This document shows positions 1 to 64,000 of a stretch of 64,000 nucleotides of DNA, one piece after another. Both the position numbers and the translations under genes were made by a program. Below the pieces are notes generated by a model. The model saw only the letters and a list, made by a program, of their open reading frames with translations, ran no database searches and was not told the DNA's origin. The DNA is taken from contig NZ_CP039373.1 in NCBI RefSeq assembly GCF_000179235.2, forward strand, positions 682,032 to 746,031, in the 5' to 3' direction. Every line of letters starts with the position of its first letter. The stretch's first letter is position 1. This DNA comes from Synechococcus sp. CB0101 (GTDB lineage Bacteria; Cyanobacteriota; Cyanobacteriia; PCC-6307; Cyanobiaceae).

Positions 1-1113
1 CCACCAGAGGTGCAGCGGCACCTGGAATTGGCGCCGGCTCCAGACACGCAGAGCCAATTGCAGCAACACGCCACATCCCGCCAGTAGCAACAGCACCAGC
101 CACCAGCTGCGTTGCCATGGCATCCACCAACTCAGCAACAAGCCGGCACCCAGCAACAACCACGGTCCGCTGAACATCAACACCACCACCCCAGCGGCAG
201 ATAAGGCTTTGGGAACGCTGGAATCCAGGCCCAGGAACCAGTTCTTGCTCCAGCCCTCCCAAAGCGCGGCGAAGTTGGCATACATGTTGAGCTCCGCCAC
301 ATCAAGCCCCAGCAAGTAGCGCAGCCGATACCCCTGAGTTTTGATCCGGCGAGCCAGGGCAAGATCCTCCACCACTTCAGCGGCCAAGGCGCGATGGCCG
401 CCGATCTGCTCGTACACAGGGCGGCGAAACAGCATGAAAGGCCCGGCGGCAAAGGCCACAGGGCTCGAAGGATCATTGGCTGCCTGAATCGGAAAACCCA
501 GGCCCAGCAAACTGGCCATGATCGGCTGCACCATCCATTCCGCCAGGCATGTGCATCCCAGGCGCGGCGCCAGGCTGAGCAGATCGGCCTGATCGTGCAG
601 GGCCTGCAGCAGGGCGCGCCGCAAGGCATCCGGCTGCAGGCGCACATCGGCGTCGATGAACAGCAACCAATCGCTCTGGGTCTGCTCGGCGGCTTGAGTA
701 CAAGCCCAGTTCTTGCCCACCCAACGTTGATCGCCTGGTCTGGGGCCCGCCTGCAGCAAACGAAATCGCTCCGGCGGGCAGCCACTGGCAGCTGCCGCCG
801 CTGCCGCCAGGGCGCCTGTGGCATCGCTGGAATCGTCGTCAACAACCAGCAACTGCCAGGAGCTGCACGGCATTTCACTGGCCAGCACATGGCTGACGCA
901 GGCTTCGATATTGGTGGCCTCGTTGTAGGCCGGAACCACAACCGTGAGCGACTGCTCAACCGGTTGCTGATCCGCTGGCAGCTCCAGCAAACGCGGCGCC
1001 ACAGCGAAGACGCGCTGAAGACCCGCCAACAGGATCAGCAGCCCGAGGCAGGCGGCACCGGCCAAGCCGACCAGCACAACCGGCAGCCAAGGAAAGTTCA
1101 GTAACAGCGTCAC
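1..1113 (-). CDS. Glycosyltransferase family 2, membrane-anchored (3' end cut by window)
   Basis: At least 371 residues are visible and the C-terminus lies beyond the left edge. A hydrophobic N-terminal segment (about residues 10-35) precedes a GT-A domain: VVVPAYNEA near residue 60, the DDDSSD loop near 92, a DxD-like FIDADV near 153 and an acidic VVEDLALARR near 245. Further membrane segments follow near 310-360. The likely GTG start overlaps the stop of the small gene upstream (GTGTGA), so the two are probably translationally coupled. Family 2 enzymes of this shape in cyanobacteria include CruG, which glycosylates myxol-type carotenoids, and HpnB-like proteins. CruG-like is a guess I cannot confirm without the downstream gene. 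Confidence 0.85.
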   Translation of the reverse strand, partial: MTLLLNFPWLPVVLVGLAGAACLGLLILLAGLQRVFAVAPRLLELPADQQPVEQSLTVVVPAYNEATNIEACVSHVLASEMPCSSWQLLVVDDDSSDATGALAAAAAAASGCPPERFRLLQAGPRPGDQRWVGKNWACTQAAEQTQSDWLLFIDADVRLQPDALRRALLQALHDQADLLSLAPRLGCTCLAEWMVQPIMASLLGLGFPIQAANDPSSPVAFAAGPFMLFRRPVYEQIGGHRALAAEVVEDLALARRIKTQGYRLRYLLGLDVAELNMYANFAALWEGWSKNWFLGLDSSVPKALSAAGVVVLMFSGPWLLLGAGLLLSWWMPWQRSWWLVLLLLAGCGVLLQLALRVWSRRQFQVPLHLWW

Positions 1114-1331
1114 ACCAGCCTCCCGAGCAGGCTCACCAGACCGCTGGATGGCCGATCTGGCAGATCGGGTGGACGCCGCTCTTGCGGATGCAGCAACGGC
1201 GCCAGGCTGCTCAGGCCCAGCATCACGAAGGAGAAGGCACCCAGCAACGCCAAGAGGCGAAGCCCCCAGGGCCGGCCACGATCCACGGGCCAGTCGCCGT
1301 CATCGGGCTCAGGGGGATGCCAACGGTTCAT
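1110..1331 (-). CDS. Small single-span membrane protein, unknown
   Basis: This 73-residue protein has a charged, proline-rich N-terminus (residues 1-22), one hydrophobic span (about 24-47) and a short basic, proline-rich tail. I do not recognise the family. Its stop overlaps the GTG start of the glycosyltransferase downstream, so it is probably the first gene of that unit and may help anchor or regulate the enzyme (inference). A divergent gene begins 45 bases away, so both promoters must lie in that gap or overlap coding sequence. Confidence 0.6.
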   Translation of the reverse strand: MNRWHPPEPDDGDWPVDRGRPWGLRLLALLGAFSFVMLGLSSLAPLLHPQERRPPDLPDRPSSGLVSLLGRLV

Positions 1332-1376
1332 TCAGAGCCGCGATACTGCCTCCCTATTGCACGTCATCCCACCGCC

Positions 1377-2057
1377 ATGTCTCGCACGATTGCCGTGAGC
1401 GGCGCCTCGGGCAAAACCGGATGGCGGATCGCCGAGGAGCTGCTGCGAGCTGGGGATCAACCGAGGCTGCTGCTGCAGGAACACTCTGTGGTGCCCGAGC
1501 CACTGCGGGCGTGTCAGCTGCATCGCTTGCAGTTGAGCGACCCAAACGCCCTCGATGCAGCCCTCGAGGGCTGCGACGGCTTGGTGATCGCCACAGGGGC
1601 ACGGCCTTCGGTGGATCTCACAGGCCCGATGCGCGTGGATGCCTGGGGTGTGCAGCATCAAGTGGAGAGCTGCCGGCGTCTGGGCATCCGGCGAGTCGTA
1701 CTGGTGAGCTCCCTGTGCGCCGGGCGCTGGCGCCATCCCCTGAACCTGTTCGGCTTGATCCTGGTGTGGAAGCGGGTGGGGGAGCGGAGCCTGGAACGCA
1801 GCGGGCTGGATTGGACCGTGATCCGCCCCGGCGGGCTCTCCGAACGGGAAACGGATCTGGAGCACGAAGGCATTCGCTACAGCACCGCCGATCAACAGGA
1901 CAGCGCTTCGATTCCGCGGCGCCTGGTGGCGCGCTGCTGTGTGGAGGCTCTGGCCACGCCAGCCTCCATCGGCCAGATCATTGAAGTGACCAGTTCGGCA
2001 GAGCTGGCTCCAATCAGCCTCGCCAAGGCGCTGGAGGCGTTCCCGCAAGTCGCTTAG
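1377..2057 (+). CDS. NAD(P)-binding atypical SDR family protein (NmrA/YwnB-like)
   Basis: This 226-residue protein has a Rossmann N-terminus with the dinucleotide motif SGASGKTG near residues 8-15, then IATGARPS near 75 and VVLVSS near 105. The catalytic YxxxK of classical short-chain dehydrogenases is absent, as in atypical SDRs. A typical atypical-SDR motif, DWTVIRPGGL, lies near residue 145. Such proteins act as oxidoreductases, redox sensors or plastid assembly factors (Tic62/HCF173-like), so no substrate can be assigned. The open frame extends further upstream, but the ATG at 1377 starts exactly where the conserved domain begins and avoids overlap with the divergent gene. Confidence 0.82.
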   Translation: MSRTIAVSGASGKTGWRIAEELLRAGDQPRLLLQEHSVVPEPLRACQLHRLQLSDPNALDAALEGCDGLVIATGARPSVDLTGPMRVDAWGVQHQVESCRRLGIRRVVLVSSLCAGRWRHPLNLFGLILVWKRVGERSLERSGLDWTVIRPGGLSERETDLEHEGIRYSTADQQDSASIPRRLVARCCVEALATPASIGQIIEVTSSAELAPISLAKALEAFPQVA

Positions 2058-2084
2058 GGTGCTTTAACACTTCGTTACGCCGCC

Positions 2085-2201
2085 ATGCAGACGGATTACA
2101 GCACTGCAATCACGGCCATGGTGCTGATTGGCCTGGCCCTCACCGGTGGCGTGCTGTTTGTGCTCAGCCGCCCGAGCGATCTCGACAACACCAAGCCATG
2201 A
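2085..2201 (+). CDS. Possible 38-residue single-span membrane peptide
   Basis: An ATG frame of 38 codons encodes one hydrophobic helix (about residues 9-28) followed by a polar tail ending SDLDNTKP. The size and topology resemble the small subunits of photosynthetic complexes, but the sequence matches none I know (compared from memory with PsbX, PsbY, Psb30, PetN, PetM and PsaI). It lies 27 bases after the SDR gene and its last 38 bases overlap, antisense, the 3' end of the hydrolase gene on the other strand. Homology would be needed to be sure it is translated. Confidence 0.45.
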   Translation: MQTDYSTAITAMVLIGLALTGGVLFVLSRPSDLDNTKP

Positions 2202-2835
2202 ACTGATCGGCGGCAGCGATGGCCTGCTGCAGGTTGTCGCTCTCGTTCAGACCAGATCGCTTGGTGGGTTTGAAGCTGTGGTCCCCGTCGGGAATCCACT
2301 GCACCTGCACTGCCGCACTCAGGGTGTAAGCCTCCACTTCCGTGCGACGCCCAAAGGTGTCGCGCTCCCCTTGCAACACGAGGCAGGGATGCCTCAGGGT
2401 CTGCAGGTGCTCGATCCTCAGGGCCTCTGGCTTGCCTGGGGGATGAAAGGGATACCCCAAGCAGAGGCAACCCAGCACTGAATCCGTCGCGGCCAGCTCG
2501 TCGAGCAAGAGGCTGGCCATGCGTCCTCCCATGGATTTACCACCCATGAACAGCGGCCCCTCAGCGGAGGCTTGAGCGACCTGATCGCGCCAGCTCTGCA
2601 GCAGAACGGGTTGCCGATCCGGAGCGCGTCGCTGGCCTGATCGGCGCGCCTGGGCCATATAGGGAAACTCAAAACGCAACACCCGCCAGCCCCGCTCGGC
2701 CAGGCCGGTGGCGATGGTGTTCATGAAAGGGCTATCCATTGGCGCTCCGGCGCCATGGGCCAGCAGCAGCGTGGCGGGAGCTGCATCAGGCCCATCCAGC
2801 AGGCAGGGAGCGTCGAGCGGAGAAGGGTCTGGCAT
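2164..2835 (-). CDS. Alpha/beta hydrolase, dienelactone hydrolase / KANL3-Tex30-like
   Basis: The 223-residue protein has the complete catalytic set of this fold: an oxyanion-side LLLAHGAGA near residue 27, nucleophile Ser101 in GKSMGGR, acid Asp159 in GERD and His186 in GDHSF. The GKSMGGR elbow and short length fit the bacterial KANL3/Tex30-like branch, whose substrates are unknown. It is cytosolic, with no signal peptide or membrane span. It follows psbA on the same strand but is separated by a strong terminator, so it probably has its own weak promoter. Confidence 0.85.
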   Translation of the reverse strand: MPDPSPLDAPCLLDGPDAAPATLLLAHGAGAPMDSPFMNTIATGLAERGWRVLRFEFPYMAQARRSGQRRAPDRQPVLLQSWRDQVAQASAEGPLFMGGKSMGGRMASLLLDELAATDSVLGCLCLGYPFHPPGKPEALRIEHLQTLRHPCLVLQGERDTFGRRTEVEAYTLSAAVQVQWIPDGDHSFKPTKRSGLNESDNLQQAIAAADQFMAWCCRDRSGG

Positions 2836-2844
2836 CGAAGCATT

Positions 2845-2868
2845 AAAAAACCCCCGCCGCAGCGGGGG
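2845..2868 (-). terminator. Rho-independent terminator of psbA
   Basis: Read on the minus strand, a GC-only stem (CCCCCGC / GCGGGGG with a short loop) is followed directly by six T residues. It lies about 35 bases after the psbA stop codon and just before the next minus-strand gene. This is the clearest intrinsic terminator in the left part of the window, as expected for a very highly transcribed gene. Confidence 0.9.
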
Positions 2869-2903
2869 ATGAGCGGTTAGGCCTTCGGCCGGAACCGGGG
2901 GGA

Positions 2904-3980
2904 TCAGCCAATCGCCGGAGCGGTCAGCGCCACAGGGATCGACTGGGTCGCAGCCAAATCGAGCGGGAAGTTGTGAGCGTTGCGCTCGTGCATCACTTCC
3001 ATACCCAGGTTGGCGCGGTTGAGCACGTCAGCCCAGGTGTTCACCACCTTGCCCTGGGAATCCAGGACCGACTGGTTGAAGTTGAAGCCGTTCAGGTTGA
3101 ACGCCATGGTGCTCACGCCCATGGAGGTGAACCAGATCCCCACCACAGGCCAAGCACCCAGGAAGAAGTGCAGGCTGCGGCTGTTGTTGAAGCTGGCGTA
3201 TTGGAAGATCAGGCGACCGAAGTAACCGTGGGCAGCCACGATGTTGTAGGTCTCTTCCTCTTGGCCGAACTTGTAGCCGTAGTTCTGGCTTTCGGTTTCC
3301 GTGGTTTCACGCACCAGGGAGCTGGTGACCAGCGAGCCGTGCATGGCGGAGAACAGGCTGCCGCCGAACACACCAGCCACACCAAGCATGTGGAAGGGGT
3401 GCATCAGGATGTTGTGCTCAGCCTGGAACACCAACATGAAGTTGAAGGTGCCGCTGATGCCGAGGGGCATGCCATCGGAGAAGGAACCCTGACCGAAGGG
3501 ATAGATCAGGAACACGGCAAAGGCAGCCGACAGCGGAGCGCTGTAGGCCACGCAGATCCAGGGGCGCATGCCCAGGCGGTAGGAGAGCTCCCACTGACGG
3601 CCCATGTAGCAGGAGATGCCCAGCAGGAAGTGGAACACCACCAGCTGGTAAGGACCGCCGTTGTACAGCCACTCATCGAGAGAAGCCGCTTCCCAGATGG
3701 GATAGAAGTGCAGACCGATGGCGTTGCTGCTGGGGATCACAGCGCCGGAAATGATGTTGTTGCCGTAGATGAACGAGCCGGCAACGGGCTCACGGATGCC
3801 ATCGATATCCACCGGCGGAGCGGCGATGAAGGCAACGATGAAACAGATGGTGGCCGACAGCAGGCAGGGAATCATCAGCACACCGAACCAACCCACATAA
3901 ATGCGGTTATCGGTGCTGGTGACCCACTCACAGAATTGTGACCAGGAGCTGGAGCGGCCGCTGCGAAGGGCAGTGGTCAT
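2904..3980 (-). CDS. psbA: Photosystem II reaction centre protein D1
   Basis: The 358-residue protein is D1 throughout. It binds P680 chlorophyll, pheophytin, QB and most manganese-cluster ligands in the thylakoid membrane. The ligands are in place: Asp in FSDGMPLG (D170 in standard numbering), Glu in VFQAEHN (E189), and the His/Glu/Asp ligands and processing-site Ala in [14 protein letters not shown]. The C-terminal extension of about 15 residues is removed by CtpA. The residue equivalent to position 130 is Gln (MGRQWELS), the low-light D1:1 form. The protein is one residue shorter at the N-terminus than the textbook sequence. Cyanobacteria usually carry several psbA copies; only this one is in the window. 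Confidence 0.98.
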
Positions 3981-4014
3981 GAATCAGCTGACTCTTGCGA
4001 GCCGAAGAGAGCGT

Positions 4015-4032
4015 GTGCCACAGATGTGGCAC
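4015..4032. promoter_or_regulatory. Perfect palindrome in the psbA leader
   Basis: GTGCCACA and its reverse complement TGTGGCAC are separated by two bases. The palindrome starts 34 bases upstream of the psbA start codon. In the mRNA it can form a seven-pair stem with a four-base loop. Between it and the ATG there is no strong ribosome binding site. A second weak hairpin (CTCTT/AAGAG) lies between it and the start. It may be an mRNA stability element or an operator. Confidence 0.5.
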
Positions 4033-4100
4033 GGCCACGCTACGGAGCTCAGCCAAAGATTCCTGGAAGCAAAAATTAAGTTCGCGATGAATTACACAAC

Positions 4101-4131
4101 TTCATGAAGCACTTCATGAAGGATTCATGAA
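4101..4131. promoter_or_regulatory. Three TTCATGAA repeats upstream of psbA
   Basis: The eight-base palindrome TTCATGAA occurs exactly three times, at 4101-4108, 4113-4120 and 4124-4131, with start-to-start spacing of 12 and 11 bases. That phasing puts the copies on one face of the helix. Phased short repeats upstream of a promoter are typical of OmpR-family response regulators; in cyanobacteria RpaB controls psbA genes. The repeat itself is not the published HLR1 motif, so the regulator is unknown. The last copy overlaps the stop codon of the gene upstream. An AT-rich stretch near 4071-4080 could hold the -10 element. Confidence 0.55.
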
Positions 4132-5504
4132 GCCTTGAGCGTTGGTGTGTTGCAGCTCTGTTGCAACCACTGCTGCGCCTGTTGAAGGAAACCAGGCCAA
4201 TCGAGCTTCTCTTCCTCGGCCGCTCGAGCCACCAGCAGAGGCGCTTGCTGCTGCAACAGCCGCTCCAACTCAGCCTCGGGTACCCCGGCAGCGAGGGCCA
4301 TGTAGTCGGCCATGGCACGCCCCACCACACGGGTGAGATAGGCAGCGCTGAGCGCCTGAAGCGCACCACCCACCAGCCAGGTAGCTCCGTGCAGCTTCAC
4401 CACAGCAGCCAGAGCCTGGCTGCTCCACTCCACCACCCCCAAGGCCAAGCAAGCCTTGGCGAGATGCAGCGCAGCCGCCTGCAATTGCTCCAGCGACCAG
4501 GGGCAATCCCACAAACGAGCCATCTCCTGGAGCATCAGGCCATTGGCGGCCGCCAACACCAGCAGATCAAGGCTGGGCACAGGGGCCACCACCACCCCAG
4601 CGGCCACGGTCCACTGGGTGCGTTGCACCAGCTGCTGCCAATGGCGGCGGCGCAACGATTCGAGGGCCACCTGCCAGCTGCTGTGCAGCTCCTCCAGGCA
4701 ACGCTGCTGGGTAAGCCGCAATCGCTCAGGGCCCATCGCAGCGAGTGCGGTGGCAAAGGGTTGCAAATCACGGGCGCAGGTGTCGCTGGCCTCAGGTGAC
4801 CAGGGCCAGCACTGCTCGCTGAGATGACTGGGCAGCTGGCGCTGGAGCTGATGCAACGCCAAAGCCCAATCGCCCGGCGGGCGATCCACCAACAGCACCA
4901 CGGGTTGGTCCTCCGGCAAGGCCTCAAGCCAGCGAAGATCCGCCGCTGACAGCGGCAAGGCCAGGCGATACACGACCAGATCGCAGCGGCGAAACGCTTC
5001 CGGCCACTGCCACTCGGCACTGGCTGGAGGCAGGGGCTGGCTGCGCAGCACCCTTAGGGGCAAGGGCGAAGGGCAGTGCTGAAGCAGCTGCGCTTGCAGG
5101 ACCTCACTCCAGCCCCCACTGCCCACCAGCGCCAGTTGCAGATGGTTGTCGTCCTGGCGTTGGCGCAGCTGCTCCAGCTGATCGCGGCGCTGCTGCTGCG
5201 CCAGCGGATCGCTGTCAGCCTCGAGCCGCTCAAAGCTGTCCAACACGGCTTGGCAACGCTCGAGCCAGCCCTCCACGCTCGTGGGTAGGGCCTTGCCCGA
5301 GGGCCGCAAGCGGCCGCTGAGCAGCCAGAGACCAGCAGCCGCTGCACTGAGGCTGATCAACGACGAGAGGGTGCCCTGGCTGCTCTCCAACAGGATCACG
5401 CCTCCACCTAAGCCGGCAGCCAGTGGCCAGAAGCGACGCAGCGGCTTGATCAACGCCGCTTGGAGCAACGACGACGGAACAGAAGAGGCCGGTGGCGAGA
5501 TCAA
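4125..5504 (-). CDS. DUF697-type membrane protein with degenerate GTPase-like domain
   Basis: The 459-residue protein has two hydrophobic segments near the N-terminus (about 27-65), a coiled-coil or charged linker, a G-domain-like region from about residue 115, and a C-terminal hydrophobic DUF697/YcjF-like domain (about 300-420). Where a GTPase would carry GxxxxGKS, this protein has LALVGSGGWSE, so the P-loop lysine is missing. VVLLVDRPP resembles the strand before a lost G4 motif. The family is common in cyanobacteria and its function is not established. It ends upstream of psbA on the same strand and shares its stop with a psbA-upstream repeat. Confidence 0.7.
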   Translation of the reverse strand: MISPPASSVPSSLLQAALIKPLRRFWPLAAGLGGGVILLESSQGTLSSLISLSAAAAGLWLLSGRLRPSGKALPTSVEGWLERCQAVLDSFERLEADSDPLAQQQRRDQLEQLRQRQDDNHLQLALVGSGGWSEVLQAQLLQHCPSPLPLRVLRSQPLPPASAEWQWPEAFRRCDLVVYRLALPLSAADLRWLEALPEDQPVVLLVDRPPGDWALALHQLQRQLPSHLSEQCWPWSPEASDTCARDLQPFATALAAMGPERLRLTQQRCLEELHSSWQVALESLRRRHWQQLVQRTQWTVAAGVVVAPVPSLDLLVLAAANGLMLQEMARLWDCPWSLEQLQAAALHLAKACLALGVVEWSSQALAAVVKLHGATWLVGGALQALSAAYLTRVVGRAMADYMALAAGVPEAELERLLQQQAPLLVARAAEEEKLDWPGFLQQAQQWLQQSCNTPTLKAS

Positions 5505-5605
5505 CGGCTGCAGGGTCCAGCGGATGCGCCGGTTCTCTTTAGCTCAGCTGGTGTGCACTGCCCAGACCCAATACCTTGGGGGCACTGTTGCCAGCCTGCC
5601 GGGCT

Positions 5606-6556
5606 ATGGGAGTCGCCAGCACGGGCGGAGCGCCATCAGCCGCTGCGCCGCAACGTGATGACAACCGCCGGGCGGTGCAGCGGGTGCTGCTCATCGCCCT
5701 AGCGGTGAATGTGTCGATGACCCTGCTGAAGCTGGTGATCGGCCTGCTCAGCGGCTCCCTGGCGGTGCTGGCTGATGCCATGCACAGCGCCACCGACGGC
5801 CTCAGCAGCCTGCTGGGCCTCATCACCAATGGGCTCTCCGATCCCAAGCCGGATCGAGACCATCCCTACGGCCACGACAAATATGAAGGACTGGGGGCGG
5901 TGGCGATCGCCGGCTTCATCTTGTTCACCGCCTTCGAGATTCTCAAAACTTCGGTGGAGCGCATCGCCGCGGGCCTGCCTCCACTGCGGCTGGATGCACA
6001 GGATTTAGTGCTGCTGCTGATCGTGCTGGGCTGCAACCTGCTTCTGGCGGGCTATGAGCGCAGCGAAGGCCGGCGGCTGGGAAGCCAACTGCTGCTGGCC
6101 GACGCCAAACACACCACCAGCGACATCTGGACCACGGTGGTGGTGCTGCTCGGCTTGGCTGGCGTGCTCACGCTCGGCATCAACTGGCTGGATGTGGCCA
6201 TGGCGGTGCCGCTCTGTGTGCTGCTGCTGCGGGCCTGCTGGCAAGTGCTGCGCAGCAATCTGCCCTGGCTGGTGGACCAGATCGCCATCGCCCCGGAAGC
6301 CATCCATGAGGTCGCGATGGCAGTACCTGGCGTGCTCAACGTGCACGACATCGCCAGCCGCGGCGTGCTGGGCCAACGCGTGTTCATCGAGCTGCACATG
6401 GTGGTGGATGCCAACGATCTGCCGACCGCCCATCGCATCACCGAGCTGGTGGAGGACCATCTCGAGGCACGCTTCGGTCCGGTGCGCTGCACGATTCATC
6501 TCGAGCCACGCGAGTACGCCATCGCCGACATCACGTTCCGCGGTGCCCATGGCTGA
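5606..6556 (+). CDS. Cation diffusion facilitator (CDF) metal efflux transporter
   Basis: The 316-residue protein has about six membrane spans and then a cytoplasmic C-terminal domain. The two metal-binding signatures are in place: ADAMHSATD in span 2 and ADAKHTTSD in span 5, giving the H/D pairs of site A. DPKPDRDHPYGHDKYE between spans 2 and 3 is typical of the Fe/Zn/Mn-type CDF branch. CDF proteins export divalent metals from the cytosol in exchange for protons. The likely substrate is Mn, Zn or Fe, but this cannot be fixed from sequence alone. An earlier TTG at 5576 is possible; I chose the ATG at 5606. The stop overlaps the next gene by eight bases. Confidence 0.92.
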   Translation: MGVASTGGAPSAAAPQRDDNRRAVQRVLLIALAVNVSMTLLKLVIGLLSGSLAVLADAMHSATDGLSSLLGLITNGLSDPKPDRDHPYGHDKYEGLGAVAIAGFILFTAFEILKTSVERIAAGLPPLRLDAQDLVLLLIVLGCNLLLAGYERSEGRRLGSQLLLADAKHTTSDIWTTVVVLLGLAGVLTLGINWLDVAMAVPLCVLLLRACWQVLRSNLPWLVDQIAIAPEAIHEVAMAVPGVLNVHDIASRGVLGQRVFIELHMVVDANDLPTAHRITELVEDHLEARFGPVRCTIHLEPREYAIADITFRGAHG

Positions 6557-7031
6557 GCTGGTGAGCACCCTGACGCCGCGGCTGCAGCGCCAGCTCAGCG
6601 AGCTGCTCGGCGTGCAGCAACAGCAGAACCGCTGGCATGGCGCCCTGCCGGTGCTGCTGCTCGATCGCTGTTGGCTGCAGCTCCAGCGGGTGGGGGTGGA
6701 AGACCTGGCCCGGGTCTTGCCACCGGACAGCAGCGGCGAGGCGCCGGAACTCGTGCGCTTCCGTGAGCTCCGTCAGCGGGGCGTGGACCATCTCGATGCC
6801 CAGGAGCGCTGTTGGGAGGAATTCGGGCGTGAGAGCTGCAGCCTGGCCCTCCGGCGCTTCTGGGAAGCCCAAGAGCGAGGACACCACGGCTGGACCTTCA
6901 GCGCCTACTTGCATCTGCTGGAGCGCTATCGCCACTTGATCGAAGCCGATGGCCCCAGTCCGATTCCCCTGCTGGTGCTGGCGCGGAGCAGCAGCCTGGA
7001 ACACCACCAGCTGCAGTGGTGCTGGCCCTGA
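6549..7031 (+). CDS. Conserved hypothetical protein, 160 residues
   Basis: This soluble protein is rich in Arg, Leu and Glu, with no signal peptide or membrane span. Its start codon lies inside the end of the CDF gene (ATGGCTGA overlap), so the two are translationally coupled and probably co-transcribed. The middle (about residues 60-130) is strongly helical and charged. It contains a short pattern of aromatic residues (WTFSAYLHLLERYRH) but no recognisable catalytic motif. I do not know the family. Its coupling suggests a role linked to metal export, which is only inference. Confidence 0.7.
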   Translation: MAELVSTLTPRLQRQLSELLGVQQQQNRWHGALPVLLLDRCWLQLQRVGVEDLARVLPPDSSGEAPELVRFRELRQRGVDHLDAQERCWEEFGRESCSLALRRFWEAQERGHHGWTFSAYLHLLERYRHLIEADGPSPIPLLVLARSSSLEHHQLQWCWP

Positions 7032-7079
7032 CCACCAGCCATAGGGCACACTTGCGCCTGATCATGCAGGTGTGCGGCC

Positions 7080-7583
7080 ATGGCCGACGGCGATTTCCAA
7101 CCCAGCTCGAACGACCGCTTCCGCGGCGACCGTGGTCCCCGTCAAGGTGGTGGATCCCGTGATGGCGGCGGTCGCGAGGCCGGTGGCTTCCGCATCCGCC
7201 TGAGCGACAACGAAATGCGTGCCGCCCGTGCCGTGCAGGAGGCCTTCGGCCTGCGCTCCACCGTGGCAGCTCTGGGACTCTCCATCCGCACGGTGGCTCA
7301 GCTGCTGGAGGAGGGCAAGCTCGATGAGGTTGTGGCCCAGCACCGTGCCAGCGGTGGTGGGCGCCCCGGCGGCGATCGTCGCGGCCCGCGTCCGGAGCGC
7401 GGTGAGCGCCCGGCCTCCAGCCGCCCCAACCCCTTCGCACGCCCGGCCAAGCCGGTGAGCGCGGCCCCTGAGGTGGTGAGCGAGGTGGAAACCGAAGCCG
7501 AAAGCGCGGCCGAAGTCGTGAGCACCGAGGTCAGCGACGCAGCAACCGAAGCCAGCAACGAAGCCGCCGCAGCGGAAGCCTGA
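7080..7583 (+). CDS. Gly/Arg-rich protein with a compact helical core, unknown
   Basis: The 167-residue protein has three parts. An N-terminal RG/GG-rich tail (residues 1-38) resembles RGG RNA-binding regions. A folded, helical core (about 39-88) contains RIRLSDNEMRAARAV and a helix-turn-helix-like LGLSIRTVAQLLEEGKLDEVV. A long disordered tail is first Arg/Pro-rich and then acidic and Ala-rich. The oppositely charged tails could interact with each other or with nucleic acid. A nucleic-acid-binding role is plausible but not shown. Confidence 0.7.
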   Translation: MADGDFQPSSNDRFRGDRGPRQGGGSRDGGGREAGGFRIRLSDNEMRAARAVQEAFGLRSTVAALGLSIRTVAQLLEEGKLDEVVAQHRASGGGRPGGDRRGPRPERGERPASSRPNPFARPAKPVSAAPEVVSEVETEAESAAEVVSTEVSDAATEASNEAAAAEA

Positions 7584-7649
7584 TCGAGGCAGGGCGGGCT
7601 CGCCGGTGACGCCTCCAGGCAGAATCCGGCGACTCGCCAGCGACCACAG

Positions 7650-8678
7650 ATGCCAAGGGCCCGGGTTCTCTCAGGGGTTCAACCCACCGGATCGCTTCAC
7701 CTGGGCAACTGGCTCGGCGCCATCCGCAACTGGGTGGACCTTCAGGACAGCCACGACACCTTTTTCTGTGTGGTGGACCTGCATGCGATCACGGTTCCCC
7801 ACAACCCGGAGCAACTGGCGGCCGACACCCGCAGCACGGCGGCCTTGTATCTGGCCTGTGGCATCGATCCCGCCAAGGCCACTGTGTTCGTGCAGAGCCA
7901 TGTGCCGGCCCACAGCGAGCTGTGCTGGCTTCTGAACTGCGTGACTCCGCTCAACTGGCTGGAGCGGATGATTCAGTTCAAGGAGAAGGCTGTGAAGCAG
8001 GGCGACCAGGTGTCGGTAGGCCTGCTCGATTACCCGGTGCTGATGGCCGCCGACATCCTTTTGTATGACGCCGACCTGGTGCCGGTGGGCGAAGACCAGA
8101 AGCAACACCTGGAGCTGGCTCGCGATATCGCTCAGCAGCGCATCAACGCGCGTTTCGGCCCGAAGGATGCCGACGGCGAACCGATCCCCGTGCTGAAGGT
8201 GCCCGAACCGCTGATCCTCAAGGAGGGGGCGCGGGTGATGAGCCTCACCGATGGGCGCAGCAAGATGAGCAAGAGCGATCCCAATGAGGGCTCCCGCATC
8301 AACCTGCTTGACCCGCCGGAGCTGATCACCAAGAAGGTGAAGCGGGCCAAAACCGACCCAATCATGGGCCTGGAATTCGGCAATCCGGAGCGACCCGAAA
8401 CCGACAACCTGCTGGGGCTCTATGCGCTGCTCAGCGGCAAAGGGCGCGATGCCGCCGCCGCGGAGTGCGCCTCCATGGGCTGGGGCAGCTTCAAGCCTCT
8501 GCTCGCCGAAACACTGGTGGAGGCGCTGCGGCCGATCCAGGAGCGCTATAGCGCCCTCAGCAACGATCCGGCTGAACTGGATCGGGTGCTGGAGCAGGGC
8601 AGTGAACGCGCCAACGCCGTGGCCGAATCCACCCTGGAGCGCACCCGCCAAGCGCTCGGCTTCCTGCCACGCCCCTGA
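7650..8678 (+). CDS. trpS: Tryptophanyl-tRNA synthetase
   Basis: The 342-residue class I enzyme charges tRNA-Trp. The HIGH-type motif appears as TGSLHLGNW near residue 15 and the KMSKS loop is intact as SKMSKSD near residue 208. Length and layout match bacterial TrpRS (about 330-345 residues). The ATG at 7650 sits directly before the conserved ARVLSGVQPTG, so the start is secure. It stands alone between the Gly-rich protein and the lysozyme gene. Confidence 0.97.
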   Translation: MPRARVLSGVQPTGSLHLGNWLGAIRNWVDLQDSHDTFFCVVDLHAITVPHNPEQLAADTRSTAALYLACGIDPAKATVFVQSHVPAHSELCWLLNCVTPLNWLERMIQFKEKAVKQGDQVSVGLLDYPVLMAADILLYDADLVPVGEDQKQHLELARDIAQQRINARFGPKDADGEPIPVLKVPEPLILKEGARVMSLTDGRSKMSKSDPNEGSRINLLDPPELITKKVKRAKTDPIMGLEFGNPERPETDNLLGLYALLSGKGRDAAAAECASMGWGSFKPLLAETLVEALRPIQERYSALSNDPAELDRVLEQGSERANAVAESTLERTRQALGFLPRP

Positions 8679-8853
8679 AGCCCGGGCCCAGGGTGATCAA
8701 TCCCAAAGAAAAGATAAAGGCGCCTGATCGTTCCCGCTGACGGCGCCGCAACCGGCACATACCCATCTCGGCAGTCGCAGCAGCGTCTCAGGCCGTCAAG
8801 ATCCGACCAAGCACATCTGCGTCTCATTTGTCCAGGCCGGTCAGGGGCCTCTC
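8679..8853 (+). other. 175-base leader upstream of the lysozyme gene
   Basis: No gene is visible here. A GGCGCC hexamer occurs twice about 25 bases apart and could pair as a hairpin, and an A-rich stretch sits near 8706. No clear T-tract terminator follows trpS. The gene may have its own promoter and a structured leader, but I could not match a known riboswitch. Confidence 0.3.
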
Positions 8854-9540
8854 GTGCCGCCCCCTCGCGCAGCTGCAGGCTCGTCAGACCTTGTCGTCCT
8901 GCCCTTGCGTCTGCGTCGTCATCTGCCCTCCACGTCCCGGCCTACACCTGCCTCCGGAGCCGCCACAGCCCTTGGCCTCCTGCTCCTGGCCGCAGGATCG
9001 CTCGTGGCCCCCTCCCAAGGGCACGAGGCAGCCGAAGAGGTCAGCAGCGCCGCAGCCCGCAGCACGGCCGCTTACGCCATCACGCCGCAACGGCGGGCCC
9101 TGCTCAACACGATTCGCTATGCGGAAGGCACCTGGAAACAGGGCCAGGCCGGATACCGCACCCTCTATGGAGGCGGACGTTTCCAGAGTCTGGAGCGTCA
9201 TCCGGAGATCGTGGTGGTGAAGCGCTACACCAGTGCTGCTGCCGGGGCTTATCAATTCCTGCCCACCACCTGGAGTGAAGCCGCCAGCAAGCTCCAGCTG
9301 GCCAGCTTTGATCCCGAGAGCCAGGACCAGGCCGCTCTCTATCTCGTGGACCGTCGCGGGATGTTGGAGCACATCGACCAGCAGGGACTCACCCGGGAAG
9401 CCATGGCTGTGCTGGCGCGGGAATGGGCGTCCTTCCCCAACCTGGCCGGCCGCAGTGCCTACGGGCAGCCCGTCAAACGGGCTGATGAGCTCCAGAGCTT
9501 TTACAGCAACAACCTCAAGGCCCTGGCTGATCAGGCCTGA
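8854..9540 (+). CDS. Lambda R-type lysozyme / muramidase (GH104-like), membrane-anchored or secreted
   Basis: The 228-residue protein has an Arg-rich start, a hydrophobic segment (about 36-52) and a C-terminal domain (about 75-225) resembling phage lambda endolysin R and GH104 lysozymes. Visible landmarks are the likely catalytic Glu91 in RYAEGT, then YRTLYGGG, and the AAGAYQFLPTTW signature near 140. It would cleave peptidoglycan in the periplasm. Cyanobacteria carry chromosomal copies outside prophages, and no other phage gene is nearby. The only usable early start is GTG at 8854. Its 3' end overlaps the convergent DUF2605 gene by ten bases. Confidence 0.85.
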   Translation: MPPPRAAAGSSDLVVLPLRLRRHLPSTSRPTPASGAATALGLLLLAAGSLVAPSQGHEAAEEVSSAAARSTAAYAITPQRRALLNTIRYAEGTWKQGQAGYRTLYGGGRFQSLERHPEIVVVKRYTSAAAGAYQFLPTTWSEAASKLQLASFDPESQDQAALYLVDRRGMLEHIDQQGLTREAMAVLAREWASFPNLAGRSAYGQPVKRADELQSFYSNNLKALADQA

Positions 9541-9926
9541 GGCTCTGCGTCTCCGCGTCCATCCGGGGGCAGTGCCACCCCGGCGATGCGCAGCATCGAG
9601 GAGAGGTTCCACACACGCATCATCAAGCGGTGCCAGGGGGCCATCGCGTCCATATCCACGGCCATGGGCGTGGCACAAGCCGCACGCAGCGCGCGGGTTG
9701 CGGCGATGGCTTGAAGGGCTTCCTCCAGCTTCAGGCGGAGCGACTGCTGCTCAGCGGCGGGCAACAGGTGATCGGGCGTGAGCTCCAACAGCACCAGGCC
9801 CCGCTGAAACCAGAAGCAAAAGTCGTCGAAGAGCGACTGCAACAACTGATCCAACAGCTGTGCCGGCTCGGAATCGGGATCCGGGGCAGGCGGCTGGGCG
9901 GAGGGTGGCGGGGAGGAAAGGTCCAT
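9531..9926 (-). CDS. DUF2605-type cyanobacterial protein
   Basis: The 131-residue soluble protein has a proline-rich N-terminus (about 1-20), then a helical domain containing SLFDDFCFWFQRGLVLLE near residue 35, a pattern I associate with the cyanobacterial DUF2605 family. A mid-protein region rich in Ala and Leu and a Trp/Met-rich segment near 100 follow. No function is known. It is convergent with the lysozyme gene (ten-base overlap) and divergent from thrS with about 64 bases between the starts. Confidence 0.65.
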   Translation of the reverse strand: MDLSSPPPSAQPPAPDPDSEPAQLLDQLLQSLFDDFCFWFQRGLVLLELTPDHLLPAAEQQSLRLKLEEALQAIAATRALRAACATPMAVDMDAMAPWHRLMMRVWNLSSMLRIAGVALPPDGRGDAEPQA

Positions 9927-9990
9927 CGCCAATCAGCGTAGGAATCGGCCCAAATCCCCTGCGTAGGATCGGGGTTGCTACCCCACAGCC

Positions 9991-11835
9991 GTGACCGCGA
10001 CCCGCCCTGCCGCATCAAGCTCCTCCGGCAGCGTCGCAACCACCACGGCAACGACCGAAGCGGCACCCATCCATCTGCCGAAAACCAGCGAGAGCGAGCA
10101 GCTGCTGCGCATCCGCCACTCCATGAGCCATGTGATGGCCATGGCAGTGCAGCGGCTGTTTCCCAAGGCGCAGGTGACGATCGGTCCTTGGACTGAAAAC
10201 GGCTTCTATTACGACTTCGACAGCCCCGATCCCTTCACCGAGGCCGATCTCAAGGCCATCAAGAAGGAGATGATCAAGATCATCAACAAGAAGCTTCCTC
10301 TCGAGCGCCTTGAGGTGAGCCGCGCGGAAGCCGAGACCAAGATCAAGGCCCAAAACGAGCCCTACAAGCTCGAAATCCTCGCGGGCATCAACGAACCCAT
10401 CACCCTCTACACCCTGGGGGAGGAATGGTGGGACCTCTGTGCCGGCCCCCACGTGGCCAGCACTGCTGAGCTGAACGCCAAGGCCTTTGAGCTGGAAAGC
10501 GTGGCCGGGGCCTACTGGCGCGGTGATGAGAACAACGCCCAGCTGCAGCGCATCTACGGCACCGCCTGGGAAACCCCAGAGCAACTCGCCGAATACAAGC
10601 GCCGTCAAGAAGAGGCCAAGCGCCGCGATCACCGCCGCATCGGCACCGATCTCGATCTGTTCTCCATCGAAGACGAAGCCGGCGCTGGCTTGGTGTTCTG
10701 GCACCCCCGCGGCGCCCGCATGCGCCTGCTGATCGAGAACCTCTGGCGCGAGCTGCACTTTGCCGCCGGATACGAGCTGCTCTACACGCCCCACGTGGCC
10801 GACATCAGCCTCTGGAAAACCTCAGGCCACCTCGACTTCTACAGCGAGAGCATGTTTGGGCCGATGCAGGTGGATGAGCGGGAATACCAGCTCAAGCCGA
10901 TGAACTGCCCGTTCCACGTGCTCACCTACGCCAGCACCCTGCGCAGCTACCGGGAGCTGCCGATCCGCTGGGCCGAGCTGGGCACCGTGTATCGCTACGA
11001 GCGTCCCGGGGTGATGCACGGCCTGATGCGCGTGCGCGGCTTCACCCAGGACGACGCCCACGTGTTCTGCCTGCCGGATCAGATCAGCGACGAAATCCTG
11101 GCGATCCTCAACCTCACCGAGCAGATCCTCTCCACCTTCGATTTCCGCCATTACGAGATCAACCTCTCGACGCGGCCTGAGAAATCGATCGGTGAAGACG
11201 CCGTCTGGGAGCTGGCCACCCAAGGCCTGATCGAAGCTCTGGATCGCAAGGGCTGGGCCTACAAGATCGATGAAGGCGGTGGTGCCTTCTACGGCCCCAA
11301 GATCGACCTCAAGATCGAAGACGCCATCGGGCGGATGTGGCAGTGCTCCACCATCCAGCTCGATTTCAACCTGCCGGAGCGGTTTGATCTCGAATACGTG
11401 GCCGCCGATGGCTCCAGGCAGCGGCCGATCATGATCCACCGCGCCATCTTCGGCTCGTTGGAGCGGTTCTTCGGGATCATGACCGAGAACTACGCCGGCG
11501 ATTTCCCCTTCTGGCTCGCCCCCGAGCAGATCCGGTTGTTGCCGGTCACCGATGAAGTGCGCGATTACGCGGCGGGGGTGGCAGCCGAGCTCCAGGCCGC
11601 CGGCGTGCGAGCCAGCATTGACCATTCCGGTGATCGCCTCGGCAAGCTGATTCGCAATGGCGAACAGATGAAGATCCCAGTGCTGGGTGTGATCGGTGCC
11701 AAAGAGGCCGAGAGCGGCCAAATCAGCCTGCGCAGCCGGCGTGATGGCGATCTCGGCAGCGTGGCCGTGGCTGATCTAGTGGCGGCTGCGGGCCGCGCCA
11801 ATCAGGATCGGAGTGCAGGTCTGCCCCTGGGCTGA
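9991..11835 (+). CDS. thrS: Threonyl-tRNA synthetase lacking the TGS domain
   Basis: The 614-residue class II enzyme charges tRNA-Thr. The editing (SAD) domain has the paired His of HSMSHVMA (H43, H47) and CAGPHV. The core has the zinc Cys in MNCPFH, then RYERPGVMHGLMRVR and MIHRAIFGSLERF, followed by an anticodon-binding domain. Residues 1-30 are Ser/Thr/Ala-rich and low in complexity, and the TGS domain found at the N-terminus of E. coli ThrRS is absent. The start is GTG at 9991. The stop shares a base with the glk start (TGATG), so translation is probably coupled. Confidence 0.96.
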   Translation: MTATRPAASSSSGSVATTTATTEAAPIHLPKTSESEQLLRIRHSMSHVMAMAVQRLFPKAQVTIGPWTENGFYYDFDSPDPFTEADLKAIKKEMIKIINKKLPLERLEVSRAEAETKIKAQNEPYKLEILAGINEPITLYTLGEEWWDLCAGPHVASTAELNAKAFELESVAGAYWRGDENNAQLQRIYGTAWETPEQLAEYKRRQEEAKRRDHRRIGTDLDLFSIEDEAGAGLVFWHPRGARMRLLIENLWRELHFAAGYELLYTPHVADISLWKTSGHLDFYSESMFGPMQVDEREYQLKPMNCPFHVLTYASTLRSYRELPIRWAELGTVYRYERPGVMHGLMRVRGFTQDDAHVFCLPDQISDEILAILNLTEQILSTFDFRHYEINLSTRPEKSIGEDAVWELATQGLIEALDRKGWAYKIDEGGGAFYGPKIDLKIEDAIGRMWQCSTIQLDFNLPERFDLEYVAADGSRQRPIMIHRAIFGSLERFFGIMTENYAGDFPFWLAPEQIRLLPVTDEVRDYAAGVAAELQAAGVRASIDHSGDRLGKLIRNGEQMKIPVLGVIGAKEAESGQISLRSRRDGDLGSVAVADLVAAAGRANQDRSAGLPLG

Positions 11836-12833
11836 TGACCACCCTCCTAGCCGGCGACATCGGCGGCACCAAAACGCTTCTGGCGATCTACACGCTCGAT
11901 GGCGGCCAACTCCGCCAGCAGCGCACTGAACGCTTCGTGTCGGCGGACTGGGCCGATTTCGCCGAGCTGGTGAATCATTTCCTGGCCGCTGAACCCGCAC
12001 CGAGCCGCCCGAGCCACGCCTGCTTCGCCGTGGCCGGGCCCGTGCGGCAAGGCCGGGTGAAGCTCACCAACCTCCCCTGGCAGCTGGAGCAGACAGCCCT
12101 GGCCAGCAGCTGCGGGTTGGAGCAGGTGGATCTGGTGAATGATTTCGCCGTGCTGATCTACGGACTGCCCCATGTGCAAGCCGATCAACACACCCCGCTG
12201 AAGCCTGCAGCGGGAGGCGCTGATCCCCAGGCTCCTGTGGCGATCCTCGGTGCCGGCACGGGACTGGGCGTGGCGATCGGTGTGCCCACCGCTCAGGGGC
12301 TGCAGGCCATGGCCAGTGAGGCCTCCCACGCGGAATTCGCACCCCGCAACGAGGCCGAATGGCAGCTGAAATGCTGGCTCAAACAGGATCTGCAGATCGA
12401 GCGGGTCTCCATCGAGCGGGTGGTGAGCGGCACGGGCCTGGGGGAAGTGATGCGCTGGCTGCTGGCCACCGATCCAGACGCCGCAGGCCATCCCCTGGCG
12501 AGCATCGATAGCAATGACCGCCCCGCGGCCACCGCCAGTGCGGCGGCTGATGGTGATCCCCTGGCCCGCCGCGCCATGGATCTCTGGCTCGGCGCCTACG
12601 GCAGCACCGCCGGTGACCTGGCCCTGCAGACCCTCTGCAGCGGTGGCCTGTGGGTGGGAGGGGGTACGGCGGGAAAACTGCTGGAGGAACTGCGATCCGA
12701 GGCCTTTCTGGGCCCGCTGCTGCAGAAGGGTCGGCTCAGCCCGGTGCTCGAACAGGTTCCCGTGCTCGCCCTCACCGATCCGGAGGCCGGGCTCTTCAGT
12801 GCGGCCTGCCGCGCCCGGATGCTGATGGGCTGA
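11835..12833 (+). CDS. glk: Glucokinase (Glk family)
   Basis: The 332-residue enzyme phosphorylates glucose with ATP to glucose 6-phosphate. It shows the phosphate-1 motif GDIGGTKT at the N-terminus, the catalytic Asp in LVNDFAV near residue 100, LGAGTGLGVA near 137 and the glucose-contact EASHAEF near 158. It is the Glk (PF02685) type. It is distinct from the ROK-type kinase encoded at 23885-24775. The ATG overlaps the thrS stop, so the pair probably shares a transcript. Confidence 0.95.
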   Translation: MTTLLAGDIGGTKTLLAIYTLDGGQLRQQRTERFVSADWADFAELVNHFLAAEPAPSRPSHACFAVAGPVRQGRVKLTNLPWQLEQTALASSCGLEQVDLVNDFAVLIYGLPHVQADQHTPLKPAAGGADPQAPVAILGAGTGLGVAIGVPTAQGLQAMASEASHAEFAPRNEAEWQLKCWLKQDLQIERVSIERVVSGTGLGEVMRWLLATDPDAAGHPLASIDSNDRPAATASAAADGDPLARRAMDLWLGAYGSTAGDLALQTLCSGGLWVGGGTAGKLLEELRSEAFLGPLLQKGRLSPVLEQVPVLALTDPEAGLFSAACRARMLMG

Positions 12834-12864
12834 GTGGGACACTGGCCCCAGCAGAACCGACCGT

Positions 12865-13827
12865 ATGGTCCGCCCCCGCATCGGCCAGGGGGTTGTGGTG
12901 GATGTCCCCGCCACGACAGCCAACCTGGGCCCCGGCTTTGACTGTCTGGGGGCCGCCCTGGATCTCAACAACCGCTTTGAGATGCGCTGCATCGAGGGCG
13001 ACGGTGAGCGCTTTGAACTGGTGATTGAAGGGAGCGAAGGCTCTCACCTGCGGGGCGGTCCCGACAACTTGGTGTACCGAGCCGCCCAGCGGGTGTGGAA
13101 GGAAGCCGGTGAGCAGCCGATCGCCATCGAAGCGCGGGTGCGACTGGCGGTTCCCCCGGCGCGCGGTCTGGGCAGCAGCGCCACCGCGATCGTGGCCGGA
13201 CTGATGGGGGCCAATGCCCTGATCGGCGAACCGCTCAGCCGCGAAAAACTGCTCGAGCTCGCCATCGATATCGAAGGCCACCCAGACAACGTGGTGCCCT
13301 CGTTGCTGGGCGGTCTCTGCATGACCGCCAAGGCGGCATCGCACCGCTGGCGGGTGGTGCGCTGCGAATGGTCGCCGGAGGTGCTGGCGGTGGTGGCCAT
13401 TCCCTCGATCCGGCTATCCACGAGTGAGGCGCGGCGGGTGATGCCCAAGGCGATCTCGATCGCCGATGCGGTGACCAACCTGGGCTCACTGACCCTGCTG
13501 CTGCAGGGGCTGCGCACGGGCAACGGCGACCTGATCGCCGATGGCATGCACGACCGCATCCATGAGCCCTATCGATGGGGCCTGATCCAAGGCGGACGCC
13601 AGGTGCGTGAAGCCGCGCTGAACGCTGGGGCTTGGGGCTGTGTGATCAGCGGAGCCGGGCCGAGCATCCTCGCGCTGGCCAACCGTGATCAGGCCGGCGC
13701 CGTGCGACGGGCGATGGTGCGGGCCTGGGAAAGCGAAGGCGTGGCCTCCCGGGCTGAAGTGCTCCAGCTGCAACAGATCGGCAGCCGCTGGAACACCATC
13801 CCCGACCGCGAGACCAACACCCCTTAA
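12865..13827 (+). CDS. thrB: Homoserine kinase
   Basis: The 320-residue GHMP-family kinase makes O-phosphohomoserine in threonine synthesis. The N-terminal VPATTANLGPGFDCLG and the ATP-binding PPARGLGSSATA near residue 95 are diagnostic, and GAGPSILAL near 265 matches the third GHMP motif. Length and start (ATG at 12865) are normal. The neighbours thrS upstream and ndhD downstream follow the arrangement I know from marine and freshwater picocyanobacteria. Confidence 0.96.
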   Translation: MVRPRIGQGVVVDVPATTANLGPGFDCLGAALDLNNRFEMRCIEGDGERFELVIEGSEGSHLRGGPDNLVYRAAQRVWKEAGEQPIAIEARVRLAVPPARGLGSSATAIVAGLMGANALIGEPLSREKLLELAIDIEGHPDNVVPSLLGGLCMTAKAASHRWRVVRCEWSPEVLAVVAIPSIRLSTSEARRVMPKAISIADAVTNLGSLTLLLQGLRTGNGDLIADGMHDRIHEPYRWGLIQGGRQVREAALNAGAWGCVISGAGPSILALANRDQAGAVRRAMVRAWESEGVASRAEVLQLQQIGSRWNTIPDRETNTP

Positions 13828-13953
13828 CGACCCTGGCCAACGGCCCAGAAGCCAGGCCAGGAAAAGCCTAAGTAGAAATACCCAGCTGTTAGATTCACCC
13901 CTCTCATGGCCTGATCCTGGGATGGGAGCAGCCATCAATGCGATGAGGTCTTC
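13828..13953 (+). promoter_or_regulatory. Probable ndhD promoter and leader
   Basis: In the gap between thrB and ndhD an inverted repeat, CCTGGCC (13832-13838) and GGCCAGG (13855-13861), is not followed by T residues and so is a weak terminator at best. The AT-rich stretch that follows includes TTAGAT, a plausible -10 element, about 65 bases before the ndhD start. No further motif is clear. Confidence 0.35.
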
Positions 13954-15576
13954 ATGGACGCCCTTTTGCCCCTCTTCGCCGCGTCCTCCGGGCTTGCCAG
14001 CTCGGCTTTCGGTGATGCAGCCGTGGCAGAAGGTCTGCTGGCAGCGCCTACCAGCTTTCCCTGGCTGAGCCTGATCACCCTGCTGCCCGTTGCGGTCGCA
14101 CCGCTGTTGATGGTGCTCCCTGGGGATGGCACCGATCCCAAGCTGCCCCGCACCATCGCCCTGATCACCCTGCTGGTGGATCTGGGGCTGATGCTGTTTG
14201 TTTTCAGCCAGCACTACGACGGCTCGATTGCTGGGCTGCAGCTGGTGGAACGCTTTGCGTGGGTGCCAGCCATCGGTCTGGAATGGTCTCTGGCCACCGA
14301 TGGACTCTCCGCACCGCTGGTGGTGCTTTCCGGACTGGTGACGCTGCTGTCGGTGGCGGCCAGCTGGAACATTCAGAAAAAGACGCGCCTCTACTTCGCC
14401 CTGCTGCTGGTTCAAGCTTCAGCCCAGGCGATGGTGTTCTTGTCTCAGGACTTCCTGCTGTTTTTCCTGGCCTGGGAACTGGAACTGGTGCCCGTGTATC
14501 TGCTCATCGCCATCTGGGGCGGTCAGCAGCGCCAATACGCCGCCACCAAGTTCATCCTCTACACCGCCACCGCCTCCCTGTTGATCCTGGTGAGCGGCCT
14601 GGCCCTGGCCCTCAATGGCCCCTTCACCCTCAACCTCAGTGAGCTGATCGCCCGCTCCCCCGGCGGCACCTTCGGATTGCTCTGTTACCTGGGCTTCCTC
14701 GTGGGATTCGGCGTGAAGCTGCCGATGTTCCCGCTGCACACCTGGCTACCCGATGCCCATGGTGAGGCGAATGCACCCGTGTCGATGCTGCTGGCGGGCG
14801 TGCTGCTGAAGATGGGCGGCTACGCCCTGCTGCGCTTCAACGTGCAGATGCTGCCCGAAGCGCACCTGGTGCTGGCTCCGGCCCTGGTGGTGCTGGGCAT
14901 CGTCAACATCGTGTACGGAGCGCTGAACGCCTTCGCCCAGGACAACGTGAAGCGGAGGATCGCCTGCAGCTCGGTGAGTCACATGGGCTTCGTGCTGCTG
15001 GGCATCGGCGCCATCGATAGCCTCGGCATGAGCGGGGCCATGCTGCAGATGATCAGCCACGGTCTGATCGCTGCCGCGATGTTCTTCGTGACCGGTGTGT
15101 TCTACGAACGCACCAAAACCCTCTCGATCCCCAACATGGGCGGACTGGCCAAGGTGCTGCCGATCACCTTCGCCTTCTTCCTCGCCAGCTCCCTCGCCTC
15201 CCTGGCCCTGCCTGGCATGAGCGGCTTTGTGAGCGAAATCACCGTGTTCCTTGGTCTCACCAGCAACGCCGATTTCACGGTGGGCTTCCGGGTGATCGCG
15301 GTGGTGCTCGCGGCCATTGGTGTGGTGCTCACCCCGGTGTATCTGCTCAGCCTGTGCCGCCGCGTGTTCTTCGGCCCCCGGATCCCTGCTCTGGCCGTGC
15401 TGGGCGATATGAAGCCCCGCGAGCTGGTGATCGGTCTCACCTTGCTGGTGCCCACCCTGGTGATCGGCTTCTGGCCGCGGGTGGCGATCGACGTGTACGA
15501 GGCCTCCACCACAGCCCTCTCCGACACCCTGGCTCAAACAGCCGTGGTGGCACTTCGGCTACCCGCCCTCGGCTGA
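13954..15576 (+). CDS. ndhD: NAD(P)H-quinone oxidoreductase subunit 4 (NdhD)
   Basis: The 540-residue proton-pumping subunit of NDH-1 has about 14 membrane helices. Conserved functional residues are visible: the Glu in [13 protein letters not shown] (helix 5) and the Lys and broken-helix motif in [20 protein letters not shown] (helix 7). NDH-1 carries out cyclic electron flow around photosystem I and respiration in thylakoids. NdhD1/D2 belong to respiratory-type complexes and D3/D4 to CO2-uptake complexes. The stand-alone position next to thrB rather than beside ndhF3 or cup genes favours D1, an inference from synteny. Confidence 0.96.
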
Positions 15577-15628
15577 ACCGCCAAGCTGTTGATCCTCAGG
15601 CTGAAATGGAGCTGATCCACCGAGGCCC

Positions 15629-17743
15629 ATGAGCACCGCCACCGCATCACGCCCCGAGATCCTGCGCGGTGAGGGGCTGCCCCGCTTTGAGGAGATCACC
15701 CCAGAGGCGGTGAGCAGCGAGATCCCCAAGCTGATGGCGGAGCTCTCAGAGGAGCTCACGGTGTTGGAGCAAGATCTTGAGCGCGCCCTGAGCAAAGGCA
15801 CGCCGCTCAGCTGGGGTGCCGTGATGGATCCCTTGCAGCGCCTGGGGGAGAGGCTGCGTTGGAGCTGGGGAGTAGTGAGCCACCTCAATGGCGTGTGCAA
15901 CAGCCCGGAGCTGCGGGAAGCCCACGCGGCCCAGCAGGCGGCGGTGGTGCAATTCGGCAACCGCGCTGGCCAAAGCCAGGTGATCTACCGGGCCCTCGAA
16001 CATCTCGAGCAGCACAGGCAGACGCTCGATGCCACGCAGCAGCGCATCCTGGCCGCCGAATTGCGCGACATGCAGCTGCGGGGTGTAGGCCTCAGTGGTG
16101 CGGAACAAGACGCCTTCAATGCCGCCAGCCAGGAGCTCGCTGAGCTCTCCACCCGCTTCGGCAACCAGGTGCTCGATGCCACCAACGGCTGGACCCTGAA
16201 ACTCAGCGACCCTGCTCAGGTGGATGGCCTTCCCGCCAGCCTGCTGGATCAGCTGGCCCAGGCCGCTCGCCAGGCTGGCGACACCGATGCCAGTGCCGAA
16301 AAGGGCCCCTGGCTGCTGGGCCTCGACATGCCCCGCTATGCCCCCTTTCTCAAATACAGCCGCCGCCGCGACCTGCGCGAGCAGGTGTATCGGGCCCACG
16401 TGAGCCGCGCCTCCGGCAAAAACGGCGACGCCCTCAATAACTGGCCCCTGATCGAGCGGATCCTCACCCTGCGGGGTGAGCAAGCGCGTCGCCTCGGCTA
16501 CGCCAATTGGGCGGAGGTGAGCCTCGCCGCCAAAATGGCCGACTCCGAGGCCGCCGTGGAAGCGTTGCTTGAGGAGCTGCGCGATGCCGCCCAGCCTGTC
16601 GCCAAGCAGGAGTTGCAAGCTTTGGCGGACTGTGCCCGCCGCCAGGGAGCCGCAGAAGCCGCTGATCTACAGCCGTGGGATGTGAGCTTCTGGGCCGAAA
16701 AGCTGCGGCAAGAGAGCTTCGAGCTCGATAGCGAAGCCCTGCGGCCATACTTCCCGCTGCCGCAGGTGCTGGAGGGGCTGTTTGACCTGTGCCAACGCCT
16801 GTTCGGCATCAGTATCGAAGCGGCCGACGGCGAAGCGCCGGTGTGGCATCACGATGTGCGCTACTTCCGCATCCTTGACGGCGGGCAACCGCTGGCGGCC
16901 TTCTACCTCGATCCCTACAGCCGGCCCGGCAGCAAACGCGGTGGCGCCTGGATGGATGAGTGCCTCGTGCGCTCCCGCAAAGCCGATGGAACACCGGTGC
17001 TGCCGGTGGCTTACCTGATCTGCAACCAGAGCCCCCCGGTGGGCGACACCCCCAGCCTGATGACCTTTGAAGAGGTGGAAACCCTCTTCCATGAATTCGG
17101 CCACGGCCTCCAGCACATGCTCACCACCGTGGAGCGCCCCCAAGCCGCGGGCATCAATGGCGTGGAATGGGACGCGGTGGAGCTTCCGAGCCAGTTCATG
17201 GAGAACTGGTGCTACGACCGTGCCACCTTGATGGGAATGGCCCGCCACTGGCAAAGCGGTTCACCTCTGCCGGAAGAGGACTACCGCAAGCTGCTGGCAG
17301 CGCGCACGTTCATGGGCGGGGCCGCCACGCTGCGGCAGGTGCACTTCGCCCTGGTGGACCTACGGCTGCACAGCCAGTGGCATGCCGGATGCGGCAAGAG
17401 CCCCGAGGAACTGCGCCGCGAGATCGCTGAAAGCACCACGGTGCTCGCGCCGATCGACGATGACGCCTTCCTCTGCTCCTTTGGCCACATCTTTGCCGGT
17501 GGCTACGCGGCGGGTTACTACTCCTACAAGTGGGCCGAAGTGCTGAGCGCTGACGCCTTTAGCGCCTTTGAAGACGTTGGGCTGGAGAACGAAGCGCAGA
17601 TCCGCGAAACGGGTCGGCGTTTCCGCGAAACGGTGCTCAGCCTCGGCGGCAGCCTCGATCCCAAAGCGGTGTTTGAGGCGTTCCGTGGCCGCCAGCCCAG
17701 CAGCGATGCTCTCATCCGCCATTCAGGGTTGGTAGCCGTCTGA
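15629..17743 (+). CDS. prlC: Oligopeptidase A, M3 family metallopeptidase
   Basis: The 704-residue cytosolic zinc peptidase degrades short peptides, including cleaved signal peptides in bacteria. The zinc motif LFHEFGHGLQ lies near residue 488, and the third ligand Glu is supplied about 25 residues later (ELPSQFMENW). The C-terminal FAGGYAAGYYSYKWAE is the conserved substrate-recognition segment of M3 enzymes. Length is typical for the OpdA/PrlC branch. The start ATG at 15629 follows ndhD closely. Confidence 0.95.
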   Translation: MSTATASRPEILRGEGLPRFEEITPEAVSSEIPKLMAELSEELTVLEQDLERALSKGTPLSWGAVMDPLQRLGERLRWSWGVVSHLNGVCNSPELREAHAAQQAAVVQFGNRAGQSQVIYRALEHLEQHRQTLDATQQRILAAELRDMQLRGVGLSGAEQDAFNAASQELAELSTRFGNQVLDATNGWTLKLSDPAQVDGLPASLLDQLAQAARQAGDTDASAEKGPWLLGLDMPRYAPFLKYSRRRDLREQVYRAHVSRASGKNGDALNNWPLIERILTLRGEQARRLGYANWAEVSLAAKMADSEAAVEALLEELRDAAQPVAKQELQALADCARRQGAAEAADLQPWDVSFWAEKLRQESFELDSEALRPYFPLPQVLEGLFDLCQRLFGISIEAADGEAPVWHHDVRYFRILDGGQPLAAFYLDPYSRPGSKRGGAWMDECLVRSRKADGTPVLPVAYLICNQSPPVGDTPSLMTFEEVETLFHEFGHGLQHMLTTVERPQAAGINGVEWDAVELPSQFMENWCYDRATLMGMARHWQSGSPLPEEDYRKLLAARTFMGGAATLRQVHFALVDLRLHSQWHAGCGKSPEELRREIAESTTVLAPIDDDAFLCSFGHIFAGGYAAGYYSYKWAEVLSADAFSAFEDVGLENEAQIRETGRRFRETVLSLGGSLDPKAVFEAFRGRQPSSDALIRHSGLVAV

Positions 17744-17781
17744 GGCGAGTCGGCACAGGATGGGGCGTTGATCGAACCTCG

Positions 17782-19194
17782 ATGGCGCCCCTGCTGCGTG
17801 ATGGCGATCCCTTGGCCCTGGTGGAGCCGTGGCCCTGTGATGTGCCGCTCACAGGATTTGAGGATGCTCTCGAGCGCAGCGTGTTTCGCTCAGGGCTCAG
17901 CCGCGCCGATTGGCTGAAACGACTGGCTGAGGATTGCCATAAACCCCAACTGTTGCCGCTGCTCTGGCTGCTGCCGAGCCGCTGGAAACTGGCGCCCGCC
18001 CAGCTCCCGGAACGGCTCCAGGCCCTGGCGGGGCTGCTGGAGCGTGGCCTCCTCACTCCAGCCCTGTTGGCCGCCCTTGCCGACGACCTCCCCCACCTGC
18101 TGCCGCCGGCTCAAAGCGGCCAAGCCGATCCGCTGGCCCTGTGGAGCAGCCAAGGCCAGCCCGCACTTCCGCAGCAGCTGGAGGCGTTGCTCGCCACTGG
18201 CAGCGATCAAGCGGCTGGCGAGGCCACTGGCGAACGGCCACCCAGAGGCCACCCACTCAGTGGCGGGCTGCTCTGGCAGAACGTGGGTCTGACCTACGAG
18301 CAAACCGCCGGGGAACGCCAGCGCAATGCCCGCACGGCCCGGGTGTTGAACCGGCTGGGGGCGAATCGATTGCAACGCAATGCAGCTGCATCACCGTGGA
18401 GCATCGATGGGTGCAGCAGTAGCTGCGCCTGGCTTCAGCACTTGCAGCAGCATGGGTGGAAGGCCGAGGCTCGCCTGCGCTGCAGCGTGGCCAGCTTCGG
18501 GCTTGGTGCCAGCCTGCCGTTGGAGCAGGGCGGCTGGAGCCAGGTGCCCCTGGCCCTGCCGATCCGCACTGGCCTCCTGGGAGACGACGGCCAGGAACGG
18601 CGCGCCCTGCTACCCCACAGCTGCCTGGAGCTGAACCTGCGCCAGGGCGACCTGTTGATCCGGCTGCAGTACTACCAAGGCACCGAGGGGCTCTGCGGTT
18701 GGGAGGGGCTCAATGACCTGCATCGCCCCTGGCAAAACGATCGCCACAACGGCACCGTTCGCTATTTCGGGGAGACGTATACGGGAGAACGGCTCCTGCA
18801 GCTGTTGGAACTCTGTGAGCTGATCGCCCTGGTGCACAACCTGGAAGCCAGTGAGCAGCAGCTGGTGAAAGGGGGCTATGGATCGCTGGGCTTCTGCATC
18901 GACAGCTCAGCGCTGATTCAGCAGGTGATGGAGGGGCGCTGTCAGCTGTTCCCTGTGCTGATGGGCGGCATCTGGCGCGAACGGTTGCGGCGCCGCTCCA
19001 GCCAACTGGAGCCGCAGGCCGGGCCATGGCTGCAGGCCTACCGCCAGGCCCTCCTCGACCTTCCCCATGACGGCAGTGTGCACGGCAGTGCTGCAGATGA
19101 GGCGTTGCAGCGGCTGCGCCACTGCCAGCCAATCAGCAGTCCGTTTGCACTGGTGCAGGAACTGACTCAGGCAGCGCCGCCACAATCGCCTTAA
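17782..19194 (+). CDS. Conserved hypothetical protein, 470 residues
   Basis: I do not recognise this soluble protein. The N-terminal half is Leu/Pro/Ala-rich and helical, and the C-terminal half has aromatic and polar blocks such as CAWLQHLQQHGW, LLIRLQYYQGTEGLCGWEGL and HNGTVRYFGETYTGERLL. There is no signal peptide, membrane span or obvious nucleotide-binding motif. The repeated Trp/Tyr/Gln content suggests a beta-rich domain. It lies 38 bases after prlC, and its last 62 bases overlap the convergent hydrolase gene, the longest such overlap in the window. Confidence 0.7.
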   Translation: MAPLLRDGDPLALVEPWPCDVPLTGFEDALERSVFRSGLSRADWLKRLAEDCHKPQLLPLLWLLPSRWKLAPAQLPERLQALAGLLERGLLTPALLAALADDLPHLLPPAQSGQADPLALWSSQGQPALPQQLEALLATGSDQAAGEATGERPPRGHPLSGGLLWQNVGLTYEQTAGERQRNARTARVLNRLGANRLQRNAAASPWSIDGCSSSCAWLQHLQQHGWKAEARLRCSVASFGLGASLPLEQGGWSQVPLALPIRTGLLGDDGQERRALLPHSCLELNLRQGDLLIRLQYYQGTEGLCGWEGLNDLHRPWQNDRHNGTVRYFGETYTGERLLQLLELCELIALVHNLEASEQQLVKGGYGSLGFCIDSSALIQQVMEGRCQLFPVLMGGIWRERLRRRSSQLEPQAGPWLQAYRQALLDLPHDGSVHGSAADEALQRLRHCQPISSPFALVQELTQAAPPQSP

Positions 19195-20248
19195 CCACCG
19201 GCAGGCGAAAGCGATCAGCGAAGGGACCAAGGCTGCCGTTGTGGTTCAGGCCGGCAATCTCCCAACGCTGGATCTGACCCTGGGCCCAGGCTTTGTTCCA
19301 ATTGGAGAGCGGTAGCAGGGGTAAGCGGCCTGGATAGGCCAAGCGCCCAAAGGCAGCCACGGGGTCATGGCTGCCCACGATCTGGGTGATGCCCGCCAGT
19401 TGATGCAGCTGCTGGTTACCGCTGAACACACCACAAAAGCTCACGATGCTCACGGCGGAGCGGGTGATCCGGCGCAGGTAATCGCCCACCCCCATCGCCA
19501 TCTCGGCACCTCCGCTGTAGCCCAACAGCACGATCGAGCACCGTTCATTCGGCTGAAAACCAGCTTCGGCCAAACGCAGACTGATCTTGAGAGCCAATTC
19601 GTAGTTGAGGATCGGGCCATAACGCCGGTCCGACGAAATGCCCACCTTGATCACATTGTTGGCCTGCACCAATACAGCAGCCAAGAGCTGGATCCAACCA
19701 TTGGGATGCTGCTCCTGGAGGGCAAACAACCGCCTCCAGAACCAGGCGCTCCCGGCATCTTCTGCCAAAGCCACCGGCATCACGGTGTAGGTTTCCAAGC
19801 CGCGCACCAACAGGGCATGGGCGGGAAGGTGCTGTTCCAGCACTTCCAGAAAGGCAGACACCCTGGGCGGGTGATCCCGCTCCAACTGATGAATGCCATC
19901 GAGATACACCAGGTAACAGCGATCACCAGTCCGCTGGGCTGACGAGGGCTCGGTTCCTGCGGAAGGAAACAAACTGGCTGGGGCCGGCAGACCATCCAAC
20001 CAACCCTCCCAAAAGGCGAATTCACTCACCAGTGAATAGATGCCTGCAGCCGGGATCAGCACCAACAACAACAGGCCACTGACCTGGAGCAACACACGCA
20101 GATCAGCCGGCGAGAGCAAGCTGCGCAGGGCCAACAGCAGATGGCCAACGCCGATCAGGTTGACACCCAGCCCGACGGCCAACACCAGAATCAACAGCTT
20201 CAGATTGAAGCGTTGGACCCAGGGAAGAACGCGGCTGGCAGGGCTCAT
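19133..20248 (-). CDS. Membrane-anchored alpha/beta hydrolase-like protein, unknown substrate
   Basis: The 371-residue protein has two hydrophobic spans (about 18-40 and 52-76) and then a soluble domain. That domain carries a complete putative triad: Ser245 in LLGYSGGAEMA, Asp295 in GSHDPVAAF and His336 in LNHNGSL. The GYSGG elbow and the order Ser-Asp-His fit an alpha/beta hydrolase, either lipase- or thioesterase-like. The domain would face one side of the membrane; which side is not clear. Its ATG overlaps the stop of the membrane protein upstream by four bases, so it is the last gene of a coupled three-gene operon. Confidence 0.72.
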   Translation of the reverse strand: MSPASRVLPWVQRFNLKLLILVLAVGLGVNLIGVGHLLLALRSLLSPADLRVLLQVSGLLLLVLIPAAGIYSLVSEFAFWEGWLDGLPAPASLFPSAGTEPSSAQRTGDRCYLVYLDGIHQLERDHPPRVSAFLEVLEQHLPAHALLVRGLETYTVMPVALAEDAGSAWFWRRLFALQEQHPNGWIQLLAAVLVQANNVIKVGISSDRRYGPILNYELALKISLRLAEAGFQPNERCSIVLLGYSGGAEMAMGVGDYLRRITRSAVSIVSFCGVFSGNQQLHQLAGITQIVGSHDPVAAFGRLAYPGRLPLLPLSNWNKAWAQGQIQRWEIAGLNHNGSLGPFADRFRLPVVKAIVAALPESVPAPVQTDC

Positions 20249-20799
20249 GGCACACCCAGCTCAGAGGCCAGCATCGCATAACTGCGCTGCCAACTCTGGC
20301 GAAACAACAGCGCCACCAACACCGCAGCCAAAACATACCCCGGCGTACACAGAATCACACTCTGATCCCAGGGCAAATCAAAGCGCACATGCACAAAGGT
20401 GATGACGTTGAGATGCACCATCACCCAAATCACCAGCCCGATCGTTTCGCCGATATACGGAGCAGCGACGGCGAGATAAAAACAGGCCGGCAGAAGGCAG
20501 GTAGCGATCCCATCCACAAAGGCGCTGGGATGCACAGGATTCGAGCCATAGAGCCTCAGAAGCACCATATCAATGGAGCTGGTGAGCAGAAAAGCCACGG
20601 CGAGCATCAGGGCATCAAGGCCCAAGCGCCAAAGGATCTGGCGGGTGGTGAGGCGATTCGCCAGCAGGGCAAACACGTGGGATAGCGACATCGAAACCCC
20701 CACCACCAACAGCAAACCCAATCCGAAATCGGCCTGAATCAACCAGCCACCCAAGGCATCAAGGCCGCGTTCGATCCAGTGGAGCCACTCACCGAGCAT
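20245..20799 (-). CDS. Multispanning membrane protein, unknown, operon middle gene
   Basis: The 184-residue protein has about five hydrophobic helices with a short polar N-terminus. It has no signature I can name. It contains acidic residues inside or near helices (LTSSIDMVLLRL, YIGETIGLVIW), which could form a channel or a quinone/lipid site, but this is speculative. The gene overlaps its upstream neighbour by 11 bases and its downstream neighbour by four, so the three proteins are probably made together and may form one complex. Confidence 0.7.
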   Translation of the reverse strand: MLGEWLHWIERGLDALGGWLIQADFGLGLLLVVGVSMSLSHVFALLANRLTTRQILWRLGLDALMLAVAFLLTSSIDMVLLRLYGSNPVHPSAFVDGIATCLLPACFYLAVAAPYIGETIGLVIWVMVHLNVITFVHVRFDLPWDQSVILCTPGYVLAAVLVALLFRQSWQRSYAMLASELGVP

Positions 20800-21487
20800 G
20801 GCGAAGCTCAGGACGATTCACGATCCAAATCACCACAATCGAGAGCACGGCGCAATAGAAGCACCACACCGAATTAAACGTGGCGCTATAGGTGAGCCAA
20901 GTGAGAAAGATGGAGACGAAAATCAGCACACCAAACAACTTCACAGCCTTATCCGCCACAGCGAGGAGCGGCAACACGATGAACCCCCAATACAGCAACT
21001 CACCAACGGGCTGGGTATTAATAAAATTATGGACAATGCTGTGCAGATTAGAGACGTCGTACAGCAAGCGACCGGTGCTATGCACCGCTGGTTGGACGGC
21101 CGGCGGATCAAACAACACCGGGAGATAGAACGCCACGCCCAGAACCGTGCTCACAATCGCCACCCAGCGCAACCGGTGTTGCAAGCCGTGGGAATCGGTG
21201 CTGCGACTGATCGACCAGGCGCTCCACGGGATCCACACCATCCAGAAGCAATAGGCAAAGAAGAGGAAACCCAACCCAGCCAGAGTGGTGAGCGGCTCGA
21301 TGCGCCCCTGATCCAGGGCGGTCCACTCCAACCCCTCCACAAACTGCTGCACGCCGAAGAAGAAGGGCACCAGCGCCAGAGGAACGTAGTTCGGTTGCTG
21401 GTTGCTGCGAGCGAGATGGGTGCTGTAGAGGCCGAGAGGCATCAACACCGCTGAGGCCGTAAAGCTCGCGGATGCCGAAAAGCACAT
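20789..21487 (-). CDS. DUF6629-like membrane protein
   Basis: The 232-residue protein begins MCFSASASF, an N-terminus I associate with the DUF6629 family, in which the second-position Cys is conserved. Six to seven hydrophobic helices follow. FGVQQFVEGLEW and LHSIVHNFINTQP add polar, possibly ligand-binding residues. The function is unknown. It is the first gene of the three-gene minus-strand operon ending at 19133. The next gene upstream (lipase) ends 54 bases away with its own transcription unit on the same strand, so readthrough is possible. Confidence 0.75.
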   Translation of the reverse strand: MCFSASASFTASAVLMPLGLYSTHLARSNQQPNYVPLALVPFFFGVQQFVEGLEWTALDQGRIEPLTTLAGLGFLFFAYCFWMVWIPWSAWSISRSTDSHGLQHRLRWVAIVSTVLGVAFYLPVLFDPPAVQPAVHSTGRLLYDVSNLHSIVHNFINTQPVGELLYWGFIVLPLLAVADKAVKLFGVLIFVSIFLTWLTYSATFNSVWCFYCAVLSIVVIWIVNRPELRHAR

Positions 21488-21540
21488 GGCTGGAACAGGA
21501 GATCTGCACTTCTGTTAGCCGGAACGATCGGCTCTGGCAA

Positions 21541-22161
21541 TCAAGCGCCGGCCTGTTGGGCGGCATCGGGAGCCAACAGCAGATCCGAAACCGCACCAAT
21601 GGCCCGGGGATGCACGATCAGCTGCCGGTGGGTCCACACCGGCAGCTGCTGGCGTGACCCCAGCGGCAACACCGCCCGCCAGCCGGGCACCACCGTGAGA
21701 TCGGTGGCCGTGAAGAGGCTGTGGCACTCCAGGCCATCGAGCAGCAACGCTTGACTGCGTAGATCACGCAACAGGGCACTGCCGATCTTCATGTCGGCGA
21801 TGCCTGCAAACCAACGCCTGGGCACGAGCTGGGCGGCGAGGGTGCCGTTTTGAGGGCTTCCTAGGCAGACAAACCGACGTGTGCGCCGCCAACCACCGTG
21901 CTCCTGTAACCAGGTACGTCCAATCACACCGCCCATCGAAAACCCAAACAGATCCAGCTCCTGCTCGGGTCCAAAGCGTGCTTCGAGCAACGAGGCCAGC
22001 TGGGAAGCCAACTCACGGATCGGCACCATCCCGAGCCGATGGGGCAGGTGGGGGGCATACAGCTCCAGCGAAGGGCTGCGGCGCAACAACTCCGCTTCAA
22101 GACCGCGAAACAACCGTGGCGTATCCCAGAGCCCATGCAACAGCACAAGCGGACGGGTCAT
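21541..22161 (-). CDS. Lipase/esterase-like alpha/beta hydrolase
   Basis: The 206-residue protein starts [14 protein letters not shown], where HG marks the oxyanion hole, and has the nucleophile Ser75 in LFGFSMGGVIGR. A C-terminal THRQLIVHPRA supplies the likely catalytic His. The layout matches PGAP1-like or triacylglycerol-lipase-like esterases common in cyanobacteria. There is no signal peptide. The ATG at 22161 overlaps the folB stop (ATGA), so I prefer it over longer open-frame starts. It is the last gene of proA-folB-lipase. Confidence 0.85.
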   Translation of the reverse strand: MTRPLVLLHGLWDTPRLFRGLEAELLRRSPSLELYAPHLPHRLGMVPIRELASQLASLLEARFGPEQELDLFGFSMGGVIGRTWLQEHGGWRRTRRFVCLGSPQNGTLAAQLVPRRWFAGIADMKIGSALLRDLRSQALLLDGLECHSLFTATDLTVVPGWRAVLPLGSRQQLPVWTHRQLIVHPRAIGAVSDLLLAPDAAQQAGA

Positions 22162-22532
22162 GGCAACCAGCGCCGAGAGCGTTGCACCGCCACGATGCCG
22201 GAGAATCCAGGCACTGGGGCCTGACATTTACGCAATTCCAGCCAGATCGGCACCGGTCCGTAAAGGTCTTCCAACACCTGAAGAATCCGATCACTCCAGT
22301 GTTCAAGGGTGAGGCAGCGCAGGCCGCGGGCCTGAAGCTGCAGCGCCTGAATCGCCCGGCTGTAGTCGAGGGTCTGGCTCAGATCGTCGGCAACCGCGGC
22401 GGCTGTTAAGTCCCAGCCCAGACTGAAATCCAGCTCAAACCACTGGCCCATTTGGCGCTCGTGTTCCAACACCCCCACATGGGCCCAGAGCCGGAGACCA
22501 CGCACAACCACCCGATCGGCAGACGCACTCAC
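22158..22532 (-). CDS. folB: Dihydroneopterin aldolase
   Basis: The 124-residue protein makes 6-hydroxymethyl-dihydropterin in folate synthesis. The family pattern is visible: [25 protein letters not shown] at the N-terminus with the conserved Gly and Glu, TLDYSRA near residue 54 (active-site Tyr) and a conserved Glu in LEHWSDRIL. Length is typical (about 120). The GTG start overlaps the proA stop (GTGA), which indicates coupling with proA. Confidence 0.92.
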
Positions 22533-23860
22533 AGGGGTCGATCGCGGTGGGTGAAGCTGCGCTCACCAGAGGCATAGTCGGCAGCGATGTGGCCGTCACC
22601 GCGCATCAGGTAGCGATAGGTGACCAACCCCTCCAACCCCACGGGCCCGCGCGGCGGCAAGGTTTGGGTGGAAATGCCCACCTCGGCGCCAAAGCCGTAG
22701 CGGAAGCCATCAGCAAAGCGCGTGGAGCAGTTGGCATACACGCCGGCACTGTCAACGCTGCGCAGGAACGTCTCCGCGGTGTTGGCATTGGTGGTGCAGA
22801 TCGCTTCGGTATGGCGCGATCCGTACCTCCGGATGTGCTCGAGCGCCTGATCCAGGGATTCCACCACCCTCACGGCGAGAACGAGGTCGGAGTATTCACG
22901 GCGCCAGTCGTCGTCATTGGCCCCATGGCTGACACCCAAAGCCAGGCAGGCGGCATCGCCGCGCAGCTCCACGCCAGCGGCGGCAAAGGCCGGCAGCGCT
23001 GCCGCCAGAAACGCCGCTGCGCTCTGCTCATGCAGCAGCAGGGTTTCGATCGCGTTGCAGGCAGCGGGGTATTGGGTTTTCGCATCAATGGCGATGCGCA
23101 CCGCCTGATCGATCTCCACCTCGCGGTCGACATACAGATGGCAGATGCCATCGGCATGGCCCAGCACCGGAATGCGGGTGTTGTCCTGAATGAAGCGCAC
23201 CAGCTCATTGGAGCCGCGGGGAATGATCAGATCCACCAGCCCATCGAGCTTGAGCAGGCCAAGACTCTCCTCGCGGGAGGTAAGCAGCTCCAAGGCCTGC
23301 GGATCAACGGCACTGGTGGCCAGGCCGGCGCGCAGGGCCTCGAGGATGGCTGCGCAGCTGCGGCTCGCTTCCCGGCCGCCCTTGAGCATGGCGCCGTTAC
23401 CGGAGCGGATTGCCAGCGATGCGATCTGCATCACCGCATCAGGGCGGGCCTCGAAGATCACCCCGAGCACCCCCAGAGGCACGCTGATGCGCTCGAGCAC
23501 CAAGCCTTGATCGAGTTCGCGGTGCAGCTGGCGCACACCCAGGGGGTCGGGAAGTTGCGCCACCTGGCGCACCCCTTCGATCGCGCCGGCCAGCTTGCCG
23601 GCATCGAGCTTCAGGCGTCCCACCAGCGCTGGAGCCAGGCCATCAGCCGCGGCCGCATCGAGGTCGGCTTGATTGGCCGCCACGATCTGATCCGCCGCAG
23701 CTTCCAACGCCGCGGCCATCGCCTCCACCGCCTGGCGGCGTTGCTGATCGCTGAGGCGACCCAGGGCCATGGCGGCCTGCCGCACGGCGGCGGCCCGTTG
23801 CAGCAGATCAGGGGTGGGATCAGGAACGCTCACAGGCGCAGCGGGCACTGGGCGCATCAT
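22529..23860 (-). CDS. proA: Gamma-glutamyl phosphate reductase
   Basis: The 443-residue aldehyde-dehydrogenase-fold enzyme makes glutamate 5-semialdehyde from glutamyl phosphate in proline synthesis. Recognisable segments are [31 protein letters not shown], the catalytic Cys in [12 protein letters not shown] and [22 protein letters not shown] near the C-terminus. Length is slightly above the usual 415-430 because of a short Pro/Val-rich N-terminus. It heads a coupled unit with folB and a lipase. Confidence 0.97.
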
Positions 23861-23884
23861 CCCAGCCAGGTGTTGAGTGGCTGG

Positions 23885-24775
23885 TTAAACGTGGAGCAGC
23901 CGATCGAGGGCCAAGCGGGCGGCACCGAGGCGACCGGCCCCGTTGCCCAGGGCGCAACGGCGGATCTCGAGCCCCTGGCGGCTCTCACGCTGCACCCGAT
24001 GCTCCACCTCCTCCAGAGCACTCGGCAGGAAATGGTGGCTCGCCGCACTCAGGCCGCCCCCGATCAACACCAACTCGGGTGTGAGCACATAGATCAATGA
24101 ACTGAGCCCCACCCCCAGGTGGCGCCCATAGCACTGCCAGATCGCCAGGGCTTCTGGATCACCCGCATCCGCCCGCTGGCAAAGCTCGTGGGGCGTCAAG
24201 GACGACTGGCGGGCCAAGGCGCCGATGCTGCAGAACTGCTCCAGGGATCCACGGTTACCGCTGTTGCAGGGCGGGCCTTCCGGATCAATGCAGATCAGGC
24301 CTGGCTCTGCCGCCGCACCGCCATTACCCGTGAACAGGCGGCCACCCAGCAACACACCTCCACCCACGCCCGTACCGAGCGTGAGCAACAGCACGTCTTG
24401 GTAGCCCCTGGCGGCGCCCTGCCAGGCTTCGCCCACCACGGCGCAATTGCCATCGTTGGCCAGAGTGACGCGCCGCTGAAGCTGCGGCTCCAGCCATTCC
24501 GCCAGCGGGACCTGCTCCCAGCCCGGCAAGTTGATGCACACCCGCGCCACACGACCCGCCGCATCCATCGGCCCCGGCAACCCCAGCCCCACACAGGAAG
24601 CCAGCCGCTCGGGATCGAGCTGCTGCACCGCCTCCACAATGGCGATCACCACGGCACCAGGCATGGTCGGCTGCGGCGTTGGCACCTCCAACTCCGCCAG
24701 CAGCTCTCCATCCAGGCTGAAGCGGCCCAGCTTGATCGCGGTGCCGCCCAGATCCACGCCGATCAACTGGGCCAT
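23885..24775 (-). CDS. ROK-family sugar kinase with altered zinc site
   Basis: The 296-residue protein has the ROK features GVDLGGTAIKLG at the N-terminus, the catalytic Asp in LANDGNCA (about residue 108) and LTLGTGVGGGVLLGG near 132. The family's zinc site is not normal: the usual GH is replaced (AEPGLICI, residues 156-163), and the CxCG..GC motif reads C170-N-S-G-N-R-G-S, so only one Cys and no His remain. It is likely a glucokinase (ROK type). A Glk-type enzyme is also present at 11835-12833. The gene lies nine bases after tamB on the same strand. Confidence 0.88.
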   Translation of the reverse strand: MAQLIGVDLGGTAIKLGRFSLDGELLAELEVPTPQPTMPGAVVIAIVEAVQQLDPERLASCVGLGLPGPMDAAGRVARVCINLPGWEQVPLAEWLEPQLQRRVTLANDGNCAVVGEAWQGAARGYQDVLLLTLGTGVGGGVLLGGRLFTGNGGAAAEPGLICIDPEGPPCNSGNRGSLEQFCSIGALARQSSLTPHELCQRADAGDPEALAIWQCYGRHLGVGLSSLIYVLTPELVLIGGGLSAASHHFLPSALEEVEHRVQRESRQGLEIRRCALGNGAGRLGAARLALDRLLHV

Positions 24776-24784
24776 CGCAGCAAC

Positions 24785-27700
24785 TTAGAAGCGGAAGAGC
24801 AGCTGCAACTGGCTCTGCCAGCGGCCCTGGGTGTCGATCGAGGTCTGCACACCCACCCGATCACTGGCCTGATAGCGCAGCGTGACCTGCGGCGGGATAT
24901 CGCTGCGGTTGGGGGCTGCCAACACGGAGAAATTGAAGCGCTCGGTGACATCGAGGCCGATCTCGGAGCCCAACACCAACTGCGAGGGAAGACGGCGGGA
25001 TCGATTTTCAGAAGGCACCACCTCTTCCGGCGCGAAGTAGGTGGGGTAGAGGGCAAAGGTGAGCCGCTGACCAAAGGCATCACTGAGCCCTCCCACCACC
25101 GGCGAGAGCAGCGACTGACCCAGCACGGTGGCCAGGGCCGCACCGGCATTGCCCCCCGCCAGGCCCACCAGGGAGTTGCCGCCGATCAAGGCCACCAAGC
25201 GCTCCTGGGGCAAGGGGGGAGAACTGGTGAGGCGGATGTTGTCCGCCAGGCGATCAGCGGGGCCAGAGGCCTCCACCCGCACCTTCACCAGCCGCAACTG
25301 ATCGATGGAATTGGCCGGGGCATTCACATTCCAGTCGTAGAGATTGGAACGGTTGGCTTCGTTGGCCACCAGCGTGTCGGACACGCGGGTCCGCAGGGCG
25401 ATATCGACGTAGGGAATCAACCCGAGGCTCGGGGTGAACACCGCCACGTTGGGGGCATCGGGATCGAGGCTGAAGTTGGTGGTGAACAGGCTGAGCCGGC
25501 CATTGAGCAGACGCACCACACCGCTCACCTGCAGGGAGGGATCCAAGGCCCCGCGCAGGGTGAGCAATCCACCGGTGTTGAAATTCAGCACGTTGGGCAC
25601 ACCCACCTTCAGGTCAGGGCCGAGGCGCAGCCGCAGGGCGTTGAAGCGCAGGAAGGGCAGGTTGGGCACCGCCTCGCGCAGATCACGGCTGGCGGAGCTC
25701 TCCAGCTGCTGCCCCATCACCAGCAGGGGTTCTTGGAAGTCCCAGCGCTCTTCCACGAGTTCGCGCACGCTGACGGGCTTGGTGGGCTCGGCTTCCGTGG
25801 CGAGCTGGCCCGGTTGCACATTGAGGCTGCCGCTGCTGATCTGCAGCTCTCCCCCAAGTTCCGGTTGGAGCAACGAACCATCGACCAGCACGGCGCCGGT
25901 GGCCACCGCCTGCATCCGGGGCAGCTTGAAGGGCGCTTGTTGGAACTGCAGGGTGAGAACGCGCTGGGGCTGCAGCACCGGATTGATCAAGCCGAGTTGA
26001 CCGCTGCCGCTGATCTGCCCCTTCTCCCCGACACGGGCGGTGAGCTGCTGAAGCTCGAGCTCACTGAAATCGAAGAGAACCGTGGCCTCCAGCTCGCGCA
26101 TCGTCTGCCCTGCCACCTGGAGCACCCCATTGCGGAAACGCAAGAATCCGTTGGCCACGGGAGCCTGGAGAGAACCCCGCACGAGCAACTGCAGGTCGGC
26201 GCTGCCCGCCTGCCATTGCAACCCTGGTCCCCCCAGCACCGAGAGGAACTGCAAGCCATCGCCGCGGCTGGCCACCCGCAGCTCCAGCTCATCGCCGGAC
26301 GGCTGCAGCGGCACCGTGCCTTTAAGATCAATGCTGTTGGCCGCTCCATCGCTGCGCAGCGACCAATCGAGGTTGAGATTGCCGTTCTCCAGCGCCAGAT
26401 CACCGCGCTCCAGCCGCAGGGGTTGACCAGCCAGGGAGGCATCCTGCAGCGCCAGAGCCACCTGCAGTTCGGGCCGGCGCCGTCCATCCCCGAGCGCATA
26501 CCGACCCTTTGCCGCCAGACCACCGGTGAGGCCGTCGGGCACGGTGGTGAACAAGGCCAGCAACGCCAGGGGGAGATGCTCCACCGAGAAGCTGGTGGGA
26601 CCGCCGAGGGGGCCCTGCAGGCTGAGCGCAAGAGGAGCTGTGGTGAGAGCCTGATCGCGATCGCTACCGCGCAGCCAGACATGGCCACTGGCCTGCAGGT
26701 CGAGCGAGAGCTGGTTGATGGAGGGGCCCATCAAGGTGAGATCCGCATCCACCAGGGCTTGCAACTGGCGGGGATCCAGGCGGTCAGCAGCGCTGCGCTG
26801 GCTCTGCAGCGCAGCGGTGAGCTGCTGCTGCGCCAGATCCAACGCCTGCAACTGATCGTTGAGGCTGAGGCCCAAGGTGTTGATGGCCAAGCCCTGGAGA
26901 TCCGCAGCGGAGCCGCTCCAACGGGGCGGGCCCAGGCGCCAGAGCGATGCAGAGCGCCGGAGCTCTTGCAGGGTTTGGGCACCGAAACGACGGGCTTCAA
27001 AACGGGCCCAGAGCCGTCCGCCCTGCTCACCGCGCAAGCGCAGGGCGACGCTGTCGTCTTGCTCACCTTGCCAGCTGCCTTGAGCGCTGTAGCGGCCCTG
27101 CCGGTAAGTGCCAGTGGCGCTGAAGCTGCGGCCATAGACCCCCAGCAGCTGCGGGCGCTCCAAGCGGATGGCAGCGCTGATCCACAGCGGCTGGAGATCC
27201 AACTGTCCGGTGCCGCTCAACGCGCCACCCAGCGGTTGAAAGCGGCCACTGGGCCCCAGGGCGAATTGCAGCCCGCCCAAGGGAAAGGCTTCCGCACTCC
27301 AGGTGTAGCGGCGGGGATCTCCTGAAAAGCGCAGCGCGCCGCCGGAACGGCGCAGGCTCACCGCTGAGGGCAACCAACGGCGATCCAACTGAGCCTCCAG
27401 CTGACCGGGCTCGGCGGGAGCCAAAGCCTCCAGAGCCAGGCTGCCGCCACCGGCGTGGCCGCCCTGAAGCACCCCCCGCCAGCTCTCGAGGAGCTGCAGA
27501 GGGCCCACTCCTGGATCACGCACCAGCACATCAAGGTTGGGTTTCAGGGCCTGCAAGGGGCCTTGCACCGTTCCCCAGGCATCCAGATGGCCGCGCAAGC
27601 GTGTTCCGAGCAGGGCGCTGAGCCGCTCCAGGGGATAGCGCTTCAGATCAAGCTCGAGCTGGAGCGAACCGGCACGCCAGCCTGCGCCGGCCTGCGAGCT

Positions 27701-29260
27701 GAGAGGCAGCCGCCCAGATGCATCCAAAAAGGGCGATTGGAAGCGCTGCAGATCCAGCAGGCGCGGTTGCAACCGCAGCGTTGCCAGCCAGTCGCCGAGC
27801 AACGGATTGGCCTGTTGGCGCAGATCCAGCTGCAGCTGAGGGCGATTCCAACCACCCTCTTGCTGCAGGGAGGCACTGAGCTGGGGGGCCGCTCCGAGCA
27901 GCGGAGCCAGCACGGGCTTGAGATCACGACCGATCTGCACAGCCCCTGTGCGGAGCTGCAGCTTCGGCCAGAGCGCTCCGACCGCCCGGAGGCTGGTGTC
28001 GCCGTAGCGAAGAACCAGGCGCGGCACCGCCACCTTCAGGGAGGGCTGGGAACGAATCGTGATCAACGATTCGAGCCGTAGCGGCTCGGCTGCACGCTGG
28101 CCCCATCGCAGCCCCTGCCAAGCAGCTGAAAGGTTCAGGTCGGGCCGCTGCCAGGGACCACGCAACTGGGCCTGCAACTGATGACCAGCTCTCGCATTGC
28201 GAGCCTTCAGCTGCAGCTCCAGCACGCCCTTGGGCAAGGCCAACTGACCCTGAAGGCGTCCACGCCACAGCCCCCAAGCCACAGGCGATGCAGCCAATCG
28301 CAGCCCGCCGCTGTGGCATTGGAACGGCAAGCTCTCCGCGGTGAGCACATCGGCCACGCCCTGGGGACGCCAGCGCACCGCAGTGGCGCGTAAACCGCCG
28401 GAGCAGCTGCCCACACCAGAGCTCCGCTGCAGTTGCAGCTCACCCTCCACACGGCCATCCAAGCGACCGACCAGTTGGCCCTGCACGCCAACCGGCAGCA
28501 GAGGCATCAGGGGCTGAAGCGGCAGCTGCTGGGGTTTGAGTTGCAGCCGCCAATGGCGCGCCTGCCAGTTGGCATCGAGCGCAAACGGCAGCGATCCGCC
28601 AGCCCTGGGAACAACCGTGCCGCGCACATCCACCTGGCGTCGCCAGAGCGGTAAGTCCGCCTCACCGCGCACCGTGAACGGGATCGCCGCCGTGGCCTGG
28701 TGGGCAGCACTGTGCAGTACAGCTTCACCGGGTTGAGGCACCTGAATGCGCAGGGCCACCCGCGGTGGTTCACGGCCCGGCCTCTGGCTGGGCAACTCCC
28801 AGAAGGCGCCTCGAGCATTGCGGCGCAGCTGCACGCTGGGGCGCAACACCTTGATCTGCAGCACAAGGGCGCGCTGGAGCAGGCTCCCCAAGGGATCCAC
28901 GGCCAGCTCAACCGCCTCAGCATCCACGCTGGATGGGTTCTGGGGCACGGGCACAAAACGGCTGCGCCCGGCCGCCAATCCCAAGGGACGCAAGCCGCGG
29001 TAGGGGCCCAGCTCCAGGGGCTGGCCCATCACGCCGCTCACGAGCTGCTCCAACCAGGGGCGTCGCTCGCTGTACAGACGCCCAACGAGCCGATCGGCCG
29101 CGAACCACCCCACGCTCGCGAGGCCGATCAAGCCACAGCCAGCGCCAATCAGCACCGGCCTGGTTGCGGCCAGCGGTGTTGCGCCAACAGGGCGGCCTGA
29201 TCGGCGAAAGGATCGGCGGATCCGGCGGCCCGTGGGTCTCAGCGGCTGAGCAGGCCGCAA
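24785..29260 (-). CDS. tamB: TamB/Tic236-like translocation-assembly protein (DUF490)
   Basis: About 1,491 residues, with an N-terminal membrane span (GLIGLASVGWFAADRL) and a very long, repetitive beta-rich body. The C-terminal DUF490/TamB domain (roughly the last 400 residues) includes LIGGNSLVGLAGG and ends in Phe, as outer-membrane assembly proteins do. TamB-type proteins bridge inner and outer membranes and help lipids or beta-barrel proteins reach the outer membrane; Tic236 is the chloroplast homologue. No ATG lies at the 5' end. Plausible starts are TTG at 29260 or GTG at 29155; earlier ones would run into the divergent ycf51 gene. Confidence 0.9.
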   Translation of the reverse strand: MRPAQPLRPTGRRIRRSFRRSGRPVGATPLAATRPVLIGAGCGLIGLASVGWFAADRLVGRLYSERRPWLEQLVSGVMGQPLELGPYRGLRPLGLAAGRSRFVPVPQNPSSVDAEAVELAVDPLGSLLQRALVLQIKVLRPSVQLRRNARGAFWELPSQRPGREPPRVALRIQVPQPGEAVLHSAAHQATAAIPFTVRGEADLPLWRRQVDVRGTVVPRAGGSLPFALDANWQARHWRLQLKPQQLPLQPLMPLLPVGVQGQLVGRLDGRVEGELQLQRSSGVGSCSGGLRATAVRWRPQGVADVLTAESLPFQCHSGGLRLAASPVAWGLWRGRLQGQLALPKGVLELQLKARNARAGHQLQAQLRGPWQRPDLNLSAAWQGLRWGQRAAEPLRLESLITIRSQPSLKVAVPRLVLRYGDTSLRAVGALWPKLQLRTGAVQIGRDLKPVLAPLLGAAPQLSASLQQEGGWNRPQLQLDLRQQANPLLGDWLATLRLQPRLLDLQRFQSPFLDASGRLPLSSQAGAGWRAGSLQLELDLKRYPLERLSALLGTRLRGHLDAWGTVQGPLQALKPNLDVLVRDPGVGPLQLLESWRGVLQGGHAGGGSLALEALAPAEPGQLEAQLDRRWLPSAVSLRRSGGALRFSGDPRRYTWSAEAFPLGGLQFALGPSGRFQPLGGALSGTGQLDLQPLWISAAIRLERPQLLGVYGRSFSATGTYRQGRYSAQGSWQGEQDDSVALRLRGEQGGRLWARFEARRFGAQTLQELRRSASLWRLGPPRWSGSAADLQGLAINTLGLSLNDQLQALDLAQQQLTAALQSQRSAADRLDPRQLQALVDADLTLMGPSINQLSLDLQASGHVWLRGSDRDQALTTAPLALSLQGPLGGPTSFSVEHLPLALLALFTTVPDGLTGGLAAKGRYALGDGRRRPELQVALALQDASLAGQPLRLERGDLALENGNLNLDWSLRSDGAANSIDLKGTVPLQPSGDELELRVASRGDGLQFLSVLGGPGLQWQAGSADLQLLVRGSLQAPVANGFLRFRNGVLQVAGQTMRELEATVLFDFSELELQQLTARVGEKGQISGSGQLGLINPVLQPQRVLTLQFQQAPFKLPRMQAVATGAVLVDGSLLQPELGGELQISSGSLNVQPGQLATEAEPTKPVSVRELVEERWDFQEPLLVMGQQLESSASRDLREAVPNLPFLRFNALRLRLGPDLKVGVPNVLNFNTGGLLTLRGALDPSLQVSGVVRLLNGRLSLFTTNFSLDPDAPNVAVFTPSLGLIPYVDIALRTRVSDTLVANEANRSNLYDWNVNAPANSIDQLRLVKVRVEASGPADRLADNIRLTSSPPLPQERLVALIGGNSLVGLAGGNAGAALATVLGQSLLSPVVGGLSDAFGQRLTFALYPTYFAPEEVVPSENRSRRLPSQLVLGSEIGLDVTERFNFSVLAAPNRSDIPPQVTLRYQASDRVGVQTSIDTQGRWQSQLQLLFRF

Positions 29261-29293
29261 TATAAAGGTGATCTTTCGAACCGCCGAGCCCCC

Positions 29294-29755
29294 ATGCGCG
29301 CTGATCCCCTGCTGCTCACCGCCGGCGAGTGGCTGGGGATCGCATCCGCTGCGCTGCTGCTGCTCACGGTGGTGGCCTTCGTGGTGCGCTGGGGGATTCG
29401 CTTCCGCCTGGTGGGCGTGACCAGCTTCACGGTGCTGCTCTCGCTCTCGTGCCTGGCATTCGCCGTGAGCTATGCCCCGCGCCAGTTGGTGGATGGGGCG
29501 GTGAGCGTGCCGGTGGTGTTCGACAACGGCTCCGATCTGGTGGTGGCCGCCGCTCCCGCCGATCTCGCGCCGGAAGCCTTCGGACCATCCGTGCAGCAGG
29601 TGGCCCTCAACCTGCGGGGCAGCGGCCGGGGCACCCAGCAGGTGGAGGTGCGCCTGCGCCGCGTGGAGGCCACCGCTCCGGGCACCGATACCCCCAAGGT
29701 GCTGGCCACCGCCATCCGCAACTTGGAGGATGGCAGCGTGATCCTGCAGGGATGA
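29294..29755 (+). CDS. ycf51: Ycf51 family protein (DUF2518)
   Basis: The 153-residue protein has two hydrophobic spans (about 13-32 and 38-60) and a C-terminal domain starting VVFDNGSDLVV. This matches the Ycf51 (DUF2518) family found in cyanobacteria and some plastids. Its function is unknown. ATG at 29294 is the start. It diverges from tamB with about 33 bases between the two start points, too little for two separate standard promoters without overlap. Confidence 0.82.
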   Translation: MRADPLLLTAGEWLGIASAALLLLTVVAFVVRWGIRFRLVGVTSFTVLLSLSCLAFAVSYAPRQLVDGAVSVPVVFDNGSDLVVAAAPADLAPEAFGPSVQQVALNLRGSGRGTQQVEVRLRRVEATAPGTDTPKVLATAIRNLEDGSVILQG

Positions 29756-29762
29756 CAGAAGC

Positions 29763-30167
29763 TTGAGCCGCTCTGTGGGCCCATTGCCCAAGCACTTTCA
29801 GAAAGAAGAGAAGGTGCTGCGGCAGAACGGGGTGACCAGCTGGGAGGAGCTGGCGGCCTTGAGCGATGCCCATCTGCGGGTGCTCTCCAGCCAGGGCGGC
29901 GCTCTGGAGCGCCAGCTGCGGAAATTGCGCGGCCAGGCCCAGCTGGTGGTGGAGCTGGCGCTGGAACCCCATGAAGCGGCGCTGTTGCTCTATGCCGGCA
30001 TCGCCTCCAGCCGAGGCTTGGCGGAGGCCTCACCACAACAGCTGCTCACCCAACTGGGGCGGCTGGAGCGTTCACTCACCGGCATGGCACTGGCCCGAAT
30101 CGACGCCAGCACAGTGCGCCGCTGGATTCAGCGGGCCCAACAGCACACCAGTCGCTCGGGGAAGTGA
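29763..30167 (+). CDS. Helix-hairpin-helix-like protein (DUF4332-type)
   Basis: The 134-residue helical protein contains repeats of the type LRQNGVTSWEELAALSDAHLRVL and IASSRGLAEASPQQLLTQL. These resemble the tandem helix-hairpin-helix motifs of DUF4332, a fold often used to bind DNA or proteins. No catalytic residues are visible. The open frame starts at TTG 29763, and GTG at 29775 is an alternative. It follows ycf51 by seven bases, so the two probably form one transcript. Confidence 0.7.
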   Translation: MSRSVGPLPKHFQKEEKVLRQNGVTSWEELAALSDAHLRVLSSQGGALERQLRKLRGQAQLVVELALEPHEAALLLYAGIASSRGLAEASPQQLLTQLGRLERSLTGMALARIDASTVRRWIQRAQQHTSRSGK

Positions 30168-30239
30168 CCCCAAGGGACCTGCACGCCGCAGGCATCTCCT
30201 TGAAATGGAGAGAGAACACTGGCGCCAACGCCTCCTGCC

Positions 30240-30515
30240 ATGACCCCAATCCGCCTCAGCGGCGCAGGGCTGGCCCTCGCCCTCGGCCTGGCCATGCCGG
30301 CTCTAGCGAATTCACCGCTGTTGGAATCGGTGAAGAACAACCCCCAGCGAGCGAAAGCTCTCTGCTCGGAACTCAAGGCCTTGAACGCCAAGGGGCTCTC
30401 CTACACCTCGCCCCAGGCCGTGGCACAGATCGCTGCGCGCCAGGGGCTCAGCAACACCGACGCTGAAATCCTGTCCACCTACGTGGTGGGTCTCTATTGC
30501 CCCGACGTGCGCTGA
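30240..30515 (+). CDS. Small secreted protein, unknown
   Basis: The 91-residue precursor has a clear Sec signal peptide (about residues 1-23, ending AMPALA) and a mature domain of about 68 residues with two Cys (ALCSELK and GLYCPDV) that could form a disulfide. I recall similar small periplasmic proteins in picocyanobacteria, but no function is known. The next gene starts one base after the stop codon, which suggests co-transcription with the S15-family hydrolase. Confidence 0.75.
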   Translation: MTPIRLSGAGLALALGLAMPALANSPLLESVKNNPQRAKALCSELKALNAKGLSYTSPQAVAQIAARQGLSNTDAEILSTYVVGLYCPDVR

Positions 30516-30516
30516 C

Positions 30517-32133
30517 GTGAGCGCCCCCCGGGCGAACGACCAATGGGTCGTGACATCAGATGGGCTGCGGTTGCGCTGCCGGATCTGGACACCTGACGGC
30601 TCCGGCCCATGGCCGGTGTTGTTGATGCGGCAGCCCTACGGGCGCGCCATTGCCTCCACAGTCACCTACGCCCATCCCCAGTGGTACGCACAGCACGGCT
30701 TCGCCGTGGTGGTGCAAGACGTGAGGGGCCGAGGCGACTCCGAAGGCCAGTTTCAGGGCTTCCGCCAGGAAGCGCCCGATGGACATTGCACCCTGGCCTG
30801 GATTCGCGCCCAGACCTGGTGCAACGGTCGCGTTGGCAGTTACGGCTTCTCCTATCAAGGGCTCACCCAGCTGCTTCTGGCTGAAGACCATCACCTGCCG
30901 GATGCCCTGGCGCCCGCCATGGCCGGCCTGGATGAACGACGCCATTGGGCCAGCGAAGGCGGATGTCACTGGTGGGCCCTGGGGTTGGGGTGGGGGCTGC
31001 AGTTGGCGGCCCAGGCCTGCCAACGGCGCGGCGACAGCGAGGGCTGGCGCGAGATCCGGCGCAGCCTCGAGAGCGGCCAGTTTCTGGGCGAAGGGCTGGC
31101 CTTGCTGCAACGACTCGATCCCGACGGCATGGCCGCGAGCTGGTTCCAGCTCGACCCCGCCCGAAGCGAAGGCTGGCGGGTGCATAAACCACCGGCCGCG
31201 CTGTGGCGCAAGCCGATGCTGTTGATCGGCGGCTGGCACGATCCCCACCTCCTGGGCGTGCTGGACCTCTGGGAGCGGGCATGTGCTGCCGGTAGCCAGC
31301 CATGGCTGCGGATCGGCGCCTGGAGCCATCTCCACTGGAATGGCGGCCTCGACAGGTTGCAACTCGCCTTCTTCCGCCGGCATCTGATGGATGAGGAATC
31401 CAGCGAGGAGCCATCGGAGCAGCCCCTGCAGCAGAGGCTCAGCATCCACACCGCGCTGCAAGACAGCGGCACGGGTGAGTGGCTGGCGGCCGAGCCGGCG
31501 GCATGCAGCACACAGCGCTGGTGGCTCCGCAGCACGGGATTGGCGGCGGTGGATGGTGAAGAAGGAGAGCTGATGCTGTGCCCATCAGGCCAGCCCATGG
31601 GCAGCGGTGAGCTGAGCCTGGTGCACGATCCCTGGCGCCCACTGCCAGGCCGCGGCGGCCATCTCGGACTCGATGCCGGGATTGTGCTGCGCACCGACCT
31701 CGACCAACGCACCGACGTGGCCTGCTTCACCAGCGACGCGCTGGAGCAGCCGCTGCAACTGCAGGGGCAGCCGAGGCTCGTGCTGGAGGCAATGGCTGAT
31801 CAGCCAGGCTTCGATCTGTGTGCGGCTGTGTCGGTGGTGCAGGCCGATGGCCAGGTGCGCCAATGCAGCACTGGCGTGGCCCGCTGGCTTGGCGACATGT
31901 GCCGATCCATGGCTCCTCGCAGCGTGGAGCTGCAGCCCCTCCTGCTCACACTGAAACCGGGCGACAAGCTGCGTCTCTCGATTGGCCTGGCGGCCTGGCC
32001 CCAGATCGCCGTGAATCCGGGGGATGGTTCGCTACCCCGGGGTCCCGCCGGCCCGCAGCATCGGGTGATCAGCGTGACGCTGCAGCTGCGCGCGGGGAAC
32101 CTCAGCATCAAGCCGATGGTTGGGGCAAACTGA
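30517..32133 (+). CDS. CocE/NonD family hydrolase (peptidase S15, X-Pro dipeptidyl-peptidase-like)
   Basis: The 538-residue protein has the S15 layout. An alpha/beta hydrolase domain carries VVVQDVRGRGDSEG near residue 65 and the nucleophile Ser112 in VGSYGFSYQG. It is followed by a cap region and a C-terminal jelly-roll domain with SVVQADGQV and LKPGDKLRLSIG. Family members hydrolyse acylated peptides, esters or amides; the substrate here is unknown. There is no signal peptide. Start GTG at 30517 immediately follows the small secreted protein gene. Confidence 0.88.
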   Translation: MSAPRANDQWVVTSDGLRLRCRIWTPDGSGPWPVLLMRQPYGRAIASTVTYAHPQWYAQHGFAVVVQDVRGRGDSEGQFQGFRQEAPDGHCTLAWIRAQTWCNGRVGSYGFSYQGLTQLLLAEDHHLPDALAPAMAGLDERRHWASEGGCHWWALGLGWGLQLAAQACQRRGDSEGWREIRRSLESGQFLGEGLALLQRLDPDGMAASWFQLDPARSEGWRVHKPPAALWRKPMLLIGGWHDPHLLGVLDLWERACAAGSQPWLRIGAWSHLHWNGGLDRLQLAFFRRHLMDEESSEEPSEQPLQQRLSIHTALQDSGTGEWLAAEPAACSTQRWWLRSTGLAAVDGEEGELMLCPSGQPMGSGELSLVHDPWRPLPGRGGHLGLDAGIVLRTDLDQRTDVACFTSDALEQPLQLQGQPRLVLEAMADQPGFDLCAAVSVVQADGQVRQCSTGVARWLGDMCRSMAPRSVELQPLLLTLKPGDKLRLSIGLAAWPQIAVNPGDGSLPRGPAGPQHRVISVTLQLRAGNLSIKPMVGAN

Positions 32134-32154
32134 GGCCCACTCTCAAACGCTGTA

Positions 32155-32907
32155 ATGCTGCGCCTGCTGCGCCCCGCCCTGCCGGCTCTGCTGGCCACCA
32201 GCCTGCTCGGAGCTGCTGCGCTACCGCCCCTGGCACACGCTCAACCCAAGGCGAGCAGCACAGCCTCCAGCGGCAGCGCCCTCTCCGTGGAGCAGGCCCG
32301 GGCCGCCGCGATCCGCATCCTCAACGCCGTGAAGAGCGGCAACGCTCAGGCCCGCTTTGCCCAGTTCTCTCCCGAGATGCAGGCGGTCACCAGCCCGTCG
32401 ATGATCGCGGCCACGATGCGCACCCAGCCCAAGGTGCTCAGCTATGAGCTGCTGAGCGTGCGCAGCGGCATGAGCGGCAGCACGGTGGAGGCGGAGCTCA
32501 CCACTAAAGCCGGCAAGCGCGTGGTGTTCATGGTGTTGAACAGCACCGGCAAGATCGAGCGTTATTACATCGACCGCGCCGACGACGCCAGCAGCACGGT
32601 GGCCCTGCAATTCGTGCAGGCCGTGAGCACGGGCAACTTCATTACGGCCCAGAGTTTCCTCAGCCCAGGCGTGCAGGAGGAGCTCACCCCAGCGGTGCTG
32701 CAAAGCAAATGGCTGGAGCTGCAGCGTGAAACCGGCACCTTCGTGAAGGTGGGCCGGGCCGTGGAGGCGGAAACCACGCCTGACACCCGCCTCGTGCTCG
32801 TGAACGTGCACTTCAACCGGCTCACCGACAACATCTACGTGATCCTCAACAGCGAGAACCAGATCACCGGCGTGGACTTCCCTGAGAACCCCGCCTCACC
32901 GAGCTGA
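32155..32907 (+). CDS. Secreted protein with two DUF3887-like domains
   Basis: The 250-residue precursor has a signal peptide (about 1-29, ending AHA) and then a Ser/Ala linker. Two similar halves follow: ARAAAIRILNAVKSGNAQARFAQFSPEM (about 48-75) and VALQFVQAVSTGNFITAQSFLSPGV (about 148-172). Both match the helical start of DUF3887/NTF2-like domains, so the mature protein is probably a tandem duplication acting in the periplasm. No enzyme residues are evident. ATG at 32155 follows the S15-family gene by 21 bases. Confidence 0.78.
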   Translation: MLRLLRPALPALLATSLLGAAALPPLAHAQPKASSTASSGSALSVEQARAAAIRILNAVKSGNAQARFAQFSPEMQAVTSPSMIAATMRTQPKVLSYELLSVRSGMSGSTVEAELTTKAGKRVVFMVLNSTGKIERYYIDRADDASSTVALQFVQAVSTGNFITAQSFLSPGVQEELTPAVLQSKWLELQRETGTFVKVGRAVEAETTPDTRLVLVNVHFNRLTDNIYVILNSENQITGVDFPENPASPS

Positions 32908-32961
32908 TCGGCGAAGGAAAAACGGCCTTAAGCTCCCAGCCACGCTTTTGCACTCAAGCCT

Positions 32962-35304
32962 GTGCTGGCTCAGCTCGACTGGATGGTGGACGATGCCCAG
33001 CGCCTGGCGGAATGCCGGCATGACCACCCGTTTGCGGTGCTGGGTCCCCAACCCCTCGACAACGGGCATTGGGCCGTGCGGGTGTGGATGCCTGAGGCCG
33101 AACGGGTTGAGTTGATGACGGGTGGCACGGCGATGCCGATGACCACACCCCATCACCCCTGGATCTTTGAGGCTGAACTGCCCCACGATCCCGGCAGCGG
33201 TTATCAGGTGCATGTGCTGCGCGGCGGCATCGAGCATGTCAGCCACGACCCGTGGGCCTTCCGCGAGGAATGGATGGGCGAGATGGATCGCCATCTGTTC
33301 GCCGAAGGGAACCATCACCACATCTGGGAACGCATGGGCGCCCATGTGGTGACCCGCAACGGCGTCGCCGGCGTGATGTTCTGCCTGTGGGCACCCAATG
33401 CCCGCAGCGTGTCGCTCCTGGGGAACTTCAACAGCTGGGATGGGCGTCACCACCCCATGCAGGCCCGCCTCGGCGGCTGCTGGGAACTGTTCATCCCCGG
33501 CCTGAAGGCCGGTGAGATCTACAAGTACGAAATCCGCACCCAGGAGGGGCACTGCTACCAGAAGGCTGACCCCTACGGCTTCCGCCATGAGGTGCGCCCC
33601 AACAACGGTTCGATTGTTGAGGCCCTGGCCGGCTACCAATGGGGTGACCAGGGTTGGATGCAGGAACGCGACAGCAGCAATCCGCTCGATCAGCCCATCT
33701 CGGTGTACGAGATGCATCTGGGCAGCTGGATGCATGCCAGTGCGGATCAGCCCTACATCGAGCCTGATGGCACGGCGCGCCCGCCTGTGCCCGCCGCCGA
33801 TCTCAAGCCCGGCGCCCGACTGCTCACTTATCCGGAACTGGCGGATCGGGTCATCCCCTACGTGAAGGCTCGGGGCTTTACCCACATCGAGCTGATGCCC
33901 CTGTCGGAGCATCCGTTTGATGGATCCTGGGGTTATCAAGTCACCGGCTGGTACGCCCCCACCAGCCGTTTCGGCAGCCCCGATGAATTCCGCGCCTTCG
34001 TGGACCGTTGCCACGCCGAAGGCATCGGCGTGATTCTTGATTGGGTGCCGGGCCACTTCCCCAAGGACGCCCACGGCCTGGCCTTCTTTGATGGCGCCCA
34101 TCTCTATGAGCACGCCGATCCGCGCATCGGCGAGCACAAGGAATGGGGCACGCTGATCTTCAACTACAGCCGCAACGAGGTTCGCAACTTCCTCGTGGCG
34201 AACCTGGTGTATTGGTTCGAGCAATTCCACATCGATGGCATCCGCGTCGATGCGGTGGCCTCGATGCTCTACCGCGACTACCTACGCCCCGACGGCGAGT
34301 GGATCCCCAATGAGCACGGCGGCCGCGAAAACACGGAGGCCGTGCGCTTCCTGCAGCAGGCCAACCACGTGCTGTTCCAGCACTTCCCCGGTGCCCTCTC
34401 AATTGCCGAGGAATCCACCACCTGGCCGATGGTGACCAAGCCCACCGACATGGGCGGCCTGGGTTTCAATCTCAAATGGAACATGGGTTGGATGCACGAC
34501 ATGCTCGATTACTTCGAGCTGGATCCGTGGTTCCGCCAGTTCCACCAGAACAATGTGACGTTCTCGATCTGGTACGCCTACACCGAGAACTTCATGCTCG
34601 CCCTCAGCCACGACGAGGTGGTGCACGGCAAGAGCAACCTGCTGCACAAAATGCCGGGTGATGACTGGCAGAAGTTCGCCAATGTGCGGGCTCTGCTGGC
34701 CTACATGTGGACCCACCCGGGCAAGAAGACCATCTTTATGGGGATGGAATTCGGCCAGCGCGGCGAATGGAACGTGTGGGGCGATCTGGAGTGGGAGCTG
34801 CTCCAGTACGAACCGCACCAGGGCCTGCAACGCCTGGTCGACGACCTGAACGTGTTCTACAAGTCGGAGCGGGCCCTCTGGGGCGACGATTTCAGCGATT
34901 ACGGCTTCCAGTGGATCGATTGCAACGACAACCGCCACTCCGTGATCAGCTTCATGCGCCGCGAAAGCACCACGGGCCGCTGGGTGGTGGTGGTGGCCAA
35001 CTTCACCCCCCAAAGCCACTCCCACTACCGGATCGGCGTGCCGATGAGCGGCTTCTACACCGAAGTGTTCAACACCGATTCCGAGCGCTACGGCGGTAGC
35101 AACCTGGGCAACCTCGGGGGCAAGTTCACCGATGAATGGGGCATTCACGGCTATGAGCACTCCCTCGACCTCTGCCTGCCCCCCCTCTCGGTGCTGGTGT
35201 TCCATCGGGACGAACAGCGCAGCCAGGAACGCGACGCTGAAGTTCGTGACGAAGCGGCAGAACCCAGCGGCTGGAAGGCCTCGATCGGGGGTTCGCTCGG
35301 GTAG
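32962..35304 (+). CDS. glgB: 1,4-alpha-glucan branching enzyme
   Basis: The 780-residue GH13 enzyme forms alpha-1,6 branches in glycogen. Two N-terminal CBM48-type domains precede the catalytic barrel. The nucleophile Asp is in [15 protein letters not shown], the acid Glu in IAEESTTWP and the transition-state Asp in [19 protein letters not shown] and EMHLGSW are classic branching-enzyme segments. Start GTG at 32962 is supported by the conserved [19 protein letters not shown] that follows. It lies directly before hemE. Confidence 0.97.
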
Positions 35305-35330
35305 GTTCGCGCTTCGCGTCCCCATCGTTC

Positions 35331-36389
35331 ATGACCGAAACCGCCCCCCTGCTGCTGCGCGCCGCCCGAGGTGAGCAGGTGGAGCGGCCCCCGGTCTGGA
35401 TGATGCGCCAGGCCGGTCGCTACATGAAGGTCTACCGCGACCTGCGCGACCGTCATCCCGGCTTCCGCGAACGCTCCGAGAATCCGGATCTCTCCTTTGA
35501 GATCTCGATGCAGCCCTTCGAGGCGTTCAAGCCCGATGGCGTGATCCTCTTCTCAGACATCCTCACGCCCCTGCCGGGCATGGGCATCAATTTCGACATC
35601 GTCGAGAGCAAGGGCCCGCTGATTCACGACCCGATCCGCTCGATGGCCCAGGTGGAGGCCCTGCGCCCCCTGAACCCCGCCGAGAGCATGCCGTTTGTGG
35701 GTGAGGTGCTCACCCGTCTGCGCAGCGCCGTCGGCAACCAGGCCGCGGTGCTCGGTTTTGTGGGAGCCCCCTGGACCCTGGCTGCCTACGTGGTGGAAGG
35801 CAAGAGCAGCAAGAACTACGCGGTGATCAAGGCCATGGCCTTCCGTGAGCCCGAACTGCTGCACAAGCTGCTCGATCACTTCGCCGAATCAATCGCCGCT
35901 TACCTGCGCTACCAGATCGATTCCGGCGCCCAGGTGGTGCAGATGTTCGATTCCTGGGCCGGCCAGCTCAGCCCCGCTGATTACGACACCTTTGCGGCTC
36001 CGTATCAGAAGAAGGTGGTGGATCTGGTGAAGCAAACCCACCCCGACACCCCCTTCATCCTCTACATCTCCGGCAGCGCTGGTGTGATTGAGCGGATGGC
36101 CCGCACCGGCGTCGACATCGTGTCGCTCGACTGGACCGTGGACATGGCCGAGGGCCTGGCACGCCTGCCGGAGCACGTGGGCGTGCAGGGCAATGTGGAC
36201 CCCGGCCTGCTGTTCGGCAGCAAAGAAGCGATCCAGGCCCGCATCGATGACACCGTGCGCAAAGCCCGCGGCCGTAAGCACATCCTCAACCTGGGCCACG
36301 GCATCCTGCCCGGCACACCGGAAGAGAACGGTCAGTTCTTCTTTGAAGCCGGTAAGAGCGTGATGGAGCGCCTCGGAGCTGCCGCTTGA
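35331..36389 (+). CDS. hemE: Uroporphyrinogen decarboxylase
   Basis: The 352-residue enzyme converts uroporphyrinogen III to coproporphyrinogen III on the way to haem and chlorophyll. The N-terminal [14 protein letters not shown] and the [16 protein letters not shown] segment (active-site Asp) are diagnostic, as is [13 protein letters not shown] near the C-terminus. Length is normal. The stop overlaps the TTG start of the epimerase-like gene, so the two are co-transcribed. The other tetrapyrrole gene in the window is hemC. Confidence 0.98.
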
Positions 36390-37390
36390 GCCCGCAGGCG
36401 TCGCCAGCCCGGATCCTGATCACCGGCGCCTCCGGCTGCGTTGGTCAGCACATCGCTGAGCAACTGCTGCGGGAAACCGACGCCCAACTGCTGCTCTGGC
36501 TGCGGGATCCCGCCAAGCTCACAGCGGTTCCGGCTGAGCATCCGCGCATCACCTTGCTGGTAGGCGACCTGCGCGATCCCGACCCCCATCGCGCCGCCAT
36601 CGCCTCAGCCACGCGCATCATTCACACAGCCACGGCCTGGGGCGATCCCGAACGGGCCCAGCAGGTGAATGTGGTGGCGGTGAAGCAGATGCTGGCCGCC
36701 ACCAATCCGGCCGTGCTGGAGCAGGTGGTGTACTTCTCCACAGCCAGCATCCTCAACCGAGATCTGGAGCTGTTGCCGGAGGCGATGGCCTACGGCACCG
36801 AATACATCCAAACCAAGGCCCAGTGCCTGGGAGAACTTGAGCAGCACCCGCTGGCCGAGCGGATTGTGGCGGTGTTCCCCACCCTGGTGTTCGGAGGTCG
36901 GGTGGATCGCGGCGGCCCCTTCCCCACCAGCTATCTCACCGAAGGCCTCAAAGAAGGCGCCCGTTGGCTGTGGCTGGCCAAATGGTTGCGGGCCGATGCC
37001 TCGTTCCACTTCATTCATGCCGCTGACATCGCGCGGGTGTGCGTGCACTTAGCCACCAACCCCCACCAAGCCAATCCCGAATTGGGTCAAGGTGCGGTGC
37101 GGCGTTTGGTGCTCGGCCAACCCGCCGTCACCGTGAATGACACGGTGAAACGGCTCTGCCGCTGGCGCCGCAGCTGGCTGCCACCGGTGGGGGTGGACTT
37201 GCAGGGCTGGCTGATCGAAGGGCTGATCAAACTCCTGCGCATAGAGGTGAATGCCTGGGATCGGTTCTCGATCCGCCAGCGCCACTTTGTGCACGACCCG
37301 ATCAGCCCGCCGGAGCGCTTTGGCCTGGTGAGCCACGCCCCCACGCTTGAAGCGGTGTTTGAAGACGCCGGGCTTCCCCATCGGGGTTAA
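36386..37390 (+). CDS. NAD-dependent epimerase/dehydratase-like extended SDR
   Basis: The 334-residue Rossmann protein starts with the extended-SDR dinucleotide motif ITGASGCVG near residue 11 and has VVYFSTAS near 110. [11 protein letters not shown] keeps Tyr and Lys in a spacing close to YxxxK. The substrate is unknown. Its TTG start overlaps the hemE stop, which suggests a role tied to tetrapyrrole or pigment metabolism, but this is only context. A GTG or ATG further in is possible, although the Rossmann motif would then lose its first strand. Confidence 0.85.
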
Positions 37391-37505
37391 CCCCAAGGGC
37401 TAGCAACCCTGACGGCGGCAGACGTTTCAAATGTTGCGAACCTCTGCAGCATCCCGCACACAGGGAACAGTGGCCTTCTAATTTGGCCAGGTTGCACGAG
37501 CTCCA

Positions 37506-37847
37506 ATGCGCCGTCTTCTCTCTGTCATTGCCCTTTGCCTGGCGCTGGTGCTGGGTGCTGCCCCCAGCTTCGCCGCTGACGCCGACCACGGTGCTCAGGT
37601 GTTCTCCGCTAACTGCGCTGCTTGCCACATGGGCGGCGGCAACGTGGTGAACGCTGAGCGCACCCTCAAGAAAGATGCCCTCGAGGCCTACCTGGCCAAC
37701 TACAGCGCTGGCCATGAAGAGGCCATCCAGTACCAGGTGACCAACGGCAAGAACGCCATGCCCGCCTTCGGCGGCAAGCTCAGCGCCGATGACATCGCTG
37801 ATGTGGCTGCCTATGTGGAGTCGATGAGCCAGAAGGGCTGGGCCTGA
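37506..37847 (+). CDS. petJ: Cytochrome c6
   Basis: The 113-residue precursor has a signal peptide (about residues 1-23) for thylakoid-lumen export. The haem motif is CAACH (Cys37, Cys40, His41) and the likely axial Met85 is in NAMPAFGG. Cytochrome c6 carries electrons from cytochrome b6f to photosystem I or the terminal oxidase, in place of plastocyanin. The ATG at 37506 gives a standard signal peptide. An AT-rich TTCTAATTT at 37476-37484 is a plausible -10 region. A strong terminator follows. Confidence 0.96.
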
Positions 37848-37871
37848 TTCAGCCCTCGCCTGTTGTGCCGA

Positions 37872-37896
37872 GCCGCCCCGAGTGGGCGGCTTTTTT
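37872..37896 (+). terminator. Rho-independent terminator of petJ
   Basis: GCCGCCC (37872-37878) and GGGCGGC (37884-37890) form a seven-pair stem with a five-base loop, followed directly by six T residues. It starts 25 bases after the petJ stop and closes the petJ transcript. Confidence 0.9.
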
Positions 37897-38086
37897 GTGC
37901 GCGGCAGCAGTTGCGGCAGCAACGATCCGGCGCCAAGGTGAAGTCCACCGCCCTGTTCACAATGCCGGGCTCAGTTCAGCGGCTGACAATCCCTCGCGAT
38001 CCTGCGCAACAGGCTGCCGCTGCAGCACGCTTTCTGCGGGAATCCGCCCTGCCGGCCATTGCCCCGCTGATCAACGGCCCGGGGCC

Positions 38087-38299
38087 TCAACCGGCCGAAA
38101 GAGCCCTCCGCTCCTCAAGCACCTCGAGGTAGAGCGCTTCATCAATTTCCCGGATGTCGTATTCACTGGGAAGCACACCATGGATGTGCCGATGCACCAC
38201 CAGCCAGCAATTGCGCTCTGGATCGCTGGCGGTGCCATCAAACGCAAACGACTCATCCGCCAGTCGCTTCAGCAACTCAGACCGTGATTCCTGATCCAT
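38087..38299 (-). CDS. Small acidic conserved hypothetical protein
   Basis: The 70-residue protein has the composition of a real soluble protein, with alternating charged helices (ESRSELLKRLADESF, REIDEALYLEVLEERRAL) and no low-complexity stretch. CWLVVHRHIHGVLP in the middle looks like a buried strand. ATG at 38299 is preferred over the GTG nine bases upstream. It is divergent from the secreted protein gene at 38332 with about 30 bases between them. No function is known. Confidence 0.6.
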   Translation of the reverse strand: MDQESRSELLKRLADESFAFDGTASDPERNCWLVVHRHIHGVLPSEYDIREIDEALYLEVLEERRALSAG

Positions 38300-38331
38300 C
38301 CGCCACACTGAAGCGCCATTGCAGCGCCATC

Positions 38332-38718
38332 ATGGCGAGCGCCTTCCGCCAGCTGAGCCAGCTGGCCATCCCCTTGCTGTTGTTCAGCAGCAGCGCGATG
38401 GCACAGCCGCAAACCGAAGACCCCGCCCTCAAGCTGATCCGCGGGGGCGGAACCCCAGGGGTGTTCCAACCAGGTCATCCGGTCCTGTCGGCCAATAGCT
38501 GCCCGGCGATCGTGAATGTGGCAGCTGGCGAGATTCAGCCCATGCGCCTACCGCCTGCGGAGGTCGCCGCCAAGAACAAGCTGGGCTGCCTGTCGCCCAA
38601 TGATGCGATCTACGGAGCCGACGGCTGCCCAACCCGCTTGTGTGGACAAACCAAAGGGGCCGTCCCCTTACCCGCAGGGGACGGCCTGAGCCAACGGCCT
38701 CAGCTGCCGGAGCCGTAG
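38332..38718 (+). CDS. Secreted Cys-containing protein, unknown
   Basis: The 128-residue precursor has a signal peptide (about 1-23, ending SAMA) and a mature part with four Cys spread through it (NSCPA, LGCLS, DGCPT, RLCGQ), which suggests disulfides in the periplasm or outside. The last 30 residues run through a perfect GC hairpin (38658-38686), so the original gene may have ended earlier. An upstream ATG at 38284 exists, but the one at 38332 sits correctly before the signal peptide. The end overlaps the convergent Gly-rich gene by 19 bases. Confidence 0.6.
   Translation: MASAFRQLSQLAIPLLLFSSSAMAQPQTEDPALKLIRGGGTPGVFQPGHPVLSANSCPAIVNVAAGEIQPMRLPPAEVAAKNKLGCLSPNDAIYGADGCPTRLCGQTKGAVPLPAGDGLSQRPQLPEP
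38658..38686 (-). terminator. Hairpin terminator for the Gly-rich gene on the minus strand
   Basis: GGCCGTCCCCT (38658-38668) and AGGGGACGGCC (38676-38686) form a perfect 11-pair stem with a seven-base loop. On the minus strand it lies 13 bases beyond the stop codon at 38700 and is followed by a mixed CCTTTGGTTTG tract, an acceptable but not ideal terminator. On the plus strand it is inside the predicted end of the secreted protein gene. Confidence 0.65.
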
Positions 38719-39428
38719 GCGACCTGGCACACCGCATTCAGCAGCTGCGCCTGATCAGCCGTGCCAGGAACCTGGCCGTTGAGCAGGCCCTGCTGACAAT
38801 TGGCTGCGCCCATCAGGCTGCTGCCATCCACGTTGTAGTTGAAGCTGACGCCATAGCTACCCACCCCTTCCACGGAGCCGTAGTTGAGCTCGTAGCTGGT
38901 GTTGGGCACCACGATCACCGGTGAGCTGTTGTCGGAAGCGGCATCCACCAGACCGGTGATGGCTGCTCCGGTGGCCAAGCCAGCGACACCCCAGGCTGCA
39001 GCGTTGGCGCCCCACCAGCCCCAGCCGCCCCAGCCGTTGTTGTACCAACCATGGTTCCAGGGGCGGTTGTTCCAATAACCGCCATTGCGCCAGTTGTCGT
39101 TCCAGCCGTTGTAATCACGGCGGTAGAAGTTGTTGTTGACGTTGACCTTGTCGTTGTTGAAGCTGTCGCGCGTACCAGCTCCATACATCGGGTGGTCGCC
39201 TTGATACCCCCGCTGCCAATCATTGTTCTGGAAGTGGTAGTTGCCACCACCCCAGCTGCGGCCATCACGACCGGCACCACCCCAGTCACGGCCACCGCCG
39301 CCGCCATGAAAACCGCCACCACCACGGCCACCGCCGCCGCCACGGGCCTGGGCAACGAGCGGGGATGCCAGGGTTCCGAGCAACAGGGCCGACAGAACCG
39401 CTGCGGAGAGGCGTGAAGATCGACGCAT
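38700..39428 (-). CDS. Secreted Gly/Asn/Trp-rich protein, paralogue A
   Basis: The 242-residue precursor has a signal peptide (about 1-27, ending VAQA) and then a glycine-rich tract (about 28-55). A Trp/Asn/Gly block follows (NGWNDNWRNGGYWNNRP and NNGWGGWGWWG). Then come a hydrophobic AAAWGVAGLATGAAI segment and a folded C-terminus with two Cys (ANCQQGLL, NAVCQVAYG). The last part is clearly shared with the gene at 39550. It is probably an extracellular or envelope structural protein. An earlier in-frame start at 39608 lacks a signal peptide and is not favoured. Confidence 0.78.
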   Translation of the reverse strand: MRRSSRLSAAVLSALLLGTLASPLVAQARGGGGGRGGGGFHGGGGGRDWGGAGRDGRSWGGGNYHFQNNDWQRGYQGDHPMYGAGTRDSFNNDKVNVNNNFYRRDYNGWNDNWRNGGYWNNRPWNHGWYNNGWGGWGWWGANAAAWGVAGLATGAAITGLVDAASDNSSPVIVVPNTSYELNYGSVEGVGSYGVSFNYNVDGSSLMGAANCQQGLLNGQVPGTADQAQLLNAVCQVAYGSGS

Positions 39429-39549
39429 CAGATCGAGCTGGATCAACCAGCACAACAACTCCCCAATCGTGGTCAGCTGGGATCCACAACGGGGAGGTTG
39501 CTGCAGCGGACTGTCACACAACAGCCAATCGCTCCGAATGGGGACAGGT

Positions 39550-40431
39550 TCAGCTGGTTTTGCGGTTGTGTTTGTACAGCGCATAGCCGCCAAAGCCGAT
39601 GCCACCACCCAGCAGCAGGATCAACCACTCCCGCACTGCCGGAGAAGGCGACCAGAGACTTGGCAGAGGGCTGCCTTTGGGATCAGGGCCGTAGGCAACC
39701 TGGCAGGCGGCATTCAGCAGCTGTGCTTGGGCAGCCGACGAGGGAACCTGGCCATCCAACAGACCCTCCTGGCAGTTGGCACCACCCTGCACCGGCGGGC
39801 TGCTGGCCACGGAATAGCTGAAGTTGGCGCCACTGTTACCAACGGCATCCACCGTGCCGTAGTTGAGCTGGTAATTGCTATCGGGCACCTCAATCATGGG
39901 CGATTGCTGATCGCTGGCGTCATTCACCAAATCGGTGATCACAGCACCGGTCGCCAGCCCTGCCAAACCCCAAGCGGCTGAGTTATTCCCCCACCAACCC
40001 CAGGTGTCGGGCGACCAGTTGTACCAGCCGTAGCTCCACTGGCGATCACCCCAGAAACCGCCGTTACGCCAGTTGTTGTTCCATCCACCGTTCCAGCGGT
40101 TGCCCCAGTTGTCGCCCCGCCAGTTATCGCCCCGCCAATCGCCCTGATTCCAGTTGCGGTTGCCCCAACCAAGGCGATTGGCATCAAAGCGATCGCGGCC
40201 GCCATTCGTGGCGCGGTTGTAATCGTCGCGGCTGATGTTGTGGCGGAGAGCAGGCGTGCGGGCCCCACCGCCGTAGGCATGGTGATATCCACCGCCAGCG
40301 GCGTGACCACCGCCACCGTGGCCGCCACCGCCATCACGCGCCAAGCCAGCGGCTGGAACCAAAACGGCGAGGAGAAGGGCGGGCGCGAGAGCGCGAACAC
40401 AACGCCTGCGCAGGAAGGCTGATCCGATCAC
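39550..40431 (-). CDS. Secreted Gly/Asn/Trp-rich protein, paralogue B, with C-terminal anchor
   Basis: The 293-residue protein has a signal peptide (about 1-30), His/Gly-rich repeats, a WRGDNWRGDNWGNRW-type repeat block (about 98-125) and a hydrophobic AAWGLAGLATGAVI segment. It ends with the same C-terminal domain as its neighbour, including ANCQEGLLDGQVP and NAACQVAYG. Unlike paralogue A it continues into a Pro/Ser linker and a membrane helix (LILLLGGGIGFGGYALY) with a basic tail, a membrane anchor. Tandem duplication with loss or gain of the anchor is the simplest explanation. The pair lies head to tail, 121 bases apart. Confidence 0.8.
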   Translation of the reverse strand: MIGSAFLRRRCVRALAPALLLAVLVPAAGLARDGGGGHGGGGHAAGGGYHHAYGGGARTPALRHNISRDDYNRATNGGRDRFDANRLGWGNRNWNQGDWRGDNWRGDNWGNRWNGGWNNNWRNGGFWGDRQWSYGWYNWSPDTWGWWGNNSAAWGLAGLATGAVITDLVNDASDQQSPMIEVPDSNYQLNYGTVDAVGNSGANFSYSVASSPPVQGGANCQEGLLDGQVPSSAAQAQLLNAACQVAYGPDPKGSPLPSLWSPSPAVREWLILLLGGGIGFGGYALYKHNRKTS

Positions 40432-40543
40432 GGATGCAAGTTGATCACTACAGCAGTGGTAGCAGGGACGTAACGGGGTGCGTCATGGCGGCTGCAGAAG
40501 CTGCAGCAGATCGCCACACTGGAAAGGCGTGATTTGTGCCGTG

Positions 40544-40906
40544 ATGGCCATCAAAACTCTGCGTTTCTCCCTGATGGCGGCTGCGACAGCTGCTCTCTCT
40601 GCCGGTGCGGCACTGGCCCAGGTGACTGATTCCAACGTGCGGGCGGTCAACCTGGCCAGGAACTGGGCGGTGAATAACAACGGCGGTCTATCCGTGTATC
40701 GCCCTGCCTCCTGCATGTTCAACACCAGTGACGGCGGCGGCTCCTGCTTGATTCAAAACAACAGCCAGGGCTTTACCTTCCGCTTCCTCGGCGGTGCACC
40801 CGGCTGGCAACAGGAAGGCCTTGCCCCCACCACCGAAACACAAGTGAGCGTGTCGCCTGATGGCCGCACGATCACCAACGTGGGTTACAACGGCGCCCCT
40901 CGCTGA
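40544..40906 (+). CDS. Small secreted protein, unknown
   Basis: The 120-residue precursor has a signal peptide (about 1-25, ending GAALA) and a mature domain of about 95 residues with Asn/Gly-rich loops and two Cys (ASCMFNTSD, GSCLIQNN) that are 14 residues apart. I do not know the family. ATG at 40544 is chosen because it begins the signal peptide; an open frame runs further upstream. It diverges from paralogue B with about 110 bases between the starts. Confidence 0.7.
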   Translation: MAIKTLRFSLMAAATAALSAGAALAQVTDSNVRAVNLARNWAVNNNGGLSVYRPASCMFNTSDGGGSCLIQNNSQGFTFRFLGGAPGWQQEGLAPTTETQVSVSPDGRTITNVGYNGAPR

Positions 40907-40916
40907 CGGCTAACCG

Positions 40917-40935
40917 GCAGACCCTGCCGGTCTGC
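40917..40935 (+). terminator. GC hairpin after the small secreted protein gene
   Basis: GCAGACC and GGTCTGC pair around a five-base loop, starting ten bases after the stop codon. No T-tract follows, so it may stabilise the mRNA 3' end rather than terminate transcription. Confidence 0.45.
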
Positions 40936-40946
40936 ACGACCGCAGG

Positions 40947-40986
40947 GAGGAGGACCGTCTGAAGCGATTCGGTTCTCCTCTCCTCC
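40947..40986 (+). promoter_or_regulatory. Purine/pyrimidine hairpin in the clpB leader
   Basis: GAGGAGGACCG (40947-40957) pairs with CGGTTCTCCTC (40970-40980) with one G-U pair and a 12-base loop. The C/U-rich arm, extended to CTCCTCTCCTCC (40975-40986), is also nearly complementary to the clpB ribosome binding site AGAGAGGGAGG (41026-41036). Two mutually exclusive structures are possible, one hiding and one exposing the ribosome binding site. Confidence 0.4.
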
Positions 40987-41041
40987 GGCTTCCAACAACG
41001 GCCATACGGTTTTGACAACCCACCCAGAGAGGGAGGTCTTC

Positions 41042-43660
<2,619 letters not shown>

Positions 43661-43743
43661 ATCGCACCACGAACGGCAACGTTCGTCAGCCAAACGCCCC
43701 AGGGTTGTCCAAGGTGGTGACATCTGCTGCCACCGGAGACGCC

Positions 43744-45354
43744 ATGGGGCGTTGGCTTGTTGGGATCGCACTCGTTCTACTGCTATCGACTCGCGGTCAC
43801 GCCACACCGCAACCATCCAGCAGTGGCACCGTTCAATTGGATGGGCAGCCGGTCTTAGTGCTCCAGTCGGCAGCAGGAGCGCAACGGCCCGAGGGCCTGG
43901 CCAAGCATCTGTCCAATGAGTTATTGCTGCTCGCCCAGGACTACAGCTTTGATCCAGCCACGATCACCACGAAGGCAGAGCCGCCTTATGTGATGGTGGG
44001 AATTCGAGACAGCAACGCCAGCTTTCGCCCGCTGTTCGCCGTCGATGCGCGAGCAGCCTCATTAGCCAAAACAAGCCAGCAAGAACTGGCGGATCGTGAC
44101 GCCCGCGCCATCCAAGCCGGCCTGAAGCGCTACCGCATCGAACGCTCCCCAGCTGCATGGCTCCGCGGCACGGCGATCGCCACCTTGGTTCTCCTCGGGT
44201 ATGTGGTGCTGCTGGTCGCCGAACGACGACTCAATCGGCGCGCACGCCGCTGGCTGAACGATCAGGCCAACCGCACCCTGCCTGAAATCAAACTCGGGAA
44301 CAACCGGCTGGTGTCACGGGAAACGATTCACAGCGCTCTCCAGATCAGCCGCGCTGCCGTGCATTGGGGGAGCTTGGCGCTGATCAGTTATCTGATGGTG
44401 CCGCTGCTTCTGAGCTTCTTCCCGCCCACCATGGCGATCGCTGCGGGATTACGCAGCCAGATGCTCAGCGCCATTGCCCAGGCCTGGAGCGGCACCGTGA
44501 GTGGAATTCCCAACCTGCTGGCATTGCTGTTGATCGCAGCTGCAACCACGCTGGCCCTGAGAACAAATCAGCACGTGTTTCGGGCGCTGCAGTCGGGCCG
44601 GATTCACTTTGATTGGTTCTATCCGGAATGGGCTCGTCCCACATCCAGGATCACCACAATCTTGATCACAACAGCAGCACTGGCATTAGCACTGCCCTAC
44701 ATCCCCGGATCAACAAGCAGAGCCTTCCAAGGAGCTGGCATATTCCTTGGCATTTTGGCGGCGTTGGGATCCAGCGCTATTGCCACCAACATCCTCAGTG
44801 GTCTGATGTTGATCTATACCCGTGGATTTCGCGAGGGTGATCGCGTGTCGATCCAAGGGATTGTGGGCATTGTGCAGGAACGTGCGCTACTCGTCACGCG
44901 GATTCTCACCCCCCTGAACGAACTAGTGAGCATCCCGAATGCCATGGTGATCGCCTCACCAGTGATCAACTACAGCCTGGCCAACCGTGAAATCAACCAA
45001 CCGGTCGCTTTGGCTGCCAGCGTCACGATCGGTTACGACGTTCCATGGAGGCAAGTTCATGCCTTGTTACTGGCAGCAGCGGCGGATGTGCAGGGGATTT
45101 GCGACGATCCCAAGCCGGTTGTCGTGCAAACAAGTCTGAATGATGTTCACGTGAGCTATGAGCTCAACGCCTCGATCGCTGACGCGAACCACTATCGCCA
45201 GGCATTGTCCGCTCTCCTGGCCTCTATTCAAGATCAGTTTGCTGAAGCCGGTGTAGAGATTCTCTCTCCGGCCTATGAAGCCAACCGAGATGGCAATCGC
45301 GCCGTGTTACCACCAGCAGCATCAAACCATCAGAACAGCGCGAGACCCCAATAG
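43744..45354 (+). CDS. MscS-family mechanosensitive channel with periplasmic N-terminal domain
   Basis: The 536-residue protein has a signal peptide (about 1-20), a soluble periplasmic region (about 21-135) and several membrane helices. The MscS pore and beta-domain follow: GSSAIATNILSGLMLIYTRGF near 345, then GDRVSIQGIVGIVQ and IPNAMVIASPVINYS. It would open under membrane tension and release solutes on osmotic downshock. The longer open frame starting inside clpB is rejected because the signal peptide begins at 43744. The last 33 bases overlap the convergent GAP-like gene. Confidence 0.9.
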   Translation: MGRWLVGIALVLLLSTRGHATPQPSSSGTVQLDGQPVLVLQSAAGAQRPEGLAKHLSNELLLLAQDYSFDPATITTKAEPPYVMVGIRDSNASFRPLFAVDARAASLAKTSQQELADRDARAIQAGLKRYRIERSPAAWLRGTAIATLVLLGYVVLLVAERRLNRRARRWLNDQANRTLPEIKLGNNRLVSRETIHSALQISRAAVHWGSLALISYLMVPLLLSFFPPTMAIAAGLRSQMLSAIAQAWSGTVSGIPNLLALLLIAAATTLALRTNQHVFRALQSGRIHFDWFYPEWARPTSRITTILITTAALALALPYIPGSTSRAFQGAGIFLGILAALGSSAIATNILSGLMLIYTRGFREGDRVSIQGIVGIVQERALLVTRILTPLNELVSIPNAMVIASPVINYSLANREINQPVALAASVTIGYDVPWRQVHALLLAAAADVQGICDDPKPVVVQTSLNDVHVSYELNASIADANHYRQALSALLASIQDQFAEAGVEILSPAYEANRDGNRAVLPPAASNHQNSARPQ

Positions 45355-45981
45355 CAGCCCGAGTAACAGGCAGATCCCCACATTGATGCCCCGCTGATGG
45401 GGCACCACAAGTGCCGACACCTGCTGCAAGAGCAATCGGCCCTGATGGCCCAACAGCCAAACCATCCCCGGCGGCAACCAGGCCGGCATCAAGGTGACGG
45501 CAACCAGGGCCAGGGCCCACACCCACCAAAGCAGTCCAGCGGCACCGGATCGCGTGATGTCCTGCACCGCGGGCAAAAACAGCACGAGCGAGGTGAGATT
45601 GCATCCCATCAAGAGCAGCCCACTGAGAGCGGGTGTCCAAATCCCAGGCGCGGCTGGCTTCGGAGCCGCAGGCAGCGGTTGCTGAGCAATGCGGAGCGCT
45701 AAACCCAGCAACATCAAGGCAAAGACAGCATTCAACGCAGCCGCTGTGGGGTCAGGGTCTGAGCCGGGCGGTGGCAGCAATGAGGCGATCCAGCCTGCGC
45801 AAAGCAGCCAAGCGAACACCACCAACGCACAGCCCAAGGCAAAGGCCAAGCTGCGGGTCAACGCCCGGCGCGGCGCGGCGAGATTGAGCAACTGAAACAC
45901 GAACACCATGGGGCTGACTGCAGCCCCGATGGCAAGGGGGAGGAGACGACCCAGCAGCGACCAAGCAGCCTGCTCAGACAT
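45322..45981 (-). CDS. GAP/Sap-like six-span membrane protein
   Basis: The 219-residue protein has six hydrophobic helices in the arrangement of the GAP family (LysE-like superfamily; mycobacterial Sap proteins help move lipids). GAAVSPMVFVFQLLNLAAPRRALTR near the N-terminus is typical: a Pro-broken helix followed by a basic loop. Its function in cyanobacteria is unknown. I place the start at the ATG 45981 because the longer frame would overlap the PCD gene. It is the last gene of the minus-strand operon. Confidence 0.75.
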   Translation of the reverse strand: MSEQAAWSLLGRLLPLAIGAAVSPMVFVFQLLNLAAPRRALTRSLAFALGCALVVFAWLLCAGWIASLLPPPGSDPDPTAAALNAVFALMLLGLALRIAQQPLPAAPKPAAPGIWTPALSGLLLMGCNLTSLVLFLPAVQDITRSGAAGLLWWVWALALVAVTLMPAWLPPGMVWLLGHQGRLLLQQVSALVVPHQRGINVGICLLLGLLLGSRAVLMV

Positions 45982-45985
45982 CCAC

Positions 45986-46285
45986 TCAACAACCAGAGTG
46001 AGCGGCAATCTGATCAATCCGCTGCGCTAAGCGCAAATCGAGATCGGACAGACCACCGGTGTCATGGGTGGTGAGCTCAACCACCACCCGGTTCCAGACG
46101 TTGCTCCACTCCGGGTGATGCCCCATCGCCTCAGCCGCCAAGGCCACCTGCGTCATGAAGCCGAACGCCGCCACAAAGTCGGCAAAGCGCAACTCACGAC
46201 GCAATTTGCCGTTGACCAGACTCCAGGCAGGTAGGTGCTGGGGGAGAGCTTCAAGTTGCTCAGAACTCAGGGGAATGGCGGCCAT
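45986..46285 (-). CDS. phhB: Pterin-4a-carbinolamine dehydratase (PCD/DCoH)
   Basis: The 99-residue protein has the family signature GHHPEWSNVWNRVVVELTTH with the two adjacent catalytic His residues and the conserved Trp. The C-terminal GGLSDLDLRLAQRID is also typical. It recycles pterin cofactors by removing water from 4a-hydroxytetrahydropterin. The partner hydroxylase is not in the window; in cyanobacteria the enzyme's real substrate is debated. It is part of the four-gene minus-strand unit. Confidence 0.92.
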   Translation of the reverse strand: MAAIPLSSEQLEALPQHLPAWSLVNGKLRRELRFADFVAAFGFMTQVALAAEAMGHHPEWSNVWNRVVVELTTHDTGGLSDLDLRLAQRIDQIAAHSGC

Positions 46286-46315
46286 GGCGGATGAAACCAG
46301 CTCCGTCAGCCTGGC

Positions 46316-46606
46316 TCAGCCGAAGCGGTAGTGCTTGCGCACCGGGGCATGCACCGTCCAGACGCAGCTCAATCCAGCGGCAAACACCACCAGATCGCCA
46401 GCTCCAAAACGCACCGGCTCTCCCCCATCGGGCGTCACGGTCACATCACCATCGAGGAGCAGGCAGATTTCCTGCTCGTCGTAGGTCCAGGGAAAGCTGC
46501 TCACACCACAGGTCCAGATGGGCCAGTCGGTGACACCCAGCGACTGAAGCTGATCAGGGGAAGGGCTGGTGGTGACAGCAATGGGGGCTGACATGGCTGA
46601 GGTCAC
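46316..46606 (-). CDS. Single-domain cupin protein (DUF861-like)
   Basis: The 96-residue protein has the small cupin core: WTYDEQEICLLLDGDVTVTPDGGEPVRFGAGDLVVFAAGLSCVW split over two cupin motifs. The metal ligands are reduced: Glu is present (DEQEIC) but the usual His pair is missing. This is the EutQ/DUF861-type cupin, with unknown ligand. The GTG at 46606 overlaps the YjbQ stop (GTGA), so coupling favours it. An ATG 12 bases further in is possible. Confidence 0.85.
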   Translation of the reverse strand: MTSAMSAPIAVTTSPSPDQLQSLGVTDWPIWTCGVSSFPWTYDEQEICLLLDGDVTVTPDGGEPVRFGAGDLVVFAAGLSCVWTVHAPVRKHYRFG

Positions 46607-47052
46607 TCTCCGATGAGATGCAAGCTGAGCTGACGCTGATGGGCGCGAGCCCGGTGCTCCCAGAGATACACGGCCTGCCAGGTTCCCAGCAGCAGGCGGC
46701 CCCGCTCAAATGACAGGCCGAGGCTGGTGGTGGTTAAGGCTGTCCGGATGTGAGCCGGCATGTCATCAGGGCCTTCATCATCGTGGGCATAGCGCTGCAA
46801 GCTGCCCTCACCACTGAGAGAGCGCACTCCCTCCTGGGGCACCAGAGCCCGCAAATAGGTGGTGAGATCACGCAGTACACGGGGATCAGCGTTTTCGTTG
46901 ACCGTGAGTGAGCAGCTGGTGTGCAACGCCACCAGCTGGGCAATGCCCTGCTGCAGGCCGCTCGACGCAATCTCACGATTCAGTGCCGCCGTGAGATCCG
47001 TGAAGCCCTCACCGCTGGTTTGCACAGCAAGGCGGCTGAGGTGCTGACGCAT
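46603..47052 (-). CDS. YjbQ/UPF0047 family protein
   Basis: The 149-residue protein matches the UPF0047 family: GIAQLVALHTSCSLTVNENADP (conserved His, Thr and Asn), HDDEGPDDMPAHI and the C-terminal LGTWQAVYLWEHR. E. coli YjbQ has thiamine-phosphate-synthase-like activity as a side reaction; the real role is not settled. ATG at 47052 is chosen because conserved sequence starts there. It heads the YjbQ-cupin-PCD-GAP unit and faces the CRP-type site at 47112. Confidence 0.92.
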   Translation of the reverse strand: MRQHLSRLAVQTSGEGFTDLTAALNREIASSGLQQGIAQLVALHTSCSLTVNENADPRVLRDLTTYLRALVPQEGVRSLSGEGSLQRYAHDDEGPDDMPAHIRTALTTTSLGLSFERGRLLLGTWQAVYLWEHRARAHQRQLSLHLIGE

Positions 47053-47111
47053 GAACGGAACGCGTGATGGGCGAGGCCTGCAACCTAGGGCGCTTCTCCC
47101 CTCCAGCACAC

Positions 47112-47129
47112 CTGTGACCAAGATCACAG
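47112..47129. promoter_or_regulatory. Perfect CRP-type palindrome TGTGA-N6-TCACA
   Basis: CTGTGACCAAGATCACAG matches the cAMP receptor protein consensus in both half sites and extends it by one base on each side. It is in the 176-base gap between divergent genes: 60 bases upstream of the YjbQ start and 100 bases upstream of the calcium-loop gene. A second TGTGATCA half site follows at 47141. In cyanobacteria SYCRP1 binds this motif and controls motility and surface genes. Confidence 0.6.
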
Positions 47130-47228
47130 CGGAGCTTGTCTGTGATCAACAGCTGCGACGAAGAACCGGGCGAAGGTATGTGCATCGGAGGCAAAACAAC
47201 CTCCTCAACCACACACCCACTCAAAACA

Positions 47229-47678
47229 ATGGCAGGCTTCGGTTTCTCTGGCGATCTCGGCAACGTTGACACTCTCACCGGCATTGGCTGGTCATTTGAA
47301 GGTTTCTCTAAAGGCAAAGGGGCCAAGAAAGAAATCAACATGAACGGCAGCGTTGATGCTGATGGCAGCTTCGAATCCAACTTTCAAGCTCGCGGCAAGA
47401 AAGTGAAAGGCTGGCTGAATGTCGAAGACATCCAGGGCGACGGGATCGACGCAAGCTTCACCTACCAGGGAAAAGACTATGAGTTCACACCGGGAGACCG
47501 CGTGAAGATCAAACTCACCAAAAAAGGCCGTTTTCAAGTGATAGACCACGACCTCTCCTTGGACAACGAGCGGACCCCTACCGGCAACGGCGATCTCACA
47601 GGCGGCGGCACCGACCCGGTGACTGGCGGCGGTGAAGACGGCACCGCTGGCACGGGCGACACAGCCTTCCGTGACTGA
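47229..47678 (+). CDS. Unknown protein, N-terminal part of a gene broken by in-frame TGA
   Basis: This stretch gives 149 residues before the stop. The first 100 or so form a beta-rich, Lys/Asp/Gly domain (MAGFGFSGDLGNVDTLTGIG, NMNGSVDADGSFESNF, KVKGWLNVEDIQGDGIDASF), followed by a flexible Gly/Thr linker. There is no signal peptide. The reading frame continues in the same frame after TGA 47676-47678 for another 89 codons, including an EF-hand-like loop. Either this is the full protein or the gene was longer. ATG at 47229 is preferred over 47136 because sequence before it is low in complexity. Confidence 0.6.
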   Translation: MAGFGFSGDLGNVDTLTGIGWSFEGFSKGKGAKKEINMNGSVDADGSFESNFQARGKKVKGWLNVEDIQGDGIDASFTYQGKDYEFTPGDRVKIKLTKKGRFQVIDHDLSLDNERTPTGNGDLTGGGTDPVTGGGEDGTAGTGDTAFRD

Positions 47679-47948
47679 ATCAGCCTGCTGGATGCCAACG
47701 GCGATGGGGTGTTCAACCGTGAGGATCTGTTGCTCAATCCGGGGCGTGTGTCGCTCTTCGAGAACGCCGAGCTGAGCCCTGGCGCCCTGGAGGCCATCGC
47801 AGAACAACAGAACCCGATCGGCTCATTGGTGGATGTCTTCACGGCACTAGGATCCGGCTTCGACAGCGGCGAACTGGTGAATCTGTTCAACCGCGATGTG
47901 ATCAACCCTCCCAATCTCCTGGGTGATTCTGGCTTCGGTGGCCTGTAA
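47679..47948 (+). pseudogene. C-terminal part of the calcium-loop gene, same frame after TGA
   Basis: Directly after the TGA, in the same frame, lies ISLLDANGDGVFNREDLLLNPG. DANGDGVFNRED has ligands at positions 1, 3, 5, 9 and 12 of an EF-hand or dockerin-type calcium loop. About 60 more residues follow, rich in Leu, Asn and Gly, to the stop at 47946-47948. A separate start could be GTG at 47709, but it is inside the calcium loop and has no ribosome binding site. Stop-codon mutation, sequencing error or readthrough are all possible. Confidence 0.55.
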
Positions 47949-47978
47949 GTCTGCCTTCAAAACAACAGTGCTCACCCC

Positions 47979-48003
47979 AAGCCCCGCCATGGCGGGGCTT
48001 TTG
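47979..48003 (+). terminator. Terminator after the calcium-loop gene
   Basis: AAGCCCCGCC and GGCGGGGCTT form a near-continuous palindrome ending in T residues, 31 bases after the second stop codon and not after the first. This suggests that the transcription unit extends through the sequence after the in-frame TGA. Confidence 0.8.
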
Positions 48004-48086
48004 CTGCAGCAGCCTGGGTAGGCTGGCCCACAGGCGCATCCGTTGCTGTGAACCAATTTCCCGAGATCAAAAGCTTGGTCACAGGC

Positions 48087-48338
48087 ATGAAGCAGCCCAC
48101 GGTTCGGTGGGTGGCTGCCTGTGCATGTCTGGGGCTCTCACTTGGAATCAGCGCACCCGCCCTGGCTCAGCGGGTGGTGCCCAAGATCGGCAACATTTGC
48201 CCGCTGGGTTACGTGGACACCTTCAACGGCAAGTGCTCCACGCTCGGCTTGATGAGTTACACGTTGCAGCCCACCAACGGCCAGGCCTGCCCATCGGGCT
48301 GGATGAATGTGGGCGGTGGCTACTGCCGCGAAAAATGA
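48087..48338 (+). CDS. Small secreted Cys-rich protein, unknown
   Basis: The 83-residue precursor has a signal peptide (about 1-27, ending PALA) and a mature region with four Cys (GNICPLG, GKCSTLG, GQACPSG, GYCRE), likely two disulfides. The CPLGY / CPSGW repeats suggest a duplicated small motif. ATG at 48087 fits the signal peptide; an upstream GTG (48048) would add 13 residues. The stop overlaps the start of the next gene (ATGA), so translation is coupled with the DCC-family protein. Confidence 0.7.
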   Translation: MKQPTVRWVAACACLGLSLGISAPALAQRVVPKIGNICPLGYVDTFNGKCSTLGLMSYTLQPTNGQACPSGWMNVGGGYCREK

Positions 48339-48769
48339 GCGCCCCCCAACAACCAGCCCTCACGTTGCTGTACGACGGCGGCTGTCCGCTCTGCGTGCGG
48401 GAAGTGACCTTCCTGAAGCAGCGCGACCAGCGCCTGCACCCCAGTAGCCCGCGTTTGGCGTTTGTCGATATCGACGCTGCGGACTACGACCCGAACCATC
48501 ACGGGGGCATCACCTACCGCGAAGCGATGGGGCGGATTCACGCCATCGAAGCCGACGGCACGGTGCTGCGAGATGTGGAGGTGTTTCGCGCGGCCTACCG
48601 GTTGATCCAGCTGGGTTGGCTCTACGCACCCAGCGGCTGGCCTGTGCTGCGCGGGATCGCCGATGGGCTCTACGGCCTGTGGGCGCGCTGGCGCCTGCCG
48701 CTAACGCGCCGCCCGAATCTGGATCAGCTCTGCAGCTGTCGATCAGAAGCGCCGCCGCATCATTCGTGA
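48335..48769 (+). CDS. DCC-family thiol-disulfide oxidoreductase-like protein (DUF393)
   Basis: The 144-residue protein has the family hallmark LLYDGGCPLCVREV (CxxC preceded by YDG) and then FVDIDAADYDP, both typical of DUF393. The thioredoxin-like fold with CPLC suggests redox activity, but no substrate is known. Its gene is coupled to the secreted Cys-rich protein upstream, so it might help form its disulfides (inference). The last 27 bases overlap the convergent DUF2721 gene. Confidence 0.88.
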   Translation: MSAPQQPALTLLYDGGCPLCVREVTFLKQRDQRLHPSSPRLAFVDIDAADYDPNHHGGITYREAMGRIHAIEADGTVLRDVEVFRAAYRLIQLGWLYAPSGWPVLRGIADGLYGLWARWRLPLTRRPNLDQLCSCRSEAPPHHS

Positions 48770-49132
48770 TGCCATGCGGGTATCCATCAGCAACAGCAAC
48801 AGACCGGCGATCAATGTGAGCATCGCCAATACGAACAGCGGCACCACAATTGCGGCCAGATCGAGCACCGTAATGGCGCTGATGAAAGTGATCGCCACCA
48901 CGCTCGACACAAGCACGCCGGTCACACTGACGCACTCGATCGCTCGCGACAGCAGCCCCATGCGCTTGCGCAGCAGGAGTAATTCCTGGCTATCTGCACT
49001 CGGACCCCTTGGATCCCTCGATCGATCCAACACCCTTGCCAAACGATTGCTGATCACGCCCAGCACACCGGCAATGGCCGTGAGCAAAAACACCGGCGCC
49101 ACCGACAGCTGAATCGCCTTCGCCAGACCCAT
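48743..49132 (-). CDS. DUF2721 membrane protein
   Basis: The 129-residue protein has three hydrophobic helices and the DUF2721 pattern: QLSVAPVFLLTAIAGVLGVISNRLARVLDRSR with a basic loop, then RKRMGLLSRAIECVSV. The function is unknown. The frame extends to 49204, but the ATG at 49132 begins the conserved part. It is convergent with the DCC-family gene (27-base overlap) and divergent from the OsmC gene. Confidence 0.85.
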   Translation of the reverse strand: MGLAKAIQLSVAPVFLLTAIAGVLGVISNRLARVLDRSRDPRGPSADSQELLLLRKRMGLLSRAIECVSVTGVLVSSVVAITFISAITVLDLAAIVVPLFVLAMLTLIAGLLLLLMDTRMASRMMRRRF

Positions 49133-49256
49133 CACCGGCGCTCCGGGGTGGGGCGCTGCAATCAGGGCGAACACGGGCACAACAGATCTTTCGCAGACCA
49201 ACACTCAAGCGAAGCGAGGCAGAACTGCCAAGCTGCCCGCAGCGACCGCCCGGGCG

Positions 49257-49658
49257 ATGACGTTGATCGAGAGCCGGTATCAGGGACAGCTCCGCTGCCT
49301 GGCCCAACACGGGCCATCGGGCACAGAACTCGAAACCGATGCCCCCACCGACAACCAGGGCAAAGGCGAGCGTTTTTCCCCCACCGACTTGGTGGCCACC
49401 GCCTTAAGCACCTGCATCCTCACGATCATGGGGATCGTGGCGGAACGCCATGGCTGGGATCTCACCGGCACCGACGCCAAGGTGGAGAAAACGATGACCA
49501 GCGAAGCCCCGCGGCGCATCGCCCAACTCAGCGTGTGGATCCAGCTGCCGGCCCACCTGGATGAGCAACAGCGCGCCGTGCTGATGCGGGCCGGTGAGCA
49601 ATGCCCAGTGAAACGCAGCCTCGAGGGAGCTGTGCCGATGGAGCTGCATTGGAACTGA
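49257..49658 (+). CDS. OsmC-family peroxiredoxin-like protein
   Basis: The 133-residue protein has both redox Cys of the OsmC/Ohr superfamily: ALSTCILTIMG (Cys53) and GEQCPVKRS near residue 116. OsmC proteins reduce organic hydroperoxides or related compounds in the cytosol. The short YjfV/YhfA-like length suggests the OsmC-like rather than Ohr branch. ATG at 49257. Its stop shares a base with the next start (TGATG). Confidence 0.9.
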   Translation: MTLIESRYQGQLRCLAQHGPSGTELETDAPTDNQGKGERFSPTDLVATALSTCILTIMGIVAERHGWDLTGTDAKVEKTMTSEAPRRIAQLSVWIQLPAHLDEQQRAVLMRAGEQCPVKRSLEGAVPMELHWN

Positions 49659-51190
49659 TGAGCCGCAACACCTCCACCACCTGGGAGCGGCTGCGCGCCC
49701 ATCTGCACACCACGCAGCTGATCGGCGGCATCCACAGCAGCCTCTACTTCGATCAGAACACGGTGATGCCAGCAGCTGCCGCGGGCTGGCGCGGTGAACA
49801 GCTGGCCCTGCTGGCGCAACAGCTGCATGAACGGCAGACCAGCGCGGCCTACCAAGACTTGCTGGCCAGCGCCGAGCAGGAGCTGACGCCTGAAGCGCCC
49901 GCCGAACAACGCCACAACCTGCGCTTGCTGCAACGGGAGCTTGCACGCCAAAGCCGGCTCGACCCTGCACTGGTCGGTGCGATCGCCCAGGCCCAGGCGG
50001 AGGGATACAGCCGTTGGCAGGAAGCCAAGCGCAGCAACGATTTCGCGTTGTTTGCCCCGGCGCTGCAGCAGTTGATCGCGCTGCGACTGGAGCAAGCCGA
50101 GCAGCTGGCCCCCGTGGAAGCGCAGGCCGATGGAACGCCGCGCAGTGCCTGGGAAATCCTGGCCCAACCCTTCGAGCCCGACATCAGCAAAGAGCAATTG
50201 GCGGCCTTGCTGGTGCCCCTGCGAGATCTGCTGCCGCCGTTGCTGGAGCGGGCCCGCAGCTTGCCATCAGCCAGCAACGAAGCCTGGGATCTGAGCGAAG
50301 CCGAACAAGACAGCCTCTGCGCCGAGTTGCTCCAGGGCTGGGGCTACAACGCGGAGCGCTGCCACCGGGCCCGCTCCCCGCATCCGTTTTCCTGCACCCT
50401 CGGCCCCGACGACTTCCGCATCACCACCCGCGTGGTGGAGGGGCAACCGTTTTCCGCTTTTCTGGCGACGGCCCATGAGTGGGGCCACAGCCTGTATGAA
50501 CAGGGCCTACCCCGCAGCGGCGAGCACTGGTTCCCCTGGCCCCTCGGGGAAGCCACCTCCATGGCCGTGCATGAAAGCCAGAGCCTCTTCTACGAAAACC
50601 GACTCGGCCGCAGCCAGGCCCTGGCGCGGCGCTGGCACCCGCGCTTCAAGGCAGCGCTGGGCCGCGATGTGTGGGGTAGCCCACAGGCCTTCTGGCGGGA
50701 CCTCAATCCAATCCGGGCCGGGCTGACGCGGGTGGAGGCTGATGAGGTGAGCTATGGCTTGCACGTGCTGCTGCGCTACGAGCTCGAGCTGGCCCTGGTG
50801 GAGGGCGGCATGCCCGTGGCTGAGCTCCCGCAGGCCTGGAACCGAGGTATGCAGGACCTTCTCGGGGTCACGCCCGCCAACGACGCCGAAGGCTGTCTCC
50901 AAGACGTGCACTGGAGCGAGGGCCTGTTCGGCTACTTCCCCTCCTATGCCCTGGGCCATCTGATCAGCGCCCAGCTCAGCGAGACCCTGGAGCAGGAACT
51001 GGGGCCGATCGAAGCGCTCCTGGAGGCCGGCCGTGATGGCGATCTTGGCCAATGGCTGCAGCAGCGGGTCTACCCGCTGGGCCGAAGCGTGAACGCCGCT
51101 GAGCTGGTGGAACAGGTGAGCGGTCACCCTTTGAGCCCTGAGCCCTTTGAGCGCTACCTGCGCCAGAAGCTGGAGCGGCTGGCGCGCTGA
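49658..51190 (+). CDS. Carboxypeptidase Taq, M32 family
   Basis: The 510-residue zinc carboxypeptidase has the HExxH motif in ATAHEWGHSLYEQG near residue 270 and the downstream Glu in AVHESQSLFYENR. The C-terminal LFGYFPSYALGHLISAQL is characteristic of M32 enzymes. It removes C-terminal residues in the cytosol. The start ATG at 49658 is coupled with the OsmC gene stop, so I reject the longer frame. Confidence 0.95.
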   Translation: MSRNTSTTWERLRAHLHTTQLIGGIHSSLYFDQNTVMPAAAAGWRGEQLALLAQQLHERQTSAAYQDLLASAEQELTPEAPAEQRHNLRLLQRELARQSRLDPALVGAIAQAQAEGYSRWQEAKRSNDFALFAPALQQLIALRLEQAEQLAPVEAQADGTPRSAWEILAQPFEPDISKEQLAALLVPLRDLLPPLLERARSLPSASNEAWDLSEAEQDSLCAELLQGWGYNAERCHRARSPHPFSCTLGPDDFRITTRVVEGQPFSAFLATAHEWGHSLYEQGLPRSGEHWFPWPLGEATSMAVHESQSLFYENRLGRSQALARRWHPRFKAALGRDVWGSPQAFWRDLNPIRAGLTRVEADEVSYGLHVLLRYELELALVEGGMPVAELPQAWNRGMQDLLGVTPANDAEGCLQDVHWSEGLFGYFPSYALGHLISAQLSETLEQELGPIEALLEAGRDGDLGQWLQQRVYPLGRSVNAAELVEQVSGHPLSPEPFERYLRQKLERLAR

Positions 51191-51234
51191 GCGCCATCCG
51201 TAGGATGCCGCCCACATCCCTTGCCGCTGCCCTG

Positions 51235-51822
51235 ATGGCGAACATCGACCACGCCCCGAGCCGCACGATGCTCAACCTGCTGCACGTGCTGCCGGCCTTC
51301 GCCGATGAAGCCGAGCTGCGCCTCAACACGATCGTGGAGCTCAACAGCAACACGATCAATAAGTACGAGCTGATCACCGAAACCGGTCACCTCAAGCTCG
51401 ATCGCGTGGGCTACTCCTCGCTGGCCTACCCGTTTGCCTACGGCTGCATTCCCCGCACCTGGGACGAAGACGGCGACCCCCTCGACATCGAGATCGTGGG
51501 TGTGACCGAGCCCCTGGTGCCCGGCTCCCTGGTGGAAGCCCGCATCATCGGCATCATGAAATTCGACGACGGCGGCGAAGTCGACGACAAGGTGATCGCC
51601 GTGATCGCCGATGACAAGCGCATGGATCACATCACCAGCTACACCCAGCTGGGTGACCATTGGCTGAAGGAAACCCAGTACTACTGGGAGCACTACAAGG
51701 ATCTGAAGAAGCCTGGCACCTGCCGCGTGAACGGCTTCTTCGATTCCGCCGAAGCCGTGAAGATCATCAAGGAGTGCGAGGCCCGCTACATGGAAGTCAT
51801 CGCCCCCAAGCTGGTCAACTGA
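51235..51822 (+). CDS. ppa: Inorganic pyrophosphatase
   Basis: The 195-residue family I enzyme hydrolyses pyrophosphate. Its signature DEDGDPLDIEIVG, with the Mg-binding Asp residues, lies near residue 80, and KYELITETGHLKLDR near 41 has the active-site Lys and Arg. The length is close to the cyanobacterial norm (about 170-200). ATG at 51235 is preferred over an earlier frame start. The 3' end overlaps the convergent ClC gene by 37 bases. Confidence 0.96.
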   Translation: MANIDHAPSRTMLNLLHVLPAFADEAELRLNTIVELNSNTINKYELITETGHLKLDRVGYSSLAYPFAYGCIPRTWDEDGDPLDIEIVGVTEPLVPGSLVEARIIGIMKFDDGGEVDDKVIAVIADDKRMDHITSYTQLGDHWLKETQYYWEHYKDLKKPGTCRVNGFFDSAEAVKIIKECEARYMEVIAPKLVN

Positions 51823-53693
51823 GCGCTGGAGCGCGCCAGGGCGCGGGCCATGCCATCACGGCTGGCCAGCCCCTGGAGCGCTGATAACGGCAGGCCCGTG
51901 CTTGGAATACCAACCGGTAACTTCGGCAGGGCCTGATCATCGAGTGCAAACACCGGCACCTGCCGCAGGCCATTGGGCTGGAGTTGATCCTCCAGCTGGC
52001 AGAGATTGGCCTCCGCACACAGCCACAACAAATCGGAACGGCGGCAATCGCGCAGCGGTTGATGGCTGAGCCCCGCTGAGATCGGCCGCTGCAGATCCTC
52101 GAGGGTGACGAGCGCCATCACCCAGCCGCCCTCTTCCACCACCAGGCAGTGGCCGTGGGCATCGAGCAGCTGCTCCAAGGCCGCCGCCGCTGAGGTGGAT
52201 CCATCCAGCACCAGCGGCGACTCAGGCTCAAGAGCGTCCACCACAGCGATGGAGGCCAGGCGGGCTCGCCGCTGCTCCTCCGGTAGATCGGGGCCGAGCA
52301 AGCCTGGATCGGCCATGCCCTTCCAGCGCTCCACCAGCAGCGCACTCAAACCAGCGGCTGCCATCAACGGCAGCACGATGCGGATGTCGTGGGTGAGCTC
52401 AAACAGCAGCAACAGGGCTGTGAGCGGGGCGCGAGCGCTGCCCGCCAACACCGCAGCCATGCCCACCATGGCGTAGGCAGGTGGTTCGGCCACCGCCAGC
52501 TGCAACCCGCCCTCGCCGAGCAGCTGGCCATAGACATTGCCGAGCACCGCACCGAGAAACAGCGAGGGCGCAAAGCCGCCGCCCACAAAACCCGAGGCAC
52601 TGCTGAGGCCTGTGGCGAGCAACTTCACCACCAGCAAGCCGAGCAGGCTCAGCAAAGCGATGCCACCATCGCGGCCCAGAAGGGCCCCGATCGTGTCGTA
52701 GCCCACCCCCAGAACCTGGGGAAAGCCAAGGGCCAGCAGACCGACGGCCAGCCCTCCCAGACCGGTGACCACCCAGGCCGGCAGCCGCTGCAGCTGGCGT
52801 TGCACCCGCTCGCTGCGGCCAGCCGAGAGCAAATTGAGCAGCGCCAGCGACATGCCGCTGGCGAGCAGCCCCAAGCCGAGATACAGGGGCAGCTCGAGCG
52901 GTGAGCGCACCTCATAGGCCGGGAGCCGGAAGATCGGCTCATCCCCCAGCGAGAGCTGGGTGACCAGCGACGACGCCACAGCAGCCACCAACACCGCCCG
53001 CACGCTGGGGCGACCGGGGATGGTGCTGTAGCTCCCTTCAAAGGCAAAAAACAAGCCGGCGATCGGCGCCTTGAAGCCCGCCGCCAAACCTGCAGCGACA
53101 CCGGCTGCCACCAGAGCTTTCTGCGAGTCCGGCGACAGGCCGCCCTTGCCAGCCACCCACAGGCCAATGTTGCCGCCGCTCTCCACACTTGGACCTTCCG
53201 GGCCCAGGGAGGCACCACTGCCCAGGCTGAGGGAGGCGGCCAGCAATCGCACAAACGGCGGCTTTGGCGCCGCCTGCACACTCCCATCGGCCATGGCCAT
53301 CAGACTCGGCAGGCTGGGGCCTAGATCACGGGTCCATTGGCGCAACGCTCCAACGGCCACGCCACCGAGCAGCGGCACCAACACCACCGGCCAGGCGGAC
53401 AGCCACAGGGGCAGGGGATCGCCTGGCAGGGGAATGGGATCGGGTGGCGGCGGAGGCGGCGGCAAGAAGGCCAGACCGCCCAAACCGATCTGCAACAACG
53501 CCCCCAAAGGGGTGCCGGGAGCGGCCGTCGGCTCCGGCAACGGGGGCGGTTCGGGGGGCGCGGCTCGGAACAGGCCGATCAGCCCCTCCACCACCGGGCC
53601 ATAGAGAAAGTTGTTGATGAAGCCCAGCAGGAAGTGGAAGCCCACCACCGCCAAACCGGTCAGCCCGCCAACCAGAGCAGCCCAGGCCAGCAA
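51786..53693 (-). CDS. ClC-family chloride channel/antiporter with C-terminal CBS pair
   Basis: About 635 residues with some 10-12 membrane helices and a C-terminal CBS-type region (about 510-620). ClC landmarks are GSGASLGPEGPS (gating Glu within the GxEGP loop) and GFVGGGFAPSLFLGAVLG (selectivity region). A proline-rich stretch of about 55 residues (PEPPPLPEPTAAPGTPLG through LPPPPPPPDPIP) interrupts the first helices, unusual for the family. No ATG is available after the hemC stop. TTG at 53693 is the first start that does not overlap hemC; earlier ones overlap it. Confidence 0.88.
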   Translation of the reverse strand: MLAWAALVGGLTGLAVVGFHFLLGFINNFLYGPVVEGLIGLFRAAPPEPPPLPEPTAAPGTPLGALLQIGLGGLAFLPPPPPPPDPIPLPGDPLPLWLSAWPVVLVPLLGGVAVGALRQWTRDLGPSLPSLMAMADGSVQAAPKPPFVRLLAASLSLGSGASLGPEGPSVESGGNIGLWVAGKGGLSPDSQKALVAAGVAAGLAAGFKAPIAGLFFAFEGSYSTIPGRPSVRAVLVAAVASSLVTQLSLGDEPIFRLPAYEVRSPLELPLYLGLGLLASGMSLALLNLLSAGRSERVQRQLQRLPAWVVTGLGGLAVGLLALGFPQVLGVGYDTIGALLGRDGGIALLSLLGLLVVKLLATGLSSASGFVGGGFAPSLFLGAVLGNVYGQLLGEGGLQLAVAEPPAYAMVGMAAVLAGSARAPLTALLLLFELTHDIRIVLPLMAAAGLSALLVERWKGMADPGLLGPDLPEEQRRARLASIAVVDALEPESPLVLDGSTSAAAALEQLLDAHGHCLVVEEGGWVMALVTLEDLQRPISAGLSHQPLRDCRRSDLLWLCAEANLCQLEDQLQPNGLRQVPVFALDDQALPKLPVGIPSTGLPLSALQGLASRDGMARALARSSAQLTSLGAMTSM

Positions 53694-53760
53694 ACTCCAC
53701 TGAAAGGGAAGCGAGCGGGCTTCAACCGAGCCACTCGCGACCGAATCGGTGGGGCGTGTA

Positions 53761-54714
53761 TCAGGCCTCAGGCCGGACCGTGGCAAAGATCTCCTCCAGG
53801 ATCTCGCCGGCGCCCTGGGCCCGCAAGGCGTGCGCCAGAGCGATGCCGATGGCTTCGGGATCCTTTTGATCACCGCGGGCCTCATCACGGATCAGGCGCT
53901 GACCATCGAGGCTGGCCACCATGCCGGTGAGCACCAGCTCGTCGCCCTCGAAGCGGGTGTTCACACCGATGGGCACCTGGCAGCCTCCCTCGAGCTCCCG
54001 CAGGAAGGCACGCTCCGCCAGGCAACGGCGGGCCGTGGGCAGGTGCTCAAGCACTTTGATCTGCTCCAGCACCGCCGTATCACCCTCGCGGCACTCGATG
54101 CCAAGGGCACCCTGACCAACGGCATGCAGGGAGATGGAGGGATCGATCAGCTCATGGATGCGGTCGCCCAGACCGAGACGACCCAGACCAGCAGCGGCCA
54201 GGATCAAGCAATCGAACTCCCCGGAATCCAGCTTCTCGAGGCGGGTGATCACGTTGCCGCGCACGTCCTTGAAGGTGAGGTGCGGGAAGTGGTGGCGCAG
54301 CTGGGCCAAACGGCGCAGGGAGCTGGTGCCCACCACCGAGCCTTCCGGCAGGGTCGCCAGGGTCTTGTCCTTGTGCTTCTCGTGCACCACCAGGGCATCG
54401 GCGGGGTCTTCCCGCTCGGTGATGCAGCCGAGCATCAGACCCTCCGGCAGGTTGGTGGGCAGATCCTTGAGGCTGTGGACGGCGATATCGGCGCGGTCCA
54501 CCAGCATCTGAGCCTCGAGCTCCTTGGTGAACAGGCCCTTGTCACCGATCTTGGCGAGGGCCACATCCAGGATCTTGTCGCCCTGGGTGGCCATCGCCTC
54601 GATGGTGATCTCCAGGCCCTCGTGGGCCTTGGCCAGTTCATCGCGCACCCAGTGGGTCTGCACCATGGCCAGCTGGCTGCGGCGGGAGGCAATGCGCAGT
54701 TGGGAAGCGGCCAT
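53761..54714 (-). CDS. hemC: Hydroxymethylbilane synthase (porphobilinogen deaminase)
   Basis: The 317-residue enzyme builds the linear tetrapyrrole from four porphobilinogens. The N-terminal [18 protein letters not shown], the [13 protein letters not shown] segment with the catalytic Asp region, and the cofactor-binding Cys in [11 protein letters not shown] are all visible. Length is normal. The start ATG at 54714 is followed directly by conserved sequence. It lies on the minus strand upstream of the ClC gene and shares its pathway with hemE. Confidence 0.98.
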
Positions 54715-54822
54715 CGGAAGCAGAAGGAGGCAGCGCTAGGCCGCCGACGTACAGCCGGCAAGCCTAAAGATCGGTGTGCCTGGGCTGGTTGAGAACGGCC
54801 AAGTCGTGATCAGTCGTCGCGT

Positions 54823-55230
54823 TCAGGCGGCGAAGAGATCCAACGGCAGGGGGCCCCAGGTGTCTTCCGCCTCGGGATCCACAGGGCTGTGCCCCGTGAT
54901 CAGCACGCCTTGTCCCAGTCCGGTTTCGCGGCGCACCAGAAAACGGCCATTGTTCTGATTGGCTTTGAGGAACACCGGGCCCTCGATGCTGGCCAGGGCT
55001 TCACCAGCCGGATCAAGCTCATGAGCCGACCAGCCCAGGGCCGCCTCCAGAGCACGAAGTGCTTGAACAGCTGCGTCGGCCGACGGTGCCATCACGCCCA
55101 CGGTGAACCACTCACAGCGCTGCAGCCGCGGCAGCAAGGCCGCGCGCAGGCCTAGTGCCGCAGCCGTATCCAACTGGGGGGCCGTGCGCAAACCACGCAG
55201 GCTGTCGAGGGAAACCGAGGCGTCAGCCAT
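54823..55230 (-). CDS. DUF1824 family protein
   Basis: The 135-residue soluble protein ends with the family pattern GPVFLKANQNNGRFLVR and GLGQGVLITGHS, which I associate with cyanobacterial DUF1824. Function unknown. ATG at 55230 overlaps the stop of the PAP2 gene (eight bases), so it is co-translated with the lipid-glycan module upstream. A longer frame to 55308 is less likely. Confidence 0.82.
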   Translation of the reverse strand: MADASVSLDSLRGLRTAPQLDTAAALGLRAALLPRLQRCEWFTVGVMAPSADAAVQALRALEAALGWSAHELDPAGEALASIEGPVFLKANQNNGRFLVRRETGLGQGVLITGHSPVDPEAEDTWGPLPLDLFAA

Positions 55231-55909
55231 GGGGAGGTTGGGGCGAGGCAGGGCGGCAACGCTGCTCCCAGACGGTGAAGCCGGCCAGGCAGAAGCTGAG
55301 CCACACATACCCCACAGCGGCGCCAGCAGCGATATCGCTCAGCCAATGGGCACGGCAATACAGCGTGCTGAGCCACACCAAGGCCACCCAGCCGCTGGAG
55401 AACAGAAACAAAGGACGGCGCAACCGGGGGTAATGGGCTGAGAGCAGGCAGCAGGTGAGGAAATAGAACACCACCGATCCCGCGGCATGGCCGCTGGGAA
55501 AGCTGCGGCCGCTGATGTCCTCCAACAAACGTCCACTGGGCCGGCGCCGATCAAACAGCGGCTTGAGCCAGCGATCCACGATCAGCAAAATGCCGCTGGT
55601 GCCCACCACCAAACAGATCAGCTCGGCCCAGAAGCGTTTCAGCGCCAGAAAGATCAGCACCGCGAGCACCAGCACGGCGGTGAGGTGCACACCGCTCATC
55701 TGATACACCCGCAGCAGCAGTTCCCCGATCGGCTCAGGGATCAACCGATGCACCCCATCCAGCAGCTGCTCATCGAGGTGAGGATGGCGAAGCGCCCCCA
55801 ACTGAGGGCCGACCCACCCGAGCACCAGGGCCGTCACGACGGCAAAACCCAGCCGCCAGGGCCCAAGGGCTGCAAGCCAGTCGCGCAAGAGACGAAGCCA
55901 GGCCCTCAT
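55223..55909 (-). CDS. PAP2-family membrane phosphatase
   Basis: The 228-residue protein has about six helices and the three phosphatase motifs: KPLFDRRRPSG, FPSGHAAG and CRAHWLSDIAAG (the Arg and His of motif 3; the usual SR is CR). Such enzymes remove phosphate from undecaprenyl pyrophosphate, phosphatidate or similar lipids. The ATG overlaps the stop of the GT83 gene upstream (ATGA), so the two are coupled. The context suggests recycling of polyprenyl phosphate. Confidence 0.9.
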   Translation of the reverse strand: MRAWLRLLRDWLAALGPWRLGFAVVTALVLGWVGPQLGALRHPHLDEQLLDGVHRLIPEPIGELLLRVYQMSGVHLTAVLVLAVLIFLALKRFWAELICLVVGTSGILLIVDRWLKPLFDRRRPSGRLLEDISGRSFPSGHAAGSVVFYFLTCCLLSAHYPRLRRPLFLFSSGWVALVWLSTLYCRAHWLSDIAAGAAVGYVWLSFCLAGFTVWEQRCRPASPQPPHG

Positions 55910-57663
55910 CAGCTGGGCTCCAGTTGCTGCAGCCGCTCCACCGGCAGGCGCATCAGCCGATGGGCATCCTGGCGGCCCAAGGGTGTGCCATCACCAGGGC
56001 CAATGCCGAACTCCAGCAATTCCGCATCGCTCCCCAGCAACAGCACGCTGGTCGGTGGAGTGGAGCGTGCCGCTTGGCCGAGGCTGCGGGCTGCCTTCCG
56101 GGGAGAGTTCACAAACAGCACGGGCCGGCCGCTGTAAAACACCACGCTGTAGCGCTTGTAGCCCACCACCATCAGCGGCTCGCCCGGCTGCCCCTGCTCC
56201 GCCGCCAAGCGGGCAAGCGTGCGAATCGGGAGTTGCCGTTCACGGTCGATCAGGGGCACCAGAACGGGGATCACCAGAGCCAGCGCCGCCGCCAACCCGG
56301 CCGCATTGGGCAACCACACCCATTCCTGTCTGGCCCGGCAGAGCAGCAGCGCCATGGCGCCAGCTGCCAGCAGCAAAGGAATCCCCAACAACCAAGGCAA
56401 ACCGGAAGCCCGCAGGGCATCAGCAAAAGCTGGATAGGAGGGATCCGTTTCCAGCCAGCGAGGAGCGAGCACCGCTGCCACACCCATCAAGGCGAGCAGG
56501 CTTGCATTGCCCCAACCAGTGATCCGAAGACCAGCCCCCAACGCTGGGGAGGACGGCTGCAATGGCACAAACAGCAGGGTGACCAGCAGGCTCCCACCGG
56601 GCAATGCGGGCAGGATGTAACCCGGCAGCTTGGTGGCAGCAGCTGAGAAAAAGGCCACCATCAACACCAGCCAAAGCAGAGCCAACAGGGGGAGGTCTTC
56701 ACCTTCCGGTGTGCGGCGCCAAACCTGCAACCGCCAAAACCGCAATCGCGCTGCTGCCACCGGCAGATACAACGACCAGGGGAGCAAGAGCAGCACCACC
56801 CAGGGCAGGTAGAACCAAGGCGGGCCTGGGTGGTCGTAAATCACCGAGGTGAAGCGTTCCAGGTTGCTGAAACCCAGAAAGCGCCCGAGAAATTCACTGC
56901 CATTGGCAGCCGTAGCCAGGCCGTACCAGGGGGCGGCTACGCCAAGAAAGAGAGCCACCAGAGCGAGCCAAGGTGTGCGGCGGAGCTCCTGGAGCAGCGT
57001 GCCCTTCAGAGCCCAGAACGCCAGCATCACCAGCCCTGGCAACAGCAGGCCCACAGGGCCTTTGGCCAACACCGCAATGCCGCAGAACACAGCCAGGGCC
57101 ACAAAACCCAGCGGGCGCTGCCAAGGCCGTTGAGCTGGAGCGGTATGCGCCAGCACGAAGCCGAGCAGGGCGAGGCTGATCCCGCTGGCCAGAAACATGT
57201 CGGTCACCGACGAACGCCCCCAGCCGATCCATCCCGGGCAGAGGGCCAACACGGTGCCGCCCAGCAGGGCACGGCCCAAGCGCCGGTGGAGGGCCTCGGC
57301 GGCCGGAGCAACCAGCAACAACACCGCAAACACGGCCAACACGGTGGCGCTCGCCGCCAGCGCAGCCGGCAGGCGGGCTGCCCATTCGCTCACGCCAAAC
57401 AGGCGGAAGCTGAGCCCCACCATCCAGTAGCCCCACACGGGGTAGTCGAAGAACAGCTCACCGTTCCAACGGGGGGTGATCCAATCCCCGCTCACCAGCA
57501 TCTGGCGAGGGATTTCGACAAACAATCCCTCGGTCTTGTCCATCAGGCCAAGCCCACCGAGCTGCTGCCCATACAGGCCAGCGCTTAGGGCCAAGAGAGC
57601 GAGCACAGCCAGCAGCAGGCTGCGACGAGCGTCCTGGTCAAGCCAGGCGTTGAAGCGTTGCAT
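55909..57663 (-). CDS. ArnT-like glycosyltransferase (GT83, PMT superfamily)
   Basis: The 584-residue protein has about 11-13 membrane spans and the N-terminal periplasmic loop with an acidic pair (LMDKTEGLFVEIPRQML), the site where PMT/ArnT-type enzymes use a lipid-linked sugar. GRSSVTDMFLASG near 160 and KLPGYILPALPG near 350 are typical. Enzymes of this class move a sugar from a polyprenyl phosphate to lipid A or to a protein. The acceptor here is unknown. It follows the GT2-GtrA gene by nine bases. Confidence 0.9.
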   Translation of the reverse strand: MQRFNAWLDQDARRSLLLAVLALLALSAGLYGQQLGGLGLMDKTEGLFVEIPRQMLVSGDWITPRWNGELFFDYPVWGYWMVGLSFRLFGVSEWAARLPAALAASATVLAVFAVLLLVAPAAEALHRRLGRALLGGTVLALCPGWIGWGRSSVTDMFLASGISLALLGFVLAHTAPAQRPWQRPLGFVALAVFCGIAVLAKGPVGLLLPGLVMLAFWALKGTLLQELRRTPWLALVALFLGVAAPWYGLATAANGSEFLGRFLGFSNLERFTSVIYDHPGPPWFYLPWVVLLLLPWSLYLPVAAARLRFWRLQVWRRTPEGEDLPLLALLWLVLMVAFFSAAATKLPGYILPALPGGSLLVTLLFVPLQPSSPALGAGLRITGWGNASLLALMGVAAVLAPRWLETDPSYPAFADALRASGLPWLLGIPLLLAAGAMALLLCRARQEWVWLPNAAGLAAALALVIPVLVPLIDRERQLPIRTLARLAAEQGQPGEPLMVVGYKRYSVVFYSGRPVLFVNSPRKAARSLGQAARSTPPTSVLLLGSDAELLEFGIGPGDGTPLGRQDAHRLMRLPVERLQQLEPS

Positions 57664-57672
57664 GCCGAAAAA

Positions 57673-58767
57673 TTAGGGCGTGTTCCACACGAAACGGCTA
57701 CTGGCGGCGTAGTTCCACACGAACACCACCAGGATTCCCGCCAGCTGCGCCCAGAGGGTGTCGCGGGCCACCAGGCTGTAGAAGGCCGAGGCCAAGCCCA
57801 CGTTGGCCAACACCGGCAGCGAGGCCACCAGCAGAAACTTCAGCAGCCCGCGCAGCAATGCCAAACCCTTCAGCCGCTGGAAACGGAAGGTGAGGGCGTT
57901 GTTGATCAGGTAGTTGGAGCTGGCAGCTACCACCACCGCAAAGGGCAAGGCTTGCTTAAACCCCAGGCCTGCCGCCATGAACACCTGGGTGGCGAGCAGT
58001 TGCACAGCCACACCGCTCACCCCCACCAAACCAAAGCTGATGGCTCGGCGCGGCAGCAACCGCAAGCTGAGGCTATGGAGGATCGAAATCAGAAAATCCC
58101 AGAAAATCGCCAGATCAAGCTTGGAGCTGCCGTAGCTGCGCGGCTGAAAACTGAGCGGCACCTCGGCAGTCGCCAGAGCCCCGCGACTCACCGCCAGGAG
58201 TTCATACAAAAACTTGAAGCCGTTCACATCAACGGCCCGGATCAACGGCAGCAACGGCTCGAGCCGCAGGGCAAAAAAGCCGCTCATGTAATCGCTGAGG
58301 TGGGCGTAGCGGCCGGGCAGGCTGAAGCGAGCACTGGAATTGGCCCAACTAGAGCCGCGCTCGCGCCGGCCACTGAGGCCCAGGATTTCGGCCTCGGGAT
58401 GGAAACGGCTGCCGATCACCAGATCCAGCTCGCTCTGCACCAAGGTGTCGATCGCGCGGCTCACGGAAGCCGGCTCATGCTGGCCGTCGCTATCCATCAC
58501 CAGGGCCACGTCACCGGTGGCATCCAGCAGCCCTTCTTTGATGGCACTGGCTAGACCTGATCGACCCACGCGCCGGATCAAGCGCAGGCGTGGTTCTCGG
58601 TGGGCGAGCTGACGCACCAGCTCGGCGGTGCCATCGGCGGAATCATCATCCACCACCAGAATTTCGAGGTTGTAGTGCTGCTGCAGCGGCAAGAGCTGCG
58701 CCAACAACGGCTCGATGTTGCCCCGCTCGTTGTAGGTGGGCAGCACGATCGAAACCCTCAGAGCCAT
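57673..58767 (-). CDS. Polyprenyl-phosphate sugar synthase: GT2 domain fused to GtrA
   Basis: The 364-residue protein has a DPM1-like GT2 domain (about 1-230; IVLPTYNERGN, VVDDDSADGT, MDSDGQHEP) and a C-terminal GtrA-like four-helix domain (about 240-364). The GT2 part would make a polyprenyl-phosphate hexose on the cytosolic face, and GtrA-type helices are thought to help flip it. ATG at 58767 is chosen; a TTG 12 bases earlier exists. It is only ten bases from the rpoD terminator, so it either uses leaky readthrough or a promoter inside the rpoD end. Confidence 0.9.
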   Translation of the reverse strand: MALRVSIVLPTYNERGNIEPLLAQLLPLQQHYNLEILVVDDDSADGTAELVRQLAHREPRLRLIRRVGRSGLASAIKEGLLDATGDVALVMDSDGQHEPASVSRAIDTLVQSELDLVIGSRFHPEAEILGLSGRRERGSSWANSSARFSLPGRYAHLSDYMSGFFALRLEPLLPLIRAVDVNGFKFLYELLAVSRGALATAEVPLSFQPRSYGSSKLDLAIFWDFLISILHSLSLRLLPRRAISFGLVGVSGVAVQLLATQVFMAAGLGFKQALPFAVVVAASSNYLINNALTFRFQRLKGLALLRGLLKFLLVASLPVLANVGLASAFYSLVARDTLWAQLAGILVVFVWNYAASSRFVWNTP

Positions 58768-58777
58768 GGCGCCGTGC

Positions 58778-58806
58778 AAAAGAAAGCCGGCGGGCCAGCC
58801 GCCGGC
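58778..58806 (-). terminator. Rho-independent terminator of rpoD
   Basis: On the minus strand GCCGGCGG pairs with CCGCCGGC around a five-base loop and is followed by TTTCTTTT. It begins 38 bases after the rpoD stop codon and ends ten bases before the next gene's start codon. Confidence 0.85.
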
Positions 58807-58843
58807 AGAGAAACCGTAGGACGAGCCCCTGAGGGCCCGAGCT

Positions 58844-60238
58844 TTACTTGATGTACTCCTTGAGCACGCCGTTGCGGTTGGGGTGGCGCAGCTTGCGCAG
58901 GGCCTTGGCTTCGATCTGGCGGATGCGCTCGCGGGTCACATCGAAGATCTGACCAATCTCCTCGAGGGTCTTCATGCGGCCGTCATCGAGGCCGTAGCGC
59001 AGGCGCAGCACATCGCGCTCGCGGGGGCTGAGGGTGGCCAGCACGCCTTCGAGATCTTCACGCAGCAGGTTCTTGGCCACGTCCTGCTCGGGGTTCTCGA
59101 TGTCGGCTTCGATGAAGTCGCCGAGGCGGGAATCTTCTTCCTTACCGATCGGAGTTTCCAAGGAGATGGGCAGCTGGGCGCTCTTGGCGATAAAGCGCAG
59201 CTTCTCGATGGTCATCTCCATCGATTCAGCGATCTCCTCCTCGGTGGGCTTGCGGCCAAATTCCTGGGAGAGGGTTTTGGTGGTTTTCTTGATGCGCGAG
59301 ATGGTCTCGTAGAGGTGCACCGGCAGGCGGATGGTGCGCGACTGGTCGGCGATGGCGCGAGTGATGGCCTGACGAATCCACCAGGTGGCGTAGGTGGAGA
59401 ACTTGTAGCCCTTCTCGTGGTCGAACTTCTCAGCGGCACGGATCAGGCCGAGAGAGCCTTCCTGAATCAGGTCCTGGAAGCTCAGGCCCCGGTTCATGTA
59501 CTTCTTGGCAATCGACACCACCAGGCGCAGGTTCGACTGCACCATCTTTTCCTTGGCCCGGCGGCCGAGCATCAGGCGGCGGCGGAACTTGATCAGGGGC
59601 ATGTCCACCAGGGCTGCCCACTCCTTGGTGTCGGGGTAGTGGCCGTGGTCGGTCTCGAACTGAGCTGCCAGCTCCTCGAGCTGGAGTAGATCGGCGATCT
59701 TGCGGGCCAGCTCGATCTCTTCGTCGGGCCGCAGCAAGCGAATCCGACCGATCTCCTGCAGGTAAACGCGGATCGAGTCTTCGGTGTAGACGCCCTTGGG
59801 ACCCACCTTGATGCTGGCCAGAGCCTTGGCCTTGGCATCCTTTTCGGCCGGCTTGGCATCAGCCGCCTTGTTTGCGGCGGCCGCGAGGAGCTGATCAGCG
59901 GCGACGTCGAGATTGGCCGGGGCTGCGGTCTTGGCGGCGGCCTTGGTCTTGGGCGCGGCCTTCGTCTTCGCAGCAGCCTTGGCCTTAGGAGCTGCCTTCG
60001 TTTTGGCGGCTGCCTTGGCCTTGGTGGGGGTCACCTTGTTCGCAGCCTCAGTCGCCGTGGTGTCGTCCTCTGCCTTGGCTTTGCTACGGCTGGCTTTGGG
60101 CTTGGCCTTCGCCACCGTGATCGTTTCACCGGAGGCGTTGGCCACCATCAGGATTTCTGGCTTCGCCGCCTTGGAGGCCGAGGCCTTGGCCGAGGTGGCT
60201 TTGCTGGTGGTGGTTTTGGATGCAGCGGCAGGGCTCAT
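58844..60238 (-). CDS. rpoD: Primary sigma factor RpoD/SigA with H1-like N-terminal tail
   Basis: The 464-residue sigma-70 directs RNA polymerase to housekeeping promoters. Conserved parts run from about residue 150: region 1.2 ([19 protein letters not shown]), region 2 ([32 protein letters not shown]), region 3, and region 4 with the helix-turn-helix ([20 protein letters not shown]). Region 1.1 is replaced by a Lys/Ala-rich tail of about 140 residues with near-repeats [13 protein letters not shown] at about 73-106, like eukaryotic histone H1. ATG at 60238 is chosen; the open frame further upstream looks non-coding. Confidence 0.97.
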
Positions 60239-60748
60239 CGGGTTTAGTGAGACGGGCGAGGCGATCAACAGGACGGACCCAAATCCAGAACCACATCCCG
60301 GCCCACCCCAGCGAGGGATGAACCAGAGATGCTCCTGCACCGACAAGGGTGAGGCGGGGTGACAGAGATGGGCGATACGGGACGAGATCGCTCAGCCTGG
60401 TGCTCTCAACGGTTTTGACCGGTCGATCCACGACAAGCGCGCAGACGGATCGGTGCTCAGGTGCAGGGTTGAAGCAAGCAGGAGGAGCGGAGCCCCGGAC
60501 GAATCAAACGGGTGGCGTGAAAGCGGACTGACGGAAGCTGAAACGACGGGCAGGAGCCCAGGCAACGCTGTCAGGGGTGGTCGCAGATCGGGAGCACAGA
60601 CTCAGGCCTGGATTTCCTCGGATCTTCCCGCTGGACGGAACTTTGCCGGGTTCCGACGACAGCCCAATGGACTGTTCAACAATGTCATCTTAAGAAACGG
60701 CTGCCAGCTCTGCAAGCCTGAGCGACCCTCCATCCATCTCCGCCCTGA
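60239..60748. promoter_or_regulatory. Intergenic region between divergent rpoD and priA, no gene seen
   Basis: This 510-base gap separates the rpoD start (minus) from the priA start (plus). I found no convincing ORF, tRNA or known RNA. TTTTGACC at about 60410 could contribute a -35 element, but no matching -10 is clear. The length is unusual for this window, where most gaps are under 100 bases, so it may carry a long rpoD leader or a small RNA. Confidence 0.4.
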
Positions 60749-63043
60749 TTGCCCCCCCTGAGCGAGCCGCAAACTCAGCACGCCTTGGAGCCTGGTCTGG
60801 GCCGCAGCCAACAGGGTTGGTTGCAGGTTTGGTTGGAGGCCGGCCGGGAAGGGCAGGTCTTCACCTACAGCAACCCCGCAGCGCTGGAACTGGGCTGCGG
60901 CGACCTGGTGCAGGTGCGGCTGCGGGGCCAACGCCACATCGGCCTGGTGGTGGAGCTGCTTGATGCAGCGCCACCCGACCTCGCCGGCCGCCAACTCCAA
61001 GCGATCGAAGCGCTGCACCATCGGGCCGCCGTGGATCCCCAGTGGCAACAGTTGATCGAGGCCGTGGCCGAGCAATGCCGCACCAGCGTGTTTCGCACGC
61101 TGAAAACGGCACTCCCCCCGGGCTGGCTCGGGCAACGCAAAGCGGGCAGAACCCTGGGAAGCCGCCGGCAGCTCTGGCTTGAACTCAGCGAATCCGGGCG
61201 CTGCGAACCCCTCGAATCGTTCAGCCCGGGCCAGGCACGGCTGCTCGAACTGTTGCGCCAACAGAACGGATGCGGCTGGCAGAAACAGCTGCTCGAGCAA
61301 GCCAACGTGGGCCGCAGCGTGGCCGATGGCCTGCTGAAAAGGCAGCTGGTGACACGAACGTCGCGCCCGTTCAACCGCCACGGCGCTGGGGCGGCCTTAG
61401 CGACCCAGGATCTCGAGCAACCGCAGCAGCTCACGGCGGACCAACAGGCGGCGCTCACCGCGCTGGTGGAGGCCGCAGCCGGAGAGCAGCTGTTGCTTTG
61501 GGGCGTGACGGGCGCCGGCAAGACAGAGGTGTACTTGCAAGCAGCAGCCCAGCAATTGCAGCAGGGGCGCTCAGTGCTGCTGTTAACCCCTGAAATCGGG
61601 CTGATTCCTCAGTTGCTGGACCGCTGCAGGAGACGCTTCGGGGACCAGGTGCTGGAGTACCACTCAAGCTGCAGTGACGGCCAACGGATCGACACCTGGC
61701 GGCGCTGCCTGAGTGGCGAAGAGCCACTGGTGGTGGTGGGCACCCGCTCGGCGATCTTTTTGCCGCTGGTGGGGCTAGGCCTGATCGTGCTGGATGAGGA
61801 GCACGACCGCTCCTACAAACAAGACAGCCCAATGCCCTGCTACCACGCCCGTGATGTGGCGGTGTTGCGGGCGGCATCGAGCGGCGCTCGGCTTTTGCTG
61901 GGCTCGGCCACGCCCAGCCTCGAAACCTGGCTGGCCTGTCAGGGAAGCTCACCCAGCTGCCGGTTGGTGCAGCTGCCCCAGCGCATCGGTGGACGCCCCC
62001 TCCCCCCCGTGCATGTGGTGGACATGCGCCAGGAGCTCGCCGAGGGCCATCGGCGCCTGGTGAGCCGGCCGCTGATGGAGCGGCTTGAAGCTCTGCCCGG
62101 CAGCGGCGGCCAGGCGGTGGTGCTGGTGCCGCGGCGGGGCTACAGCAGCTTCCTGAGCTGCCGCAGCTGCGGCGAAGTGGTGCAGTGCCCCCACTGCGAT
62201 GTGGCCCTGACGGTGCATCGGCAGCGGGAGCGCTCCTGGCTGCGTTGCCACTGGTGCGACCACCGCGCGGAGATCAGTGACCGTTGCGGGGCCTGCGGAT
62301 CCACGGCGTTCAAACCCTTCGGCGCTGGCACCCAGCAGGTGATGGAACATCTGGCGCAGGAGCTGGAGGGGCTGCGGTTGTTGCGCTTCGATCGCGATAC
62401 CACCCGCGGCCGCGATGGGCATCGCCGGCTGCTGGAGCGCTTCGCCGCAGGAGAAGCGGATGTGCTGGTGGGCACGCAAATGCTCGCCAAGGGGATGGAC
62501 CTGCCCCAGGTGACCCTCGCGGCGGTGCTGGCGGCCGATGGCCTGCTGCATCGCCCGGATCTGCGGGCCGCGGAGGAATGCCTGCAACTGTTGTTGCAGC
62601 TGGCGGGGCGGGCCGGGCGAGGCGAGCGCCCCGGTGAGGTGCTGGTGCAGACCTACAGCCCCGAACACCGGGTGATCCGCCACCTGGTGGATGGGCGCTA
62701 CGAAGCCTTCCTGAAGGAGGAACTGGCCGAACGCCGAGCTGCGGCGCTGGTGCCCTTCAGCCAAGCCTGTCTGCTGCGGCTGGCGGGGCCATCGGCGAGC
62801 CGCACCGCCACCGCCGCTTCACTGTTGGCGGAACACATCCGGCCCCGCAGCGACGCCCTCGGCTGGCTGATCATCGGGCCCGCCCCAGCGCCGGTGGCCC
62901 GGGTGGCGGGCAACAGCCGCTGGCAGCTGCTGTTGCATGGACCCGCCAGCGGCGCCCTGCCGGTGCCGATGGAACGAGAGCTGCGGGCGCTGCTGCCGCG
63001 GGATGTGTCGTTGGCAATCGACCCCGACCCCCTGGAGCTCTAG
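60749..63043 (+). CDS. priA: Primosomal protein N' (replication restart helicase)
   Basis: The 764-residue helicase has Walker A GVTGAGKTEVYL near residue 250, the Walker B DEEH in LIVLDEEHDRSYKQ, GSATPSLE, and the zinc region with eight Cys (CRSCGEVVQCPHC and CHWCDH...CGACG) near 470-510. LLQLAGRAGRGERPGEV is helicase motif VI. It reloads the replisome at stalled forks. The start is TTG at 60749; no ATG is in a suitable place. It ends one base before the next convergent stop codon. Confidence 0.96.
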   Translation: MPPLSEPQTQHALEPGLGRSQQGWLQVWLEAGREGQVFTYSNPAALELGCGDLVQVRLRGQRHIGLVVELLDAAPPDLAGRQLQAIEALHHRAAVDPQWQQLIEAVAEQCRTSVFRTLKTALPPGWLGQRKAGRTLGSRRQLWLELSESGRCEPLESFSPGQARLLELLRQQNGCGWQKQLLEQANVGRSVADGLLKRQLVTRTSRPFNRHGAGAALATQDLEQPQQLTADQQAALTALVEAAAGEQLLLWGVTGAGKTEVYLQAAAQQLQQGRSVLLLTPEIGLIPQLLDRCRRRFGDQVLEYHSSCSDGQRIDTWRRCLSGEEPLVVVGTRSAIFLPLVGLGLIVLDEEHDRSYKQDSPMPCYHARDVAVLRAASSGARLLLGSATPSLETWLACQGSSPSCRLVQLPQRIGGRPLPPVHVVDMRQELAEGHRRLVSRPLMERLEALPGSGGQAVVLVPRRGYSSFLSCRSCGEVVQCPHCDVALTVHRQRERSWLRCHWCDHRAEISDRCGACGSTAFKPFGAGTQQVMEHLAQELEGLRLLRFDRDTTRGRDGHRRLLERFAAGEADVLVGTQMLAKGMDLPQVTLAAVLAADGLLHRPDLRAAEECLQLLLQLAGRAGRGERPGEVLVQTYSPEHRVIRHLVDGRYEAFLKEELAERRAAALVPFSQACLLRLAGPSASRTATAASLLAEHIRPRSDALGWLIIGPAPAPVARVAGNSRWQLLLHGPASGALPVPMERELRALLPRDVSLAIDPDPLEL

Positions 63044-63044
63044 C

Positions 63045-64000
63045 TCAAGCCGGCAATTGGGGCAGCCCGAAGCCCGCCGCTAACTTGAGCCGCTGCAACA
63101 GAGCCACCAGCGCAAGCAACAGACCAATCAGCACAGAACCCACCCCAAGCCGGCTCCAACGCCAACACGACACCTCCAGCTGGTTGAGGGCACCGGGCTG
63201 CAGCCGCCAGATCACTCGGGCGGGCAGTCCGCGGCGGGGCTTCAGGCTCTCGGCCGCGATCGGTTCAGCCCGGCGAACAGCCCGCTGCGGCAGCGGTTCG
63301 AGCGAAAGGCTCAACTCAAGCCCTGGCAGCGCTTGCACACCGCGCAGATCCAAGCTGCAGCTGAACTGTTGCCTGACCCCCAAGAGCCAATTGCGCTCAA
63401 CAAGGCTCAGCTGCGGTGCCGGCAATGGCACCGCAGCCAGGCTGGCGCTCTGCTCCAGGGTGGTGGCCAGCAAATCCAAGGCCTGTTGAGCCGGCAGCGC
63501 CGGGGCCCGCAGGCTGAGCTGGCCATGATCCTGGCGCGCTCTCCAGGGGGTTGACTGCAGGGCCGCCGTGAGCTGGCGCTGCCAGGGCAGGGGGCTGCCG
63601 GTGCTCGAGCTGCTGATCTGGCTGATCTGCAGCCGGCCGGGCGCCGGGAAGCGCAGGGTGGTGTCGACATCGACGCAGCCCCCGAGCAGGGCGGTGATCA
63701 ACAGCAGCACGATCACCACCACGGCAAAGCCAAGCGGTGCACTGGTGGGGCCGGTGGGTGGGGCCGGCGGTGGGGGCGGCAACTTCCGGCGCCGCCGTTT
63801 GGCCAGGGCTTGCACCTGCCCTTCGAGAGGTTGCACCTCCCCGAGCGGAGGCAGGGTCATCGACCACTCGCGCGGACGCTCGAGCGCAGGCGCCTCCAGC
63901 ACCTCCTGCAGATCTTTGGCCTGGCTGCGCAGGCTGGCATCGCGGCAGGCGCGCAGGCTGCGGCAGGTGGCCGCTGCTCCCGCACTATTGCCCTGACCCA
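63045..64000 (-). CDS. DUF3153-type lipoprotein-like membrane protein (5' end cut by window)
   Basis: The visible 317 codons continue open to the right edge, so the start is outside. The first part (up to LEAPALERPREWSMTLPPLGE) is helical and looks like the end of a TPR-like region. A Lys/Arg/Pro-rich linker follows (KRRRRKLPPPPPAPP). Then comes a membrane span ending LLGGCVDVDTTLRF, which resembles a lipobox but is internal. A beta-rich domain of the DUF3153 type follows and a second membrane span lies near the C-terminus. The function is not known. Confidence 0.75.
   Translation of the reverse strand, partial: GQGNSAGAAATCRSLRACRDASLRSQAKDLQEVLEAPALERPREWSMTLPPLGEVQPLEGQVQALAKRRRRKLPPPPPAPPTGPTSAPLGFAVVVIVLLLITALLGGCVDVDTTLRFPAPGRLQISQISSSSTGSPLPWQRQLTAALQSTPWRARQDHGQLSLRAPALPAQQALDLLATTLEQSASLAAVPLPAPQLSLVERNWLLGVRQQFSCSLDLRGVQALPGLELSLSLEPLPQRAVRRAEPIAAESLKPRRGLPARVIWRLQPGALNQLEVSCWRWSRLGVGSVLIGLLLALVALLQRLKLAAGFGLPQLPA

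What the first reader, a model, noticed from the sequence alone, without database searches (positions are those of the whole stretch)
47229..47948. EF-hand-type gene broken by one in-frame TGA
The frame before and after TGA 47676-47678 is the same, and the sequence after it begins ISLLDANGDGVFNRED, a full calcium loop with the helix start just before it. The likely terminator lies after the second part, not after the first. A recent nonsense mutation, readthrough or a sequencing error would all give this picture. If it is readthrough, the product would exist as a short form and a long calcium-binding form.
Basis: partly seen in the sequence, partly recalled or inferred. Interest (0 to 1): 0.7.

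Follow-up and report, generated by a model that had tools for sequence, protein, structure and literature searches.

The report
Secreted-protein gene with premature stop
A picocyanobacterial gene for a probably exported, calcium-loop protein carries a single stop codon where the four relatives found have tryptophan; most likely this is a recent inactivating mutation (or a base error), not a designed two-product gene.

Summary
Window 47229-47948 is one frame cut by TGA 47676-47678, and the part after it is homologous coding sequence. Four relatives in the same genus (three full-length genes, one fragment at a contig edge) run through this point, all with TGG (Trp) there. None ends at the first stop. 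So this is a one-base change, seen in this genome only, in an otherwise intact gene. The part after the stop is as constrained as the part before (dN/dS 0.12 in both against the nearest relative). A codon model limits neutral evolution to about a tenth of this branch. The stop is recent, an error, or read through.

Nothing points to programmed readthrough: TGA ends 43 of 56 mapped ORFs, RF2 is present (38), none of 46 tRNAs found reads UGA (40, 48), SelB is under cut-off (39), and no structure beyond shuffles follows the stop (33). Ordinary leakiness would insert the ancestral Trp at some low level.

A lead outside the question looks more interesting: a promoter of CRP-type site, FNR-like site and 24-nt box, shared in related genomes with RTX-protein, double-glycine-peptide and pilin genes.

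The parts
47113..47128 (+). CRP-type palindrome TGTGACCAAGATCACA
   Evidence: 10 of 10 consensus positions; also 10 of 10 in the three orthologues with upstream sequence
47136..47149 (+). second CRP/FNR-like palindrome TTGTCTGTGATCAA, centre 22 bp from the first
   Evidence: 7 of 8 positions of TTGA-N6-TCAA; 26 of 27 comparable sites score 6 or more
47168..47191 (+). conserved 24-nt box GGGCGAAGGTATGTGCATCGGAGG, probably -10 element, start site and start of the leader (inferred)
47187..47204 (+). possible leader hairpin GGAGG...CCTCC
   Evidence: read from the sequence; the pair is also present in the three orthologous leaders
47229..47678 (+). first part of the gene: 149 codons and TGA; beta-sandwich domain plus Gly-rich linker
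   Evidence: model of residues 1-112, mean pLDDT 74.6
47676..47678 (+). in-frame TGA at a Trp codon (TGG) conserved in 4 of 4 relatives
47679..47948 (+). second part: 89 codons and TAA; conserved C-terminal domain
47691..47726 (+). EF-hand/dockerin-like calcium loop DANGDGVFNRED
   Evidence: ligand positions invariant in 5 of 5 sequences; weak Pfam EF-hand_1
47979..48000 (+). probable intrinsic terminator hairpin after the second part
   Evidence: not listed by the consensus scan

Best explanation
A gene that encoded one protein of about 239 residues in the ancestor has acquired a single nonsense change (a Trp codon turned into TGA) in this strain. The ancestral product had an N-terminal Ig/transthyretin-like beta-sandwich, a Gly-rich linker and a C-terminal domain with one EF-hand/dockerin-like calcium loop. 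It was probably exported or on the cell surface, and made under a CRP-type promoter. The main product is now a 149-residue stub that lacks the calcium-loop domain and the native C-terminus. If export uses a C-terminal type I signal, as is usual for RTX proteins (two of which share its promoter type), the stub would also not be exported (inferred). Ordinary leaky decoding of UGA by tRNA-Trp probably still makes a little full-length protein with the ancestral Trp, but this is incidental. Shown: the stop, its absence in four relatives, conservation after it, promoter motifs and terminator hairpin intact. Inferred: export, calcium binding, loss of function, leakiness.
For: One frame before and after. 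Orthologues G064, G281 and G150 are uninterrupted genes, 85, 69 and 63% identical over the whole length, and fragment G251 covers the site; TGG in 4 of 4. The downstream part is not decayed: 89 codons without a second stop and without an indel against G064; dN/dS against G064 is 0.119 before and 0.121 after the stop. Omega on this branch after the stop is 0.068, and omega = 1 is worse by 6.6 lnL. A neutral fraction of 0.1 of the branch costs 2.05 lnL, 0.2 costs 3.56. TGA is a working stop: 43 of 56 mapped ORFs end in it, RF2 scores 479 bits, 46 tRNA genes found include one Trp (CCA) and no UCA anticodon, SelB's best match is 194 bits against a cut-off of 242 (in its controls 2 of 14 genomes pass the cut-off). 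UGA misreading mainly inserts Trp (passages of PMC11126739) and +4A favours it in E. coli (passage of PMC5289835); here the next base is A.
Against: Reads were not available, so a base-calling error remains possible. Only one genome per species is held, so the stop cannot be shown to be fixed. Polarised counts after the stop are tiny (4 synonymous, 4 non-synonymous on this lineage; 8 and 4 on G064's), and synonymous sites against the outgroups are close to saturation. The same model before the stop was unstable (omega ran to its bound). Preserved downstream sequence is equally expected if readthrough keeps it useful. A 147-aa stand-alone relative of the first domain exists in the same genome (L015, 29% identity), so the stub might still do something. 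PMC11126739 (passages) reports that G lowers termination efficiency right after the stop and does not single out A, so the value of +4A is not agreed. The tRNA-Sec model itself was not searched.
Confidence: 0.72

Rival explanations
1. The TGA is an assembly or base-calling error and the living strain has an intact gene.
For: Downstream sequence looks fully constrained; one base explains everything; a single genome is held.
Against: The assembly is one contig, 99.95% complete. Of 57 mapped ORFs of the syntenic relative, no other has, by my reading, a stop inside conserved sequence, so the local error rate looks low.
Confidence: 0.15
2. Functional UGA readthrough: a short form and a long calcium-loop form are both made and selected for.
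For: UGA followed by A is a leaky context for tRNA-Trp in E. coli (PMC5289835 passage) and the residue inserted would be the conserved Trp; downstream coding sequence conserved; a likely terminator hairpin lies after the second part.
Against: TGA is found in this genome only; 4 of 4 relatives have TGG. The A after it is inherited (G064 and G150 also have ATC there). No stable structure in the 61 or 85 nt tested (z +0.8 and +0.6). No UCA-anticodon tRNA.
Confidence: 0.08
3. Tolerated truncation: the beta-sandwich domain works alone and the C-terminal domain was dispensable, so the stop is neutral or adaptive rather than inactivating.
For: A stand-alone 147-aa relative of the domain in the same genome; the domain also heads longer, otherwise different ORFs in G200 and G150.
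Against: C-terminal domain conserved in 4 of 4 relatives.
Confidence: 0.04
4. Recoding as selenocysteine or a reassigned genetic code.
For: None beyond the in-frame TGA.
Against: Homologues have Trp, not Cys; SelB below cut-off; no UCA-anticodon tRNA among 46; TGA ends 43 of 56 mapped ORFs.
Confidence: 0.005

Closest known systems
Single-nonsense pseudogene / recent null allele
   Same: One stop in an otherwise intact, conserved gene; sense codon in the four relatives found
   Different: Loss of function not shown; error not excluded
Natural UGA leakiness (tRNA-Trp misreading, as in E. coli reporters; passages of PMC11126739 and PMC9481147)
   Same: UGA, and the ancestral residue is Trp
   Different: No measurement in this organism; in one reporter study Pseudomonas rates were 148-272 times lower than E. 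coli (PMC9481147 passage), so the level is unpredictable
EF-hand / dockerin-type calcium loop (PF00036; dockerin chain 2y3n_B)
   Same: DxNxDGxxxxxD loop after a predicted helix; conserved in 5 of 5
   Different: Single loop; Pfam E = 0.12, under the cut-off; PDB profile hit E = 0.14
CRP (SyCRP1-type) regulated promoters of cyanobacteria (passages of PMC2633013)
   Same: TGTGA-N6-TCACA palindrome
   Different: An extra FNR-like palindrome and a 24-nt box at fixed spacing; a 16-letter core of the box was found in 0 papers of the held library

Membership tests
Pseudogene by nonsense mutation | Premature in-frame stop relative to orthologues | tested here: met
   4 of 4 relatives TGG
Pseudogene by nonsense mutation | Product non-functional | not testable with these tools
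   No expression or phenotype data
Programmed stop-codon readthrough | Stop codon conserved in relatives with coding conservation beyond it | tested here: not met
   Stop in 1 of 5 genomes only
Programmed stop-codon readthrough | Stimulatory downstream structure or context | tested here: inconclusive
   No structure beyond shuffles in the 61 and 85 nt folded; +4A context is favourable by one paper but inherited
Selenoprotein | SelB over its cut-off | tested here: not met
   Best 194.4 of 242.25 bits
Selenoprotein | tRNA with UCA anticodon; Cys or Sec at the site in homologues | tested here: not met
   None among 46 tRNAs found with the general tRNA model (the tRNA-Sec model was not searched); Trp in 4 of 4 homologues
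EF-hand protein (PF00036) | Profile score over the curated cut-off | tested here: not met
   12.4 of 25.4 bits
EF-hand protein (PF00036) | Conserved calcium-ligand positions in the loop | tested here: met
   D5, N7, D9, G10, D16 of the second part invariant in 5 of 5
CRP-type regulon member | TGTGA-N6-TCACA upstream, conserved in orthologues | tested here: met
CRP-type regulon member | Binding and cAMP dependence | not testable with these tools
   10 cNMP-binding domain matches in the genome; which one acts, if any, is unknown

The most novel reading that the evidence does not exclude
A CRP-controlled exported protein whose calcium-loop domain and C-terminus are now added only by leaky UGA decoding as the ancestral Trp, so that a stop codon has become a dial between a short and a long form (the probability given is for this). 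A separate novel reading that also stands, and that I hold about even: the gene belongs to a so far undescribed picocyanobacterial export regulon (RTX proteins, double-glycine peptides, a pilin) marked by a CRP site, an FNR-like site and a 24-nt box at fixed spacing.
Probability: 0.08. Interest if true: 0.6.

Novelty: new member of a known kind. Interest (0 to 1): 0.27.

Why it matters
As a nonsense allele it is ordinary: it warns that annotation could miss the second part or call a pseudogene, and it gives a clean natural test of UGA leakiness in a picocyanobacterium, because misreading restores exactly the ancestral residue. The promoter in front of it may matter more: it ties the gene to a set of exported proteins and bacteriocin-like peptides in aquatic cyanobacteria, whose regulation could be tested directly.

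Tried and rejected
Reassigned code, selenocysteine and suppressor tRNA: rejected. A structure driving readthrough: none above shuffles in two stretches folded. Internal restart: the ATG just after the stop (47692) is out of frame and the first in-frame ATG/GTG/TTG is GTG 47709, inside the calcium loop, so reinitiation is unlikely. Named relatives: the first genome-contig scan gave none, the second only VGPP01000029.1, a MAG titled Cyanobacteria bacterium M_surface_7_m2_037, whose contig has the same length as that of G281. Two viral-contig scans found no relative. Rfam, permissive search of 46900-48400: seven matches, all under their gathering scores. NCBIfam: no family for the read-through protein. 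Whole-protein structure model too poor to use (mean pLDDT 43.6). First-domain model (74.6): only middling matches, best Z 8.2 (6fwv_A, rmsd 2.9, 86 aligned), then 7.5 and lower, among them Ig/CnaB/transthyretin-like folds; Foldseek gave no E at or under 0.001. The upstream TTG start (47136) that lengthens the frame: rejected as coding, since the 24-nt box lies in all three frames relative to the ATG among the sites read, and in G150 out of frame with the gene. Paper searches for a CRP link to double-glycine peptides, bacteriocins or pilins in Synechococcus: 0 papers in each of three. Two searches on readthrough were used for their listings, from which two papers were opened for passages; (stop codon readthrough, cyanobacteria, UGA) listed five papers, of which I opened one for passages.

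Full report
What is there. The window lies in a 2.79-Mb single-contig genome, 99.95% complete. The only named relative fetched is titled a cyanobacterial MAG, and I take the organism to be a picocyanobacterium of the Synechococcus/Cyanobium kind (inferred). ATG 47229 opens a frame that meets TGA at 47676-47678 after 149 codons. The same frame continues for 89 codons to TAA 47946-47948. Upstream is a divergent UPF0047 gene; downstream are a 96-aa ORF without a Pfam family and a DCC1-like thiol-disulfide oxidoreductase gene. The UPF0047 and DCC1-like neighbours lie in the same order in G064; the 96-aa ORF was not among the mapped G064 ORFs.

Is the second part real? Yes. Searched alone, it matches 5 of 400 genomes drawn from the family, all in one genus: this genome and four others. 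Searched with the read-through protein, the genus (25 genomes held) gives six genomes with a match: this one, three full-length orthologues (G064, G281, G150), one fragment at a contig edge (G251), and one weak match to the first domain only (G200). 19 of the 25 have no match, so the gene is patchy (several of these genomes are incomplete). The orthologues are 85, 69 and 63% identical to the read-through protein.

The codon. At the stop the five sequences read TGA (this genome) and TGG in the other four. Trp is thus the ancestral residue on the evidence at hand, and one base separates the alleles. No orthologue ends there.

How old is it? Against G064, dN/dS is 0.119 over 137 codons before the stop and 0.121 over 89 after it; against the more distant G281 and G150 it is higher after the stop (0.27 and 0.45) than before (0.17 and 0.11), but pairs that do not involve this genome show the same tilt (0.21-0.36 after, 0.12-0.15 before), so this is a property of the domain. 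A codon model on the four full-length sequences gives omega 0.068 for this branch after the stop; setting it to 1 costs 6.6 lnL, and freeing this branch gains only 1.5 in twice the lnL. If evolution had been neutral since the stop arose, a neutral share of 0.1 of the branch already costs 2.05 lnL and 0.2 costs 3.56. So the stop is young compared with the split from G064, or not in the living cells, or without effect because it is read through. Limits: polarised counts are small (4 synonymous and 4 non-synonymous on this lineage after the stop; 8 and 4 on the other), synonymous sites against the outgroups are near saturation, and the pre-stop branch test was unstable (omega hit its bound).

Is TGA a stop in this organism? 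Yes: of 57 mapped ORFs, 56 could be followed to their end, and 43 of these finish with TGA (8 TAA, 5 TAG). RF2 scores 479 bits against a cut-off of 370. All 46 tRNA matches found were read for anticodons: one Trp gene with CCA, none with UCA; the tRNA-Sec model was not searched. The best SelB match is 194.4 bits against 242.25; 2 of 14 control genomes pass. Neither of two stretches folded at and after the stop beats shuffles. Papers, passages only: TGA is the most error-prone stop in an E. coli reporter library and is mostly read as Trp (PMC11126739; there G, not A, after the stop lowered termination); [quoted passage not shown] coli (PMC5289835, citing older work); UGA readthrough was about 12% in E. 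coli but 0.08% and 0.04% in two Pseudomonas species with the same reporter (PMC9481147). The base after this TGA is A, but G064 and G150 have the same codon there after TGG, so the context was inherited.

Assembly quality. Of 57 non-overlapping ORFs of G064 mapped to the window, four carry stops in the window copy: this gene; two with stops within the first 20 or so alignment columns, which I read as lying before the true start; and a short 49%-identical ORF which I read as spurious. A general error problem is not visible; a single error is not excluded.

What the protein is. No Pfam or NCBIfam family passes its threshold. The first domain is modelled as an all-beta sandwich (mean pLDDT 74.6, seven sequences) with middling matches, many to Ig/CnaB/transthyretin-like folds, some of surface proteins (Z 8.2 and below). 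Weak relatives of it (26-31% identity) head longer ORFs in G200 and G150 and make up a 147-aa ORF in this genome; a further weak match lies in G130. A Gly-rich linker follows. The second part begins within a predicted helix (residues 143-156, low confidence) and carries one loop DANGDGVFNRED, conserved in 5 of 5. EF-hand_1 is found at E = 0.12 only, and a dockerin chain at E = 0.14. Calcium binding is plausible and untested.

The promoter (found in passing). Upstream lie a perfect CRP-type palindrome (47113-47128), an FNR-like palindrome (47136-47149, 22 bp centre to centre) and a 24-nt box (47168-47191). With up to 3 mismatches the box occurs twice in this genome; the second copy precedes a 499-aa ORF. 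A slightly looser form occurs in 41 of 400 family genomes; the backwards control pattern matched in one genome in the table (G149). I read the 36 sites in 35 loci held (window, L075, L009-L011, L077-L106); more sites were listed without loci and not read. Of the 36, 27 have a CRP-type site scoring at least 8 of 10 at 54-56 nt (23 of them 10 of 10) and nine do not. The rate for 8 or more at all positions of the 30 loci is 168 of 86,544, the true sites included. Of the 27, 26 score 6 or more of 8 for TTGA-N6-TCAA at the fixed place; background 574 of 88,644. These sites include orthologues and are not independent. 25 of the 27 have an ATG-started ORF close behind; 19 of these 25 were scanned for families. 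Ten in Pfam: RTX repeats over the cut-off in two and under it in a third, a prepilin-type N-terminus in one, nothing in six. Ten in NCBIfam (the pilin again): CCRG-2 RiPP leader over the cut-off in two and under it in three, a cerein-like bacteriocin over the cut-off in one, nothing in three that to my eye also carry a double-glycine motif. The box is in all three frames relative to the ATG, so it is not coding. My inference: activator sites centred near -41.5 and -63.5, with the box holding the -10 region (G, A and T of GAnnnT-like GATGGT invariant in 27 of 27) and the first transcribed bases. The CRP consensus, a -10 box about 22 bp behind it, and SyCRP1's role in type IV pili of Synechocystis are known (PMC2633013, passages); here 22 bp separate the second palindrome from the presumed -10. 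A 16-letter core of the box is in 0 papers of the library.

Verdict. Functional readthrough is possible but unsupported (0.08).

Noticed in passing
window 47113-47191; second copy near G000:C1:938927-939005 (L075); L081-L106: Conserved promoter of a CRP-type palindrome, an FNR-like palindrome 22 bp on, and a 24-nt box at fixed spacing, in front of genes for RTX proteins, double-glycine peptides, a pilin and unknown ORFs of about 320-500 aa in related genomes.
   Followed up: partly
L015 1408-1851, minus strand (own genome, around C1:266058-266372): A stand-alone 147-aa relative (29% identity) of the first domain of the broken gene.
   Followed up: partly
L012 1459-2907 (G200), L014 1429-2727 (G150): The same domain at the head of longer ORFs; in L012 the first listed ATG/GTG/TTG is at 1912 although the frame is open from 1459, so its start codon is unclear.
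   Followed up: no
L089 1501-1552: Two copies of the 24-nt box on opposite strands a few bases apart, making a long inverted repeat in front of a cerein-like peptide gene; perhaps a hairpin variant of the leader.
   Followed up: no
window 47187-47204: GGAGG...CCTCC in the leader could hide a ribosome-binding sequence some 38 nt before the ATG; similar pairs follow the box at several other sites.
   Followed up: no
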